Below are positions 1 to 64,000 of a stretch of 64,000 nucleotides of DNA, one piece after another. Within the stretch, counting starts at the first letter, position 1, and the number at the start of each line of letters is the position of its first letter. A model generated the notes under the pieces. The model was not told the DNA's origin. It saw only the letters and a list, made by a program, of their open reading frames with translations, and made no database searches. Both the position numbers and the translations under genes were made by a program. The stretch is taken from contig PQAO01000021.1 in assembly GCA_003104995.1 (NCBI GenBank), positions 1 through 64,000 on the forward strand. The letters are read 5' to 3'. This DNA is from Dehalococcoidia bacterium (GTDB lineage: Bacteria; Chloroflexota; Dehalococcoidia; Tepidiformales; Tepidiformaceae).

Positions 1-410
1 TCCCCAAGATCTGGTCATATCTCTGCCTTGTGTTCACCAGCGCGAACGGCCTTCCCCTTCACCAGTCGAGCTTCGCGAAGGCGCTCGCACGCCACCTCGT
101 CTCGGCCGGGTTACCCCGGATTCGTTTTCACGATCTGCGGCATGGCTATGGCTCGCTCCTCGGTGACCAGAACGAGCCTCTGTCGGAAATACGCGATGCG
201 CTGCGACACGGGAGCATCCAAACGACGATGCGCTATGTGCACCCCACTCGCGCCAAGGAAGAGCGAGCCAGCCGAGTCTACCGGGCGTTGTTCGGGGCCC
301 GGATCAACCCGGCTTCGGCAGACGGAGCGGGCGAGATGGAAGCAACAATAACTGGAAATGGTCGTCAAATGGTCGTCACGGAACCTGCCCAGGGCCCGAT
401 GATCTTCTGA
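1..410 (+). CDS. Tyrosine recombinase/phage-type integrase, C-terminal part (5' end outside window)
   Basis: Frame is open to the window edge. Contains HDLRH (HxxR box) and LRHGSIQTTMRYVHP (H/W box plus Tyr nucleophile). Confidence 0.88.
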   Translation, partial: PKIWSYLCLVFTSANGLPLHQSSFAKALARHLVSAGLPRIRFHDLRHGYGSLLGDQNEPLSEIRDALRHGSIQTTMRYVHPTRAKEERASRVYRALFGARINPASADGAGEMEATITGNGRQMVVTEPAQGPMIF

Positions 411-437
411 AAAACCTGCCGGCTAGATTCAGAAACC

Positions 438-514
438 TGGTAGCAGGGGGGAGACTTGAACTCCCGACCTCACGATTATGAGTCGTGCGCTCTGACCGGC
501 TGAGCTACCCTGCC
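438..514 (-). tRNA. tRNA with CAU anticodon (elongator Met, or Ile2 if lysidine-modified)
   Basis: Reverse complement GGCAGGGTAGCTCAGCCGGTCAGAGCGCACGACTCATAATCGTGAGGTCGGGAGTTCAAGTCTCCCCCCTGCTACCA folds as a cloverleaf. Anticodon loop CTCATAA, GTTCAAG T-loop, encoded CCA. Confidence 0.95.
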
Positions 515-562
515 ACGGTCCTTCAACTTTAGCATGCACCCCGTTTGGGGAAACGCCGCGGA

Positions 563-1345
563 CTACTTCGCCCCCTCGTCCCCGGGCCGGGGATCCACAC
601 GGTGCATCCGCCAGCGCACGCCGCCTTCGTCGAAGTCAACTACCGCGGCCATGCCCGCGCGGCGGTTCGCATCGCTCAGCGGCATCGGCGCACCCGAGTA
701 GATCGCTGTGACGCCGCCGCGGCTTACGTCTGCGTGCGGCTCCCAGTGCCCAAAGGCCATGTAATCCCAGTGGCCCGCCGCGGAGGCGATCTCCGCCTCG
801 CGGATGGGCAGCGACCGGTGGGATTCGGCGCCCTCCGGGATGAAGTGCCCGTGACCCAGCGCGATGTGCCAGCGTCCGTCGATGCGTTCCGGGATCCCTT
901 CGAGGGGCTTGAAGTGCCAGTCGCTATCGAGGTAGCCGCGCCCCCAGAAGACGGCGTCCAAGCCCTCCGGCTCGATGAGTTCGCCCTTGTGTTCGCGGAC
1001 GATGGTCAGGCGCTCCGCGATCGCCTCCATGTCATGCCGCCAGTAGAGGCTGCCCGGGTCCACCGGGTCGTGGTTTCCAGGCAGCAGGAGCGTCTGGCCC
1101 TCGAACCGCCGTATCTCGGTTGCGGCGAAGACGACCGTTTCCTCCGAGACGCGGTCGTTGTCGAAAAAGTCACCGGCGATGACCAGAGCATCGGCGCCAA
1201 CAACGTTGGCCAGGTCGATGACGCGCCGGAAGGTGTCTTCCATCAACCTCCGGCGTTCCGCCCACTTCCCATCGCCGCTGCCGCTGTAGGCGCCGAGGTG
1301 CACGTCAGAGGTGTGGACGATGCGCAGCGGGCGCGCTTCAGCCAC
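563..1345 (-). CDS. Metallophosphoesterase / SbcD-like DNA repair exonuclease family
   Basis: Motifs HTSDVHLG, GDFFDN and PGNHDP of calcineurin-like phosphoesterases. Confidence 0.85.
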   Translation of the reverse strand: MAEARPLRIVHTSDVHLGAYSGSGDGKWAERRRLMEDTFRRVIDLANVVGADALVIAGDFFDNDRVSEETVVFAATEIRRFEGQTLLLPGNHDPVDPGSLYWRHDMEAIAERLTIVREHKGELIEPEGLDAVFWGRGYLDSDWHFKPLEGIPERIDGRWHIALGHGHFIPEGAESHRSLPIREAEIASAAGHWDYMAFGHWEPHADVSRGGVTAIYSGAPMPLSDANRRAGMAAVVDFDEGGVRWRMHRVDPRPGDEGAK

Positions 1346-1847
1346 CGAGCGCCTCGCGCATGGCGTTCAGCTGGCGCGCATGGTCCTTCGCGTGGATACG
1401 GAGGAAGATCAGCCACTCCCGCCAGTTCAACTCACCGAAGAACGGATGCGGCCAGGTGACCTGCAGGTTCGACTGGGGGTCCGCTTCGCTGACGTGCGCC
1501 CAGAGCGACTCCAGCGAAGCCTCCTGGGCGGCAATGAGCGTCTCCCGGTCAGCCGGCAGTTCGGGCTCGGGCTCGCCGGACCGGTCGCCGCTCAGCGCGA
1601 CGTGCAGCACGTCCTGCGCCACCTGCAGGTTCGACTGCACCGCGTGCTTCAGGCAGTCCATCGGTGACCAGTCGTCGCCCGGCGGATTCGAGGCGATGAC
1701 CGCCGCGGGGACAGACCGGGCGGACTCAATCAACTCGCCCATACCCTCCTTCACGCGCTCGAACAGCTCCGCGATGGTCTTCTCCGCGGCCTGCTGCTGC
1801 AGGTACCCACGAATGCGCTCGAACTCCTCTGCCTGTGGGTTGGTCAT
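1338..1847 (-). CDS. DinB-family (four-helix, DUF664-like) protein
   Basis: ORF from internal Met MTNPQAEEFERIR. Has the W-PMDCLKHA...HAKDHARQLNAMREAL pattern typical of DinB/YfiT folds. Confidence 0.65.
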   Translation of the reverse strand: MTNPQAEEFERIRGYLQQQAAEKTIAELFERVKEGMGELIESARSVPAAVIASNPPGDDWSPMDCLKHAVQSNLQVAQDVLHVALSGDRSGEPEPELPADRETLIAAQEASLESLWAHVSEADPQSNLQVTWPHPFFGELNWREWLIFLRIHAKDHARQLNAMREALGG

Positions 1848-2527
1848 GCCGTGGCCTCCGCGCAATTGAGGTTGACCCGCTCGAACACCTGGAGCCGGAT
1901 GAGACGCGACGCGTGCCATGACGCCTCACGCAACACCAGCGGGGGAATGGGTGGCCACGGATGCCACGAGTGGTCCGCGATGATAACGCGCCCACCGGGG
2001 CGGACGAGGCGCGCGATCTCACGCACCGCCGGCGCCCGGAGTTCGCCCGGGAGATGCCCGACATAATGAGCAGCCACAGCCACGTCAAATGCCGCCTCCT
2101 GCGACGGGACCGCGAGGGCGTCGGCGTGGAGGAGCCGGGCTTTCCCTCGCGGGAGCCGCGCCTTCGCTCGCTCCAGCATGTATGGACTCAGGTCCAAACC
2201 GACAATCTCGGGCGCAACCTCGGCGTTCGCGAGCGCAGTCAGGAGCCTTCCCGGGCCGCATCCCAATTCCACCACTGAAGAGGGCCGCGCAGCGCGTACG
2301 CGCCTGACCAACTTGCCTACGAGGGCGTCCTCCTGACCGGCGTTGTACAGGCTTCGAATGACCCGCTCGTAACCGGCTGCACCCCGTCGCGAAAGGTACC
2401 CCTCTGGCAAGAAGTGCCAACGATGCAGGTACCAGCGGGGATACGCCATTTCCGGGTCGCTCTGTGGCGACTGCCTTGCGCGGCGTATCAACTCGATGGC
2501 CCGGCGGGTGGGAATGCGCTTCAGCAT
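1844..2527 (-). CDS. Class I SAM-dependent methyltransferase
   Basis: Motif I VVELGCGPGRLL, then LDLSPYMLERA and ADALAVP. Start taken at MLKRIPTRR. Confidence 0.85.
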   Translation of the reverse strand: MLKRIPTRRAIELIRRARQSPQSDPEMAYPRWYLHRWHFLPEGYLSRRGAAGYERVIRSLYNAGQEDALVGKLVRRVRAARPSSVVELGCGPGRLLTALANAEVAPEIVGLDLSPYMLERAKARLPRGKARLLHADALAVPSQEAAFDVAVAAHYVGHLPGELRAPAVREIARLVRPGGRVIIADHSWHPWPPIPPLVLREASWHASRLIRLQVFERVNLNCAEATA

Positions 2528-2618
2528 CGTCCCGGATAGTATCGGGCCCCGCATCGATGCGCACACCCACGCATCCCTCGCGTACAATCCTGCCACATCA
2601 CTCCATGGAGCAACCGAT

Positions 2619-2921
2619 ATGATCACCGTGGTCGCCAAGCTGCAGGCAGTCGCCGGCAAGGAAGACCAGCTGCGCGCCGTCCTCACCGAGATGGTCGGCA
2701 ACGTCAAGAAGCACGAGGCCGGTAAGGTCCCTACCTACTCCCTCCACACCTCCGACGCCGACCCGACGCTGTTCATGTTTTACGAACAGTACGCGGACGC
2801 CGAGGCGTTCGCGGCTCACAGCCAGACCGACCACATGAAGGCCATGGGCGCGTCACTCGCAGGACTGCTCGCCGGCCGCCCGGTCATCGAGCGCTACACC
2901 GGCATCGCGAGCGTCAGCTAA
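2619..2921 (+). CDS. Antibiotic biosynthesis monooxygenase (ABM)-domain protein
   Basis: MITVVAKLQAVAGKEDQLRAVL...FYEQYADAEAFAAHSQTDHMK is a typical ABM fold sequence. Confidence 0.85.
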   Translation: MITVVAKLQAVAGKEDQLRAVLTEMVGNVKKHEAGKVPTYSLHTSDADPTLFMFYEQYADAEAFAAHSQTDHMKAMGASLAGLLAGRPVIERYTGIASVS

Positions 2922-2989
2922 TTGGGTGACGGGGGCCTGCGAAGGTCCCGGTTGCCCATACCGGGCCCCCGCCACACCTTGACCGGTAC

Positions 2990-3811
2990 ATGGACTTCGT
3001 ACGCGCGGCAATCCTCGGTATCGTCCAGGGCCTCGCCGAGTTCCTCCCTATCTCATCTTCCGGCCACCTGATCCTCGTCCCGTCGCTGTTCCGCTGGAAA
3101 GACCAGGGCCTCGCGTTTGATGTCGGGCTCCACTGCGGCACGCTCCTCGTGTTGCTGATCTACTTCTGGCGCGACTGGGTACGGATGTTCGGGACCGGTC
3201 TCAGGGACTTCAGCCGTTACCAGTTCAGATTCTCGCGGCATGGCCAGGACAGTCGCCTCCTCTGGCTGATCGCGTTCGGTTCCATCCCGGCCGCCGCCGT
3301 CGGACTGCTCTTCAACGACTGGATCGAGGAAAACGTCCGCCAACCGTGGGTGGTGGCAATCACCCTTGCCGCGTTCGGCGTGGTCATGCTGGTGGCCGAC
3401 CGGCGCACGCGTAACCTGCGCACGATGGGCTCGATCGGCCTGATCGACGTGACCTTCATTGGTCTTGCACAGGCGGCTGCGCTCATCCCGGGCGTCTCCC
3501 GTTCGGGGGCCACGCTCTGCGCTGGACTGTTCCGGGACATTCGCCGGGATGATGCGGCGCGGTTCGCCTTCCTGCTGGGCACACCCGCATTCGTGGGCGC
3601 GGCGGCGCTGACCGCGAAGGACCTCACCGGGCTCTCGGGCCGCGAGGGTCTCGAACTTGGGATCGGCTTCGTATGCTCTGCGGCCGTTGGTTTCGCGGTG
3701 ATCCATTTCCTCTTGCGGTACCTGCGGACCCGCACGTTGTTGCCATTTGTGCTCTACCGGTTCGCCGTCGCGGCCCTGACCCTGGTCATTGGTGCGTTCC
3801 GCGTGGCCTGA
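2990..3811 (+). CDS. uppP: Undecaprenyl-diphosphatase UppP/BacA
   Basis: ILGIVQGLAEFLPISSSGHLIL and PGVSRSGAT are family signatures. Confidence 0.95.
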   Translation: MDFVRAAILGIVQGLAEFLPISSSGHLILVPSLFRWKDQGLAFDVGLHCGTLLVLLIYFWRDWVRMFGTGLRDFSRYQFRFSRHGQDSRLLWLIAFGSIPAAAVGLLFNDWIEENVRQPWVVAITLAAFGVVMLVADRRTRNLRTMGSIGLIDVTFIGLAQAAALIPGVSRSGATLCAGLFRDIRRDDAARFAFLLGTPAFVGAAALTAKDLTGLSGREGLELGIGFVCSAAVGFAVIHFLLRYLRTRTLLPFVLYRFAVAALTLVIGAFRVA

Positions 3812-3872
3812 GCAGGCCATCTCCGGGTGCCCGTATGATGGCAACCGCAATGAATCCCCCGGGAGGTACCCT

Positions 3873-4715
3873 GTGGTCCTCGAAAAACTTCGTCTCGATG
3901 GTCCGCCGCGAAAGGTAGTCATCGTCACTGGTGGCAGCCGCGGACTCGGCAAGGCCATGGCAATCTCGCTCGCCGAAGCCGGCGCCGACATCTGCATCGC
4001 CAGCCGCACGGTCAGCCAGCTCGAGTCCGCCGCCGCCGAAATCCAGGCAGCCTCTGGACGCGAACCACTCATCGTCCCCACCAATGTCCAGTCTCGGGCC
4101 GACTGCGACGCCCTCATCGAAAAGACCGTTTCCCACTTTGGCCGGCTCGATGTGATGCTCAACAACGCGGGCATCGGCGATGCGCGCGGCGCGGGCGCCC
4201 GGATCCACGACCTCGAAGACGCCGACTGGCACGACACGATCGAGGTGAACCTGCACAGCACCTTCTACTGTTCGCGTGCGGCCGTGCGGACGTTCCTGAA
4301 GCAGGACCAGGGAGGAGTGATCCTAAATGTTGCCAGCGGGACCGCCCTGCGTTCGTCGCCCCAGTCGATCGGCTACGCGGCGGCCAAGGCCGGGGTTATT
4401 TCGCTCACGAAGAGCCTGGCGGCCCAGGTCGTTGGCGAGTACATCCGCGTCAACTGCATCGTGCCCGGCTATGTCTCTCAGCGCCCGCCGCGCGATGAAC
4501 AGGAAGCAGGGATGCGTCAACAGCGTGGGCGCTTCATCACCACCCGCCGTCTTGGCGAGGCGTGGGAGCTCGGCCCGCTGGCGGTCTTCCTCTGCTCCGA
4601 CGCGTCGAGCTACGTCACCGGTGAAGCATTCGTCATCGATGGCGGCGGCCTGGCCGGAGGGATAGCGCCCACTGGCTGGGTCGTCAGCGAGCCCGCGGAG
4701 GTGTCCCGTGGCTGA
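3873..4715 (+). CDS. Short-chain dehydrogenase/reductase
   Basis: TGGSRGLGKA, NNAGIGD, and YAAAKAG catalytic motif. GTG start at 3873 after a gggagg SD. Confidence 0.9.
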   Translation: MVLEKLRLDGPPRKVVIVTGGSRGLGKAMAISLAEAGADICIASRTVSQLESAAAEIQAASGREPLIVPTNVQSRADCDALIEKTVSHFGRLDVMLNNAGIGDARGAGARIHDLEDADWHDTIEVNLHSTFYCSRAAVRTFLKQDQGGVILNVASGTALRSSPQSIGYAAAKAGVISLTKSLAAQVVGEYIRVNCIVPGYVSQRPPRDEQEAGMRQQRGRFITTRRLGEAWELGPLAVFLCSDASSYVTGEAFVIDGGGLAGGIAPTGWVVSEPAEVSRG

Positions 4716-5496
4716 GTGGGATCGTAAGCCCGGCTACGACCTGTCAGGGAAGCGCGCGCTGGTCGTTGGAACTGGCAATCCGGCGGGACGGGCAATCGCC
4801 CTCGGACTCGCGGAAGCCGGCGCGGATGTCGCTGTCGCTTCGGCCACGCTGGATGGCGACGAAGTCATGGAGGCAAAGCGCGTCGCGAAGGCCGTCACCG
4901 AGCTGGGCCGCAAGTCGCTTGCCCAGGGCTGGGACGTGACCCTGCCCACCAACGTGCAGGTCGGCCTGAAGCAGGTCATCAAGGAGTTTGGCTCGCCGAC
5001 AATCCTCGTCTACAACGCGGATGCGCCGCTGGCGAAGCCCATCGTGAAAGTGACCGACGCCGAGTTCGCCCGGGTCCAGGCCGTGAACCAGAGCGGGGCG
5101 TTCTACGCGGCCCGGTCGTTCATCCGCGAGTTCCCCGAGGGGCAGACCGGAAGGCTCATCTTCGTCAGCAACATCTTCGCCGAGCGCGGTGTGGAGGGGC
5201 TGGCAGCCTACACGACCGCGAAAGCCGGGATGCAGGGCCTTTCGGCAGCCCTCAGCCAGGAGCTCGGGCCTCGGAACATGACCTCCAACTGCATCTCCAG
5301 TGGCTGGATGGACTGGACCCCGGGCCGCGGGCCGGACGAGATCGGCGCGAACCTGCTGCTGCGCTTTATCCCGATGCGCCGCTTCGGGAAGGCTGAAGAA
5401 CTGGCAGCCCTTGCGGTCCTGCTTGCCTCGGATGCCGCCGGTTACCTGAACGGCCATGTGTTCCACATCGATGGCGGCGTGAGCCAGCACCTCTAG
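4708..5496 (+). CDS. Short-chain dehydrogenase/reductase
   Basis: Rossmann-type N-terminus, YTTAKAGMQGLSAAL motif, C-terminal HIDGGVSQHL. Overlaps the preceding SDR. Confidence 0.88.
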   Translation: MAEWDRKPGYDLSGKRALVVGTGNPAGRAIALGLAEAGADVAVASATLDGDEVMEAKRVAKAVTELGRKSLAQGWDVTLPTNVQVGLKQVIKEFGSPTILVYNADAPLAKPIVKVTDAEFARVQAVNQSGAFYAARSFIREFPEGQTGRLIFVSNIFAERGVEGLAAYTTAKAGMQGLSAALSQELGPRNMTSNCISSGWMDWTPGRGPDEIGANLLLRFIPMRRFGKAEELAALAVLLASDAAGYLNGHVFHIDGGVSQHL

Positions 5497-5501
5497 CGCG
5501 G

Positions 5502-5978
5502 ATGGCGTCGCAGAAACCACTTGCCGTCCGGATGCTCGAACAACGGAGGGTCCCGCACGAGGTCTTCGAGTTCGACGACACCATCCGCTCGGCACAGGAG
5601 GTCGCCCGTGTCACCGGGGTACCTGCAGACCAGGTGCTCAAGACGCTCGTGGTAGAGCAGGACCCACCCCGGGGGAAGCCGTACCTGCTGATGATGCCGG
5701 CGTCCCTTGAGGTCGACCTGAAAGTGCTCGCCGCATCCCTCGGGCTCAAGAAGGTCCGCATGGCCAGCCACCGTGATGCCGAACGCCACACCGGCCTGAA
5801 GGTCGGCGGAATCAGCGCTCTCGCGCTCGTGGGCAAGGCATTTCCAGTCCTCATCGAGGAGTCCGCAACGCTTTTCGATCAGGTGCTCGTGAGTGCCGGG
5901 CAGCGCGGATGGGACGTCCGGATCGCCGTCGCGGCGCTCATCGAACTGACCGCCGCGAGGACTACTCGCGCAGTCTGA
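5502..5978 (+). CDS. YbaK/EbsC-type aminoacyl-tRNA deacylase
   Basis: MLEQRRVPHEVFEFD...ADQVLKTLVV...GGISALAL is a YbaK-like pattern. Confidence 0.85.
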   Translation: MASQKPLAVRMLEQRRVPHEVFEFDDTIRSAQEVARVTGVPADQVLKTLVVEQDPPRGKPYLLMMPASLEVDLKVLAASLGLKKVRMASHRDAERHTGLKVGGISALALVGKAFPVLIEESATLFDQVLVSAGQRGWDVRIAVAALIELTAARTTRAV

Positions 5979-6015
5979 CCGGCCTGTCCTGCGACGGTGG
6001 TAGTATCTCTTCGCG

Positions 6016-6816
6016 ATGCCAACGACGAATGCCAGCGGCTGGGAGATCCACTACCAGACATCCGGGTCGCCCTCGAACCCGCCCATTGTCATGATTCTCG
6101 GGCTGTCACACCGGTTGGCGCACTGGGGCCGGCTTCCAGCGATGCTGGCGGAGCGCCTCTTCGTGGTGACCTTCGATTGCCGGGGCATGGGCCAGAGCGA
6201 ACGCCGCGACGAGCCTTACGCCATTCACGACGAAGCCCGCGACGTGATCGCCGTGATGGACGCTGCGGGCGCCAGGCGTGCGGCCCTTTACGGGCGGTCC
6301 AGGGGTGGGATGCTCGCCCAGGAAGTCGCGCTTTCGCACCCGGACCGGGTCTCGGCCTTGATCCTCAGCGGCACGAGCCACCGTGGACCCGGAAGTGTTG
6401 GCTCAACCGACGCCGTGAACGCGGCTATGCGCATCACCCCCGAAATGACCCGGGAGCAGATCTTCGAAACGCAGAACGTCGCCATGGCATCGCCCGGCTG
6501 GAAAGAGCGGGACCCCGAAGCCTTTGCCTACCTGATGGGCATCGACCTCGATGCACCGCCTCGCCGGTTCGCCGTTGTCCGGCAACGGGGCGCTCTTGAA
6601 GGCTGGACATCCCTCGACCGCCTGCACCAGATTGCCTGCCCCACGCTCGTCCTGTGCGGTGAAGACGACGGCATGGTTCCACCGGAGAACAGCCGCCAGC
6701 TTGCCGCAGGCATCCCGGGGGCCCGGCTCCAGCTGATCCCACAGTGCGGCCACCTGCCGATGCTTGAAAAGCCCGCAGAGGTCGCGCGCGCCGTCGTCGA
6801 GTTCCTGCTTCCCTAA
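6016..6816 (+). CDS. Alpha/beta hydrolase
   Basis: YGRSRGGMLAQE nucleophile elbow, CGEDDGMVPPENS, C-terminal PQCGHLPMLEKP. Confidence 0.9.
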   Translation: MPTTNASGWEIHYQTSGSPSNPPIVMILGLSHRLAHWGRLPAMLAERLFVVTFDCRGMGQSERRDEPYAIHDEARDVIAVMDAAGARRAALYGRSRGGMLAQEVALSHPDRVSALILSGTSHRGPGSVGSTDAVNAAMRITPEMTREQIFETQNVAMASPGWKERDPEAFAYLMGIDLDAPPRRFAVVRQRGALEGWTSLDRLHQIACPTLVLCGEDDGMVPPENSRQLAAGIPGARLQLIPQCGHLPMLEKPAEVARAVVEFLLP

Positions 6817-8543
6817 CCCAGGAACTGCGTGTACCGGCGCTTCATCCAGTCGCCCTTGTGGCGATACTCGGCCGGGGTTGAGAGCGTGCCCTTGCGGCCA
6901 GTCTCGCGTCCATAGGCGAGGTTCAGCGCCGCGTGGTGGTTCTCCCCATGACCATGCCGCTTGCCGCGTTCGCGGGCGGCCCGGTTCGTCCACGTCCGGC
7001 AGTACTCGATGGCGTCCTGCAACTCGCCCGCGATGTCGACGACTTCGACTTGCGGGGCCTGGAATGTCGCGGCCGGGCCCCGGGGGGTTGGCGCAGCCAC
7101 GCCGAACATCGTCAACTGCTGGCCTTCGATGAAGCGGCCGGTCTCGTCGAGGTAGGCGTCACCAGCTTCCTCAACATCCAGGATCTCGGCGGCGGTGCGC
7201 TCTTCTTCGTCGGGGCCCAGGATTTCCTCGTCGTCGAACAATTCGCCCGGCACGTCATCGCCGGCTACGTCCTCGGGCCGCAGCGCGACCGGCGGCGCCT
7301 CGCGCTCCAGGTGCTCGATGATGGAAGCGAGCCGCGGGTCACGCCCGATGAACACGTTCAGGATGTTCTGCGACGAGGGCAGAGCGTGGTTGTACCGCAG
7401 GCCCCGGCCGAGCTGCTGGATAACCGGTTCGCGGCTGAATACCGCATCGAGCTTGAGCAGCACGCTCACCGTCGGCGCGTCGAAACCTTCGCTCGCCTTC
7501 TTCACCTGGATGAGCAGGTCGTACTTCCCGGCGTGGAAGTCCTTCAACCGCCGGTCGTTCTCCGCGTCGCTGAGGTCTTCGCCGCTGTGGACAACCGCGC
7601 AACGAAGCGATGGATGCCACCGTCCGAAGACGCGGTTGAGGTGGTTGGCGTGCTCCGTTGTCGCAGCAAACACCAGGCCCTGGTGCTTCCCGGGCGCCAG
7701 CTCGTTCTTGCGCTGCAGGGTAAGGGCGAACTCGCGGACCAGCGGCTGAACGTAATCTTCGTTCCATCGGAGCTGTTGGCGCACGCACCGCTGGTCGAAG
7801 TCCGGGAGTTCGGCCATCTCCGAGGCGGTGAACTCGTAGACCTCGCCGTCCGCATTCCGGAGTTCAACGGCGTAGTCCTTCATCTGCATGTTCAGCCGCT
7901 TGAGGATTCCGCCTTCCTTCCATGCCTGCCGCATGGTCACGTGGATCAGCGGGTCGATGACCTGGCCCTCGAGTTCGTCGTCGTACGCGTAACGGGCGCC
8001 GGCAAGCGGGTCCCGGTCCAGCCGGACCGGCGTCGCCGAGAGAAGCAGCGTGCTGCGCACCGGGAGCTGGGCGAGCGACTGGGCCCACTGGCCGCGTTCG
8101 CCGAGGTGGTGAGCTTCGTCACACACCAGGTGGACGCGCCGGCCGCGGCACAGCCTGGCGTACCGCTGCGGGGCGGCCGCCACCTGCTGGTAGCTGGCAA
8201 CGATGAAGTTCGCGGCCGTAGCCCCGATCCGGTCGAGTGAGGCATTTTCGGCGAGAATCTTCCTGATCGGGCGCGTGCTCCCGATGACGGTCAGCGCCTT
8301 TTCGATGCCGTTGTAGACCTGGGTGCGCAGGACATCCGTGGGGGTCAGGTAGAGGCACGTATCGGCCCCGGCGATCCCCGCCGCCACCTCAAACGACCCG
8401 ACGCCGATGACGGTCTTGCCATAACCAACGGGTACGACGACCAGTTCGGAGTCCGATCCGGCGCGCAGGGCTTCGGAAAAGCGCTTCAGGGCCTCGGCCT
8501 GGCCGGGGCGAAGCCGGGGGCGGGCAGCGTTGTTGACGCTCAC
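6813..8543 (-). CDS. SF2 DEAD/DEAH-type helicase (ResIII-like), standalone
   Basis: Walker A VPVGYGKTVIG, Walker B VCDEAHH, motif III LLLSATPVRLDRD, motif VI QQLGRGLRY. Confidence 0.85.
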   Translation of the reverse strand: MSVNNAARPRLRPGQAEALKRFSEALRAGSDSELVVVPVGYGKTVIGVGSFEVAAGIAGADTCLYLTPTDVLRTQVYNGIEKALTVIGSTRPIRKILAENASLDRIGATAANFIVASYQQVAAAPQRYARLCRGRRVHLVCDEAHHLGERGQWAQSLAQLPVRSTLLLSATPVRLDRDPLAGARYAYDDELEGQVIDPLIHVTMRQAWKEGGILKRLNMQMKDYAVELRNADGEVYEFTASEMAELPDFDQRCVRQQLRWNEDYVQPLVREFALTLQRKNELAPGKHQGLVFAATTEHANHLNRVFGRWHPSLRCAVVHSGEDLSDAENDRRLKDFHAGKYDLLIQVKKASEGFDAPTVSVLLKLDAVFSREPVIQQLGRGLRYNHALPSSQNILNVFIGRDPRLASIIEHLEREAPPVALRPEDVAGDDVPGELFDDEEILGPDEEERTAAEILDVEEAGDAYLDETGRFIEGQQLTMFGVAAPTPRGPAATFQAPQVEVVDIAGELQDAIEYCRTWTNRAARERGKRHGHGENHHAALNLAYGRETGRKGTLSTPAEYRHKGDWMKRRYTQFLG

Positions 8544-8646
8544 AGTTTGATCACAGTTGTCCGCGGGGAGGTGCCTTCAGCCTAGGTGCGCGTGGGCCCC
8601 GGTGTCACCACCGGAGCCGCGACAAGTCGTTATGCGAGGTACCGGC

Positions 8647-9504
8647 TCAGTCGCTCGATGCCAGCGGGATGAACGCCCGGTACTGGAACACCGGGTTCAC
8701 TCCCCCTGTGCCGCTCGGGCTGGCGGCGGCCGAAGGCTCTTTCTGCAGGTACGGTGCGGCCATCCATCCTGCCCCGCCCGGCGTCTGCACCTGGACCCAG
8801 GTTATCCCGGCCGCCGTCACGGGTGAGCCGATCACGGTGGCGGCGGTGCCGTGCGGGACACACGTGATCACGTTTCCAACCGGATCGGCACGAAGGTTCA
8901 AGCACTCGCCCGGCGTGTTCACGCGGGCCCGGTCGCCTGCCTGGAAGCTCGCGGCCGCTGGTGCTGGCTGTGGCGTCCGGGCGGTGACTGATGGCGTCGC
9001 TCCGGCCGTGATGCGGTAGATGTGGAAGTTCAGGCCGCGGGCCGAGGATAGTGCCGCCGGATCGTAGCCGGGCCTGAGCCGGACAATGCCGTCCCACAGC
9101 TGGTTCGAGTCGATCACGCCGAAGGTCCCGTCGCCGTTCGCCTCGAGGATGATCGCCGTGTGGAGGCCCGCGTAGTCCGCGTCGGGGCTCGTCCACGTGT
9201 CGCTGGCGATCTGGATGATGTCGCCCGGTCCAGCCTCGTCGAGGCTGACCTCGATCGCGCCGGCTTCGAAGTAGCCGTCGCGATAGTCGAAGCCCACCGA
9301 CTGCCCGGTTGCTTCCGAGACGACCTTCTTCATCCACTGCCAGCATTCGCCCTGCCAGGACCCGAGGTCCCGGAGGGCACGCTCCGCGATGGCGTTGGAA
9401 GGGGTGGAGGCGGTGGCTCCCTGGACGAGGCCTACCGCGGCGATGATGGCGACAAAGGCGACCAGGATGGCTGCCAGGGTCGGCCGGTGCGGGGACAACG
9501 GCAT
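8647..9504 (-). CDS. Secreted SH3b-domain protein with a CHAP/amidase-like N-terminal domain
   Basis: N-terminal signal/TM segment, GECWQWMKKVV region, C-terminal SH3b-like RVNTPGECLNLRADPVGNVI...WVQVQTPGGAGWMAAPYL. Confidence 0.65.
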   Translation of the reverse strand: MPLSPHRPTLAAILVAFVAIIAAVGLVQGATASTPSNAIAERALRDLGSWQGECWQWMKKVVSEATGQSVGFDYRDGYFEAGAIEVSLDEAGPGDIIQIASDTWTSPDADYAGLHTAIILEANGDGTFGVIDSNQLWDGIVRLRPGYDPAALSSARGLNFHIYRITAGATPSVTARTPQPAPAAASFQAGDRARVNTPGECLNLRADPVGNVITCVPHGTAATVIGSPVTAAGITWVQVQTPGGAGWMAAPYLQKEPSAAASPSGTGGVNPVFQYRAFIPLASSD

Positions 9505-9708
9505 CTAAACACCTGCTTCAGTTTTCCTGAGGGCTTGGAGCACCCTAACTGACGTTTTCGGCTCGCACAACCCGGGTTTACCCATGGGATGTCTATGAGC
9601 TGGTTCACACTCCGGACTTCTTTATGGTCGACAACACACTCGGACGCCGAAAGTGCAGGGCTTCCGGCGTTGCCCGTACAGGCGATCCGCGCCGTATGAT
9701 CCGCCGCC

Positions 9709-12072
9709 ATGGCCGTGCCCTCCTCCCTCGCCGCACTGCGGGTTATTGAATGCGCGGGCTGGAACGGCGTGCTCGCGGGACGTCTCCTTGCGGATGCAGG
9801 GGCCGACGTGGTGCGCGTGGTCCCGCCCTCTGGCGACCCACTGGCCGCCGAGCCGCCCTTCTTCGGCGCGACAGGCCCGTCCATCCAGGCGGCCTGGTAC
9901 AACGCGGGCAAGCGTGTGCTCACCCTGGACCTCGAATCCGCGGCCGGTAGGGCTGAGTTCCTGCGGCTCGTGGCCGGGGCCGGCATTCTGATCGAGGACT
10001 GGGAGCCTGATCGCGCGGTCGTCGCGCATGCGGATCTGGAGGAAGCCAACCCCACGCTCACCCGGGTCTCGGTCACACCGATGGGGCTCGACGGACCGCT
10101 GGCCGGCTGGCGCGTCAACGACCTGGTCGCCAATGCGATGTCGGGGTCGGCATCGGTCACCGGCAACGCTTCCACACCGCCGATCTCCGGCTATGGCAAC
10201 CAGAGTCACCACACCGTCGGGCTGTATGCGGCAGTTTGCGCGCTGGCAGCCCACCGTGCCGCCGAAGCGAGCGGCAGATTCCAACACGTTGATCTTTCGG
10301 CTCACGAAGCCCTGGTGAGCTGCACCGAACAGGTGTTGATGCAATGGTTCTTTCCCGAGGGCGTCTGGAAGACCAACCTCGCCCGCCGCCAGGGCAGTCT
10401 GCACTGGAGCGGCGCCTACGAGGTCTACACCGCGGCTGATGGGCACGGTGTGATGGTTACCGCCTCGCTGAAGCTCGCCGAGGTCCTTGTCCCCTGGCTC
10501 ATCGAAGACGGGGCAGCCCAGGATCTCGGCGACCGGGAGAAGTTCCCTTCGGTCGTCTCGATGGTCCGCAATCTGCCGTACGTGATGAAGGTGCTCCGCG
10601 AATGGGTTGAAAGCCGTGACGGCGAGGCGCTCTTCTTCGAAGGCCAGCGCCGTCACCAGCCCTTCGGAGTGGTCTGGAACATCGAGGAGGCTCTCACCAG
10701 GAGCCCGCAGATCGCCGCGCGCGGTTACCTGCAGGAAAGGGAGATCCCGGGCTTCGGCGCCGTGCCCTTTCCCGGGCGCTTCCTGAAGACCTCTGCCGAT
10801 GGCCCTCACCCTTCACCCGCCACCCGGACTGCCGGGGTGGACTGGTCCACGCGTGAACGTCCTGTCGCCACCCGGCCGGTGCAGCCATCGCGTCCGCTTG
10901 AGGGCATCCGGATCATGGACTTCACGCATGTCCTGGCAGGGCCTTTCGGCACGCGCGTGCTCGGCGACCTCGGGGCGGACGTCATCAAGGTGGGCACGGC
11001 GTCGCGCGGCGGCGGCGCCAACTCCCCGGGCCATCCCTACTACGTGTGCTGGAATCGCAACAAGCGCAGCGTGACCATCGACATGGCCACCGAAAAGGGC
11101 CGCGCCGTGGCGCTCCGGCTGGCGGCGAAGTCAGATGTCATCATCGAGAACTTCAGTGCCGGCGTGCTCAAGCGCTGGGGGCTCGACCGCGAATCGCTGG
11201 CCGCCGTTAACCCGGGCGTTAGCGTCCTCTCCATGGGTGGCATGGGCCAGGACGGACCATGGAGGGACTTCGTCACGTATGCGCCCACGATTCACGCGCT
11301 CACGGGCCTCACCTACCTCACGAATCCGCCCGGCGAACACACATTGGGCTACGGCTTCTCGCTCACAGACCACCTCAGTGGCCTTGCCGGGGCCTTCGCC
11401 GCGCTCCAGGCGCTCGAGCACCGCGACAGGACGGGCTCGGGCCTCGCCATCGACCTCTCCCAGTACGAACTTGGCCTGGGGATCATGGCGCCGGCACTGC
11501 TCGATTACCTCGCCAACGGCGCGAATCCGGAGCCGTCCGGCAACCGCCATCCACTTGGCGCTTGGGCGCCGCACGGGATCTATCGGTGCGCCGGCGACGA
11601 CCGCTGGGTGGCAATTGCCGTCCGCAACGACCAGGAATGGATGGCGCTCGCCCGGGCGATGGGAAGCCCAGCGCTTGCTGCTGACCCGCGATTCGCCACC
11701 CATGCGGCGCGCATCGCCCACGAGGACGAGCTGGACGCCATGATCGAACGCTGGACTTCCTCGCTGGACCGCTACGAAGTCGCGGGCACCTGCCAGTCGC
11801 TGGGGATTGCCGCGGGTCCGGTCCAGGATGCAGCCGACCTGACCGGACGGGACCGGCAACTTGCCGCCCGGGAGTTCTTCGGCACCACCGTCGCTGAAAA
11901 CCTGGGAGAGTACGGGATCGACCGCTTCCCTGCCCGGTTCAACGGCGAACGGCCGGCCGTGTACGAAGGCGTCCGCCAGACGGGAGCAGACACCTTCGAT
12001 GTGGTCACCCAACTCCTTGGGCTGCCGGACGACGAGGTTGCGGAGCTTGTCGCGAGCGGCGCGTTGAGCTGA
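9709..12072 (+). CDS. Family III (CaiB/BaiF) CoA-transferase, two fused domains
   Basis: 787 aa. Two CaiB-like halves: LRVIECAGWNGVLAGRLLADAGADVVRV and EGIRIMDFTHVLAGPFGTRVLGDLGADVIKV. Each has a VDLS/IDLS Asp motif. Confidence 0.9.
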   Translation: MAVPSSLAALRVIECAGWNGVLAGRLLADAGADVVRVVPPSGDPLAAEPPFFGATGPSIQAAWYNAGKRVLTLDLESAAGRAEFLRLVAGAGILIEDWEPDRAVVAHADLEEANPTLTRVSVTPMGLDGPLAGWRVNDLVANAMSGSASVTGNASTPPISGYGNQSHHTVGLYAAVCALAAHRAAEASGRFQHVDLSAHEALVSCTEQVLMQWFFPEGVWKTNLARRQGSLHWSGAYEVYTAADGHGVMVTASLKLAEVLVPWLIEDGAAQDLGDREKFPSVVSMVRNLPYVMKVLREWVESRDGEALFFEGQRRHQPFGVVWNIEEALTRSPQIAARGYLQEREIPGFGAVPFPGRFLKTSADGPHPSPATRTAGVDWSTRERPVATRPVQPSRPLEGIRIMDFTHVLAGPFGTRVLGDLGADVIKVGTASRGGGANSPGHPYYVCWNRNKRSVTIDMATEKGRAVALRLAAKSDVIIENFSAGVLKRWGLDRESLAAVNPGVSVLSMGGMGQDGPWRDFVTYAPTIHALTGLTYLTNPPGEHTLGYGFSLTDHLSGLAGAFAALQALEHRDRTGSGLAIDLSQYELGLGIMAPALLDYLANGANPEPSGNRHPLGAWAPHGIYRCAGDDRWVAIAVRNDQEWMALARAMGSPALAADPRFATHAARIAHEDELDAMIERWTSSLDRYEVAGTCQSLGIAAGPVQDAADLTGRDRQLAAREFFGTTVAENLGEYGIDRFPARFNGERPAVYEGVRQTGADTFDVVTQLLGLPDDEVAELVASGALS

Positions 12073-12144
12073 CCGGCGGGTGCGAGACGCCTCCCACATG
12101 GTGGGGCTTGGACACGGCGGCTCAAGTGGTATTCAATCCGCGGC

Positions 12145-12813
12145 ATGATGAACGACCCCGGCCTGTTCGAGACCATCTACACCACCCGGGCGCTGCGCCG
12201 CTTCAAGCCGGACCCCGTGCCCGATGACGTGCTTTTTCAGCTGTTCGACGCTGCCATCCGTGCCTCGTCGGGTCAGAACGCACAGGACTGGCGCTGGATC
12301 ATCATTCGCGAACCCGCGGTCAAGCGGCAGCTCCGCGAGTGGGCCCTCGAAGGGTGGGCCCGCTACTCGGCCCGCTACGGCTCGGCGGAGGAGATCGCGG
12401 CGTTGCCCCGAAACCAGCGGCTCTCGCTCAACAGCGTCCGGGACCTCGCCCACAGCCTCGACACCGTCCCGGTGATTGTCGCGGTCCTGGGCATGAAAGG
12501 CCGCCATTCGACGCCCGGCGGGAGCACCTTCCCGGCGGTCCAGAACTTCCAGCTTGCCGCGCGCGCCCTCGGACTCGGCAGCTCCATCTTCAACCTCCCC
12601 ATGCGCGACCAGCTGTACGAAATGCTCGGCATCCCCGAGAACAACCAGCTCTATTGCCTGCTGCCGCTCGGCTACCCCACCGACAGGCACGGTCCGCTGA
12701 GCCGCAAGCCGGTCAAGGCGGTCGTCTTCGACGGCAAATACGGCGCCAACTGGGCCTTTGCCGAAGACCAACCCGAACGGGGCTGGGAGGGCCGCTGGGT
12801 GAAGGACGGCTAA
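12145..12813 (+). CDS. Nitroreductase family protein
   Basis: IYTTRALRRFKPDPVPDD...RASSGQNAQDWRW, C-terminal LPLGYPTDRHGPLSRKP. Confidence 0.92.
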   Translation: MMNDPGLFETIYTTRALRRFKPDPVPDDVLFQLFDAAIRASSGQNAQDWRWIIIREPAVKRQLREWALEGWARYSARYGSAEEIAALPRNQRLSLNSVRDLAHSLDTVPVIVAVLGMKGRHSTPGGSTFPAVQNFQLAARALGLGSSIFNLPMRDQLYEMLGIPENNQLYCLLPLGYPTDRHGPLSRKPVKAVVFDGKYGANWAFAEDQPERGWEGRWVKDG

Positions 12814-12945
12814 CAACAGGGTGTTGAACAAGAAGGCAGTCTGGCCCTGCGGCGGCATGACCTAAGAGGGATTCCCCGGAAGGACGCGACACGCGCTGTC
12901 GCGAACTAGCACGATAGTCGCGAATCGAAAGCGGAGGTTGACGTC

Positions 12946-13425
12946 ATGGCCAGCTGGGACCAATTCGAAACCGACTGCCCTGACCTTGCTCACCTGGCCC
13001 GGGAACGCTTCGGCGCCAGCGAACTGGTGATGCTCGGGACGCTGCGCAAGAACGGCTGGCCTCGCATCACACCCATCGAGTACGCGTTCTGGGAGGGCGA
13101 GTTCGTCCTCGGCGGGATGTGGCAGTCCCGCAAGATGGTTGACCTGTTGCGCGACCCTCGTTGTGCCATTCACAGCACGACCACGAACAAGAACGGCCAG
13201 GAGGGAGACGTGAAACTCTACGGCCGGGCGATTCCTCTCGCTCCGGAGCGTGAGCCCGCCTACTGGCAACACATCTTCGAGACCATGAACTTCCGGCCGG
13301 CGGGCCCGGCGCACGTCTTCACGATCGACATCGAATCCGCCGGCTACGTCCGTTTCACCCCCGAGGGCGAACAGCACACGCTGACCTGGCCCGGCGGTAA
13401 GTGGCGCCGTACCCACGCGCCTTGA
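12946..13425 (+). CDS. Pyridoxamine 5'-phosphate oxidase-like flavin-binding protein
   Basis: LVMLGTLRKNGWPRITPIEYAFWEGEFVLGGMWQSRKMVDLLRDPRCAIHS is a PNPOx-like pattern. Confidence 0.85.
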   Translation: MASWDQFETDCPDLAHLARERFGASELVMLGTLRKNGWPRITPIEYAFWEGEFVLGGMWQSRKMVDLLRDPRCAIHSTTTNKNGQEGDVKLYGRAIPLAPEREPAYWQHIFETMNFRPAGPAHVFTIDIESAGYVRFTPEGEQHTLTWPGGKWRRTHAP

Positions 13426-13510
13426 GCGCCCGGCCGGCCCTGTGACGCGACGGGGACACGCGCGCGAGGTTCCAGAGGCGGCTCGCGCCCATAGCCGCTA
13501 CGATCCGCCC

Positions 13511-14689
13511 ATGGCCACCACCACCTCCTTCAACCCCCCGACTCGCATCCTCATGGGCCCCGGTCCCAGCGGCGCCCATCCCCGCGTCCTTAAGGCCATG
13601 ACCGCGCCCATCCTCGGCCACCTGGACCCCGAGTTCCTCCGCATCATGGACGACTGCAACGACATGCTTCGCGATGTGATGGGCACCACCAACCGCATAA
13701 CCCTGGCCACGCCCGGAACCGGCACCAGCGGCATGGAAGCGGCAGTGATGAACCTGGTCGAGCCCGGCGACAGGGTCGTCGTCGGCATCTGTGGCTATTT
13801 CGGCGAACGCATCGCGGTCATGGCCGAACGGGCCGGCGGCCAGGTCACCCGGGTGCAGACCGCCTGGGGCTCGCCGACGGACCTCGCGGGTGTGGAGGCC
13901 GCGGTCCGGGCTGCCGGCAACGTGAAGCTCCTGGGCATCGTCCATGCCGAGACGTCCACGGGGGCTCAGACTCCCGTGGAGCCGTTCGCCAAGCTTGCGA
14001 AGGAGTCCGGCGCACTCCTCCTTGTCGATTGCGTCACCTCCCTTGGCGGCGTCCCCGTGACGGTGGATGCCTGGGGCGCCGACGCCGTCTACTCCGGTAC
14101 CCAGAAGTGCCTGAGCGCGCCCCCTGGCATGGCCCCGCTCACCATGTCGCCGCGCGCCTGGGATGCCGTCAAAGCCCGGGAGGTCCCCTGCAACAGCTGG
14201 TACCTCGACCTCAGCCTCCTCGAGGCTTACTGGGACGAGCGCCGCGCCTATCACCACACCGCCCCAATCTCCATGGTGTACGCGCTTCACGAAGCTCTCG
14301 CCCTCGTGCTCGATGAGGGTCTAGAGCGCCGCTGGGCCCGTCACGAGCAGAACGGCCGCGCCCTCCAGGCGGGCCTCGAAGCCATGGGCCTCGTCCTCCA
14401 CGCCGACCCCGGCTATCGCCTTCCCGTGCTCACCACAGTGCGCATCCCGGATGGAGTGAACGACGCCGAGGTGCGCGGCGCGCTCCTGGACCGGAACAGC
14501 ATCGAAATTGGCGGCGGGCTCGGCGACCTCCGCGCCAGGGTGTGGCGGATCGGGCTCATGGGCGAAAGCTCCACGCCGGGGAACGTCCTGCTCGTGCTCA
14601 ATTCCCTCGGCAAGATCCTGCGCGAGCAAGGCTTCAAGGCCGATATCCGCGCCGCTGTCGATACCGCTGCTGCGGGACTCGACGCTTAA
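13511..14689 (+). CDS. Class V aminotransferase (alanine/serine-glyoxylate aminotransferase type)
   Basis: LMGPGPSGAHPRVL, GTGTSGMEAA, and PLP-Lys motif YSGTQKCLSAPPGMAPL. Confidence 0.9.
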   Translation: MATTTSFNPPTRILMGPGPSGAHPRVLKAMTAPILGHLDPEFLRIMDDCNDMLRDVMGTTNRITLATPGTGTSGMEAAVMNLVEPGDRVVVGICGYFGERIAVMAERAGGQVTRVQTAWGSPTDLAGVEAAVRAAGNVKLLGIVHAETSTGAQTPVEPFAKLAKESGALLLVDCVTSLGGVPVTVDAWGADAVYSGTQKCLSAPPGMAPLTMSPRAWDAVKAREVPCNSWYLDLSLLEAYWDERRAYHHTAPISMVYALHEALALVLDEGLERRWARHEQNGRALQAGLEAMGLVLHADPGYRLPVLTTVRIPDGVNDAEVRGALLDRNSIEIGGGLGDLRARVWRIGLMGESSTPGNVLLVLNSLGKILREQGFKADIRAAVDTAAAGLDA

Positions 14690-14760
14690 CCTTGTTCCCT
14701 GCAGTTGAACCTTCTCGTCTTTGTCGATAGAGTTTGTCAACAATCACTGAGGGGGCGTCA

Positions 14761-15999
14761 ATGCAGGCTGGCGCAACAGCTGTCACGGCTTCGCCGCGTC
14801 TTCCCGCCAATACCTTCACCATCGCGGGGGCGCTGCTGTTCATCGTCGTGGCGGCGGTCTTCACAGGCCAGAAGGACTTCGAGCTCGGAGCGTTCTGGCT
14901 GATCGGCATCGCCTTCGGCGTCATCGTCCAGCGCAGCCGCCTCTGCTTCGCCGGCGCCTTCCGCGACCTCATCATGTCCGGCGATGGCCGCCTCATGCGC
15001 GCCATCATCCTCGGGCTCGCGGTCACCACGCTTGGTTTCGGCATGCTCATGGCCCGCTTCGTGCCAGACCCGTCGTTCAACGTGCTCCCGCCCGGCGCCC
15101 ACATCCAGCCCGTGGGGTTCGCCACCATCGTTGGCGGCGTGATGTTCGGGATCGGAATGGTCCTCGCTGGCGGCTGCGTCTCCGGCACCCTCTGGCGCAT
15201 GGGCGAAGGCTACGTCAACTCCTGGGTCGCCATGGTCGGCATCCTCTTCGGGCTCTGGGGCGCATCCAAGTCCTGGAACTGGTGGTACGACAACGACATC
15301 AGCAAGCGCGAGGCAACCTGGCTCCCGACGGACCTTGGCCTCACGGCATCCGTCCTTCTGACGCTCGGGCTGTTGGCAGTCGCCTATGTGGCGATCCTCT
15401 GGTGGGAATTCCGCTCACCCCGGTTGCCCGAACCGAAGGCGAAACCCGCTCCACCGGCCCTCACCGTCCGTGAGTACCTGCGCAACTCCTGGAACGTGGT
15501 GTTTGGCGGACGCGGCTGGACCTATACCGCGGGCGCGCTCGCACTCGGCGTGCTCAGCATCGTCGCCTATAACCTCCAGAGTCCCCTGGGTGTCACAGGC
15601 GGCCTCGCGCTCTGGGCCGACAATGCCGCCAGGGTCGCCAACGCCGGCGGCCTGCCGCTCAAAGGCGCTGATCTGCTGGCAGGGTGCTCTTCGGCCGCTG
15701 CCGGCGCGGAATGGCTCACCATCCGCACCACCACCATGACCGGTGTGGTCCTGGGGGCGTTCACCGCATCGGTCCTCTCTGGCGAGTTCAAGGTGCGGTT
15801 CTCCCGCAACACCGCCCGCTACCCCCAGCTTCTGATCGGCGGTGCCGCGATGGGGTACGCCTCCGTCCTTGCGGTCGGCTGCACCATCGGTGCGTTCTTT
15901 TCGTCCATCCCGTCGTTAGCCGTCGCAGGTTGGATTTACGCCGCCGGGCTCGCTGCCGGCGCGTTCATCGGAGTTCAGGTCATTCGCCGCCTCCCCTGA
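14761..15999 (+). CDS. YeeE/YedE family (TsuA-like) sulfur/thiosulfate transporter
   Basis: RSRLCFAGAFRD and LAGGCVSGTLWRMGEG repeats, C-terminal AVGCTIGAFFSS. ATG after gaggggg SD. Confidence 0.88.
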   Translation: MQAGATAVTASPRLPANTFTIAGALLFIVVAAVFTGQKDFELGAFWLIGIAFGVIVQRSRLCFAGAFRDLIMSGDGRLMRAIILGLAVTTLGFGMLMARFVPDPSFNVLPPGAHIQPVGFATIVGGVMFGIGMVLAGGCVSGTLWRMGEGYVNSWVAMVGILFGLWGASKSWNWWYDNDISKREATWLPTDLGLTASVLLTLGLLAVAYVAILWWEFRSPRLPEPKAKPAPPALTVREYLRNSWNVVFGGRGWTYTAGALALGVLSIVAYNLQSPLGVTGGLALWADNAARVANAGGLPLKGADLLAGCSSAAAGAEWLTIRTTTMTGVVLGAFTASVLSGEFKVRFSRNTARYPQLLIGGAAMGYASVLAVGCTIGAFFSSIPSLAVAGWIYAAGLAAGAFIGVQVIRRLP

Positions 16000-16035
16000 G
16001 GCGGCTATCAGACAACGGAGGAGGAGTTCCACCAC

Positions 16036-16326
16036 ATGCAAATCGATGTCCGCGGAGAGATGTGTCCCTACCCGGCCATGAAGGCGAAGGAAGCGCTCAA
16101 GAAGCTCTCCGCAGGAGACCGGCTGGAGCTCATCACTGACCACGCCCCGGCGCTTTCCACCGTCCCCTGGGAGGGCGCCAAGCTCGGGTTCCTTTCCGAG
16201 ATTGCTGGCAAGGCGCCCGGCGAGTGGGTCATCACCCTCGAAAAGGCGAACGCCCCAATCGACCAGAAACAAATCCTGACCGCCATCGCAGCCCGTGCTG
16301 CCGAACTCGCGCCCGACGAAGCGTAA
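16036..16326 (+). CDS. TusA-family sulfurtransferase
   Basis: MQIDVRGEMCPYPAMKAKEALKKL is the TusA CPxP motif. Confidence 0.92.
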   Translation: MQIDVRGEMCPYPAMKAKEALKKLSAGDRLELITDHAPALSTVPWEGAKLGFLSEIAGKAPGEWVITLEKANAPIDQKQILTAIAARAAELAPDEA

Positions 16327-16345
16327 AGCCCCCAAGGAGCCAACA

Positions 16346-17335
16346 ATGAAGAGACTCAGTCTGCTCGCACTGCTCGTAGTCGCCGCCTTCACCACCATCC
16401 TGGTGGCGTGCGGCGGCGATGACGACGACGACGCCCCGGCAGCCACCGCGACGACCGCGACCACTGCGACCGCCGGGGACAGCACCCCCCAGGTCCAGGC
16501 CACGCCCACTATCGACCCGAACGCCTACACCCGTCCTCAACTCCTCGTCGAGTCCGCCCAGCTCGAAAAAGCCCTCGGCGACCCGAACCTGGTCATCGTC
16601 GACCTGCGGAAGAAGGAGTCCTACGACGCCGGCCACATCCCCGGCGCCGTCTGGTACGACCCCGCCTTCCTCAAGGACCCCGACGACAAGTTCTACGTCA
16701 TCCGCGAGGAGCTCTTCGCCGAAAAAGCCGGCGCGATCGGCGTCGACAACACCAGGACCGTCGTCGCCTACGACGATGGCAACGGCCTGCTCGCCACCCG
16801 CTTCTGGTGGGTGCTCTGGTACTACGGACACGAGGGTTCGGTCCTCAACGGCGGGTTCGCAAAATGGCAGAAAGATGGCCTCGCGCTTTCGACGGAAGCG
16901 CCGGCTGTCACGAAGGCTGTCTTCAAGGCATCCGTCAACGACGAGGTCATCTGCGCCCTCGACTACGTTGCCGAGAAATCCGACAACCCGGACCCCAACG
17001 TCGTCATCCTCGATGTGCGTTCGCCCGCCGAATACACGGGCGCTGATGTTCGGGCGGCCAAGGGCGGCCACGTCCCGAACGCGGTGAACCTGGACTGGAC
17101 GCGCTCGCTCACCGAGGCCCAACCGCAGGTCTGGAAGCCTGCCGCCGAACTCCGCAAGCAGTTCGAAGAGGCCGGCATCAAACCCGGCGCCCAGGTCATC
17201 ACCTACTGCCAGACGGGCGTTCGCGCCGCCCACTCGCTCTTCACGCTCTACCTGCTCGGTTACGACGGCCTGAAGAACTTCGACGGCTCGTGGCAGGAGT
17301 GGGGCAACAACAAGGACACCAAGATCGCCCGCTAA
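16346..17335 (+). CDS. Lipoprotein with two rhodanese domains (thiosulfate sulfurtransferase type)
   Basis: Lipobox-like LVACGG followed by an Asp/Ala/Thr-rich linker. N-terminal rhodanese domain, then a C-terminal domain with the VITYCQTGVRAAH active-site loop. Confidence 0.9.
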   Translation: MKRLSLLALLVVAAFTTILVACGGDDDDDAPAATATTATTATAGDSTPQVQATPTIDPNAYTRPQLLVESAQLEKALGDPNLVIVDLRKKESYDAGHIPGAVWYDPAFLKDPDDKFYVIREELFAEKAGAIGVDNTRTVVAYDDGNGLLATRFWWVLWYYGHEGSVLNGGFAKWQKDGLALSTEAPAVTKAVFKASVNDEVICALDYVAEKSDNPDPNVVILDVRSPAEYTGADVRAAKGGHVPNAVNLDWTRSLTEAQPQVWKPAAELRKQFEEAGIKPGAQVITYCQTGVRAAHSLFTLYLLGYDGLKNFDGSWQEWGNNKDTKIAR

Positions 17336-17366
17336 GGTCTGGCGCTCCACCCGGGGAATCAGCAGC

Positions 17367-17395
17367 GAGGGGAGGGCATTTGCCCTCCCCTTCGT
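17367..17395. terminator. Bidirectional hairpin between convergent genes
   Basis: Perfect palindrome ggggagggca-tt-tgccctcccc at 17369-17390 between convergent stops at 17335 and 17401. No long U-tract. Confidence 0.6.
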
Positions 17396-17400
17396 CGTGC

Positions 17401-18192
17401 TTAGCGGCCCTTCCAGTTGGGCTGGCGGTGTTCAAGGAACGCCTGCACGCCCTCCGTGAAGTCCTCGCTCGCGAACATCCGCGTAAGCGCCTCCGTGCTG
17501 TCCTTCACGTGGTCCACCGCGTCGCGCGCCAGGCTCCGGTAGAGCAATCGCTTCACCTCACCCGTCGCCAGTGGCGATCCTCGCGAGACCGAGTGCGCGA
17601 ACTGCATCGAACGCTCCACCAGCTCCGCGTCCGGGACGATCTCGTGCACATAGCCGATCTCCAGTGCCCGGGTAGCACTGATGATTTCCCCCGAGTAAAG
17701 CAGGTAGGCGGCATTCTGCAGCCCGACAATCCGGGAGAGCAGCCACGTCCCGGCTGCCGTATCGGGCACCAGCCCGCGGTGTACGAACACCCACCCGAAC
17801 CGCGCCGATTCCGCTGCGATGCGGAAGTCGCACTGCAGCGTGAACTCCACGCCCAGGCCGACGGCCGCGCCGTTCACCGCTGCAACCGTCGGCTTGGCGA
17901 TTGACGCGAACGTCCATGGCGCGGGGCGCGCGCTCGCGTATGAGTTGGCGTAACTTTCGCCCCGGCCGGTCGAAGGAGGCTGGCTCGAGAGCTGCTGCAG
18001 GTCGGTCCCGGCGCTGAACGCGCGGCCCACCCCCGTGAGCACAACCGCCCGCACCCGCTCGTCGGTCCCCGCCTGCCGGATGGCATCCTCAATTTCGGCG
18101 AGCATCTCATACGTAATCGCGTTCATCTTTTCGGGCCGATTGAACCGCATCACCCCAATCTGCCCATCAACCGCGTACTCAAAATCCGCCAT
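17401..18192 (-). CDS. Enoyl-CoA hydratase/isomerase family
   Basis: MRFNRPEKMNAIT, GRAFSAGTDLQQL, AVNGAAVGLGVE crotonase motifs. Confidence 0.92.
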   Translation of the reverse strand: MADFEYAVDGQIGVMRFNRPEKMNAITYEMLAEIEDAIRQAGTDERVRAVVLTGVGRAFSAGTDLQQLSSQPPSTGRGESYANSYASARPAPWTFASIAKPTVAAVNGAAVGLGVEFTLQCDFRIAAESARFGWVFVHRGLVPDTAAGTWLLSRIVGLQNAAYLLYSGEIISATRALEIGYVHEIVPDAELVERSMQFAHSVSRGSPLATGEVKRLLYRSLARDAVDHVKDSTEALTRMFASEDFTEGVQAFLEHRQPNWKGR

Positions 18193-18292
18193 GCGAACCC
18201 TCCCGATTCCCGTGGCGCCACAATACCCGTGCCGCCAACGCCGCGCACGCGGCACGGTGCGTCCTGCCGTCCGCGGCGGTAGGCTACGCTCC

Positions 18293-19060
18293 ATGCCCAT
18301 CCGCACCGAACGCCGCGACCGCACCTTGCTCATCACGCTCGACCGCCCCGCCGCCATGAACAGCATCGACCCGGAGATGTATCAGCAGCTCGGCGAAACG
18401 TGGGACGAATTCGAGCACGATGAGGCTCTGCTGGTCGCGGTCGTCACGGGCGCGGGCGAGAAGGCCTTTTGCTCCGGCCGCGACCTCGTGAAAAGCGCCC
18501 AGGATGTCTCCAACGATTGGAGCCAGCAACGCGGCGGCGGCCGTCTCACCCCTGAAGGCATCTGGAAGCCGGTCATCGCCGCCATAAACGGCCACTGCCT
18601 CGCGGCCGGGTTGGCCCTCGCCCTCGGGTGCGACCTGCGCGTTGCCAGCCCCAACGCTACCTTCGGTACCATGGCGGCGAAGCGCGGCATCGTCGCTGGC
18701 GGTGGACAGACCCAGCGCCTGGCCCGTTACATCCCCTTTGGCATCGCCATGGAGATGATCCTCTTCGCCGAGCGCATGAGTGCCGAAGACGCGCTCCGCC
18801 ACGGCCTCGTGAACCGCGTCGTTCCCCAGGACCAACTCCTGCCGTTCGCACTCGGATGGGCCGAAAGGCTCTGCGAGAACGGGCCCCTGGCTGTCCAGGC
18901 CATGAAACGGGCGGCCTATGAAGGCGGCTGGGACATGAACTTCCGCGAGGGCATGCGTCTCGAGGCCCGCCTCTACGCGGAGATCATGAAGACGGAAGAC
19001 GCCGCCGAAGGCGGCCGCGCATTCGCCGAAAAGCGCCCCGCGCGCTTCAAGGGCCGTTGA
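18293..19060 (+). CDS. Enoyl-CoA hydratase/isomerase family
   Basis: ITLDRPAAMNSID, EKAFCSGRDL, AINGHCLAAGLALAL. Confidence 0.92.
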   Translation: MPIRTERRDRTLLITLDRPAAMNSIDPEMYQQLGETWDEFEHDEALLVAVVTGAGEKAFCSGRDLVKSAQDVSNDWSQQRGGGRLTPEGIWKPVIAAINGHCLAAGLALALGCDLRVASPNATFGTMAAKRGIVAGGGQTQRLARYIPFGIAMEMILFAERMSAEDALRHGLVNRVVPQDQLLPFALGWAERLCENGPLAVQAMKRAAYEGGWDMNFREGMRLEARLYAEIMKTEDAAEGGRAFAEKRPARFKGR

Positions 19061-19061
19061 C

Positions 19062-20255
19062 ATGAACGGCCCCCTCGAAGGCATTCGCGTCCTCGATTTT
19101 ACCTGGGCTCTTGCGGGCCCGTTCGCCACGATGCAGCTGGCAGACCTCGGCGCCGAGGTGGTCAAGGTCGAATACCCCGAGACCCACGAGAAGGAGCGCG
19201 GCTTCGGCCCTTACGTCGATGGCATCTCCACCTTCTTCTTCAGCCCCAACCGCGGCAAGAAGGGCATCGCCATCGACCTGAAGGCTCCCGAGGGCAAGGA
19301 ACTCGTGAAACGCCTGGCGCGGAGCGCCGACGTGGTCACCGAGAACTTCCGCCCGGGGACGATGGACCGGCTCGGGCTCGGTTACCGCGCCCTCCGCGAG
19401 GAAAACCCCAGGCTTATCTACGCCGCTTTGAGTGGGTTCGGCCAGACCGGCCCGTACAGCTCCATGGCCGCCGTCGATGCTGTCGCCCAGGCCATGGGCG
19501 GCACCATGTCGCTCAACGGCCAGAAGGGCGGCCCTCCGATGCGCGTCGGGGTCAGCATCGGCGATATGGTTGCAGGGCTTTACCTCGCCCTCGGGATCGT
19601 CGCCGCCCTCCGCGCCCGCGACGTGACCGGTGAGGGGCAGATGCTCGATGTGGCGCTCATGGAAGCCCAGATGGCCCTCTGCGAGAACGCCATCGTCCGT
19701 CACTCCGCCTTCGATGAGCACCCAACCCGCCAGGGCAGCCGCCACGCGCTCCTCGCCCCCTTCGGCCCCTTCCCCACCAGCGACGGTTGGATTGTCATCG
19801 CCAATGTGAAGGAGTGGGAACTCTTCTGCGCGCTCCTCGGCCGCGATGACATGGCGCTCGACGAGCGCTTCGCCACCAATCGCGCCCGTCTCGAGAATGT
19901 CGACCTCCTCGAGGCGAACCTCTGCGAAGCTCTCGCCGAGAAGACCACCGAAGTATGGTTCGACCTCCTGGAACCCGCGAACGTCTGCGCCATCGGGAAA
20001 GTCAACGCCATCGCGGACCTGTTCGACGACCCCCACGTCGCCGCTCGCAATATGCTGGTCGATATCCCCATGCCCTACGGCAAGCCCGGCTCCCTCAAGC
20101 TTCCGAACTCGCCGCTCCACCTCTCTGGAACCCCCACCGTGGTCGGCCGCCCCATGCCTGAACACGGTGGCAACACCGGCGAGGTCCTCGGCGGTTGGGC
20201 AGGCATATCGGAGCCGGAAATCGCGGACCTCCGCGCGCGTGGCGTCATTAAGTAA
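19062..20255 (+). CDS. Family III (CaiB/BaiF) CoA-transferase
   Basis: IRVLDFTWALAGPFATMQLADLGAEVVKVE, VTENFRPGTMDRLGLGY. Confidence 0.95.
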   Translation: MNGPLEGIRVLDFTWALAGPFATMQLADLGAEVVKVEYPETHEKERGFGPYVDGISTFFFSPNRGKKGIAIDLKAPEGKELVKRLARSADVVTENFRPGTMDRLGLGYRALREENPRLIYAALSGFGQTGPYSSMAAVDAVAQAMGGTMSLNGQKGGPPMRVGVSIGDMVAGLYLALGIVAALRARDVTGEGQMLDVALMEAQMALCENAIVRHSAFDEHPTRQGSRHALLAPFGPFPTSDGWIVIANVKEWELFCALLGRDDMALDERFATNRARLENVDLLEANLCEALAEKTTEVWFDLLEPANVCAIGKVNAIADLFDDPHVAARNMLVDIPMPYGKPGSLKLPNSPLHLSGTPTVVGRPMPEHGGNTGEVLGGWAGISEPEIADLRARGVIK

Positions 20256-20415
20256 CGAACAGCGCTCCGCGAGCCAGCCACACTCGCTCCAGGCGCACTG
20301 CGCTATCATGGAGTTGCCAGAATCCGAGCCCACCGGCCCCCTGGGGAGTCGCGGATCACCGGCCACAAAGGAAAGGGCTTCAGCCACCGCCCATTGCGCG
20401 GAACGGAGGAGCCCC

Positions 20416-21189
20416 GTGACCAGCCCCTGGAACCCCGCCCAATACGAACGCTTCAGCAACGAGCGCACCCGGCCCTTCCTCGACCTGCTCGCGATGGTGG
20501 CGCCCGTCCCCGGCGGCCGCGTCGTGGACCTTGGTTGCGGCACCGGCGAACTCACGCGCATGTTGCACGAACACCCCGGCGCCGCTGAGACAGTCGGCGT
20601 CGACAGTTCCGAAACGATGCTTGCGAAGAGCACTCAGTTCGCCGGTGCCGGCCTTCGCTTCGAACAGGGCACCCTCGAGACATACCGGGCCGGAGCGCCG
20701 TTCGATGTCGTGTTCTCGAACGCCGCCTACCAGTGGGTACCCGGCCATGTAGCCCTCATCCCGGGGCTCACAGCGCTCGTCGCCCCTGGCGGCCAGTTCG
20801 CTTTCCAGGTCCCCGCCAACGACGACCACGCGTCTCATGTCGTCGCGCGTGAAGTCGCAGCCGAGGAGCCGTATCGCTCTGCCCTGGGAGGCTATGAGCG
20901 CACCTGGCCGGTGATGCCGCCCGAGTGGTACGCCGAGACCCTTGACGCTCTCGGGTTCGCCGCCGTGAACATCCGCATGCAGGTCTACGGCCACCACCTG
21001 GAATCGACCGCCGCGGTGGTGGAGTGGGTGAAGGGCACCTACCTCACCGACTACGCCCGCCGGATGCCCGCTGAGCTCTACGAGCGGTACCTGGTCCGCT
21101 ACCGCGAAGCGCTCCTGTCCCGGCTTGGTGAGCGCAGTCCATTCTTCTACACGTACAAACGCATCCTGGTACACGCCCGCCGGGCGTAG
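20416..21189 (+). CDS. SAM-dependent methyltransferase, trans-aconitate methyltransferase-like
   Basis: WNPAQYERFSNERTRPFLDLL and VVDLGCGTGELTRML. GTG start after ggagga SD. Confidence 0.88.
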   Translation: MTSPWNPAQYERFSNERTRPFLDLLAMVAPVPGGRVVDLGCGTGELTRMLHEHPGAAETVGVDSSETMLAKSTQFAGAGLRFEQGTLETYRAGAPFDVVFSNAAYQWVPGHVALIPGLTALVAPGGQFAFQVPANDDHASHVVAREVAAEEPYRSALGGYERTWPVMPPEWYAETLDALGFAAVNIRMQVYGHHLESTAAVVEWVKGTYLTDYARRMPAELYERYLVRYREALLSRLGERSPFFYTYKRILVHARRA

Positions 21190-21198
21190 ACTGGCACC

Positions 21199-21672
21199 GT
21201 GGACGTGACCATCGAGCCCATCCGCTACGAGGATAAGCCGGTCCTCCGGCGCCTGGTCCAGCTCTATCTCTACGACTTCTCCGAGTTCGAACCCCTCGAA
21301 CTGAACGAGCACGGCGAGTTTGACTACCGCTACCTCGACCACTACTGGGCCCCGGACGAGGGCGAAGAGCGCCACGCGTTCTTCATCCGGGTGGACAGCA
21401 AACGGGCCGGCTTCGCTCTCGTCCGCGTCGTCAATGGCGTCAATGTCTTCGCGGAGTTCTTCGTGATGAGGTCCTTCCGGGGCGCCGGTGTGGGCGCCGC
21501 CGCGGCCAGGGCTGTGCTCACCCGGCTACCCGGCGACTGGCTGGTCCACCAGGTGCCTGCAAACCTCCCCGCCCAGGCATTCTGGCGCCGCGTTATCGCC
21601 AGCTTTACTGGCGGCAACTACCGCGAGCAAGTCGACGAGTCCGGGGTAACCCAGCGCTTCACCGTGCCCTGA
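21199..21672 (+). CDS. GNAT-family N-acetyltransferase
   Basis: FFVMRSFRGAGVGAAAARAVLTRLPG is an acetyl-CoA binding motif A. Confidence 0.85.
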   Translation: MDVTIEPIRYEDKPVLRRLVQLYLYDFSEFEPLELNEHGEFDYRYLDHYWAPDEGEERHAFFIRVDSKRAGFALVRVVNGVNVFAEFFVMRSFRGAGVGAAAARAVLTRLPGDWLVHQVPANLPAQAFWRRVIASFTGGNYREQVDESGVTQRFTVP

Positions 21673-21726
21673 ACCCGGCGGTCTTGACAGGCCATTATAC
21701 TGGTCATACGCGAAGCAGCAGGAGGT

Positions 21727-22170
21727 GTGGTTGTGTACGGATTCGTCAACAGCGTGCTCGCTGAAAAGGGCCGCCAGGTCTATACCATCCCCCGGACGGC
21801 CACGGTTTCGGAGGCCGTGCGCGAGATGAACGAGAAGGGAGTCGGCTCCCTGCTCGTCATGGGCGACCGCCGCCCCGCCGGCATCTTCACCGAACGCGAT
21901 GTCCTCCGCCGGGTGGTCGATGCCGACCACGACCCGGCCCTCACCCGCGTCGGTGAAGTCATGACTCGCGACATCGCGATCATCGACCCCGCCTGGCACG
22001 TGGAAGACGCCATGCGGCTCATGACCGACCGGCGGCTGCGCCATCTCCCGGTGATGGACGGCGACGATCTCGTGGGCATGATCTCGATTGGCGACCTCCT
22101 CCGCTGGGTCACCATCAACCAGGAAGATCACATCCGCGCGATGACCGAGTACATCAACGGCCGCGCCTGA
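21727..22170 (+). CDS. Tandem CBS-domain protein
   Basis: Two CBS repeats: VGSLLVMGDRRPAGIFTERDVLRRV and LRHLPVMDGDDLVGMISIGDLLRW. Confidence 0.93.
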   Translation: MVVYGFVNSVLAEKGRQVYTIPRTATVSEAVREMNEKGVGSLLVMGDRRPAGIFTERDVLRRVVDADHDPALTRVGEVMTRDIAIIDPAWHVEDAMRLMTDRRLRHLPVMDGDDLVGMISIGDLLRWVTINQEDHIRAMTEYINGRA

Positions 22171-22386
22171 ATCGTCTCGCGCTCCAGGATGCCGCCGCCC
22201 CGGTTGCCAGGACACAGGCAACAGCCGGCGCCCACATGGTCGCGCGTCCGTCGCCGTCCGGCCCCGGCGCGGTTGAGGTGCGGCCCTGGATGACTCCGTC
22301 TGGCCCGCGCTCCTCGCCCGGCGGCGGCTCCGCACCGGCGGGCCGCAGTGAGGGACTGTCGCGCTGAACGACGACCAGGAAGTTCC

Positions 22387-23175
22387 CTACCGCCCCCGGA
22401 AGACCGGCTCCCGCCGCTCCACGAAGCTCATTGCGCCTTCCTTGTGATCTTCTGTCGTAAAGAGATACGCCAGCGAAGATCCGACGTACTCGCCCATCTC
22501 CTGCATCGAGGCATGGACCGACTTGCGCAGGCCTTCCTTCATGTAGCGCATCGCGATCGGCGGGTTGGCAGCGATCTTCCTCGCAATCTCCATCGCCGCC
22601 GTCCTGAGCTCGTCGGGCGGGACGACCCGCGACACCAGTCCGATCCGCTCTGCCTCCCGCGCATCGATGACGTCACCGGTGAAGAGCAACTCGGCCGCCT
22701 TCGATGGCCCGACCACGCGCGGCAACCGCCACAGCCCGCCGATGTCGGCGACCAGCCCGCGCTTGATGAACAGTTCACCGAACTTTGCGTTCTCCGATGC
22801 AATGCGGATGTCGCAGAAGAGCGTCAGGTCCATCCCCCAGCCGACCGCCGGACCGTTGACCGCCGCGATGACCGGCTTGTCGCATTCGAGTACCGCGGCC
22901 GCAGCCGGCGTGGGCCGGGGCCGCGCCTCGCGCAGCCGCGTTACGGTCTCGTCCCGCTGTTCGCCGAGCATGATCTGCTTCACGTCATCCCCCGAACAAA
23001 ACGCCCGCCCGGCGCCGGTCAGCACGACGCAACGCACTTCCGGGTCGCGATGGGCATCCCGGAACGCCTGTTCGAGCTCCGCGTACATTTCACGGTTGAG
23101 CGCGTTCATCACCTCTGGCCGGTTCAGCGTGATGGTCGCGACGTGGTTATCCAACTCGGAAGTTATGAATTGCAT
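22387..23175 (-). CDS. Enoyl-CoA hydratase/isomerase family
   Basis: ITLNRPEVMNALN, GRAFCSGDDVKQI, AVNGPAVGWGMDL. Confidence 0.92.
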   Translation of the reverse strand: MQFITSELDNHVATITLNRPEVMNALNREMYAELEQAFRDAHRDPEVRCVVLTGAGRAFCSGDDVKQIMLGEQRDETVTRLREARPRPTPAAAAVLECDKPVIAAVNGPAVGWGMDLTLFCDIRIASENAKFGELFIKRGLVADIGGLWRLPRVVGPSKAAELLFTGDVIDAREAERIGLVSRVVPPDELRTAAMEIARKIAANPPIAMRYMKEGLRKSVHASMQEMGEYVGSSLAYLFTTEDHKEGAMSFVERREPVFRGR

Positions 23176-23177
23176 GA

Positions 23178-23456
23178 CTACTCCCCCGACCCGTGGTCCC
23201 GGCCCCACTTCGTGTTGTCGCGGGCTCCCGCCAGCAGCCCCGCGACGCTGATGTCCTCATCAAGTTCCGGCCAGTGAATGCCCTCACCCGGCCCGATGAG
23301 TTCCCAGCGTGAGCGCGCCTCCGGCGTGCCCTGAAGCAACCTTGGGAAGTGCTTCAGGGGCACCCCAACGATCCTGCCGTCCTCAAGCTCCACCCACAGG
23401 CGGTCCTCGTCACACCACACGTTGTTCGCCAGCGGGTCAGCTACGGAAATGCTCAT
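23178..23456 (-). CDS. DUF2442 family protein
   Basis: RLWVELEDGRIVGVPLKHFPRLL...WELIGPGEGIHWPELDEDISVAGLL is the DUF2442 consensus. Confidence 0.88.
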   Translation of the reverse strand: MSISVADPLANNVWCDEDRLWVELEDGRIVGVPLKHFPRLLQGTPEARSRWELIGPGEGIHWPELDEDISVAGLLAGARDNTKWGRDHGSGE

Positions 23457-23682
23457 CCCATGCCCTCCGGAAGTCCTCCGCGTGGTCCATGATAATCCTC
23501 ATTACCTGCTGCAGTTCGCGGGCCGACAGTCCGGAGGTCCGGTCAGCTACCGGCTCCGGATCAAGCCAGACCTTGGCAGTGCCCGCGCCCCGGGCCACAT
23601 GAACGTGGCGCGGCTCCCTCGGACTCCCCTCGTCGGAGTAAAAGAAGAACCGGCAGCCACGTTCTGTGCGGACCGTTGGCAT
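23437..23682 (-). CDS. DUF4160 family protein
   Basis: CRFFFYSDEGSPREPRHVHVARGAGTAKVWLDP is a DUF4160 pattern. Overlaps the DUF2442 ORF by 20 nt. Confidence 0.88.
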   Translation of the reverse strand: MPTVRTERGCRFFFYSDEGSPREPRHVHVARGAGTAKVWLDPEPVADRTSGLSARELQQVMRIIMDHAEDFRRAWDEHFRS

Positions 23683-23688
23683 GCTCGG

Positions 23689-25335
23689 CTACTTGAACTC
23701 GTAGCCGCCCTTAACGCCCGCGGGCTCGGGGTCCATGATCACGTTCACGCAGGCTGGCTTGCCGCTGTTGAACGCCCGCTCGATGGCCGCCTTTATCTGC
23801 TCCGGGTGCTCCACGAACTCACCGTGCCCGCCCAGGCCCTCCACGACTTTGTCGTAGCGCGCGTTGTCCCCCAGCATCGTCGCGGGCGTCCGGCCGGGGC
23901 CGTACTGGGCCTTCTGCCCGACATAAATCTGGTGCCAGCAACGGTCATTACCGATCACCGAGACGATCGGCATCTTGAACCGCACGAACGTGTCGAAGTC
24001 GAACCCGTTCAGCCCGAAGGTGCCGTCGCCGTTCACCATCAGCACCTTCTTGTCCGGCGCGGCCACGCTCGCGGCCATGCAGAACCCGGTCCCAACACCC
24101 AGCGTCCCGAACGGCCCCGGGTCCATCCACTGCCCCGGGTTGTTCACCGGCAGCACGCCCGCTGCCAGCGCGACGATGTCGCCCCCGTCCCCAACCACGA
24201 TGGTGTCGTCGTCAACGAACTCCGCGATCTCCTTGCAAAGCCGGAGTGGGTGGATGGGCACGCTGTCCGAGTTCATGAATACCTCGCGCTGGGCGTCAGC
24301 CTGGCCTTCGAGCCCGCGCAGGTGTTGCATCCATTCGGAGTGGCTGCCCTTGCCGATTTCGCCCGTGAGCTGCAGCAGCGCCTGGCGGATGTTCGCCTCG
24401 ATGCCGATGTCGAAGTCCCTGTTGCGCCCGATATCCCGCGGGTCCGTGTCGATCTGGATGATCTTGGCTTCCGGGTTCCAGGCAGGCGGACGGCCGTACT
24501 TCAGCCGGAAGTCGATCGGCGTCCCCAGGATGACGATCACGTCGGCCTGCGCGAACGCCGGCTTCCGTGAGAGCGAGAAGAAGTTCGGGTTGTCCTGCCG
24601 CAGCGTGCCGCGCCCCATCGCGTTCGTGTACACAGGCACGTCCGCCGCCTTCGCAAACTCGGCCAGCTCCTTGTGCGCCCGGTGCCAGAACACGCCTGAG
24701 CCGGCCATGATCATCGGCTTCGCTGCCTTGCTGATCATTTCTGCCGCCTGCTTGATCAGGTTCGGGTCACCCATGATCTCGCCGGTGGGACGGTAGCTCG
24801 TCGGCCACTCGACCGAATCCTCGTCCACACGCCCGAAGAGCACGTCCGAGGGCACCTGGAGGAATGTCGGCCCGAAGCGCCCCGTCATCGCCTCGCGGAA
24901 CGCCATCGCCATGTAGTACGGCAACCGCCGCGTCTCGTACACCGTTTGCGACCACTTTGTGATCGGCTGCATCACCCCGCCCAGCTCGATGTCCTGCAGC
25001 GAGCCCATGTCGTACTGGCGCAGCGGCGAACGGCCGCCGATCACCACCATCGGGCTGGACGCCTGGTAGGCGTTCGCGACCGCCGTCACTACGTCGGTCA
25101 CGCCCGGCCCGGCCGTCACCACGGCCACGCCTGGCTTGAAAGTGATGCGAGAGTACCCGTCGGCTGCATGGCCGGCAGACTGTTCGTGGCGCGTGTCGAC
25201 GATGCCGATGTCGTTATTCAGGCAGCCCTCATAGATGTTCTGCACGTGGCCGCCGGAGAGCGTGAAGATATGGCCAATGCCTTCCTGCTTGATCATGCGC
25301 GCGATGATTTCGCCGCCGTCGATCATGTTTCCCAT
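23689..25335 (-). CDS. Thiamine-diphosphate-dependent enzyme, acetolactate synthase/2-hydroxyacyl-CoA lyase-like
   Basis: DTRHEQSAGHAADGYSR (TPP Glu), AGPGVTDVVTAVANA, C-terminal VNGDGTFGLNGFDFDTFVRFKMPIVSVIGND TPP-binding motif. Confidence 0.9.
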   Translation of the reverse strand: MGNMIDGGEIIARMIKQEGIGHIFTLSGGHVQNIYEGCLNNDIGIVDTRHEQSAGHAADGYSRITFKPGVAVVTAGPGVTDVVTAVANAYQASSPMVVIGGRSPLRQYDMGSLQDIELGGVMQPITKWSQTVYETRRLPYYMAMAFREAMTGRFGPTFLQVPSDVLFGRVDEDSVEWPTSYRPTGEIMGDPNLIKQAAEMISKAAKPMIMAGSGVFWHRAHKELAEFAKAADVPVYTNAMGRGTLRQDNPNFFSLSRKPAFAQADVIVILGTPIDFRLKYGRPPAWNPEAKIIQIDTDPRDIGRNRDFDIGIEANIRQALLQLTGEIGKGSHSEWMQHLRGLEGQADAQREVFMNSDSVPIHPLRLCKEIAEFVDDDTIVVGDGGDIVALAAGVLPVNNPGQWMDPGPFGTLGVGTGFCMAASVAAPDKKVLMVNGDGTFGLNGFDFDTFVRFKMPIVSVIGNDRCWHQIYVGQKAQYGPGRTPATMLGDNARYDKVVEGLGGHGEFVEHPEQIKAAIERAFNSGKPACVNVIMDPEPAGVKGGYEFK

Positions 25336-25445
25336 GGATGGGGTCCCTCGCGATTCACTGGAAATGTGGCCCGAGTATAGCGGCGGCGCGCCCGGGCGTC
25401 CGGGTCCTCTCTGTGGTAGGCTCTGGTCGGAAGGTTGGTCATACT

Positions 25446-25730
25446 ATGGGTCATACGAAGCTTGCTATCTCGCTTCCGGACGAAATCTTCGGGCGCCTCC
25501 GGCAGTATGCCGAGGAACACGAGTTGCCAAGGAGCACAGTCGTGGCGCAAGCCCTCGCTGCGTATTTCGGCAAGCGCGACGCTGACGAATTCACCCGTCG
25601 GATGGATGAAGCGTGGTCGCAGCTTTCGGAGGCCGAAATCGAGGATGAGCTCGGCCCGCTGCGCGTTGCCGGCCAGCAGATGCACCGCCGCCTTGCTGCT
25701 ATGGAGCCTTTGCCGTGGGAGACGAACTAA
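25446..25730 (+). CDS. Ribbon-helix-helix (CopG/MazE-like) putative antitoxin
   Basis: MGHTKLAISLPDEIFGRLRQYAEEHELPRSTVVAQALAAYF is an RHH pattern. Overlaps the downstream MazF-like ORF by 16 nt. Confidence 0.85.
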   Translation: MGHTKLAISLPDEIFGRLRQYAEEHELPRSTVVAQALAAYFGKRDADEFTRRMDEAWSQLSEAEIEDELGPLRVAGQQMHRRLAAMEPLPWETN

Positions 25731-26077
25731 AGCAGGGCGAGCTCTGGTGGATAGACGACTCGGAGCCGCGAGGCTCAGAGCCGGGGTACCGGCGTCCGTG
25801 GCTGGTTGTCCAGAACGACCGGGCTAACGCCACGGCCATTCGTACCGTGTTGATGTGCCCACTCACAACGAATCTGCGCCTCGCCCGTGCCCCCGGCAAC
25901 GTTCGCCTCGGCGACGGTGAGGCTGGTCTCCCGCGCGAAAGCGTGGTGGTCGTCTCGGGTCTAAGCGCCCGCGACCGCCAGCAGCTGGACCAGCGGATTG
26001 GGCAACTCAGCCGAGCCCGCCTTGCCCAGGTACTGTCGGGTATTGTCCTGCTGCTCGACCCGTCTGAGGTGCTCTGA
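25715..26077 (+). CDS. MazF/PemK-family toxin
   Basis: KQGELWWIDD...RRPWLVVQNDRANATAIRTVLMCPLTTNLRLARAPGNV. GTG start. Confidence 0.9.
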   Translation: MGDELKQGELWWIDDSEPRGSEPGYRRPWLVVQNDRANATAIRTVLMCPLTTNLRLARAPGNVRLGDGEAGLPRESVVVVSGLSARDRQQLDQRIGQLSRARLAQVLSGIVLLLDPSEVL

Positions 26078-26081
26078 ACGG

Positions 26082-26801
26082 TCACAGCTTCGCCCGGAGC
26101 CACTCCTCTGCCGCGCGGACAACATCAGGGCCGATCTCGAAGTGTCCCCCCGGGAGCCACCGGATGTCCTTCTCCCCCTCGATCGCGTTGTAGAGCGCTT
26201 CGGTCCGCTCCCGTGGAATGAGTTCGTCCTGGAGCTTGCCCACGATTCGGACCGCGACGGACGACAACTTCGGGACATCCGCCTCCGGCCCCTCGATCCG
26301 GCCCACCAGGCCGCCCTCGCCCACAAGGCAGAACGCCGCAGCCTTGAACCGCCCGTCGCGCGCCACTGCCGGGATCCCGAGCATGCTCCCCATGGAGTAT
26401 CCGGCGAACCCGATCCGTGTCATATCCACCGGCAGAGCTTCGGCAAGAAGGTCGATCATGCGCGAGACCTCCGCCGCGAATTGTGCCCTGATCGCCGGGT
26501 GCCGCTCCGGCTCCCGGAACAGCGACATCGGGTCGTGCGATGCCCGCTCGCCGTGCAGCGGCGCATCGAGGCCCACGCAGATCCAGCCACGCTTCGCCCA
26601 CCCCCGGCCCACCTCAGCGACGAAGTAGTCCTCCTTGCTGCCCATCCCCGGGTGCTGGATGAGGACGAGCGGCATCGGGTCGGTCGCCCCCGTAGGCAGG
26701 TAGGCCAGCCCCGGCACCGTCTCCCCGGCGATGTCGAAGCTGAAAACCAGCTCCCGCAGGTCCCCCAGGAGCGTCTCTCGAACGTGTAATGCACTGGTCA
26801 T
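26082..26801 (-). CDS. Alpha/beta hydrolase (dienelactone-hydrolase-like)
   Basis: PLVLIQHPGMGSKEDYF, FAGYSMGSMLG nucleophile elbow, C-terminal LPGGHFEIGP. Confidence 0.85.
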   Translation of the reverse strand: MTSALHVRETLLGDLRELVFSFDIAGETVPGLAYLPTGATDPMPLVLIQHPGMGSKEDYFVAEVGRGWAKRGWICVGLDAPLHGERASHDPMSLFREPERHPAIRAQFAAEVSRMIDLLAEALPVDMTRIGFAGYSMGSMLGIPAVARDGRFKAAAFCLVGEGGLVGRIEGPEADVPKLSSVAVRIVGKLQDELIPRERTEALYNAIEGEKDIRWLPGGHFEIGPDVVRAAEEWLRAKL

Positions 26802-26929
26802 GTCCGGCTCAATCTACAGCCGGAAAGGCCCCCCTGTCGTGTATCTCGACTCTGCCCCATCAGTTTGTCCGCGTGGGTGCTGAGTGATTTCGGCACGGTG
26901 ACGCAGCGCTCCACGCCGGTGCGCGACTG

Positions 26930-27982
26930 TCACTTCGACAGGGGTTCCGCTGGTTCGCTGATAAGGGGTTGCACTTTTTCCACCCGCACCCGGATCTCGT
27001 CGCCTTCGGCCATCCCGGCTGGCGCGGTTTGCATGGGAAACTCCAGCCTTCCGGCCGTTGTGTCGATGACGAGCCGTGTCAGCCCGCCCAGGAACACCCG
27101 GGCCACCACCAACCCGCGGACCACATTCGGCCCATCGGCTTCGACGACGGCCGAACCCTCGGTGCGAAGCAGCAGCCGCACTGCCCCGGGAGGACCGGCG
27201 ACAGGGCCGAAGACACCCGCTGAAGTTGCGATCATTCCTTCCCTGTCCCGCACCCCATCGACGATATTGTCCATACCCAGGAACCGCGCCACGAACTCAG
27301 TGCCCGGTTGGCCATGGACATCACCGGGAGCCCCCACGCGCACCACCCGGCCATCCCGCATAATCGCCAGTTCATTGGCCACCGTGAACGCTTCGAACTG
27401 ATCGTGCGTGACATAAATCGCCGGGATCGCCAGGTGGCGCAGGATCTCCCTGATCTCTACCACCAGGTGCTCACGCAAACCCCGGTCGAGTGATCCCAGT
27501 GGCTCATCGAGCATGAGCAGCCGCGGTTCCGGCGCCAGGGCGCGGGCCAGCGCGACTCGCTGGCGCTCGCCCCCCGAAAGGCCCTCCAGCGTCCGCTTGC
27601 CGAACCCGCCCAGCCCAACGGTCTCCAGCAGCTCGCCCACCCGCCGGTCGCGCCGCTCCGCTGCCCAACCCAGCCGCCGCAGCCCGAAGTCCACATTCCG
27701 CTCAACGTCCATGTGTGGGAAGAGCGCGTGTTCCTGGAACATCAATCCAAAGCCGCGCCGGTGGGGCGGAATCCCCCCAACATCCTCGCCGTCGAAGAGG
27801 ATTTGCCCCGCGCTGAGCCGTTCGAGCCCGGCGATCACCCGGAGCAGCGTCGTCTTCCCGCAGCCGCTCGGTCCGAGCAGCGCGATCGTCGTCCCCGTGC
27901 CTGCGCGCAGGTCTGCTCCACGGAGGATGTGCGCCGGCCCGGCGCGGAACTCGACGTTGCGCGCATCCAGTCCGTCAGTCAC
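26930..27982 (-). CDS. ABC transporter ATPase, thiamine/iron-type (ThiQ/PotA-like)
   Basis: LLGPSGCGKTTLLRV, LSGGERQRVALARAL, LLMLDEPLGSLD. Confidence 0.9.
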   Translation of the reverse strand: MTDGLDARNVEFRAGPAHILRGADLRAGTGTTIALLGPSGCGKTTLLRVIAGLERLSAGQILFDGEDVGGIPPHRRGFGLMFQEHALFPHMDVERNVDFGLRRLGWAAERRDRRVGELLETVGLGGFGKRTLEGLSGGERQRVALARALAPEPRLLMLDEPLGSLDRGLREHLVVEIREILRHLAIPAIYVTHDQFEAFTVANELAIMRDGRVVRVGAPGDVHGQPGTEFVARFLGMDNIVDGVRDREGMIATSAGVFGPVAGPPGAVRLLLRTEGSAVVEADGPNVVRGLVVARVFLGGLTRLVIDTTAGRLEFPMQTAPAGMAEGDEIRVRVEKVQPLISEPAEPLSK

Positions 27983-28014
27983 TGGGCAGCTCGCTTCCCG
28001 GCACTCGCAATGTC

Positions 28015-29691
28015 CTAGAACCCTCCGTACTCACGGTAACGGAGCCGGTCGATAATGAAGAACCCGGCGGCGGTCACCGCCATCAGGATGGTGGCCATCG
28101 CCAGCGCCTGCCCGTAGTTCACCGCGCCCGGCTGCCCAAGGTAGCGGAAAATCGCCAGCGGGATCGTCGGGTACTCCGGCCGCGCGATCAGCAACGTTGC
28201 TCCAAACTCCCCCATCGAGATCGCGAAGGCGAAAACCCCCCCTGCCAGCATTGACCGCCACGTGAGCGGCAGGTCGATTGCGACGAACGCCCGCAGCGGG
28301 CTCGCGCCGAGCATCGCCGCCGCTTCGCGCAGCCGGGGGTCCAGCGATCGCAGCTGCGCCGCAACGGTCCGCGCTACAAACGGCATCGCCACGAGGGTGT
28401 GCGCGATCACCACCATCGCCGGGCTGCCGCGCAGGTCCAATGGCGGCCGGTTGAACGTGATGAGGAACCCCAGCCCGAGAGTCACGCCGGAAACCCCGAG
28501 TGGCAGTTGCACGACCGCCTCCGCCAGCGACGACCGCAGCCGCACCGCCCCATGCGCTGCCAGCGTCCCCAGTGGCAGCGCCACCAGCATCGTCAAGAGC
28601 GCGAAGCTCACCGAGTTCCGCACCGCCGTGATTGGAGCCACGAACAGCACCTGCTGGCGCACGTTGTCGTCCAGCCGCCGGTAGGACTCCAGCGTGTAGC
28701 CGGCGTCGCCGTGCACCGAACGTTCCGCCAGCGCCACGAGCGGAACGATGGTGACTACCGCGATCGTGCTGACGATCGCCGCGACCGTGAGCCGCCGCCC
28801 CGTGGTCCATGCCAGGGAGCGGCGTCGCATGGCGCCGGGCTGCGCCGTCTGCCTCTGCAACGCCGCGTTCACCCACATCGCGCCAAACGTGGCGATCAGC
28901 TGCACGATGGCGAGTGTTGCCGCCACCGGCAGGCGGAACAGGAAGAGCGTCTCCCGGTAGATCTCGGTCTCCAGCGTCCCGTACTGCGGTCCGCCGAGGA
29001 TGAGTACCACACCAAAACTCGTGAAACAGAACAGGAACACGAGCGAGGCCGCCGCCAGGATCGGTGTGCGAAGTAGCGGCAGGGTGACGCGCAGGAACGC
29101 CGTCCCCTTCCCCGCGCCGAGCATCGCCGCTGCGTCTTCCAGCCGTGTGTCTAATCGCGCCCACGACACGGAGATGATTCGCGCCGCGAGTGCCACGTTA
29201 TAAAAGACGTGAGCAATCAGGATCGCCCAGAGCGTATTGAGTAGCCGCACCGGGGGCTCGTCCAGGTTGAACACCGCCTGGAGTGCCCCATTCACAACGC
29301 CCTGTGGACCCAGCAACGCCGTAAATGCCACAGCCACAACGATCGTCGGGAGCACGAAAGGGACCGTGATGAGCGCTTCGAGCGCGGCCTTCCCCCGGAA
29401 TTCGTAGCAGGCAAGCACATATGCCACCGGCAGGGCCAGTACGAGCGTCAGTCCGGCCGAGACCGTCGCCTGCCAGGCCGTGAACCACGCCCGCTCCAGG
29501 AAGTACGTGTCTTCGGTCAGCGGCCCGAAGCCACCTTCTTGCGTGAACGACTCCCGCAGGATCCCCTGCAGTGGGTATGCCAGGAACACAGCGAGAAAGA
29601 GCAGCGCCGGCGCGAGAAGCGCCAGGGCTGCCCGCCGCTCCCGGAACGCGCTGCTCAGCGGAGCACCGCCTTCGTCCAATCGTCGATCCAC
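28015..29691 (-). CDS. ABC transporter permease, two fused permease halves (ThiP-like)
   Basis: Two EAA-loop regions: EDAAAMLGAGKGTAFLRVTLPLL and REAAAMLGASPLRAFVAIDLPLT. Co-oriented with ATPase and SBP genes. Confidence 0.88.
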   Translation of the reverse strand: MDRRLDEGGAPLSSAFRERRAALALLAPALLFLAVFLAYPLQGILRESFTQEGGFGPLTEDTYFLERAWFTAWQATVSAGLTLVLALPVAYVLACYEFRGKAALEALITVPFVLPTIVVAVAFTALLGPQGVVNGALQAVFNLDEPPVRLLNTLWAILIAHVFYNVALAARIISVSWARLDTRLEDAAAMLGAGKGTAFLRVTLPLLRTPILAAASLVFLFCFTSFGVVLILGGPQYGTLETEIYRETLFLFRLPVAATLAIVQLIATFGAMWVNAALQRQTAQPGAMRRRSLAWTTGRRLTVAAIVSTIAVVTIVPLVALAERSVHGDAGYTLESYRRLDDNVRQQVLFVAPITAVRNSVSFALLTMLVALPLGTLAAHGAVRLRSSLAEAVVQLPLGVSGVTLGLGFLITFNRPPLDLRGSPAMVVIAHTLVAMPFVARTVAAQLRSLDPRLREAAAMLGASPLRAFVAIDLPLTWRSMLAGGVFAFAISMGEFGATLLIARPEYPTIPLAIFRYLGQPGAVNYGQALAMATILMAVTAAGFFIIDRLRYREYGGF

Positions 29692-30701
29692 TTCTGCCGG
29701 TTCGCTGCCATGTCTGCCGCGCTCACCTCAGCCAGGGGCACGGTCACTTCCGAAAACCTGCTGAACGCCTCCGGGACCTTCGCCTCCGGGTTAACCGGGT
29801 ACACCGCCATCTGCCCCGGGATGTCTTCTTGCACCGGCACGCTCAGGAGGAAGTCGATGAACTTCCGGGCGAGGTCCTGCTTCTTCGTGCCCTTCAGTAT
29901 CCCCGCGTACTCGATCTGCCGGAACACGCCCTTCGGCGGCAGGATATTCGCGGTAGGCGAGTCTTCCCGCGGCGGATCCGCGAAGATCTGCTCGAAAGCC
30001 GGGCTCGTGGCGTAGCTCAACACGATCGGCTGCTCGCCGCCCTGCAACGAGAAGTTCGTGTAGTACGCCGTCTCCCAGCCATCAACCACCACCAGGCCGT
30101 TCGCACGCATCGCTCGCCACCAGTCCAGGTAGCCGGCTTCGCCGAAGTACGCCACCGTGGCCGCCAGGAACGCCAGCCCCGGCGACGACGATGCGGGGTT
30201 TTCGACCACCGTCATCCCGCGATACTTCGCCGTCGCGAGGTCTTCCAGCGTCTTCGGCGGCTCGACCCCTTTGGCTTTCAGTGCCGCGATGTCGTAGTTG
30301 AAGTTCACGTACCCGTAGTCAATGGGCGTCACGAACCCCGCTCCTTCCGCACGGAACTCCGCCGGGATCTTGCCCACAAGCGGCGACTCGTACGCCTCGA
30401 AGACACCCGCGTCGAGGGCGCGTGAAAGGAAGGTATTGTCCACCCCGAACGCGACATCCCCCTCCGGCCGGTCTTTGGTCAGCACGAGGCTGGTGGTCAT
30501 GGAGCCGGCGTCGCCTTTCGGAAGCAGCTTCACGGTGGCGTTGTGTTCCTCTTCGAACTCCCGGATCAGGTCCTCGGTCAATTGGAAGGAGTCGTGGGTG
30601 ACGACGGTGATGGTGGTCTGGCCTTCGTCTCCGCCGCACGCGGTGGCAAGCATGCCGATGACAACTATGAGCCCGATGAGGAGGGCGATGCGCGTATGCA
30701 T
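29655..30701 (-). CDS. Substrate-binding lipoprotein, thiamine ABC transporter type (ThiB-like)
   Basis: Lipobox LATACGG, TITVVTHDSFQLTEDLIREFEEEHNATVKLLPKGDAG. Directly downstream of a TPP riboswitch. Confidence 0.88.
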   Translation of the reverse strand: MHTRIALLIGLIVVIGMLATACGGDEGQTTITVVTHDSFQLTEDLIREFEEEHNATVKLLPKGDAGSMTTSLVLTKDRPEGDVAFGVDNTFLSRALDAGVFEAYESPLVGKIPAEFRAEGAGFVTPIDYGYVNFNYDIAALKAKGVEPPKTLEDLATAKYRGMTVVENPASSSPGLAFLAATVAYFGEAGYLDWWRAMRANGLVVVDGWETAYYTNFSLQGGEQPIVLSYATSPAFEQIFADPPREDSPTANILPPKGVFRQIEYAGILKGTKKQDLARKFIDFLLSVPVQEDIPGQMAVYPVNPEAKVPEAFSRFSEVTVPLAEVSAADMAANRQKWIDDWTKAVLR

Positions 30702-30753
30702 CGAACTTGTTCCTTCCGCCGCCGGGTTGGCAGGGGCGCCTCCCCGGGCAACG

Positions 30754-30780
30754 AAAAGGAGCCCGGAAAGACCGGACTCC
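30754..30780 (-). terminator. Intrinsic terminator, probable expression platform of the TPP riboswitch
   Basis: Minus strand GGAGTCCGG-tcttt-CCGGGCTCC then TTTTCGTT. 9-bp stem with one G-U pair, lying between aptamer and thiB-like start. Confidence 0.85.
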
Positions 30781-30802
30781 GTGCATCAAATGCCCGGTGT
30801 CC

Positions 30803-30884
30803 GAATCGCTTTCCTCCGCACGTATGAACGTGGTCAGGTTCAAGGGGTCTGTTCTCAGCCCGGCGAGGGCACCCCCAGCGATCC
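30803..30884 (-). promoter_or_regulatory. TPP (THI-element) riboswitch aptamer
   Basis: Minus strand ATCGCTggggGTGCCctcgccggGCTGAGAacagaccccTTGAACCTGAccacgttcatacgtgcggaggaAAGCGAT. Has THI-box GCTGAGA and TTGAACCTGA, with P1 ATCGCT/AGCGAT. Confidence 0.94.
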
Positions 30885-31066
30885 CGAACAGCTATGAAAT
30901 GATCGTGCTCTACGCTACACCCCCTCCCGGCCCCCTCGCAATGGGATGATTCACCATCACGTCACGCGACATACACGCGTATTCACCCCTCCTCGACCCT
31001 CCCCAGCTTTGGCATCGCCGATAATTCCCCCGAACGCTCACGCGTACCTGCCCTGGTCCGGAGAGC

Positions 31067-31948
31067 ATGAAGAGAGTCCTCCTACGGTGGCTTGGTGGTC
31101 GCATAAGCTGGCCCGCCGGCGAAAGTCGCCGGGTGGCAGTCATGCGCCGCGCGGCCCTCGCCCTGGCCGTCATCCTCTTCTTTGGCGAAGTTGTTGTCGC
31201 CGTCCGCTATTCCGGCAACGTCGGCACCCTCATGATCGTTTCCACGGCGGGGCTCGGCGCCGTCCTCTACCGTGGGCTGCAGTCGATCTCCGCCGTCAAC
31301 GCCGATGATGGCGACAACCTGCGGGCCCCGCTGGTAGATTCCGAAACTCGCCTCCCCACCCGGCCGCACCTCATCGATACGCTCGCCCGCGATATCGCCC
31401 GCTCCCAACGATACTCACACTCGCTCACGCTTGCCGTCGTCCGCATCAGCCAATACGACGAACTCAAGGGTTCCTGGGGGGCAGGCACGGCGACCCAGGC
31501 CGTCCACCACGTCGCTGACACCCTCCGCCGCGTGACCCGCGCCAGCGACTTCCTCGCCCGTCTCGATGAGGGACGGTTCGCCGTTGTCCTCCTCCAATGC
31601 AGCGGCCGCCAGTCCGCGCTCTTCGCCGACCGCCTCACCCTGGCGGTCAGCAACCGCCCCCTGAAGTCCACCGCGAACGTCAAGGTCCCCCACTATGTGG
31701 GAGTCGAGGTGAGCGCGCTCGAATACGATGCGACCCGCTATCGCGGGCCCCTCGAGTTCCTGAGTCTCGCCGGCGGTGACGTGGTCACCGAACGGCCCCG
31801 CGCTGTGCCCGGTCGCCGCGCCGCCATGGCGGCCGACCCGCGCAGCCTCCGTGAACAACTCGTCCACGACTACTACCCCAACGGTGAGGTCAAGGACTTC
31901 GCCGACGCCTACCGCGAAGCCCGGAGCCGTAACCGCCACACCGGCTGA
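31067..31948 (+). CDS. Membrane-anchored GGDEF-like domain protein with degenerate signature
   Basis: N-terminal hydrophobic helices, then GGDEF-fold sequence (DSETRLPTRPHLIDTLARDIARSQR...VADTLRRVTRASDFLARLDEGRFAVVLL). LDEGRF replaces GGDEF. Confidence 0.75.
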   Translation: MKRVLLRWLGGRISWPAGESRRVAVMRRAALALAVILFFGEVVVAVRYSGNVGTLMIVSTAGLGAVLYRGLQSISAVNADDGDNLRAPLVDSETRLPTRPHLIDTLARDIARSQRYSHSLTLAVVRISQYDELKGSWGAGTATQAVHHVADTLRRVTRASDFLARLDEGRFAVVLLQCSGRQSALFADRLTLAVSNRPLKSTANVKVPHYVGVEVSALEYDATRYRGPLEFLSLAGGDVVTERPRAVPGRRAAMAADPRSLREQLVHDYYPNGEVKDFADAYREARSRNRHTG

Positions 31949-31957
31949 CCCTGCGCC

Positions 31958-32848
31958 TTACGGGTTGGGGCGCCCCAGGATCCGGTTCTTTGCCGTCCGC
32001 AACGAATACGACACCGCGTGAATGCAGAATCGTCCGCCGATCGCCCCGGCTGTCAGGAGATCCAGTGCCAGGTTTCCGCGCATGTGGCGCCGGTAGTACC
32101 GCCACATCCCCAGGTGGTGAGCTGCCATCGCCCGGTAAACCGCGTGCTTCGAGCTTCCCCCCACCCGGTGGCGCACCGTCGTCATGGGGTAGTACACCAC
32201 CGAGAGCCCCGCATCCCGTACTCGCCGGCAATAGTCCACGTCTTCGATACTGAAGAAATACCCTTCGTCGAGCGGCCCTACAGCCTCGATGGCCCGCCGG
32301 TGGATCAGCATGAACGCCCCGGAGACCCAGTCCACGTCACGTACCTCGTCGTGCGCCCAGTCCGTCATCAAATAGCGGCTCGACCACCGGTTGCCAGGGA
32401 AGAGCTTCGTCGTCAGCGAGTGGCGGTTGAAGAACGCGTTGAGGTGCGACGGGAATGCCCGCGCGCTGGGCTGGAGCGACCCGTCCTCATTGACGATCCG
32501 CCCGCCGAGCACGCCGATCTCCGCATGCACGTCCAGGTACCTTGCCGCTTCGACGGCGTTCCCGTCGAGCAGCACGCTGTCGGGGTTCAGCAGGCACACC
32601 ACCGTCGGTTCCGGCAGCGCCGCCAGCCCTGCGTTGACCGCTGTGGCAAATCCGGCGTTGCGCTGGTTCTCCACGACGCGGACCGCCGGGAACGCCCCCC
32701 GGATGGCCTCGGCCGTACCGTCGCGCGAGTCGTTGTCGATGACGACGGTGCTCGCCAGCGCACCAGGCGCATGTCTCGCGATCGATTCGAGGCACGTCAG
32801 CGCGAGCTCGCGGCAGTGGAAGGTGACGATCACGATGCCGAGGCTCAC
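31958..32848 (-). CDS. Family 2 glycosyltransferase (rhamnosyltransferase-like)
   Basis: GIVIVTFHCRELALTCLESI...VIDNDSRDGTAEAI...LLNPDSVLLDG. GTG start overlaps the upstream glycosyltransferase stop. Confidence 0.9.
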   Translation of the reverse strand: MSLGIVIVTFHCRELALTCLESIARHAPGALASTVVIDNDSRDGTAEAIRGAFPAVRVVENQRNAGFATAVNAGLAALPEPTVVCLLNPDSVLLDGNAVEAARYLDVHAEIGVLGGRIVNEDGSLQPSARAFPSHLNAFFNRHSLTTKLFPGNRWSSRYLMTDWAHDEVRDVDWVSGAFMLIHRRAIEAVGPLDEGYFFSIEDVDYCRRVRDAGLSVVYYPMTTVRHRVGGSSKHAVYRAMAAHHLGMWRYYRRHMRGNLALDLLTAGAIGGRFCIHAVSYSLRTAKNRILGRPNP

Positions 32849-33945
32849 CTGGCAAGCTCCCGATACACTGCGACCGTCTCCTCGGCCACCCGCTTCCACG
32901 AATACGTAGCTGCCAGCCGCAGCGACATTGCCGAAATGTCCGCACGCCTGGCCGCGTTACCCATCAGATCGCTCGCCGCGGCAGCAATCGCGCCCGGGTC
33001 GCGCAACGGCACGAAGATTGCTGCCCCGGAAAGCACGTCGTCCATCGCCGGCGCCTGTGCCGCGATGACCGGTGTCCCGCAGGCCATCGCCTCGAGCGGC
33101 GGCAACCCGAACCCCTCGAACAGCGATGGGAACACGAGCGCCTCGGCTCCCGTGAAGAGCGCCGCCAGGTCTTCGTCGGGCACGTATCCCAGGAACTTCA
33201 CCGCGCCGGCTACGCCAAGGCGTGCAGCCTCAGAGGTGAGCGCTTTCGAGAGCCTGCCCGGGTTCCCCGCAAGTGCCAGCAGGGCGGACGGGTGGCGCTC
33301 CCGCACGGAAGGCAGTGCGCGGATGGCGTCGACAGCGCGCTTGCCCGGCTCCGCCGTGCCCAGGCATAGCAGGTACGGCTGCTCCAGGCCGAGCCGCGCC
33401 CGCAACCCCGCGACAGCCTCAGTAGGCGCTGGCCCGAGCTCCGGACGCGGCGCCTCAGGAATCACGCGGATTCGCCGCGGCGCCAGCCCCAGGTACCGCA
33501 CGGCGTCGGTCGCCACCGCCCGCGATGGCACAATGACCCGCTCGGCCCACCGTGCCGTTTGCGCGATGCCCCGGTAGTACTTGCGATGCGCGGAGCCGTA
33601 TCGCTTCGGCATCCGGTAGAACGTCAGGTCGTGGATGGTCGCCACCCGTGGAACATCCAGCCTTCGCGGTGTGTAGAAGTGCGTCCCGTGGTACACATCG
33701 GCGCCGGCTCGTTCGGCCGCCTCGCCCAGGCGGCGGAGCTCCCAGGCGAAGCGTAGTGCGGGTCCGCCGGCGGGGACCCGCACCTGCTCGATGCCCGCGA
33801 TTGGCCGCGGCGCCGCAACTGTTACCTCCACCCCGGCGTGCGCCGCCAGCGCCATGGCAAGCTCCACGGCGTACACGCCTGCCCCCGCCGGCCGCTCCGG
33901 CAGCGAAGATGCGTTCAGGAATACTCGGATGGGCCGCGCATGCAT
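32845..33945 (-). CDS. GT4-type (family 1) glycosyltransferase
   Basis: YHGTHFYTPRR, LCLGTAEPGKR, VFPSLFEGFGLPPLEAMACGTPVIA. Confidence 0.93.
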   Translation of the reverse strand: MHARPIRVFLNASSLPERPAGAGVYAVELAMALAAHAGVEVTVAAPRPIAGIEQVRVPAGGPALRFAWELRRLGEAAERAGADVYHGTHFYTPRRLDVPRVATIHDLTFYRMPKRYGSAHRKYYRGIAQTARWAERVIVPSRAVATDAVRYLGLAPRRIRVIPEAPRPELGPAPTEAVAGLRARLGLEQPYLLCLGTAEPGKRAVDAIRALPSVRERHPSALLALAGNPGRLSKALTSEAARLGVAGAVKFLGYVPDEDLAALFTGAEALVFPSLFEGFGLPPLEAMACGTPVIAAQAPAMDDVLSGAAIFVPLRDPGAIAAAASDLMGNAARRADISAMSLRLAATYSWKRVAEETVAVYRELAR

Positions 33946-33986
33946 CCGGGCGATCCTAGAGAAGCTGCGACCTATAATCCCGCCTC

Positions 33987-35045
33987 ATGAAGGGCATCGT
34001 GCTCGCAGGCGGGGTCGGCAGCCGCCTCCGCCCGTTTACCTACTCCGGCGCGAAGCAACTCGTGCCGGTCGCGAACACGCCCGTCCTCCACTTCGCCGTG
34101 CGTCAGCTTGTCGATGCCGGTATCACTGAGATCGCCCTCGTTGTCGGTGAGACCGAAGCCCAGATCCGCTCGGCCATGGGTGACGGCAGCCAGTTCGGCG
34201 CCCGGTTTACCTACGTCCGCCAGCCTGCCCCCCTCGGCATCGCCCACGCCGCCGGAATGTGCGGTGAGTTCGTCGGCGACGACGGTTTCGTCCTCTACCT
34301 GGGCGACAACGTGCTCATCGGTGGCATCACGGGGTTCGTGGATGCATTTCGCCAGTCCCGGGCCGCCGCCTCTGTCGTGCTGAAGGAAGTTCCCGACCCT
34401 CGTGCCTTCGGTGTCGCCCTCATCGACGGCGAACGGCTGGTGCGCGTCGTCGAAAAGCCCGCCGACCCTCCATCGAACCTCGCCGTTATCGGCGTCTACG
34501 CCTTCGGGCCGCCGGTGTTCGACGTCATCGCCCACCAAACCCCGAGTGCTCGCGGCGAGCTCGAAATCGCCGACGCCATCAATGGCCTCCTCGACCGCGG
34601 CCTCCGCGTCGATACGTCTGTGACCACCGAACACTGGATCGACACGGGCAAGATGGAGGACATCCTGGCGGCGAACCGCACGGTCCTCGCTACCTTCGCC
34701 TCCAGCCTCGATCCTGCTGCCACCATTTCCGCCAGCACCGTCGAGGGGATGGTCCAGGTGGGCCCCGGTGCCTCGCTCGATTCATGTTCCGTGCGTGGCC
34801 CCGTCGTCATCGGCACGGGCGCCCGGCTCTACCGGTGCGCCATCGGCCCATACGTCGCCGTCGGCGATGGCTGCCAGATCGCGGACAGCGCGCTCACCAA
34901 CACCATCGTCATGGAGCAATCTGTCGTCCGCTCCTCGCCGGGTATCCGTGATTCGATGATCGGCCGGTTCGCCGTGGTCACCGGTGCCCCCGCGGGGGCT
35001 CGCCTCACCCTGGGCGATCACTCCCGTTTCGAGGCCGGCACATGA
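33987..35045 (+). CDS. Glucose-1-phosphate thymidylyltransferase, long form with left-handed beta-helix C-terminus (RmlA/StrD-like)
   Basis: MKGIVLAGGVGSRLRPFTYSGAKQLVPVANTP and YLGDNVLIGGI, then a C-terminal hexapeptide-repeat-like region. Confidence 0.93.
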   Translation: MKGIVLAGGVGSRLRPFTYSGAKQLVPVANTPVLHFAVRQLVDAGITEIALVVGETEAQIRSAMGDGSQFGARFTYVRQPAPLGIAHAAGMCGEFVGDDGFVLYLGDNVLIGGITGFVDAFRQSRAAASVVLKEVPDPRAFGVALIDGERLVRVVEKPADPPSNLAVIGVYAFGPPVFDVIAHQTPSARGELEIADAINGLLDRGLRVDTSVTTEHWIDTGKMEDILAANRTVLATFASSLDPAATISASTVEGMVQVGPGASLDSCSVRGPVVIGTGARLYRCAIGPYVAVGDGCQIADSALTNTIVMEQSVVRSSPGIRDSMIGRFAVVTGAPAGARLTLGDHSRFEAGT

Positions 35046-36052
35046 AGGCACTCGTCACCGGAGGTTGCGGGTTCATCGGAAGCCACCTCGTTCGTGGCCT
35101 CCTCGCCGACGGCTGGCAGGTCACGAACCTCGACAAGCTCACCTACGCCTCGAACCCCGCCAATCTCGGCCCCGACGCCAGCCATCCCGCACTCACCATG
35201 GTCCAGGGCGACATCTGCGACGCGACACTCGTTCGCGAACTGTCCGAGGGGGTCGACGTCGTCTTCAACTTCGCCGCCGAAACCCACGTCGACCGCTCGC
35301 TCCTCGACCCTGGCGTCTTCGTCCGCACCGATGTCGAAGGCGTTGTCTCCCTGCTCGAGGCCGTCCGGGATCGCCCTGGAGTCGCCCTGGTCCACATGTC
35401 GACCGACGAGGTGTTCGGCTCCCTCCAGGCCCCCACCGAGGCCACCGAGGACTTCCCCTTCGCACCTAGCTCACCCTACTCCGCCAGCAAGGCAGCAGCC
35501 GAACTCATGGTCCGCGCTTACTCCGAAACCTATGCGATGCCGGTCACGGTCATCCGCTGCTGCAACGTTTACGGCCCGAACCAGCACCTGGAGAAGTTCA
35601 TCCCGCTGTTCACGACACGTGCGCTCGCCGGCGAGGCCATGCCGCTCTACGGTGACGGCCTCCAGGAGCGCGAGTGGCTCTTCGTCGAGGACCTCGTTGC
35701 GGCCGTTCGCGTGGTCATCCGGCAGCTGCCCGCGGCGCCCGGCGTCCAGGCGGTTCACGTCGGCTCCGGCGAACGCGTCGCCAACATCCACGTCGCCCGG
35801 CAAATCTGCAACCTCACCGAACGCCCCCTGGACCTCGTCCGCCCCGTGACGGACCGCCCCGGCCACGACCGCCGATACGCACTTGATTCATCGCGGCTAC
35901 GCACGATGGGCTGGTCTCCCCGGATTCGGTTCGAGGACGGGCTCGCAGCCACGGTCCGCTGGTACGCCGAGAACGCGGAGACCTGGTCCGTGGCGGCGGG
36001 CGAGGACTTCGGTGGCTACTTCGCCCGCCAGTACGGCGATCGCCTGGCCTGA
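35042..36052 (+). CDS. rfbB: dTDP-glucose 4,6-dehydratase (RmlB-like)
   Basis: VTGGCGFIGSHLVRGLL, AAETHVDRSL, MSTDEVFGSL, YSASKAAAELMVRAY, RCCNVYGPNQHLEKFIPLF. Confidence 0.95.
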   Translation: MKALVTGGCGFIGSHLVRGLLADGWQVTNLDKLTYASNPANLGPDASHPALTMVQGDICDATLVRELSEGVDVVFNFAAETHVDRSLLDPGVFVRTDVEGVVSLLEAVRDRPGVALVHMSTDEVFGSLQAPTEATEDFPFAPSSPYSASKAAAELMVRAYSETYAMPVTVIRCCNVYGPNQHLEKFIPLFTTRALAGEAMPLYGDGLQEREWLFVEDLVAAVRVVIRQLPAAPGVQAVHVGSGERVANIHVARQICNLTERPLDLVRPVTDRPGHDRRYALDSSRLRTMGWSPRIRFEDGLAATVRWYAENAETWSVAAGEDFGGYFARQYGDRLA

Positions 36053-36054
36053 CT

Positions 36055-37338
36055 CTACGGAGCGTGCTCCCAGTCGAGCATCATCACGTCGATCTCGTCG
36101 CCGGGGTTCGCGGCGGGCAGGTCCTCGGGGATCACCGTCAGCCCGTTCGCCGCGCTCATGCTGGTCAGGATCCCGGAGCCCTGAGGGCCAGTCAGGTCGG
36201 CGTACCAGCGCCCATCTTCGCCTTTTGTCACGATGCAGCGGGCGAAAAATCGCCGCCCGTCGGTGTTCGCCACACGGTCGCGCGTGATCGCTCGAACCAT
36301 CGGCCGCTCCCAATCGTGCCGCCCGAGCATCGTGAAGATCGCTGGCCGCCCGAACAGCTCGAACGACACCATTGAGCTCACCGGGTTCCCCGGCAGCCCA
36401 AGGTGGCCCACCCGCCGCCCGTCGGGGGCGGTGAACGCGCCGAACGCCAGCGGCTTGCCGGGCTTCATCCGCACGGTCCAGAAGTCGATGGCGCCCTCAC
36501 GGGCGAGCACGTCCTTCACCACGTCGAAATCCCCGCGAGACACCCCCGCGCTGGTGACGAGCATGTCGGCATCCAGCCCTTGGTGGATCTTGCGCGTCAG
36601 GTCCTCCACGGTGTCCTTGGCAATCCCCAGCAGCCGCGGGATGCCCCCGCATTTCCGCACCATCGCCGCCACGCTGTGAGCGTTCGAGTCGTAGATCCGG
36701 CCCGGGAGCAACGGTTGTCCCGGCTCCGTGATCTCGTCGCCCGTCGACAGGATGGCGACCACAGGACGGCGGTAGACCGGGACCTCGCTCAGCCCCAGGC
36801 TCGCCAGTACACCAACCTCCGAAGGCCTCAGCACACGGCCCGCCGGGATCACGGGTGTGCCCTCCCGCACGTCCTCGGCCCGGAAGCGGATGTTCGCATG
36901 GACGGCTGCCGACTTCAGGATGCGTACGGTGGCCCCTTTCTTGGGCGCCTGGTTGGGGCCGCGCAGGGGCTCGTCGGTCTCCTCGAATGGCACCACCGCG
37001 TCGGACCCCGGTGGCATCGGGGCCCCGGTCATGATGCGCACAGCCTCGCCCGGTCCGATCGCTGTGTCATGTACGTACCCGGCCGCGAGGTCGGCCACCA
37101 CCCGCAGCTCCACCGGCGCCGACTCCGAGGCGCCGGTCGTATCGGCTGCGCGGACCGCGTACCCGTCCATTGCCGTGTTATCCAGTGGCGGCACATCGAA
37201 CGGGGCGACGATGTCCTCCGCCAGTACCTGGCCGAGCCCATCGAGCAACGGCCTTCGTTCCACCGGCAGGCGGTCGAAGAACGCCAGGATGCGTTGGCGG
37301 GCCTCATCAACGCTGAGCATTCCGGAGGTGGTGGCCAT
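36055..37338 (-). CDS. moeA: Molybdopterin molybdotransferase MoeA
   Basis: LDNTAMDGYAVRA, VPFEETDEP, AILSTGDEITEPGQPLLPGRIYDSN, GLPGNPVSSMV. Confidence 0.95.
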   Translation of the reverse strand: MATTSGMLSVDEARQRILAFFDRLPVERRPLLDGLGQVLAEDIVAPFDVPPLDNTAMDGYAVRAADTTGASESAPVELRVVADLAAGYVHDTAIGPGEAVRIMTGAPMPPGSDAVVPFEETDEPLRGPNQAPKKGATVRILKSAAVHANIRFRAEDVREGTPVIPAGRVLRPSEVGVLASLGLSEVPVYRRPVVAILSTGDEITEPGQPLLPGRIYDSNAHSVAAMVRKCGGIPRLLGIAKDTVEDLTRKIHQGLDADMLVTSAGVSRGDFDVVKDVLAREGAIDFWTVRMKPGKPLAFGAFTAPDGRRVGHLGLPGNPVSSMVSFELFGRPAIFTMLGRHDWERPMVRAITRDRVANTDGRRFFARCIVTKGEDGRWYADLTGPQGSGILTSMSAANGLTVIPEDLPAANPGDEIDVMMLDWEHAP

Positions 37339-37482
37339 CTGTTCGCCCTCATTCCAGCGTCGCCGGGCCGATCGGGGCTCCGGCGAGCGCCCTTGGTTTT
37401 CGTGGTCCGATCAGCGTACAGGGCCAAACGGCCGCAGGGCACCCGGCCGGTGCCCTGCGTTCAAGATCGTGGGGGCGTTCGG

Positions 37483-37734
37483 TCAGGCCAGGCGGACAGC
37501 GAGGCAGGTCGTGGTGCGCTGCACGCCCGAGACCTTCTGCACGGCCTCGGTGATGGCGTTGCCCAGTCGGTCCAGGTCATCCGCTTCGAGCTGCACAATC
37601 ACGTCGTACGGCCCGGTCACTGTGTCCACGACCACCACGCGCGCGCCGGGGTACGTGAATTCCTGGATGGCCGCACTCACAGCCTTCGCCTTGCCAACAT
37701 CGGTTTCGATCAGGACGTAGCCGCGGACGGCCAT
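37483..37734 (-). CDS. Standalone Lrp/AsnC ligand-binding (RAM) domain protein
   Basis: GYVLIETDVGKAKAVSAAIQEFT...VVDTVTGPYDVIVQLEADDLDRLGNAI. No HTH present. Confidence 0.88.
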   Translation of the reverse strand: MAVRGYVLIETDVGKAKAVSAAIQEFTYPGARVVVVDTVTGPYDVIVQLEADDLDRLGNAITEAVQKVSGVQRTTTCLAVRLA

Positions 37735-37804
37735 GGGGCTTCCCCTCCAAGGTAAAGTACGGCGTCATCATAACGCATCGCGCAACGGAATCCGCCCCCG
37801 TGGC

Positions 37805-39889
37805 TCAGCTTGTCACCGCGGGCAACTCGAACGCCACCAGTACTTCGGATTGCGACGACAGTGGCGTCACTTCCACCGGCACATTGAGTTCGAATACCCC
37901 GATAAAGCACAACGCCTCAGCGCCCGACCGGCAATAATACGCCGAGACCGTCGCCGTCAGCGCCGCGCGCCCGTCGCTCAACACCACCGGCACCGGGAAT
38001 GTCACCTCAGTCTCGTCTGAGGACCACGTAACCGTACGTTCACCCAGCTCAACCACCGAGCCGTTCGATGTCGCCAGGTCCAGCCTCGAAGGCGCCGAAC
38101 CGTTGAGGTGGAACTCCGCTGGAGCGGAAATGGTCACCCGCAGATTGGTCGCTCCCGGCGCCACGCGCTGCGACGGAAGGTCGACCTTCGTCACCCGCCC
38201 GGGCGTCCCCACCGCAATCGCCGAAAGGTTCGTGAGTGTCAACGTCGAGACCGACCCGTCGGCAGGGTTGTAGACGCGTACCAGGTGGTTGTTTGTATCG
38301 GCGATGTACAACAGTCCGCCCGCCCCTGAGAGCCCGCCCGGCTCGTCGAACTTCACCGTCCCGGCAACCCCGTCGGACCAGCCGCGCTCCGAACCCGCTG
38401 CCGTACCGACCTCCTTCGAGATCGGCTCATAGACACGGATGCGGTGGTTGTAGGTGTCCGCAACGTACAGGGCGTCGTCGAGCAGCGCCACGCCCTGGGG
38501 ATGCTGCAGTTGCGCTTGCTTCCCGCGGCCATCCCGGTCGCCGTAGTCGAACAGCCCCGTGCCGACGAGCGTCTCCACGTCCCCATCCCCTCCGGCGGGC
38601 ACCCGCCGCAGCGCGCTCGACTCCGGGTCGACCCAGTAAAGCGTCTCACCGTCGATCGCGAGTCCGGAGGGCTGGGCGAGCGTTGCCATTGTCAGTCGGG
38701 GGCCGTCGTCGATGCCCTCCCGGCTCGTCCCCGCGAACACCGAAATGCGCCCGGTCAACAGGTCAAGCGACCAGATCTGGTGGATCCCGGCCATCGAAAC
38801 AAACAGCCGCCCGTCCGCGACGGCGACGTCCCACGGCGAGGCCAATGCGGTTTCCCGCGCCGGCGCCTCGCCTGCCGGCAACCGTTGCAGTTGCAGCCCG
38901 GTCCCGGCGATCGTGGTCGTCTCGCCCGAGGCGAGGTCGATCGCGCGCACGGCATGGTTGCGCGTGTCGGCCACGTACAGCGTCCGCCCGTCAACCGAAA
39001 GCGCGAGGCCCTGTGGCTGCCGGAACGTGGCCTCACCCGGAGCGCCATCGGCGAAACCTTCCTTGCCGCTCCCGAACGCCCGCACCAGTGAGCCGTCGAG
39101 CGTCGCCTCCAGCACGCGGTTGTGCCCGGAGTCGGCGATGTACAGCCGGTTGCTGGCTTCGTCCGCCAGCACATTCCCCGGGTACGACAGTACGGCCGTT
39201 GCTGGCGCGGCGGTCAGTGAGATCGGCAGCGGACTCGGCGCCAGCAGCCCCTTTTCGCCGAACTCGGCCACCAGCGATTCGAGGATCGGCTGGAAGAGCG
39301 GGTACACCCCCTCTCCCGCGTGGCCGCCCACCAGGTTCCCGGCAGGGTCGATCAGCACCAGCGTGGGCCAGGCGCTCGCCCCAAACGTCCGCCAGACCAC
39401 GAAGTCGGGATCATTGATCACCGGGTGCTCGATGCCGAACCGCCGGACGGCTTCGAGGATGCTTTCGTCATCGTGCTCGGTCGCGTACTTGCCCGAATGC
39501 ACGCCGATCACCAGAAGGTTATCGCCGAACTCGGCCTCCAGCCGCTTCAGGTCCGGGATGATGTGCTGGCAGTTGATGCACCCCAGCGTCCAGAAGTCGA
39601 GCAAGACCATCCGGCCCTTCAGCTCCTCAAGCGTGAGCGGCCGCTTCACGTTGAACCAGGCCACGTCGCCGGGAATCGGTGGCGATGGCTCCGTGCCCGC
39701 CCAGGAACGCTTCGATTGGGGTTGGTCCGACACGTCAGTCCCTCCGGCCGGTGCTGAGCGAGAGCCGTCGCCGCTGCAAGCGAAAGCGATGAATGCGATG
39801 GCCGTGACGAGGCATGCACCCATGATACGGAGCGCGGGCGCTGAGGTGGGCCGCCGGAATCCGAACATCTCCAGCATCGTAGCTCTCAC
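37805..39889 (-). CDS. Thioredoxin-fold plus NHL-repeat protein (NHLRC2-like architecture)
   Basis: Lipobox-like FACSGD. Trx-like LEELKGRMVLLDFWTLGCINCQHIIPDL. Repeated YIADSGHNRV/YVADTRNHAV/YVADTYNHRI/YIADTNNHLV NHL units. C-terminal beta domain. Confidence 0.93.
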   Translation of the reverse strand: MRATMLEMFGFRRPTSAPALRIMGACLVTAIAFIAFACSGDGSRSAPAGGTDVSDQPQSKRSWAGTEPSPPIPGDVAWFNVKRPLTLEELKGRMVLLDFWTLGCINCQHIIPDLKRLEAEFGDNLLVIGVHSGKYATEHDDESILEAVRRFGIEHPVINDPDFVVWRTFGASAWPTLVLIDPAGNLVGGHAGEGVYPLFQPILESLVAEFGEKGLLAPSPLPISLTAAPATAVLSYPGNVLADEASNRLYIADSGHNRVLEATLDGSLVRAFGSGKEGFADGAPGEATFRQPQGLALSVDGRTLYVADTRNHAVRAIDLASGETTTIAGTGLQLQRLPAGEAPARETALASPWDVAVADGRLFVSMAGIHQIWSLDLLTGRISVFAGTSREGIDDGPRLTMATLAQPSGLAIDGETLYWVDPESSALRRVPAGGDGDVETLVGTGLFDYGDRDGRGKQAQLQHPQGVALLDDALYVADTYNHRIRVYEPISKEVGTAAGSERGWSDGVAGTVKFDEPGGLSGAGGLLYIADTNNHLVRVYNPADGSVSTLTLTNLSAIAVGTPGRVTKVDLPSQRVAPGATNLRVTISAPAEFHLNGSAPSRLDLATSNGSVVELGERTVTWSSDETEVTFPVPVVLSDGRAALTATVSAYYCRSGAEALCFIGVFELNVPVEVTPLSSQSEVLVAFELPAVTS

Positions 39890-39960
39890 GCAGGAACGCT
39901 CGCGTAAGGCGCGCTGGCGAACGGACGCTTAGCACCCCAGACCGTATACTTCGAGGTCCC

Positions 39961-41019
39961 ATGCCTGATGTAGATCCGCGAATCGAGGGCCTGCGCACGG
40001 AGGCGCTGGCAGCGCTCGCCTCGGCTTCCGATGAAGCCGGGCTTGAACAGTGGCGCATCACCTTTTTTGGCCGCCAGGATGGCCGCGTTTCGGCCCTTCT
40101 GCGCTCGATCCGGGACGTGCCCGCCGACCAGCGTGCCGCCTTCGGCGCCGCCGCCAACGCGGTCAAGGCCGAACTCGAAGGCGCCCTCGAGGCCCGCCAG
40201 GAAGGCCACAAGTCCGCTGCCCTCAAGACCCTCACCACCGAGGCTGCCCTCGACGTCACCCTCCCAGGCCGCCCCCAGCCGCTCGGACGCCTCCACCCGG
40301 TCACCCAGACCATGCGAGACTGCCTCGCCGCCTTCAAAGAGATGGGCTTCCGCGTGGCCGAAGGCCCGGAAGTCGAGTGGGCCCGCTACAACTTCGATGC
40401 GGCGCGCATCCCCGAAGACCACCCCGCCCGCGACATGTGGGACACCATCTGGGTCAACACGCTCATTGATGGCGAGCGCAACATGCTGCTCCGCACACAC
40501 ACCACCCCGAACCAGGTGCGCGTCATGGAGCGTACGCCCGAGCCTCCCGTCCGCGTCGTCGTTCCCGGCAAGTGCTACCGCCAGGAAGCAACCGATGCCA
40601 CGCACGAGTGGATGCTCACCCAGATCGAAGGTCTCGCCGTCGACGAGGGCGTTCGCATGACCGACCTCAAGGGCGTCCTCTACGGTTGGGCCCGCAAGAT
40701 GTTTGGCGCCGACCGCAAAATCATCTTCCACCACAGCTACTTCCCCTTTGTCGAGCCGGGAGTCGAAATGGCTATCGACTGCTTCATCTGCCGCGGCAAC
40801 GGCAGTGCTTGCCACACGTGTCACGGCACCGGCTGGATCGAGATCCTCGGCGCAGGCATGGTTCACCCCGAGATCATCGAGAACGCCGGCTACGACTCCG
40901 CGAAGGTCACAGGCTTCGCCTTCGGCCTCGGCGTCGAGCGCGTCGCCCTCCTCCGCTGGGGCATCGAAGACATCCGCAACTTCTACGCGAACGACCTGCG
41001 CTTCTTGAGCCAGTTCTAG
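39961..41019 (+). CDS. pheS: Phenylalanine-tRNA ligase alpha subunit
   Basis: RPQPLGRLHPVTQTM, GPEVEWARYNFDA, CRGNGSACHTCHGTGWIEILGAGMVHPEI, GFAFGLGVERVALLRWGIEDIR. Confidence 0.97.
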   Translation: MPDVDPRIEGLRTEALAALASASDEAGLEQWRITFFGRQDGRVSALLRSIRDVPADQRAAFGAAANAVKAELEGALEARQEGHKSAALKTLTTEAALDVTLPGRPQPLGRLHPVTQTMRDCLAAFKEMGFRVAEGPEVEWARYNFDAARIPEDHPARDMWDTIWVNTLIDGERNMLLRTHTTPNQVRVMERTPEPPVRVVVPGKCYRQEATDATHEWMLTQIEGLAVDEGVRMTDLKGVLYGWARKMFGADRKIIFHHSYFPFVEPGVEMAIDCFICRGNGSACHTCHGTGWIEILGAGMVHPEIIENAGYDSAKVTGFAFGLGVERVALLRWGIEDIRNFYANDLRFLSQF

Positions 41020-41021
41020 GA

Positions 41022-41051
41022 GCTGTTGGCCGTTAGCTATTGGCCGTTGGT
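41022..41051 (+). repeat. Left arm of 30-nt inverted repeat flanking the four-helix-bundle ORF
   Basis: gctgttggccgttagctattggccgttggt matches the reverse complement of 41453-41482 at 26/30 positions. In RNA three of the four mismatches become G-U pairs. Confidence 0.9.
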
Positions 41052-41064
41052 AAGGAGCACCCCT

Positions 41065-41511
41065 ATGCGACCGTTTCGGGAACTTAGAGTCTGGGACGAA
41101 TCCCATCAGCTCACACTTGATGTGTACCGCGTAACGGGTTCTTTCCCCAACGACGAGCGCTTCGCACTGACGAATCAGCTGCGCCGTGCTGCATACTCGG
41201 TGCCGTTTAACATCGTCGAGGGCACATCGAGGGGAGACGCGGAATGCCGTCAGTTTCTCAGAATTGCCCTCGGTTCTGCGGCCGAACTGGAGTACGGCCT
41301 TCTCCTTGCGCGCGACCTTGGCTACCTCCCCGACGCAGAACACGAATCCCTGAGTGCAAGGATCACGAGTGTCAAACGCATGCTGAACGCATTCATCGCC
41401 CGGTTGAATGCGACCATTGAGTCGCGCACCAACAAGCCTCCAGTGCCCGGTCGCCAACGGCCAATGGCCAACGGCCAACGGCCCGGCATGCAGGAGCCGG
41501 AGGCACCATGA
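41065..41511 (+). CDS. Four-helix-bundle protein (23S rRNA intervening-sequence/S23 protein family)
   Basis: FRELRVWDESHQLTLDVYRVTGSFPNDERFALTNQLRRAAYSVPFNIVEGTSRG...FLRIALGSAAELEYGLLLARDLGYL is the IVP/four-helix-bundle signature. Confidence 0.95.
   Translation: MRPFRELRVWDESHQLTLDVYRVTGSFPNDERFALTNQLRRAAYSVPFNIVEGTSRGDAECRQFLRIALGSAAELEYGLLLARDLGYLPDAEHESLSARITSVKRMLNAFIARLNATIESRTNKPPVPGRQRPMANGQRPGMQEPEAP
41453..41482 (+). repeat. Right arm of 30-nt inverted repeat, inside the 3' end of the four-helix-bundle ORF
   Basis: gccaacggccaatggccaacggccaacggc. Complementary to 41022-41051. Confidence 0.9.
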
Positions 41512-43928
41512 AACTCTCCCTCAACTGGCTTCGTGAGTTCGTCGATGTCGATCTTCCCGTGCCCGAGCTCGCCCGGCGCCTCATCGACGCCACCGCCGAG
41601 GTCGAAAGCTGGGAGACCATCGGCGCCAATTGGGAGCCGGACAAGATCCGCGTCGCCCGGGTGCTGTCGGTTGAGCCCCATCCGAACGCCGACCGCCTCC
41701 GCCTCGTCACCGTCGATGCGGGCAGCGGCACGCAGCAGGTGGTCTGCGGCGCCCCAAATGTCGCCCCGGGCCAGAAAGTCGCCTTCGCAACCGAGGGCGC
41801 CCGCCTGCGCGATGGCCACACCGGCGAATCCACCGTCCTCAAGCTCCGGCCCATCCGCGGCGTCGAATCGGCGGGCATGGTCTTGAGCGAAAAAGAGCTT
41901 GGCCTGAGCGACGAGCACGAAGGCATCCTTGTCCTCCCCGATGACGCCGTTGTCGGCCGCCCTCTCGTGGAGGTCCTCGGCGACGTTGTCTTTGATATCT
42001 CGACCTGGGCGAACCGCGCGGACCTCCTCGGCGTCCTTGGCTTCGGCCGCGAGACCGCCGCCCTCACCCGCAAGGTGCTCCGCGAGCCGGACCGCACCTA
42101 CACCGAGTCTGGACGCAACGTCGCCGAACTGGTGTCCGTCACCATCGAAGCACCAGACCTCTGCCGGCGCTTCACCGCGTCGGTTATCGAAGGCGTCACC
42201 ATCGGGCCCTCCCCCGCCTGGATGCAGGAGCGCCTCCAGAAGGTCGGCATGCGCCCCATCAACAACGTGGTCGACATCACCAACTACGTGATGCTCGAGA
42301 CCGGCCAGCCGCTTCACGCCTTCGACTATGACCTCGTACGCGGCAAGCAGATCGTGGCCCGGCGGGCCGTGCCCGGCGAAAAGCTCGTCACCCTCGATGG
42401 CATCGAGCGCGAGTTCGACGGCGAGATGCTCCTGATTTCCGATGGCGGCGGCCCCGTCGGTATCGCCGGCATCATGGGTGGCGGCAACAGCGAAGTCAGC
42501 GAATCCACGAAGAACGTGCTCCTCGAAGTCGCCAACTTCCGCGCGGGCTCCATCCGCCGCACTTCCACCCACCTCAAACTTCGCACCGAGGCCTCGCTCA
42601 GGTTCGAAAAGGGCATCGGCCCGGAGATGGCCGAGTACGCCCAGCGGCGCGCGCTCCACCTCTTCGAGCAATTGACCGGCGGCGCGGTGGCGAAGGGCCT
42701 GGTCGACGTCTACCCGGGAAAGCAGCCCCGTCCGGCCATCATCGTCGAAGACGAACGGATCGCCCGCGTCCTCGGCATCCAGGTCCCGGTCGAAGATGTC
42801 CGCCGCATCCTCACGGACCTGGGTTTCGTCTGCCACTTCGTCCCGCCCGGACGCTACAGCGTTCAGCCCCCGGACTGGCGCCCCGATGTTGAGATCGCCG
42901 ACGACGTGATCGAAGACATCGGCCGCATCTACGGCTACGATAAGCTTCCCGCGACCATGCTCCGCGGCAAGCTCCCCGAACCTGAACCAACCCCGCTCAT
43001 GGACCTGCGCGAACGCGCGCGCGACCTGGCCGTTGCGGCGGGCTTCCAGGAAGTCATTACCTACACCCTCACCGAGATGGCGAAGCTCGAGCGCGTCGTT
43101 CCGCCGTCTGACACCGTGAGGATGGCGCCCCTCGCCGTGGTGAATCCGGTCGCCTCACAGCACACGTATCTCCGCACCAGTGTTAGGCCGTCAGTGCTCG
43201 AAACGTTCGCCGCAAACAGGCGGCATGCCGAGGCGGAACTCCGGCTTTTCGAGATCGGTGTTGAGTATTTGCCCACCGAAGCCGACCTCCCCCACGAGCG
43301 GCCCGTCCTGTGTGCCGTCCTTGGCGGCCCTCGCGAGACCCGCTGGGGCCGCCCCGGTTCCGATCGCCTCGACTTCTTCGATGCGAAAGGCGCCGTGGAG
43401 GCGATCTTCGACCACCTGGGCATTCGACCGACCTTTGCCCCCCGCACGGAATTCGGCCTGCTCGAAGGCCACACCGCTGAGGTCCGCGCCGGCAAGGAGG
43501 TCCTCGGCATTGTTGGTCAGGTCCACCCGCAGACCGCGGCGGCCTTCGATATCGCCGAGCCGGTCTTCCTCGTGGAGCTCTGGCTCGAAGACATGGTCCG
43601 CCACCTCCCGGAGCGGCCCGAATACTCCGCACCCTCGAAGTTCCCCGAAGTGCGCCAGGATCTCGCGCTGGTGCTCGATGGCGCTACTCCCGCCGGCCGC
43701 GTCCTCGAAATCGTCCGCTCCCACCGCAGTAGCGGAGTCCGCATCCGCGCCGACGTGTTCGATGAGTATCGCGGCCCCGGCGTTCCCGAAGGAAAGAAGT
43801 CCCTCGCTCTCCGGCTGCGCTTCCAGGCCGAGGACCGCACGCTCACCGATAACGATGTCGCGAAGATCCAGCAGGGTCTGGTGGTGCGCCTGGGCAAAGA
43901 GATCGGTGCGGTCCTGCGCGGCGGGTAG
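41508..43928 (+). CDS. pheT: Phenylalanine-tRNA ligase beta subunit
   Basis: MKLSLNWLREFVDVDLPVPELA, GAPNVAPGQKVAFA, GIMGGGNSEVSESTKNVLLE, C-terminal anticodon-binding-like domain. Confidence 0.97.
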   Translation: MKLSLNWLREFVDVDLPVPELARRLIDATAEVESWETIGANWEPDKIRVARVLSVEPHPNADRLRLVTVDAGSGTQQVVCGAPNVAPGQKVAFATEGARLRDGHTGESTVLKLRPIRGVESAGMVLSEKELGLSDEHEGILVLPDDAVVGRPLVEVLGDVVFDISTWANRADLLGVLGFGRETAALTRKVLREPDRTYTESGRNVAELVSVTIEAPDLCRRFTASVIEGVTIGPSPAWMQERLQKVGMRPINNVVDITNYVMLETGQPLHAFDYDLVRGKQIVARRAVPGEKLVTLDGIEREFDGEMLLISDGGGPVGIAGIMGGGNSEVSESTKNVLLEVANFRAGSIRRTSTHLKLRTEASLRFEKGIGPEMAEYAQRRALHLFEQLTGGAVAKGLVDVYPGKQPRPAIIVEDERIARVLGIQVPVEDVRRILTDLGFVCHFVPPGRYSVQPPDWRPDVEIADDVIEDIGRIYGYDKLPATMLRGKLPEPEPTPLMDLRERARDLAVAAGFQEVITYTLTEMAKLERVVPPSDTVRMAPLAVVNPVASQHTYLRTSVRPSVLETFAANRRHAEAELRLFEIGVEYLPTEADLPHERPVLCAVLGGPRETRWGRPGSDRLDFFDAKGAVEAIFDHLGIRPTFAPRTEFGLLEGHTAEVRAGKEVLGIVGQVHPQTAAAFDIAEPVFLVELWLEDMVRHLPERPEYSAPSKFPEVRQDLALVLDGATPAGRVLEIVRSHRSSGVRIRADVFDEYRGPGVPEGKKSLALRLRFQAEDRTLTDNDVAKIQQGLVVRLGKEIGAVLRGG

Positions 43929-43940
43929 TACGCCGCTGGT

Positions 43941-45029
43941 TTACACCCGCTCTTCGGCGCCCGGGTGGCGTCCGCGCAGGCTCAGTATCCGGGCGGAGTT
44001 CCACATCGACGATCCGTAGCCGAGAACGAGGATGAGGAGGAGCGCGAAGACCACCACCCCGGCCCCCACCGCCGCTGATCCGGCGCTCTTGTACCACGTG
44101 TGCGCCAAAACGGCGCCAGCACAGAACACCGCCGTGAGGACATAGGTCACCAGGGTCACCTGCAGGCGCGAGAGCTTGAGCATCCGCTCGATCCGGTCGT
44201 GAAAGTGGTCGTGGTCAGCGAGGAACGGGTGCTTGTTGTCGAGGACTCGCCGCACGAACGCCACGCCTGTGTCGAGGACAGGCAGCCCGAGCGCCACGAG
44301 AGGGATGTACAGCGGCACGCGCCCTGTCGAGTCCAGCGCTCCGTTGACACTCAGCCCCGCGATGGTGAATCCCAGCAGGTAGGCGCCAGAATCGCCAAGG
44401 AAGCGGCTCGCACGCGTCAGGTTGAACGGCAGGAAGCCCAGCGACGCTCCCGCCAGTGCGGCGAACAACATCGCGATCAGGTCGTGGCCCAGGTCCCAGG
44501 CGATATATGACATGGTCCCGGCGACCAGCACACCCACCCCTGCCGCTACACCGTCGTAACCGTCGATCAGGTTGATCGCGTTGGTGACCAGCACAATCCA
44601 GAGCACCGTCACAACCGGGTCGAGCAGCCCCAGCTCGACGTTACCGCCTCCCGGCAGGGTCATCTCCCCTATCCGGAACCCGCTGATGTAGAGCACCACC
44701 GCTGCGCCGAAGTGCGCGCTCATCTTGATCCGCCAGTCGATGTCCCGGAAGTCGTCTCGCGCCCCAACCGCGCACACCACCGCGCCCGTGCCAGCCAGCG
44801 CCAGGAACGCCTTGAAGTCGCCACTCACGAAATCGCGCGCTTTATCGGAAAAGAGCGCCATCACGAATGGCGCCGCCACGAACGCGGCGAGGATGCTCAG
44901 CCCGCCTATCTTGGGGATGAGTTCGCCGCGCCGCCCGGCCTTTGTCGGCAGCCGCAAGAGCGCCGTCAGGGGGAATGCAACCAGGAATGCAACCGCGGCG
45001 GTCCCAAGTTCGAGCCCCAAGGAGCCCAT
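43941..45029 (-). CDS. Glycosyltransferase 4 family, undecaprenyl-phosphate N-acetylglucosaminyl 1-phosphate transferase (WecA/TagO-like)
   Basis: NAINLIDGYDGVAAGVGVLVA, FLGDSGAYLLGFTIA, DTGVAFVRRVLDNKHPFLADHDHFHDRI. Confidence 0.92.
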   Translation of the reverse strand: MGSLGLELGTAAVAFLVAFPLTALLRLPTKAGRRGELIPKIGGLSILAAFVAAPFVMALFSDKARDFVSGDFKAFLALAGTGAVVCAVGARDDFRDIDWRIKMSAHFGAAVVLYISGFRIGEMTLPGGGNVELGLLDPVVTVLWIVLVTNAINLIDGYDGVAAGVGVLVAGTMSYIAWDLGHDLIAMLFAALAGASLGFLPFNLTRASRFLGDSGAYLLGFTIAGLSVNGALDSTGRVPLYIPLVALGLPVLDTGVAFVRRVLDNKHPFLADHDHFHDRIERMLKLSRLQVTLVTYVLTAVFCAGAVLAHTWYKSAGSAAVGAGVVVFALLLILVLGYGSSMWNSARILSLRGRHPGAEERV

Positions 45030-45080
45030 CCTGCGGCAATTGCGCCGTGGCAGGCATCCTACTCGCTTTTCGGCTGAGGG

Positions 45081-45779
45081 TCAGCCTGATGCAGCCAGCT
45101 TGCCGCGGACGTTCAACTCACCGTCGTGCATCTCGATGATCCGGTCGGCCAGCTCTGCCATGGCCATGTCGTGCGTGACCATCAGGCCGAGTTTCCCCCG
45201 GCTCTTCACTTCCTGGATGAGTGACTCGACCACCTGGCGCCCCCGGGCAGAGTCCAGGCTCGCCGTCGGTTCGTCCACGAGCACCAGTTCCGGGTCATTC
45301 ATCAATGCCCGGCCGATCGCCACCCGTTGGCGTTCGCCGCCGCTGAGTTCAGTCGCGACGGCGTTGGCCCGGTTCGTCAGCCCGAGCTCCTCCAGGAGCT
45401 GGTCGGCTCGCTGGCGGGCTGCGCGGCCGTTGGCGCCGGTGATCCGGCTGATCATCTGCAAGTTCTCCCGGGCAGTCAGGAACGGCAGAAGGTTGTTCGC
45501 CTGGAACACGTAGCCGACCGATTCCCGCCGGTAGGCGGCCTGCTGCCCGGCGTTGAGCCCGGCGATGTCTCGGCCGTTCACTTCGATCGTCCCGCTTGTC
45601 GGCGTCAGCAGCCCGCCGACCATTGCCAGCAGGGTCGTCTTCCCGGATCCGCTGGGACCGACCACCGCCACGAACTCCCCGGGCTCGGTCGAGAAGCTCG
45701 CGTTCCGGACCGCCCGGACGGCCTGTTCGCCGTGGCCGTAGGTCTTCGAAAGGTCGCGGACCTTCAGCGTGACGCTCAT
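45081..45779 (-). CDS. ABC transporter ATPase (MacB/DevA/LolD type)
   Basis: VVGPSGSGKTTLLAMVGGLLTPTSG, LSGGERQRVAIGRALMNDPELVLVDEPTASLD. Confidence 0.94.
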   Translation of the reverse strand: MSVTLKVRDLSKTYGHGEQAVRAVRNASFSTEPGEFVAVVGPSGSGKTTLLAMVGGLLTPTSGTIEVNGRDIAGLNAGQQAAYRRESVGYVFQANNLLPFLTARENLQMISRITGANGRAARQRADQLLEELGLTNRANAVATELSGGERQRVAIGRALMNDPELVLVDEPTASLDSARGRQVVESLIQEVKSRGKLGLMVTHDMAMAELADRIIEMHDGELNVRGKLAASG

Positions 45780-45789
45780 CGAATGCTCC

Positions 45790-46893
45790 TCATTGCTGCT
45801 GGCCGAGCGCGATAATCGGGTCGACCTTCGCCACCTGCCGTCCTGAGAACATGGCGCCCACCATCGCCATCAGCACCAGCAGCACTGAAGTCGTGATGAA
45901 CGTCCCGTTGGTGAACGCGATCGGCACGGGGTTCGGTGCCTGCTGGATCGCGCGATTGGTCAGCCACGTCAGCGGGATGGCCACCGCTACACCGGCGACG
46001 CTGATACACAGCACTTGCACCATCACCTGCCGGAACACGAAGAACGAGCTCGCTCCCACCGCCTTCATCATCCCGATCTGCCCGATCTTCTGTAGGGTCA
46101 GGACGTAGAAGAACACCCCTATCACCAGCCCCCCGATCAGGTAGCCGAAGGCACGCAGCGCCTGCACCGTCGATTGCTGGCCCGAGACGCCCTCGATGTT
46201 CGCGAACGCCGTGCTCTTCGAGACAGCCTGCCAGCCCGGGCCACTGGCCCCGGCCAGGCCCTTGCCCTCCAGCAGCACGATGGAGGCGACCGGCGTCGAT
46301 GCATCCACATTCCCATACTTCAGCTCCTGCCAGGTGCTCCTCAACAGGTACACCGAAGGCTGGAAGAAGAACGCGCCCTCATCGGTTTCGCCCACGATCC
46401 GGAAGTCCCGCTCCACCAGCCGCACAGAGATAGTCACCGTGTCGCCCACGTCCAGCCCCGAATACCGCAGGAAGCTCTTGTCCACCAAGAGCCCGTCGGC
46501 GTCTTCCTCCGTCAGCATGCGCCCGTCCACTACTTTGGGCTCGGCAATCGTCCCCGGGTCAAACGCCAGGAACGCGGCCGATTCAACGCCGCCGTTGTCC
46601 TTCAGGTAGTTCGCGGCCATGTACCCGAGCGGAGCGCTTGCTTTCGCGTCCGTTTCAACCGTGATTCGGTCGACCTGTTCCTGGCTCAGTTCGGAGCGGA
46701 TCACACTCAGCCCGGCCTTGTCCGAATAGGCGATCGCGTCCGCATCGAAGTTGCGCAGGGCGCTCCCTGCCTGGTCGTTCAGACCAACCCCGAGGCCGTT
46801 GATCATCAACACCAGGTAGCTGATCAGCGTGACGATGAGTGCGATTAATGCGAACTGGAACTTCCGGCGCCGGATTTCGAGCAGCCCAATCAC
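45790..46893 (-). CDS. FtsX/MacB-type ABC transporter permease
   Basis: N-terminal LLEIRRRKFQFALIALIVTLIS, C-terminal FtsX domain LQKIGQIGMMKAVGASSFFVFRQVMVQ. Next to the cognate ATPase. Confidence 0.9.
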   Translation of the reverse strand: MIGLLEIRRRKFQFALIALIVTLISYLVLMINGLGVGLNDQAGSALRNFDADAIAYSDKAGLSVIRSELSQEQVDRITVETDAKASAPLGYMAANYLKDNGGVESAAFLAFDPGTIAEPKVVDGRMLTEEDADGLLVDKSFLRYSGLDVGDTVTISVRLVERDFRIVGETDEGAFFFQPSVYLLRSTWQELKYGNVDASTPVASIVLLEGKGLAGASGPGWQAVSKSTAFANIEGVSGQQSTVQALRAFGYLIGGLVIGVFFYVLTLQKIGQIGMMKAVGASSFFVFRQVMVQVLCISVAGVAVAIPLTWLTNRAIQQAPNPVPIAFTNGTFITTSVLLVLMAMVGAMFSGRQVAKVDPIIALGQQQ

Positions 46894-47495
46894 CCTGCGT
46901 CTCCTTCTCGTTTACTTGCGCCCAGGCCCTCGATCATGATCTTCAGGTACATGGCAACTGACTCCTCCGGCCGTAGTGGGAACCGCTCCGGCGTCATCTG
47001 GTGGAGCATCCCGTGGGCGAAGATGGCGGAGAGCAACGCCTGCGCTGCCACCACGTGGTCGACATCTGTCCGGATGAGTCCCCGCTCCTGCGCCGCGACC
47101 AGGTACCGCTCAACCTCGTTCGAGACATAACGACTCGTCCCGGACAGGCGGTCGTCCAGCACCGGGCGGTGGCCCCACTCCCCCAGGCTCGTGCGCACCG
47201 CCTGGTGGGCCGCCATGAATCCAAACAGGGTCGCCGTCAAGAACCGCCGAAGTTCCCCCGCGACGTCCACGGGCTCGGCCGGGAGCGGTGAGCGCTCCAG
47301 CATGGTGATCGAGGCTTCCACCTGCCGGTCCACAGCCGCCGCCACCAGTTCTTCCTTGCTGGCGAAATGACGGAACAGCGTCACTTCGTTTACGCCCGCG
47401 CGCGCTGCGATCTTTCGCGTTGTCGCCCCGCGAAAGCCTTCCTCGGCAAACACCGCGTGAGCCGCCTCGATCAGCCGATCGTGCACGCTTTCCAC
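46890..47495 (-). CDS. TetR-family transcriptional regulator
   Basis: RLIEAAHAVFAEEGFRGATTRKIAARAGVNEVTLFRHFASKEEL. GTG start at 47495, 3' end overlaps the permease start. Confidence 0.93.
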   Translation of the reverse strand: MESVHDRLIEAAHAVFAEEGFRGATTRKIAARAGVNEVTLFRHFASKEELVAAAVDRQVEASITMLERSPLPAEPVDVAGELRRFLTATLFGFMAAHQAVRTSLGEWGHRPVLDDRLSGTSRYVSNEVERYLVAAQERGLIRTDVDHVVAAQALLSAIFAHGMLHQMTPERFPLRPEESVAMYLKIMIEGLGASKREGDAG

Positions 47496-47567
47496 GCCCC
47501 CGAGCGTACCGAAGCAAGTGCTTGCTTGCAATGACGCCGCCCACACCCCCGGCTACCATGAAGTCGC

Positions 47568-48074
47568 GTGCTCGAAGAATCGTCGCTCCAACTCCGTACC
47601 CCACACGATGTTCCCCGCGCCAGCCTGGTGCTTGCCGCCGGCGAGGCCGGCAACCCCCACACCGAAGTTTGGATGGGCGGCGCCCGGAGTTACATCGGCG
47701 ATCATGTGTCCGAATCCCTGGTCAGCGCCTCCTGGCTTGTCGATTGCGCCGGCGACATGCCGGCCGCTCACCGCACGGCTGCCGGTCTCTGGGTTGCCTG
47801 CGTCTTCGCCGACCACGATGGACCGCTACCGCCGTCCCTCCGCCTCGACCAGGTGGTCGCCGACGCCGCCCACGCTGCCCGCGGTGAGCATCCGGAACCT
47901 CCGCGCCGTATCTACGTCATGTGCACCCACGGGATGAATCGCAGCGGGCTGGTCACCGGGCTCATCCTTCGCTCGCTCGGGATCGGAGCACCGGAAGCGG
48001 TCGACCGCATCCGCCTCGCCCGGCCCGGCGCGCTCTCCAACCTCCACTTCCGCGACATGCTCCTCTATTCCTGA
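47568..48074 (+). CDS. Dual-specificity/tyrosine phosphatase-like protein
   Basis: CTHGMNRSG is a CX5R(S/T) P-loop, with an upstream [10 protein letters not shown] region. Confidence 0.85.
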
Positions 48075-48760
48075 GGCCCGTCACCGCGCAGCAGGTCTGG
48101 CCGCCGCTCCCGGGTCCGCGTCAGCCGCTGTTCCATCTTCCACTTCTCGATCTTCGCGTGGTGCCCGCTGAGCAGCACCTCGGGCACCTCCCAGCCGCGA
48201 TACTCCGCCGGGCGCGTGTACTGCGGGTGCTCCAGCAGCCCCCCCGCGAACGACTCCTCCTCCGGCGAGACCTCGTCGCCCAGCGCCCCGGGGATGTGCC
48301 GCGCCACCGCGTCGATCAGGACCATCGCCGGCAGCTCCCCGCCGGTCAGGATGTAGTCGCCAATCGAGATCTCGCGGTCCACGCAGTGCTCCACGAACCG
48401 CTCATCCACACCCTCGTACCGCCCGCACACCAGCACCAGCCGCTCGTTTCGCGCAAGCTCGCGCACCAGCCGGTCGCTCAGCACCTCGCCCTGGGGCGAG
48501 AGGTAGACCACCAGTCCCGGCGGCCCATCCTGCTCCTGCACGAACTGGAGCGCCCGGTCGAGCACGTCCACCCGCATCACCATCCCCTGCCCGCCGCCAA
48601 ACGGGTAGTCGTCGACGGACTTGTGCCGGTCGGTCGCGTGTTCGCGGATGTCGTGGATCTGGAGGTCCAGCAGCCCATCCTCGCGCGCCCGCTTGATGAT
48701 CGAGACATCCAGTGGCCCACGGAAGGCATCGGGAAACAGGGTCAGGACGTCGATTCTCAC
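48065..48760 (-). CDS. trmD: tRNA (guanine-N1)-methyltransferase TrmD
   Basis: [81 protein letters not shown]. Confidence 0.97.
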
Positions 48761-48817
48761 GGCACAGCCACCATTGCCGATCCACGATTCAGCGGCAAGG
48801 GCGGAGCGCAGGGCCGC

Positions 48818-49378
48818 TCAATCTCCAGGCGCCACCACGAAGCCAGTCACGCCCTCGACGAACGCTGCGGGCGCCGTCGCGCCGCAACCGAGTTCCACGA
48901 GCACCACCTTCCCCGGCGACCGCACCCACGCCGCCCGCCCGTCCCCATTGCCGTCAACGAACACGACCCGGTACGTCTCGCCGAAGATGTCATCGATGCC
49001 GCGATACACGGCGTAGAGCTTCCAGTCGTTCCCCGCGCTCCCTGCCCCAAAGAACGCCTCCGCCACCTCGCCGAACTGTTCGGCCGCCCGGTACTCGGCG
49101 TGGCAGCCCGTCACCTGGAACACCCGGGCGGTGGCGCCCGTTGTGCCTTCCGGGCAGGGCAGTTCGCCCACGTCCGTGGTCCCGGCCGGCTTGCATTGGC
49201 GCTCCACCGCTTCGAGTGAGTCGCGGAATGCGTCGCGGTCGCCGTCCAGTACCAACCGGATCGTGGCATCGACCGCCGCGTCGCCGGTCCAGTCGTCGCG
49301 CTCGTCTCCGCCGCACGCCACGGCAGCAATCGCCATCGCCAGAAGCACGCTGTTCGTCACCCAGAATGAGCAGTGCAT
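48818..49378 (-). CDS. Hypothetical lipoprotein
   Basis: MHCSFWVTNSVLLAMAIAAVACGGDERD is a signal peptide with lipobox. No recognised domain. Confidence 0.6.
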   Translation of the reverse strand: MHCSFWVTNSVLLAMAIAAVACGGDERDDWTGDAAVDATIRLVLDGDRDAFRDSLEAVERQCKPAGTTDVGELPCPEGTTGATARVFQVTGCHAEYRAAEQFGEVAEAFFGAGSAGNDWKLYAVYRGIDDIFGETYRVVFVDGNGDGRAAWVRSPGKVVLVELGCGATAPAAFVEGVTGFVVAPGD

Positions 49379-49511
49379 AAGCCCTCCTTCGGCGAGCGCG
49401 CTGGCTAACCACCTGCAGTGACATGCCACAGGCCCGCGCTGACGCCAGCAGTGTACTTGGACTCTCCGCTCTCGGCGTCCTCAATTCTTGGGAATCTCGG
49501 GATCTGGCGTC

Positions 49512-49919
49512 CTATAACTGTAACGCCAGGGACACACAACTCCCTCCGAGCAGACTGTACGTTGGCACCAGGCTCCTGAGGCCGGTATGCCTTCGTGAAG
49601 GGAAACACCCGCATCGGCCAGCGGGAGTCCATCGTCTCACAACCAACTGGACGCCCACACCGGCGGAGAAGAATGTGACGAAGGCCGCAGTCGCCCACAG
49701 AACCCCTCGCTCGGCCTGCCACAACACCATAGCGACCGAGGTAAGCGAAAGAACCAACTCAGTCGACACGATCACCCTGGATAGCGCGAGGACGCGATCC
49801 GGATGTACAAGTCGCCAGGAGTACAAGGCAAACAAGAAGTCTCTTCGTTGTCTAAGTTTCGTGGTAGAACCGAATAAAAGTACGCCTGAATCTATAAGCA
49901 AGACGATTTCTGGTATCAT
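49512..49919 (-). CDS. MauE/DoxX-like small membrane protein
   Basis: Several hydrophobic helices and RCGCFP near the last helix, as in MauE-type proteins. Lies in AT-richer DNA. Confidence 0.55.
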   Translation of the reverse strand: MIPEIVLLIDSGVLLFGSTTKLRQRRDFLFALYSWRLVHPDRVLALSRVIVSTELVLSLTSVAMVLWQAERGVLWATAAFVTFFSAGVGVQLVVRRWTPAGRCGCFPSRRHTGLRSLVPTYSLLGGSCVSLALQL

Positions 49920-50119
49920 GGTCTGTTGCCTCAATGTGATTATCTAGCAATTTGGAACGATACGCACTTAGAGCCCATCCCCAAATTGAGGGATGCACAG
50001 GCGAGGACGACATTGATACTCGATTTTAGGGGCGCACAGCTTCGACCGAAAGAGCAATCGTTGATGTGCGGATACGTTTTGCAGCGCTGCACCAATACTG
50101 CGGTCCGCAGGAGGTTTTC

Positions 50120-50641
50120 ATGTTTGCAGCTATCGGATGTGGCGTAAGCGGAGCGATCACAAGCACATGCCCTGGACACCAAGTGTGGATCCTCGGTTCA
50201 AATTCCGTTGCGATCGACATTGGCGCGTCCGCAGGCTCTGCGGTTCAGTTCAATGTACAGTCTGGATACACCGTGCGAGGTGTCGTCTCAGGTATCCAGT
50301 CGTCGTGTGGGGGGCTTGCCGGCTCGACGGTCATCATCGACATCGAACTATATGGCACGGATCTCAACCCCTACGATTGGGTTCCCGTGGGGCAGGTGTC
50401 GTACACGCACATCTCCCCGAGCGTTTCGTTGGGGAACGTCCTCTCCGCTGGAGCCACAGTCGGTACGGTCGGCAACTACAGCGGTAATGCGAATGGCAGC
50501 GGCCATGGGCACCCTAGCAATTGGGTCTGCTACGGCTCTGCGCATCCGTGCTGGACCGGAGCTCATGTCCACCAAGAGTGGAAGTCGTATTACTACTCTG
50601 TGAGTTGTTCGAACAGTTGCCCTTGGCCTGGCCAGATCTAG
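50120..50641 (+). CDS. M23 (LytM)-like domain protein, Cys-rich, likely non-canonical zinc site
   Basis: SD caggagg then ATG at 50120. SVAIDIGASAGSAVQF resembles HxGxDIxAPxGTPV. VSYTHISPSVSLGNVLSAGATVGTVGN...TGAHVHQEW resembles the YAHLS/HxH part of M23. Confidence 0.6.
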   Translation: MFAAIGCGVSGAITSTCPGHQVWILGSNSVAIDIGASAGSAVQFNVQSGYTVRGVVSGIQSSCGGLAGSTVIIDIELYGTDLNPYDWVPVGQVSYTHISPSVSLGNVLSAGATVGTVGNYSGNANGSGHGHPSNWVCYGSAHPCWTGAHVHQEWKSYYYSVSCSNSCPWPGQI

Positions 50642-50663
50642 GTCCTTCAGGCCTCCAATAGCC

Positions 50664-50694
50664 CCGGGGGCGGGAACTTAGGTCCCGCCCCCAA
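50664..50694 (+). terminator. Hairpin after the M23-like ORF
   Basis: gggggcggga-acttagg-tcccgccccc, 10-bp perfect stem at 50666-50692, 25 nt after the stop. No strong U-tract. Confidence 0.5.
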
Positions 50695-50770
50695 CGTTCC
50701 CTAAAATGCGGCTTGTGGTCGCTCGGCGTAGTCGCGAATATGCCTCATGCGCCCCTGGAGCGGAGATCTG

Positions 50771-51037
50771 ATGACTATCGATCCAAGGCACACCCTGGAA
50801 AATGAGCACTGCCGAGAGTTGACGACGGCGGAGCGGGAGGTCGTCGTGCTTCTCACCGAGGGCCTGACCGTCGTCGAGGTGGCGTGCCGGCGCGTTGTGG
50901 AGGAATCGACCGTGCGGTCTCACATCAAGCATGTGCATCAGAAGCTGGGCACCCACCGGCTGGCCCAAATCGTCCGCTTCGGGTTCCGTCACCGCGAGTG
51001 CTGTCTGGGTGGGGAACGCCCCGGTTGGGAGTTCTAG
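50771..51037 (+). CDS. Standalone LuxR/NarL-type HTH protein
   Basis: ELTTAEREVVVLLTEGLTVVEVACRRVVEESTVRSHIKHVHQKLGTHRLAQIVRF is a LuxR-C HTH. No receiver domain. Confidence 0.8.
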   Translation: MTIDPRHTLENEHCRELTTAEREVVVLLTEGLTVVEVACRRVVEESTVRSHIKHVHQKLGTHRLAQIVRFGFRHRECCLGGERPGWEF

Positions 51038-51525
51038 CCCGCGCTATCGTGCTCCAGCGGACCCTCCAACAACTCCGCCACGTGACCCAGCAGCGGCAAG
51101 AGCACGTCCATCCCCTGCCCTGCCGCCTTCGGGCTCCCTGGCAGGTTCACGATCAGCGTCCGCCCACGCGTGACCGCCACGCCCCGGGTCAGCGCTGCAT
51201 AGGGCGTGTGCCTCAACCCGTTCTCGATGAGCGCAATCGGGATCCCGGGCACATCCCGCTCCGCGATGTCGCGGGTAGCCTCCGGTGTCTGGTCCCGCGG
51301 TGTCAGCCCTGTTCCTCCTGTGGTCAGGATGACGTCGCAAATCTCCGCGTCGGCCCAGACCCGCAGGTGCTCGGCGATGAGCGCCCGGTCGTCCGCGACG
51401 ATATCGTGGCGGACCACCTCGTGCCCGGCTTCGATCAGCATCCGCGCGATCGTTTGGCCCGAGACATCCTCCCGTTCGCCGGCCGCGCCCTTGTCCGATG
51501 CCGTGAGGATTGCGATTCGTGCCAT
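51034..51525 (-). CDS. MogA/MoaB-family molybdenum cofactor biosynthesis protein
   Basis: IAILTASDKGAAGEREDVSGQTIARML, VILTTGGTGLTPRDQTPEAT, LIVNLPGSPKAAGQGMDVLLPLL. Confidence 0.93.
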   Translation of the reverse strand: MARIAILTASDKGAAGEREDVSGQTIARMLIEAGHEVVRHDIVADDRALIAEHLRVWADAEICDVILTTGGTGLTPRDQTPEATRDIAERDVPGIPIALIENGLRHTPYAALTRGVAVTRGRTLIVNLPGSPKAAGQGMDVLLPLLGHVAELLEGPLEHDSAG

Positions 51526-51548
51526 GGGGGCGATCCTACCTCAGGTCG

Positions 51549-51573
51549 CCCCATTCCTCCCCACTGTTCCCCC
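51549..51573 (-). promoter_or_regulatory. Three 10-bp-phased (T/G)GGGG boxes facing mogA, MraZ-box-like
   Basis: Minus strand GGGGGaacagTGGGGaggaaTGGGG, exact 10-nt phase, just upstream of the mogA-like start. Confidence 0.45.
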
Positions 51574-51626
51574 GCAGCCCTCGTAAGGGCTTTCCCGGAC
51601 TCTCGATAACTTGTCAAGAAAAACCG

Positions 51627-51656
51627 TTGACACGCTCTCCACCCTGCCCATAGTAT
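51627..51656 (+). promoter_or_regulatory. Sigma70-type promoter for mraZ/dcw
   Basis: TTGACA (51627-51632), 18-nt spacer, TAGTAT (51651-51656). Confidence 0.8.
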
Positions 51657-51661
51657 GGCGC

Positions 51662-51690
51662 GTGGGGTGAAATGGGGTGAAATGGGGCAA
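51662..51690 (+). promoter_or_regulatory. MraZ-binding repeats (three TGGGG boxes, 10-bp phase)
   Basis: gTGGGGtgaaaTGGGGtgaaaTGGGGcaa immediately downstream of the -10 and upstream of mraZ. Matches the known pattern of TGGG direct repeats bound by MraZ. Confidence 0.8.
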
Positions 51691-51749
51691 GCGCCCTTGC
51701 TCTCCCAATTTCGGGGCCAGCCGGCCCACACCCCGGAAGGGTTCGGGGG

Positions 51750-52178
51750 ATGCGATTCGTAGGCACCTTCGATTACGTGCTCGACGACCGGAACCGGGTC
51801 CCAATCCCGCCGGTCTATCGTGGCGCGTTCGACGAAGGCGGCTATATCGCCACCGGCACCGAGCCCTGCCTGGTTCTCCACACCCTCGACTCGTTCGCCC
51901 GCGCGTCCGAGATCATCGAGGCCATCCCAGAAGAGACGAAGGAAGGCGAGGATGCCCGGCGCGACTTCTATGGCAAGGTCTGGCCCTTGCAGAAGGATGC
52001 CCAGGGCCGCGTCACCATCCGCGAGGACCTTGCGAAGTTCGCCGGGCTCACCAAGGACGTCAAAGTTGTTGGCGTCGGCCGGCGCATGGAGGTCTGGGAC
52101 AGCGCCACCTTCGACTCGCGTGAAGAGGCTCGCCAGGCCGCCCGAGTCACCGCAGTCCAGAGAGCTCAGGAGGGGTAA
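51750..52178 (+). CDS. mraZ: Transcriptional regulator MraZ
   Basis: MRFVGTFDYVLDDRNRVPIPPVYR and KDAQGRVTIREDLAKFAGLTKDVKVVGVGRRMEVWD. Heads the dcw cluster. Confidence 0.96.
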   Translation: MRFVGTFDYVLDDRNRVPIPPVYRGAFDEGGYIATGTEPCLVLHTLDSFARASEIIEAIPEETKEGEDARRDFYGKVWPLQKDAQGRVTIREDLAKFAGLTKDVKVVGVGRRMEVWDSATFDSREEARQAARVTAVQRAQEG

Positions 52179-52179
52179 C

Positions 52180-53142
52180 GTGGTTGTTATGACAGCTCCA
52201 GCGCCCGTCCACATCCCGGTGCTCCTCCGTGAGGCGCTCGAACTGCTCGACGTCCGTGACGGCGGCAGCTACATCGATTGCACCACCGGCCTCGGTGGGC
52301 ACAGCGAAGCGATCGCCCGCGCCATGGGCGAAACCGGCCGGCTCCTGTGTCTCGACCAGGACCGCGAAGCGCTGGAGTTCGCGCGCACGAGACTGGCGCC
52401 GTTTGGGAGGCGGGTCAGATTCGTCCACGCGAACTTCCGTGAACTCGCGGATGTCGCGGCACAGGAAGGTTTCCAGGAAGTCGATGGCATTCTCATGGAC
52501 CTCGGCGTCTCGTCATTCCAGATGGGCACGGCTGAACGCGGCTTCGCGTTCGCGCTCGAAGGTCCCCTGGATATGCGCATGGACCCGGGTTCCGGCGGCC
52601 TCACCGCCGCCGGCATCGTCAACACCTGGGACGAAACGTCGCTCGCAGACCTCATCTATGAATACGGAGAGGAACGGCAGTCGCGCCGGATCGCCAGGGC
52701 GATCGTGCGCAACCGGCCGCTGCGGACGACCTGGGATCTAGCCAGATCTGTCGAGCAGGCTGTGGGGGGTGCCAGGAGACACACCCAAATTCACCCCGCC
52801 ACCAAAGTCTTCCAGGCGCTCCGGATCCGCGTGAATGGCGAACTCGACAGCCTTCGCGCGGCCCTCCCGCTCGCCCACAGCCTGCTCGGCTCTGGAAACT
52901 CGCACGGCGGCCGCCTGGCCGTCATCAGTTTCCATTCTCTCGAAGACCGCATCGTGAAGCAGTATTTCCGCCGCGAATCGACTGGCTGCATTTGCCCGCC
53001 AGAACTGCCGATCTGCCGCTGTGGCCATGTGGCAACCCTCCGCGAACTCACCCGGCGCGGCATCCGGCCAGGCGAGGCCGAGGTTGCCGCGAACCCACGT
53101 TCGCGAAGTGCTGTCCTTCGGGCGGCGGAACGGGTCCACTGA
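52180..53142 (+). CDS. rsmH: 16S rRNA (cytosine1402-N4)-methyltransferase RsmH
   Basis: HIPVLLREALELL, YIDCTTGLGGHSEAI, DGILMDLGVSSFQ, VISFHSLEDRIVKQYF. GTG start after aggagggg SD. Confidence 0.96.
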   Translation: MVVMTAPAPVHIPVLLREALELLDVRDGGSYIDCTTGLGGHSEAIARAMGETGRLLCLDQDREALEFARTRLAPFGRRVRFVHANFRELADVAAQEGFQEVDGILMDLGVSSFQMGTAERGFAFALEGPLDMRMDPGSGGLTAAGIVNTWDETSLADLIYEYGEERQSRRIARAIVRNRPLRTTWDLARSVEQAVGGARRHTQIHPATKVFQALRIRVNGELDSLRAALPLAHSLLGSGNSHGGRLAVISFHSLEDRIVKQYFRRESTGCICPPELPICRCGHVATLRELTRRGIRPGEAEVAANPRSRSAVLRAAERVH

Positions 53143-53143
53143 C

Positions 53144-53575
53144 ATGGCAGCCATCAATCATCCCCTCGGTAGGGCCGGACGCGGGCTTCCACTGCGGAAC
53201 CCGGCCGGCGGCCTAAATTGGACGCTGATCGGTGCCGTCGCCCTCGTGGCGCTGACGGCCATGCTCCCCGTCATTCAGAACAGTGCGGCGACCAGCCAGG
53301 GGTTCGATATCCAGGCAATCCGTCAGCGCGAAACTGCTGTTAACGGCGAAATCTCACTGCTCGAAAGCGATGTCGCGCGCCTCACGTCGCTCAACCGCAT
53401 CGAGCGGCGCGCCCAGGATATCGGGATGGTCCACGCGGCCAACCCCATCTTTGTTTCAGTGAACGAGCCCGGCCCCGCGCCGGCGAAGCTTCCCGCGGAG
53501 TATCTCCCCCGGCGCACCCCCGAACAGGATGCGCCAGCTCCCTGGTGGAAGCCGCTCGTAGGCTGGCTGCCCTGA
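53144..53575 (+). CDS. FtsL-like septum formation initiator protein
   Basis: Single TM helix followed by a short coiled-coil-like region (EISLLESDVARLTSLNRIERRAQDIGM). Positioned between rsmH and ftsI. Confidence 0.75.
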   Translation: MAAINHPLGRAGRGLPLRNPAGGLNWTLIGAVALVALTAMLPVIQNSAATSQGFDIQAIRQRETAVNGEISLLESDVARLTSLNRIERRAQDIGMVHAANPIFVSVNEPGPAPAKLPAEYLPRRTPEQDAPAPWWKPLVGWLP

Positions 53576-53629
53576 CCGGGTAGCCCAAGTGTGCCCGCCC
53601 TTCGGGGCAGGCGTGGAGGCGCGTTTCGG

Positions 53630-55372
53630 ATGTCGCACCCAAAGGCGCGGCCTACTCGCCGTGTGTGGCTGCCGGCCTTCTTCTTCGGGGCCTTTGCCCT
53701 CGTTATCTGTGCGCGTCTCGTCCAGCTCCAGGTTATCGAACACGATACATACGCGGCCCGCGCGAAGGCCGAACTTTCTGGAAGCCAGACCATCTACGCC
53801 CGCCGCGGTGCCATCCTCGACCGAAACGGCGCCGTCCTCGCCACCAGCGTCGAGACCTGGGACATCTATGTAAGTTCCCGCTCCTGGCGCGACCCTAGCA
53901 CCGCCGCCACGGCATCCGCCGAACTGGCCAGGCTGCTCAAGGCCGACCCGGCCGCGCTTCGGGCAGAGGTCGCCACTTCGGAACTCGTCGATGTACCCAT
54001 CCGAAAGAAAGTCGACTACGAGACCGGCCTGGAGATCGTCAACAAAGGGCTCCCGGGCATCATCGCCTTGCCTAATACCGGCCGCGTGAACCCCGAAGGC
54101 GATGTCGCCGCTTCAGTGCTCGGTTTCATTGGCACCGACAACACCGGCCTCGCAGGCATCGAGGCGGCCTACAACGAGGTGCTCCAGGGGCAGCCTGGAA
54201 AGGCGATCTACGAACGTGACACGAGCGGCGAGCCCATCCCGTACGGGCACTATGTCGCTACCGAGCCCCGGCCCGGCGAAGACATCGTCCTCACCATCGA
54301 CCGCTACCTCCAGCAGATGGCCGAAGAACGCCTGGCCGCTGCCATCAAGGACCACCGCGCCGTGGGCGGCTCGATCATCATGATGGACCCAGCCACCGGC
54401 GAGATTCTCGCCCTCGCCACCTCTCCCGGCCTGGTCTTCAGTACCCTCGATCTCAACGACCCGCAGGTCCTGGAGTTGCTTCGCAACCGCGCCGTGACCG
54501 ACCTGTACGAGCCGGGCTCGGTCATGAAGATCGTCACCGCTGCGGCCGCCATCGACGCCGGCGCGGTCACCCCCGACACCACCTACTACGACAGTGGAAT
54601 CGCGCTCATCTACGACGTACCCATCAAGAACTGGGACGACAACGTCTACGGCGAGCAGACCATGACAGGCGTGCTTCAGAACAGCATCAACACCGGCGCC
54701 ATCTTCATGATGCAGGCCCTGGAAGCGAAGGACCCCGGCGGCTTCCAGCGTTACCTCGATGCATTCGGATTCGGCAAGCCCACGGGGATCGACCTGCAGG
54801 GCGAGGCGACGGGCATCATCCGCCGGACCACCGATCCCGACTATTCGCCAGTCGACCTGGCCACCCAGGCCTTCGGGCAGTCCATCAGCGTCACTCCGGT
54901 CCAGATGCTGACTGCCGTCGCGGCCGCCATCAACGGGGGCAACGTCATGCGGCCGCACCTGGTGAAGGCCTACATCGGCCAGGATGGCTCCCGCCGCGAG
55001 GTGGGCCCCGAAGTCGTTGGGCGGGCTGTCTCGGCCGAGACCAGCGCCACCGTCCGTGGGATGCTCAACAAGGTGGTCGATTCGGACTTGAACATCCACC
55101 CCGGCAACCCGAAGTTCTACACCGCCGGCGGCAAGTCCGGTACCGCCAACGTCCCCGTCCCCAACGGTTACGACGACACCCAGATTGCCTCGTTCGTCGG
55201 CTTCGCTCCTCTGGATCAGCCCGAAATCCTGGTCCTGGTCAAGATCGACGAGAACCAGGACGGCCTCACGGGCACGGCCGCGGCCGGCCCCATCTTTGCC
55301 TCCCTGGCCGACGATGCCCTGCGCTACATGAACATCCGGCCCGATAAGGGCGCCTACGTGAGCCAGCGATGA
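53630..55372 (+). CDS. ftsI: Penicillin-binding protein / peptidoglycan transpeptidase FtsI-like
   Basis: RRGAILDRNGAVLA, EPGSVMKIVTAAA (SxxK), QNSINTG (SxN), GGKSGTAN (KSG). Confidence 0.93.
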   Translation: MSHPKARPTRRVWLPAFFFGAFALVICARLVQLQVIEHDTYAARAKAELSGSQTIYARRGAILDRNGAVLATSVETWDIYVSSRSWRDPSTAATASAELARLLKADPAALRAEVATSELVDVPIRKKVDYETGLEIVNKGLPGIIALPNTGRVNPEGDVAASVLGFIGTDNTGLAGIEAAYNEVLQGQPGKAIYERDTSGEPIPYGHYVATEPRPGEDIVLTIDRYLQQMAEERLAAAIKDHRAVGGSIIMMDPATGEILALATSPGLVFSTLDLNDPQVLELLRNRAVTDLYEPGSVMKIVTAAAAIDAGAVTPDTTYYDSGIALIYDVPIKNWDDNVYGEQTMTGVLQNSINTGAIFMMQALEAKDPGGFQRYLDAFGFGKPTGIDLQGEATGIIRRTTDPDYSPVDLATQAFGQSISVTPVQMLTAVAAAINGGNVMRPHLVKAYIGQDGSRREVGPEVVGRAVSAETSATVRGMLNKVVDSDLNIHPGNPKFYTAGGKSGTANVPVPNGYDDTQIASFVGFAPLDQPEILVLVKIDENQDGLTGTAAAGPIFASLADDALRYMNIRPDKGAYVSQR

Positions 55373-56745
55373 GCCAACACCTCACCACTGCCATTGTCGC
55401 CGGGGAGATGGCCCGCCGCGGTTACCGCGTGCTCGCCGGGCCGGCCGTCGAGGTCACCGGCGGCGCGGCCGACTCCCGCCTCGTCCAGCCCGGCGACCTC
55501 TTCTGCGCCTTCCCGGGCGAGGAGACCGATGGAAACCTCTACGTCGCCAGCGCCCTCCGGGCCGGGGCCGTGGCCGCCATCTGCTCACGTCTGCCGGAAG
55601 GCGAATGGCCTGGCAAGACCATCGTCGTCGCCCCGGACACCACCCGGGCGGTCGGCGAACTTGCCCACGCCTGGCGCAAGACCTGTGACCCTCAGGTCGT
55701 CGGCATCACCGGGACGGTGGGCAAGACGACCGCGAAGGAGATGACCGCGGCGACTCTCGCCGACCGCTTCCGCACGCACCGCAGCGCGGGCAACCTGAAC
55801 TCTCGCGAAGGCCTGCCGCTCGCGCTCCTGAGCCTCCGCCGCGACCACGAGGTCTCGGTCCTGGAGATGGCCATGGATAGCCCCGGTGAGATCGGCGACC
55901 TCTGCGAGATCGCCGAACCGCGGATCGGTGCGGTGCTGAATGTTGGGCTTACCCATATCTCGAAGTTGGGCAGTATCGAGGCTATCCAGCGCGAGAAGCT
56001 GGATCTCGCCCGCAATCTCCCCTCGGATGGTTGCGCCATCCTGAACGCCGATGACCCCCGCGTCGTCTCCGTCGTGCCCGAGCTGAAGTGCCAGGTGATG
56101 ACGTTCGGCGAGGACGAGTCCGCAACGCTCCGGCGGGGCCCGGTCACCGAGAACGGGCTCTTCGGTACCTCGTTCGATGTCACCTTCGCCGACTCGACCG
56201 AGCGCGTCACTGCGCCCCTGCCCGGCGCCCACACCGTCCCGGCGGTTCTGACCGCGATGGCCGCGGCCATCTCCCTGGGGCGGACTCTCCGTGGCGCCGC
56301 CTCCGCCGTCTACCACGCGAACGTCGAAGGCCGGGCCCACGTCCTCAAGGCCGCCTCCGGCGCCACGATCATCGACGACCGCTACAACTCGAGCCCCGCA
56401 TCGCTCGCCGGCGCGCTGATGATGCTCCGCGGCCTTTCCGGTCGCCGGATCGCCTTCCTCGGGCGCATGGCCGAGCTCGGCGAGCACGAAATCGGGGAAC
56501 ACCGCAGGGCTGGCGAAATCGCCGCCGCTTCTTGCGACATCCTCTTCTGCGCGGGCGAGACCTGCCGCACCCTCGCCGAAGCCGCCCGCGCTGCCGGCCA
56601 CACCGACGTGCGCTGGTTCCACACGCGGGACGAGGCCGCCGCCGAAGCCGCGGCCATCCTCCGGGACGGCGATGTCGTGCTGGTGAAGGCGTCCCGCGGC
56701 GAGGCTTTCGAGGCTGCCATCCCTCTGCTGGAGGGCCGGCCGTGA
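55369..56745 (+). CDS. murF: UDP-N-acetylmuramoyl-tripeptide-D-Ala-D-Ala ligase MurF
   Basis: GITGTVGKTTAKEM P-loop, EMAMDSPGEI, IIDDRYNSSPASLAGAL MurF motif. Confidence 0.92.
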   Translation: MSQHLTTAIVAGEMARRGYRVLAGPAVEVTGGAADSRLVQPGDLFCAFPGEETDGNLYVASALRAGAVAAICSRLPEGEWPGKTIVVAPDTTRAVGELAHAWRKTCDPQVVGITGTVGKTTAKEMTAATLADRFRTHRSAGNLNSREGLPLALLSLRRDHEVSVLEMAMDSPGEIGDLCEIAEPRIGAVLNVGLTHISKLGSIEAIQREKLDLARNLPSDGCAILNADDPRVVSVVPELKCQVMTFGEDESATLRRGPVTENGLFGTSFDVTFADSTERVTAPLPGAHTVPAVLTAMAAAISLGRTLRGAASAVYHANVEGRAHVLKAASGATIIDDRYNSSPASLAGALMMLRGLSGRRIAFLGRMAELGEHEIGEHRRAGEIAAASCDILFCAGETCRTLAEAARAAGHTDVRWFHTRDEAAAEAAAILRDGDVVLVKASRGEAFEAAIPLLEGRP

Positions 56746-57710
56746 TTCACGCGCTCTTCTCTGGCGTCGCTACGTTCTTCCTCGCCCTGGCTCTCGGCGA
56801 ACCGATCGTCCGCTACCTCCGCCGCAAGAACATCGGCAAGGAAGTCAGCGAACACCTCCCCGAACACCAGAAGAAGGCCGGCACGCCCACGTTCGGCGGG
56901 TTCATGATCTGGCTGCCCACCTTCATCGTCACTGCCGTCGCGGTCGATTGGTGGAACCACCAGTCGATCTTGCTCCCGCTCGGCATGATCGGCATCACCA
57001 TGGCCGCGGGCTTTGTCGACGACCTTGGCACGCTCCAGTATCGCTCACAGAAGGGTCTCTCCTGGCGCTTCAAGATCGCCTTCACCTCGCTTTTCGCGCT
57101 GGGCGCGGCCATCGTCCTCTACCGATTCATCGAGGTTGAGTCGATCAACATCCCGTACGTCGGGAGCTACGCGCTCGGGCTGTTCTACATCCCCCTGGCG
57201 ACGATCGTCATCGTCGCCACCACCAGCGCGGTCGCGGTCAGCGACGGTCTCGACGGCCTCGTTGGCGGCACCACCCTCATTGCCTTCATCGCCTACGGGA
57301 TCATCGGGTTCATCCAGGGCCAGGAATTCGTCGCGACCTTCGCCTTCATCATCGCCGGCGCGAACCTCGGGTTCGTCTGGTACAACGCCCACCCGGCCCG
57401 CGTGTTCATGGGCGATACGGGCGCCCTTGCCCTCGGCTCGTCGCTGGCAGTCGTCGCGCTCATGACCGGCCAGTGGCTGCTGCTCCCGCTCATCGGCATC
57501 GTCTTTGTCGCCGAGGCTGGCAGCAACATCCTCCAGATCGGCTACTACAAGATCAGCGGCGGCAAGCGCATCTTCCGGCGAGCGCCATTCCACCACCACC
57601 TCGAACTCATCGGCTGGGCCGAGACCCAGATCGTCACCCGCTTCTGGCTCATTTCCATTGTCGCCGCGATGGCCGGTGTCGCACTTGCTTTGGAGGTGCC
57701 GGAGAAATGA
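56742..57710 (+). CDS. mraY: Phospho-N-acetylmuramoyl-pentapeptide transferase MraY
   Basis: HQKKAGTPTFGGFMIW, DGLDGLVGGTTLIA, FMGDTGALALGSSLA, FRRAPFHHHLELIGWAETQIVTRFW. GTG start. Confidence 0.97.
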   Translation: MIHALFSGVATFFLALALGEPIVRYLRRKNIGKEVSEHLPEHQKKAGTPTFGGFMIWLPTFIVTAVAVDWWNHQSILLPLGMIGITMAAGFVDDLGTLQYRSQKGLSWRFKIAFTSLFALGAAIVLYRFIEVESINIPYVGSYALGLFYIPLATIVIVATTSAVAVSDGLDGLVGGTTLIAFIAYGIIGFIQGQEFVATFAFIIAGANLGFVWYNAHPARVFMGDTGALALGSSLAVVALMTGQWLLLPLIGIVFVAEAGSNILQIGYYKISGGKRIFRRAPFHHHLELIGWAETQIVTRFWLISIVAAMAGVALALEVPEK

Positions 57711-59113
57711 CAGCCACCAACGGCGCCCTCCTCTCCACCCCATTCGATGTCCGTGGCAAGCGAGTGCTCGTCTATTCGCTCGGGATCGAGGGCCGCGACC
57801 TCGCGCGCTGGATGCTCGGCCAGGGCGCACGGGTGACCGTCAGCGATACCCGCTCAGATGCAGCGCTCGCCGCGGCCGGTGCCGGCGCCCCCGAGGGCCT
57901 TGACCGCCTGGTGACCGGGCAGGACTTGCTTGACCCGGCAGGGTTCGACCTGGTCGCCGTCTCCCAGTCCGTGTTGCGCTACGACCGTGCGCTCGGCCGA
58001 GCGCGCGAACTCGGCATCCCGGTCACTTCGCAGATGCGCCTTTTCCTGCAGCTTTGTGCGGGCAAGGTCATCGGCATTACCGGCTCAAGCGGGAAATCCA
58101 CGACCACCGCTCTCGTCGGCGCGATCGCTGCCGAGACTGGCCTGCCGTTCATTGTCGGTGGAAATATCGGCGAGGCGCTTCTCGGCCGTCTCGACGAGAT
58201 AACACCCGAGACTAACGTCATCCTCGAAATCAGCCACACCCAGCTCCAGTACACCGACCGGTCGCCCGCAATCGCGGCGGTCACCAACATCACGCCGAAC
58301 CACCTCGATCAGTTCAGCTGGGACGAGTATGTCGGCCTCAAGCGCAACATCATCGCCCACCAGCTTCGCGAAGACGTCGCCGTCCTCAACGCCGACGACC
58401 AGACCAGCCGCGCGCTCATGGCCTCGGTCCGCGGCCGGCTCGTCCGTACCTCAATCAACTCCGAGGTCGAAGGCGACGGCGCATGGCTCGATCATGACGA
58501 GGTTGTGCTGCGCCACGGCGCCCGGGTTGTCCCCGCTGTGAACAAAGCCGACATCCGCCTGCGCGGCGCCCACAACCTCTCGAACGTCGTGATGGCCTGT
58601 GCGATCGCAGCCGAGGCCGGGTTCGCGCCCGAGGCCATGGCCCGTGGTGTGCGGGCGTTCCACGGCGTTCCGCATCGCCTCGAGATAGTCGGACGGGTGA
58701 ATGGGGCGACCTGGGTGAACGATTCCATAGCGACAAGCCCTGAACGCACCATCGCCGGGCTGCGCGCATTCCACGAGCCGGTGGTGCTGCTCCTCGGCGG
58801 CCGCGAAAAGAACCTCCCGCTCGACCAGCTCCAGGATCTCGCCCGCGAGCGCTGCCGGGCCGTCATCTGTTTCGGCGAGGCGGGCCCACTCTTCCACGAT
58901 GCGATGGCAGGCGCGGTTGCCGGCGCCCGCCTGGTGGCCACCATGGAGGACGCCGTGGCCGTGGCCGCCGGTGCGGTCCAGCCCGGTGACGTGGTCCTCC
59001 TCTCGCCTGCCGGCACCAGCTTCGACGCCTACCCCAACTTCGAAGCCCGTGGAGAGACGTTCCGCCGCCTGGTGGCGGCACTCCCCCAGTTCACGCGGGA
59101 GGTGTCGCCATAG
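57707..59113 (+). CDS. murD: UDP-N-acetylmuramoylalanine-D-glutamate ligase MurD
   Basis: ITGSSGKSTTTALVGAI, EISHTQLQ, ITPNHLDQF, NDSIATSPERTIAGL, GGREKNLPL. Confidence 0.95.
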   Translation: MTATNGALLSTPFDVRGKRVLVYSLGIEGRDLARWMLGQGARVTVSDTRSDAALAAAGAGAPEGLDRLVTGQDLLDPAGFDLVAVSQSVLRYDRALGRARELGIPVTSQMRLFLQLCAGKVIGITGSSGKSTTTALVGAIAAETGLPFIVGGNIGEALLGRLDEITPETNVILEISHTQLQYTDRSPAIAAVTNITPNHLDQFSWDEYVGLKRNIIAHQLREDVAVLNADDQTSRALMASVRGRLVRTSINSEVEGDGAWLDHDEVVLRHGARVVPAVNKADIRLRGAHNLSNVVMACAIAAEAGFAPEAMARGVRAFHGVPHRLEIVGRVNGATWVNDSIATSPERTIAGLRAFHEPVVLLLGGREKNLPLDQLQDLARERCRAVICFGEAGPLFHDAMAGAVAGARLVATMEDAVAVAAGAVQPGDVVLLSPAGTSFDAYPNFEARGETFRRLVAALPQFTREVSP

Positions 59114-60294
59114 CCGCCGCACAGGGAACCGGAAAGTGGACGCCGGGACGGCCCGACTACGCCCTCCTCGCGCTCACAACCATCTTCACCATCACTGGCA
59201 TGGTCGCCGTCTACAGCTCGAGCTTCGTCATCGCGCTCGCGAAATTCGGCGACCCCTACTACTTCGTTATCCGCCAGGCGATTTGGGGCGCCATGGGCGT
59301 CATCCTCCTGGTTGCTCTTGCCCGGACCGACTACCGCCGCCTCCGTCCCCTGGCCGTGCCGATCATGGTGCTCACCATCGGTGCGCTGCTGGCTGTGCTC
59401 GTCGTTGGCGTCGAAGGCGGTGGAGCCCGGCGCTGGCTCGGCGTTGGCGAACTGACCGTCCAGCCTGCTGAGTTCGCCAAGCTCGCCGTCATCATCTACC
59501 TGGCCGCGTGGCTCGCTTCCAAGGGCGAATCCGTCCGCTCGCTCGAACACGGGCTCATGCCGTTCGTCATCATCATCGGTGCGGTCAGCGTCCTCATCAT
59601 GCTCCAGCCCAACCTCGGGACTACCGTCATCATCCTCGCGATCACGGTCACCATGTTCTGGGTTGCAGGCGCCTCCTTCCTGCAAATGCTCGCCCTTGGG
59701 GTCACCGGTCTTGGCAGCCTCGCTGTCCTGGCCACCATGGCTGGCTACCGGGCGGATCGCCTCTCGGCCTTCTTCAGCGCCGAGACCGACCCGCTCGGCA
59801 ACGGCTTCCAGACCCTCCAGTCGCTCATCGCCATCGGCAACGGCGGCATCCACGGGCTGGGTCTCGGGGCCAGCCGCGCCAAGTTCTTCTACATCCCTGA
59901 AAGCCACACCGACGGCGTGTTCGCCATCATCGGCGAGGAGATGGGCCTGCTCGCGACCATCCCCCTCCTTCTCCTCTACATGATCCTCATGTTCCGGGGC
60001 TTCCAGGTCGCCCGCCGCGCTCGCGACGATTTCGGTCAGCTCATCGCCACGGGTATCACCACCTGGATCACCGCCCAGGCGCTCCTCAATATCGGTGGCA
60101 TCACCCGCGTCATCCCTTTGACCGGGGTGCCGCTGCCCTTCTTGAGCTACGGCAGCAACGCCCTCGCCGCCGTGCTCCTCGCGATGGGCGTCCTCATCAG
60201 CATCTCCCGCTACGGAAACGACCGCGGTGGCTACATGGACTCGCACCCTGTCGAAAAGCGGCGCGTGGTGAAGAAGCGGGAGCCACGATCATGA
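59110..60294 (+). CDS. ftsW: FtsW/RodA-family peptidoglycan polymerase (SEDS); start codon possibly ATA at 59110
   Basis: PDYALLALTTIFTITGMVAVYSSS, PAEFAKLAVIIYLA, GGIHGLGLGASRAKFFYIPESHTDGVFAIIGEEMG, PFLSYGSNA. First ATG is at 59200, inside TM1. Confidence 0.9.
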   Translation: MAAAQGTGKWTPGRPDYALLALTTIFTITGMVAVYSSSFVIALAKFGDPYYFVIRQAIWGAMGVILLVALARTDYRRLRPLAVPIMVLTIGALLAVLVVGVEGGGARRWLGVGELTVQPAEFAKLAVIIYLAAWLASKGESVRSLEHGLMPFVIIIGAVSVLIMLQPNLGTTVIILAITVTMFWVAGASFLQMLALGVTGLGSLAVLATMAGYRADRLSAFFSAETDPLGNGFQTLQSLIAIGNGGIHGLGLGASRAKFFYIPESHTDGVFAIIGEEMGLLATIPLLLLYMILMFRGFQVARRARDDFGQLIATGITTWITAQALLNIGGITRVIPLTGVPLPFLSYGSNALAAVLLAMGVLISISRYGNDRGGYMDSHPVEKRRVVKKREPRS

Positions 60295-61382
60295 GGCTCG
60301 CGTTGACCGGCGGCGGCACCGGGGGCCACATCTTCCCCGCCCTGGCCGTGCTCGAAGCTGTGCGCGCCGAACCCAGCACGCCCATCGAGGTGTGCTTCTT
60401 CGGACCCGAAAACCGCGGTGAGCGTTCACTCGTCGAGTCCGCCGGCGTCCCCTTCGAAGGTGTACCGTCCGCGGGCCTGCGGGGGCGTGGGCCTCTTGGA
60501 CTTGTCAAGAGCGCGTGGGCCCTCCTGTCCGGCGTCGTCACCGCGGTCCGCAAGCTTCGCCGCTTCAAGCCCGACGTGGTCTTCAGCACGGGGGGCTATG
60601 GCAGCTTCCCCGGCAGCCTGGCCGCCCGCCTCCTCCGCCGTCCGCTCGTCGTCTACCTGCCAGACGTCCACCCGGGCTGGGCCGTCAAGGCCGAACGCCT
60701 GCTCGCCACGCGGATGACCACGACCACCGATGCCGCCCTCGAGTTCCTCCCGGCGAAGAAGACCGTGGTCACCGGCTACCCGGTCCGCGAGACGTTCTTC
60801 ACGCTCACGCGTGACGACGCGCGCGCTCAACTGGGCATCGCGCCCGATGAGCGAGTCGTTGTCATTGCGGGCGCTTCCCAGGGCGCGCGCGTCATCAATA
60901 GCGCGGTGTTTCATGGGCTCCTCACGCTTTGCCGGACGGCCACCGTCGTGCACATCACCGGTGAAGCCGGCCTCGGGGCCGCCATCGATGTACGGGAAGC
61001 ACTCCCCCCGGACCTTCGCGACCGCTACCAGCCGTCTCCGTTCCGCTCCGACCTGCCCGCGCTCATGCTCGCGGCAGATGTCGGGGTCTTCCGGGCAGGT
61101 GCATCCGTCCTGGGCGAAATCCCTGCCGCCGCTCTCCCGTCCATCCTCATCCCCGGCACGTTCGCCGGGGGCCACCAGCGCAACAACGCCCGCTGGCTCG
61201 CGAACAACGGCGCCGCGGTCATTCTCGAGGAGGAGGGGCTCGAAGCTTTCGGGGCCCGGGTCAGGGAACTGCTGGATGACGATGTCCGCCGCGAAGCCAT
61301 GCGCGTGGCCGCCCGCGCACTCGCCCGCCCCGATGCCGCAGCGGCCATCGCGAAGGTCGTGATGGAGGTGGCGCGCAAATGA
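60291..61382 (+). CDS. murG: UDP-N-acetylglucosamine transferase MurG
   Basis: TGGGTGGHIFPALAV, FSTGGYGSFPGSLAARLL, IAGASQGARVINSAV. Confidence 0.95.
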   Translation: MRLALTGGGTGGHIFPALAVLEAVRAEPSTPIEVCFFGPENRGERSLVESAGVPFEGVPSAGLRGRGPLGLVKSAWALLSGVVTAVRKLRRFKPDVVFSTGGYGSFPGSLAARLLRRPLVVYLPDVHPGWAVKAERLLATRMTTTTDAALEFLPAKKTVVTGYPVRETFFTLTRDDARAQLGIAPDERVVVIAGASQGARVINSAVFHGLLTLCRTATVVHITGEAGLGAAIDVREALPPDLRDRYQPSPFRSDLPALMLAADVGVFRAGASVLGEIPAAALPSILIPGTFAGGHQRNNARWLANNGAAVILEEEGLEAFGARVRELLDDDVRREAMRVAARALARPDAAAAIAKVVMEVARK

Positions 61383-62752
61383 CCGAACTTCGCGGCCCGG
61401 TGCACCTGGTGGGGATTGGCGGCATGCACATGTCGGCCATCGCCCTGCTTCTGCGCGCCCGAGGCATCGAAGTCAGCGGGAGCGACCTCCGCCCGTCGGC
61501 AATGACCGAGAAGGTCGAGGCCGCCGGCGCTCGCGTCGTCACCGGCCATGCGGCCGAAAACGTCCCCGCTGGCACCGCCCTCGTCGTCACCACCGCTGCC
61601 GCCTCGGACGACAACCCCGAACTCGCTGAGGCGCGCAGTCGAGGGATCCCCATCCTCCTCCGCGCGGAAATGGTGGCTCGCCTCATGGAGGGCAAGCGGG
61701 TCGTCGCCGTCGCCGGCGCCCACGGCAAGACCACCACTTCCAGCCTGATCGCCCACATCCTGGTCCAGGCAGGGCGCCAGCCGATGTACCTGCTCGGTGG
61801 CGAGAGCCTTGACCTCGGGGGTCATGCCGCCTGGGGCGAGGGTGACATCTGCGTCGTGGAAGCCGACGAATACAAGCGGGCCTTCATCGAGTACACGCCA
61901 GAGATCGCGGTCATCACCAACGTCGAGCCCGACCATCTCGACTACTACGGCACGCCCGAGGCCTACCGCGACGCATTCATCCAATTCGGCCGCAAGGTGA
62001 AGCCCGGCGGCATCATCCTCGCCTGTGCCGATGACCCCGGCGCCCGCTACATCAGTGACGTGCTCGGCGACGACCCTCTCCGCCACGAGACTTACGGCAC
62101 CGAGGGCGTCCGCTATTGGATGGCCAGGGACATCGCCCTGTCTGACCGCGGTGTCGACTTCACGGTGATGCGTGGCGGCGTGCCTCTCGGTTCCATCCAT
62201 GCCCCGGTGCCCGGCATCCACTTCGTCCGTAACGCCCTCGCGGCCGTGGCCGTGGCACTCCACTTCGACGTGCCCTTCGAGACCATTCGCGACGCGGTCG
62301 CCTCCTTCCGCGGGGCGCGGCGGCGCTTCGAGACCGTCGGGGAAGCCGGCGGCGTGCTTGTGATGGACGACTATGCCCACCACCCGACCGAAGTCCGCGC
62401 GACCATCGCCGCCGCCCGCGAAGCGTTCCCGGAGCGCCGGCTCATCGGCGTGTACCAGCCCCACACCTACTCCCGCATCGCCTACCTCTGGGATGACTGG
62501 CTCACCTGCTGGCAGGGCCTCGACGAACTCATCGTGCTCGAAACCTACGCCGCCCGCGAGGCGCCCCTCCCCGGCCGCTCGGCCGCCGACCTCGCCACTG
62601 CCATCACCAGCCCCCGCGCGACCTACGCCAGGGACTTCGATGACGCCGCACGACAAGCTGCCCAACTCGCGAACCCCGGAGATGTGGTCTTCACCATCGG
62701 CGCGGGCGATGTGGTCGAAGTTGGCCCAAAGCTGTTGGAGGCGCTGCGATGA
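61379..62752 (+). CDS. murC: UDP-N-acetylmuramate-L-alanine ligase MurC
   Basis: HLVGIGGMHMSAIALLL, VAGAHGKTTTSSLIAHIL, EADEYKRAFIEYTPEIAVITNVEPDHLDYYG, DDYAHHPTEVRATI. Confidence 0.96.
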   Translation: MTELRGPVHLVGIGGMHMSAIALLLRARGIEVSGSDLRPSAMTEKVEAAGARVVTGHAAENVPAGTALVVTTAAASDDNPELAEARSRGIPILLRAEMVARLMEGKRVVAVAGAHGKTTTSSLIAHILVQAGRQPMYLLGGESLDLGGHAAWGEGDICVVEADEYKRAFIEYTPEIAVITNVEPDHLDYYGTPEAYRDAFIQFGRKVKPGGIILACADDPGARYISDVLGDDPLRHETYGTEGVRYWMARDIALSDRGVDFTVMRGGVPLGSIHAPVPGIHFVRNALAAVAVALHFDVPFETIRDAVASFRGARRRFETVGEAGGVLVMDDYAHHPTEVRATIAAAREAFPERRLIGVYQPHTYSRIAYLWDDWLTCWQGLDELIVLETYAAREAPLPGRSAADLATAITSPRATYARDFDDAARQAAQLANPGDVVFTIGAGDVVEVGPKLLEALR

Positions 62753-63663
62753 CCGCCCTCGACCAGCTTGCCAGCAGCCTCGCCTCCCACGGTGAACTCC
62801 GCCGCGGGGAGAATCTCGCCCGCCACACCACGTTCGGTATCGGTGGCCCCGCCGACCTCTTCCTCACTGTCCGGTCCGCCGGCTCACTCGCCATCGCGAC
62901 CAATGCGGCCCACGATGCCGATGTTCCGCTCTTCATCCTTGGCAGTGGCAGCAACATCCTGGTCGCCGATGCGGGCATTCGCGGCCTCGTCATCGACAAC
63001 CGCGCCCGCGCCGAGCAGCCCGACTCCACGGGACTGACGGTTCGCGTCGAGAGCGGGGCAAGCTTCGCCGCCTTCGCTCGCAAGATGTGCCGCCTCGGCC
63101 TCGACGGGCTCTCGTGGGCCGTCGGCATCCCCGGCACCCTCGGCGGCGCGGTCGTCTATAACGCGGGAGCCTACGGAGGCTGCCTCGCCGATGTCCTGCG
63201 GCGCGTCCGCCTGCAGCTGCCGGGCGGCGGCGATGAGTGGGTCGATGCCGCCGACCTCGGCCTCGTCTACCGCGGCAGCGTCTTCACCCGCGGCCAGTTC
63301 ACCGGCAAGGCGGTCCTCGAAGCCGAGGTCGAGCTGGCGCCCGGCAATGCCCGCGAATTGCTCGCGCGCGCAGCCTCCCATGATGAGAAGCGCCTGGCTG
63401 CCCAGCCGCGCGGCCGGAACGCCGGTTCCACCTTCAAAAACCCGCCCGAGTCGCCCGCATGGAAGCTCATCGAAGCGGTTGGCATGCGCGGGATGCGACG
63501 TGGCGACGCGGCCATCTCCGAAAAGCACTGCAACTTCTTCGTGAACGAAGGCAACGCCACCGCGGCCGATGTCGCCTGGCTCATCGCCGAGGCCCGGCGC
63601 CGCGTCAAGGAACAGTTCGGCGTCACGCTCGAACGCGAAGTCGAATTCGTGGGGGCGTGGTGA
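62749..63663 (+). CDS. murB: UDP-N-acetylenolpyruvoylglucosamine reductase MurB
   Basis: NLARHTTFGIGGPADLFL, LGSGSNILVADAGIRGLVI, GIPGTLGGAVVYNAGAYGG, AGSTFKNP. Confidence 0.96.
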   Translation: MTALDQLASSLASHGELRRGENLARHTTFGIGGPADLFLTVRSAGSLAIATNAAHDADVPLFILGSGSNILVADAGIRGLVIDNRARAEQPDSTGLTVRVESGASFAAFARKMCRLGLDGLSWAVGIPGTLGGAVVYNAGAYGGCLADVLRRVRLQLPGGGDEWVDAADLGLVYRGSVFTRGQFTGKAVLEAEVELAPGNARELLARAASHDEKRLAAQPRGRNAGSTFKNPPESPAWKLIEAVGMRGMRRGDAAISEKHCNFFVNEGNATAADVAWLIAEARRRVKEQFGVTLEREVEFVGAW

Positions 63664-64000
63664 TGGCGAGACAGCGCGTCGCAGTACTGCTTGGCGGCCG
63701 CTCCGGCGAACACGAGGTTAGTGTTGTGAGCGCCCGCAGCGTCATGGCCGCCCTCGATCCCGAGCGCTGGGAAGTGGTGCCGATCGGTATCGCGAAGTCG
63801 GGCGCCTGGCTCTCACCCGGCGAAACGCGCGCCGAGCTCGAAGCTGGCGCCCGCGCATTCGAAGGCTCGGGCACACCCGTCCTCCGGGCCAACGAAGCGC
63901 TCGAGGCCCTCGATTCCTGCGCTGTCGCCTTCCCGCTCATCCACGGCACAAACGGCGAGGACGGCACGCTCCAGGGCTTCCTGGAAATCGCCGGGAAGCC
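63663..64000 (+). CDS. ddl: D-alanine-D-alanine ligase, N-terminal part (runs off window)
   Basis: RVAVLLGGRSGEHEVSVVSARSVMAAL and FPLIHGTNGEDGTLQGFLEIAG. Confidence 0.94.
   Translation, partial: MARQRVAVLLGGRSGEHEVSVVSARSVMAALDPERWEVVPIGIAKSGAWLSPGETRAELEAGARAFEGSGTPVLRANEALEALDSCAVAFPLIHGTNGEDGTLQGFLEIAGK

Follow-up and report, generated by a model that had tools for sequence, protein, structure and literature searches.

A probable lineage-specific second MraZ operator on the divergent mogA promoter of a Dehalococcoidia bacterium

The window analysed here is a stretch of 64,000 nucleotides from the 3.24-Mb draft genome of a Dehalococcoidia bacterium (G000), whose closest relative among the genomes compared is its sister species G004. 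Within the window a mogA-like gene and mraZ, the first gene of the dcw cluster, are arranged divergently around a gap of 224 bp. The features of the locus are given below, with scores from two models of mraZ operators, R1 and a PWM.

50747-51037, + strand: LuxR-type frame, the convergent neighbour downstream of mogA
51034-51525, - strand: mogA-like gene for a MogA/MoaB-type molybdopterin adenylyltransferase (PF00994, E 1.5e-33; TIGR00177, over cut-off)
51533-51538, - strand: putative mogA -10 element TAGGAT, 7 nt before the ATG and abutting box 4, its TAnnnT kept in the family
51539-51543, - strand: mogA-side box 4, TGAGG (TGGGG in G004), from the sequence and an alignment with G004
51549-51573, - strand: mogA-side boxes 1-3, GGGGGaacagTGGGGaggaaTGGGG, predicted second MraZ operator (R1 11.6 bits; PWM 25.6)
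51627-51656, + strand: mraZ promoter, with TTGACA at 51627 and the -10 in CATAGT/TAGTAT (51651-51656), in the same layout as in relatives
51663-51687, + strand: mraZ operator, three TGGGG boxes in 10-bp phase, from the sequence
51750-52178, + strand: mraZ (protein P0001; PF02381, E 4.1e-16)

The mogA product matches the MogA and MoaB equivalog models below their cut-offs, and its predicted assignment is at the level of the PF00994/TIGR00177 family. Its ATG lies at 51525, a start codon position kept in relatives. The LuxR-type frame downstream is convergent, so only mogA would feel the array upstream of it. The MraZ of this genome matches solved MraZ structures and retains both DxxxR motifs, with R16, D83 and R87 invariant in an alignment of MraZ homologues. 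A cognate MraZ with its DNA-binding motifs is thus present in the same genome as the mogA-side array. The sole other PF02381-domain match in the genome is partial (27.8 bits) and falls in a 120-aa frame at G000:C24:22865-22987, which is perhaps an AbrB-like protein.

The first-pass annotation had placed three TGGGG boxes downstream of the mraZ promoter, at 51663, 51673 and 51683, and these coordinates are right. The + strand here reads TGGGGTGAAA TGGGGTGAAA TGGGG with all three boxes perfect, and a pattern search for exact TGGGN6TGGGN6TGGG returned this array as its single occurrence in the genome. The mraZ-side operator is near universal in the class, where 76 members have an array of at least 10/12 core matches.

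The same annotation had noted an opposite-strand array with the same 10-nt phase just upstream of the mogA start. This is also borne out, with GGGGG (51573-51569), TGGGG (51563-51559) and TGGGG (51553-51549) on the - strand separated by aacag and aggaa, and a fourth box, TGAGG (51543-51539), had been overlooked. The array is inverted relative to the mraZ operator and 89 bp away from it. The T is missing from box 1 and there is one mismatch in box 4, giving 11/12 core matches over three boxes and 14/16 over four. All of the 35 tabulated gaps of the family have a TAnnnT motif 6-9 nt ahead of the mogA start codon, and such a placement so near the start is the arrangement described for leaderless bacterial genes (PMC3160421). 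The mogA promoter would therefore appear to be leaderless. No -35 consensus was evident on reading the sequence at mogA, and the promoter listing had no promoter on the - strand. As box 4 abuts the conserved TAnnnT, here TAGGAT, the array overlays the predicted mogA promoter and covers it from the -10 upstream.

Could this array have arisen by chance, from a C-rich stretch in a GC-rich genome with G runs at a 10-bp spacing? C makes up 39% of the + strand in the mogA half, and one-mismatch arrays showed no enrichment across the genome, with 20 found against 30 for a reversed-pattern control. The simple pattern alone therefore proves little; by the same count, two overlapping one-mismatch arrays in one promoter are noteworthy. 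Models built from mraZ operators argue against chance. R1, a sequence-only covariance model from 46 mraZ operators outside the window's genus, had two hits at E<=10 across the genome, with 150 of several hundred first-look candidates scored: the mraZ operator at 11.9 bits and the mogA-side array at 11.6 bits. The latter has an E value of 2.3 per genome, equivalent to about 2e-4 for the 224-bp gap. A PWM made from the mraZ operators of other genera scored the mogA side at 25.6 bits, against a leave-one-out median of 26.4 for genuine operators, which is around the 45th percentile of the 76 mraZ-side arrays. Elsewhere, no unrelated site in the window scored above 10.8, and among the other one-mismatch arrays of the genome the highest score was 13.4. 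None of 60,000 composition-preserving shuffles attained the mogA-side score, and a purely compositional origin was dropped as the main explanation. Shuffling the 101-bp mogA half gave P=0.0015 (mononucleotide) and 0.003 (dinucleotide) for the 3-box score, and the 4-box score was attained in 0/10,000 and 0/4,000 shuffles.

The spacers point the same way. In mraZ operators the 6-nt spacers hold an independent signal, being purine- and A-rich, and the mogA-side GAACAG and GAGGAA fit this signal while GCGACC does not (joint P against the operator consensus 0.0009 for the first two and 0.004 for all three). The mraZ operator of G097 contains TGGGGAACAGTGGGG, and the mogA-side array of the window GGGGGAACAGTGGGG. 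Some relatives have similar R1 scores elsewhere, mostly within coding frames, so the score alone is no proof and it is the position that makes the mogA-side array unusual. A wider MraZ regulon drawn from these secondary matches in other genomes was dropped, as most overlap open frames. The shuffles, the two R1 sites and the fitting spacers together make chance unlikely, and predicted binding by MraZ the best explanation.

Of the 37 family members with mraZ, 36 have the divergent mogA-mraZ pair, as do 32 of the 59 other class members tested. Across these 68 gaps the mogA-side array is absent from 66 and is seen only in G000 and G004, with PWM scores of 25.6 and 17.0 and a next best of 11.4. The G004 array is weaker and falls under the R1 threshold; G003 and G005, of the same genus, are without it, and the contig of a further congener, G006, begins inside mogA. 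The array is therefore not conserved but lineage-specific. The earlier annotation had proposed this comparison and would have taken conserved mraZ-side boxes without conserved mogA-side boxes as evidence against a role for MraZ at mogA. The gaps come close to that pattern, and absence in nearly all relatives would also be expected of chance. However, the four boxes of G000 and G004 align in ungapped register, each species with its own imperfect boxes, and identity is 17/20 for box bases, 7/15 for spacers and 34/61 for the rest of the mogA half. The boxes differ from the spacers at P 0.02 and from the rest of the half at P 0.009 (Fisher), values that come from one species pair and few sites. 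In this one comparison the boxes are kept better than the spacers, as expected of a young operator under selection. Together with the motif quality and the spacer match, this box-biased conservation leads us to read the pattern as a recent gain and not an artefact.

We therefore favour reading the mogA-side array as a second MraZ operator, recently gained and inverted, which lies on the mogA promoter and most likely represses mogA. The full reading seems to us fairly probable. Its parts differ in strength: that MraZ binds the array is likely, whereas repression of mogA overall has only slightly the better of even chances. The earlier proposal that MraZ may control mogA is thus plausible, since an operator-like array in the score range of real operators lies on the mogA promoter, but the array is not a conserved part of the region. 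In the proposed mechanism, MraZ oligomers would dock on the four 10-bp-phased boxes, which span the mogA promoter from the -10 to about 35 bp upstream. Docking there should hinder RNA polymerase, making repression the default expectation, and mogA expression would come under the autoregulated signal that also governs dcw. The mogA-side boxes lie upstream of the mogA -10 and the mraZ-side boxes downstream of the mraZ -10, a difference we count against a fixed sign of regulation; with boxes upstream of a -10, MraZ might instead activate mogA, although this is not the default. Against the second operator as a whole we count the absence from 66 of 68 gaps, the weak G004 array and the imperfect boxes 1 and 4. 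We also know of no functional link between MogA and division, which counts against it as well.

The two operator-grade arrays within one 224-bp gap could also be read as a single device for mraZ. Here the mogA-side array would be an auxiliary operator, a MraZ ring binding both arrays in a short loop that strengthens autorepression, with mogA incidental. Extension of the operator does recur at mraZ, with + strand boxes upstream of the -35 in G008 and G012 and an extra GGG in 20 of 32 genomes. However, the array is set against the mogA -10 and not the mraZ promoter, and its geometry is seen in no other genome. The first-pass annotation had offered looping between the arrays as its second suggestion, and we obtained no positive evidence for it: 89 bp of DNA is stiff and short for a loop, and the distance between the arrays shifts by 1 bp in G004. 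We consider the auxiliary operator improbable and favour the annotation's first suggestion, MraZ control of mogA, over looping. In a related arrangement, a single MraZ assembly would span both inverted arrays and switch the two divergent promoters together; this also seems improbable, if anything slightly more so. If true, such bridging would tie the synthesis of molybdenum cofactor in this lineage to the programme of cell division.

The G tracts raise the question of whether a G-quadruplex, or another structural element unrelated to MraZ, forms on the mogA template region. G000 has three G4-5 tracts plus GAGG, and G004 has four tracts; for the mraZ promoter of S. aureus a G-quadruplex has been reported together with reporter data (PMC11796246). 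By inspection, the motif of four runs of at least 3 G with loops of 1-7 nt is present in G004, while G000 has three runs, its fourth tract being broken (TGAGG). A quadruplex would have no need of the exact 10-bp phase, the T before GGG or the purine-rich spacers, yet all of these match mraZ operators, and we regard this explanation as very unlikely. The site might belong to another regulator that recognises phased G boxes, as the M. gallisepticum HsdC site is a similar direct repeat with a 1-nt difference (PMC5282649), but a model made from mraZ operators ranks the mogA-side array next to the mraZ operator, and we give this almost no weight.

A second MraZ operator on mogA would have both parallels and departures among known systems. 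The dcw operators of E. coli, Burkholderia cenocepacia and Mollicutes are, like the mogA-side array, direct repeats with a 10-nt period and a GTG/TGGG core. Four repeats are described in B. cenocepacia (PMC7761207) and (AAAGTGKN3)3 in Mollicutes (PMC5282649); published operators comprise 3-4 repeats, and MraZ itself has been described as forming an octameric toroid (PMC7761207, PMC5282649). Unlike the dcw operators, the mogA-side array sits on a divergent gene, is inverted relative to mraZ, has its boxes upstream of the -10 and not at the transcription start, and is limited to two sister species. Conservation across relatives, typical of dcw operators, need not be expected of a secondary site. 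For a second target there is precedent in E. coli: MraZ binds at the promoter of mioC, a gene outside dcw, and its overexpression lowers mioC transcription about 12-fold (PMC4446571). E. coli mioC is unlinked to mraZ, whereas mogA here adjoins mraZ divergently and is a predicted MraZ target only.

To our knowledge, MraZ has few targets beyond the dcw cluster, and among open-licence papers we found none that treats mogA-mraZ, or MraZ in Chloroflexi. A second operator that scores well, is position-specific and lies on a metabolic gene would extend the MraZ regulon into Chloroflexota. It would also allow the gain of an operator at a divergent promoter to be followed in a small example, where near relatives without the site serve as natural controls.

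Several minor observations concern the mraZ side. The mraZ leader (51690-51749) is almost identical between G000 and G004, while the mogA half of the gap has strongly diverged. Among the mraZ promoters of the 37 family genomes, the extra GGG falls within the -35/-10 spacer, two helical turns (21 bp) upstream of the first mraZ box, and is a possible further MraZ box; the window's genus is without it (51627-51662 in the window). The added arrays of G008 (L035) and G012 (L056) are TGGG-type and lie upstream of or overlap the mraZ -35, suggesting repeated extension of operator arrays at this locus. The third mraZ box is often trailed about 7 nt later by CCCA, which creates an inverted repeat, for example GTGGGGAATCGCCCCAC in G018 and 51683-51707 in G000. 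Such a repeat may represent either a leader hairpin or a box in inverted orientation; folding gave three consensus G-C pairs, no covariation and a single-sequence z of -0.97, and we do not claim a hairpin that uses the third box. Finally, in G017:C375 (L031) a second MraZ-like match, weak and with a single stop, falls in the frame immediately upstream of mraZ; it may be a duplicate of mraZ that occupies the position of mogA.
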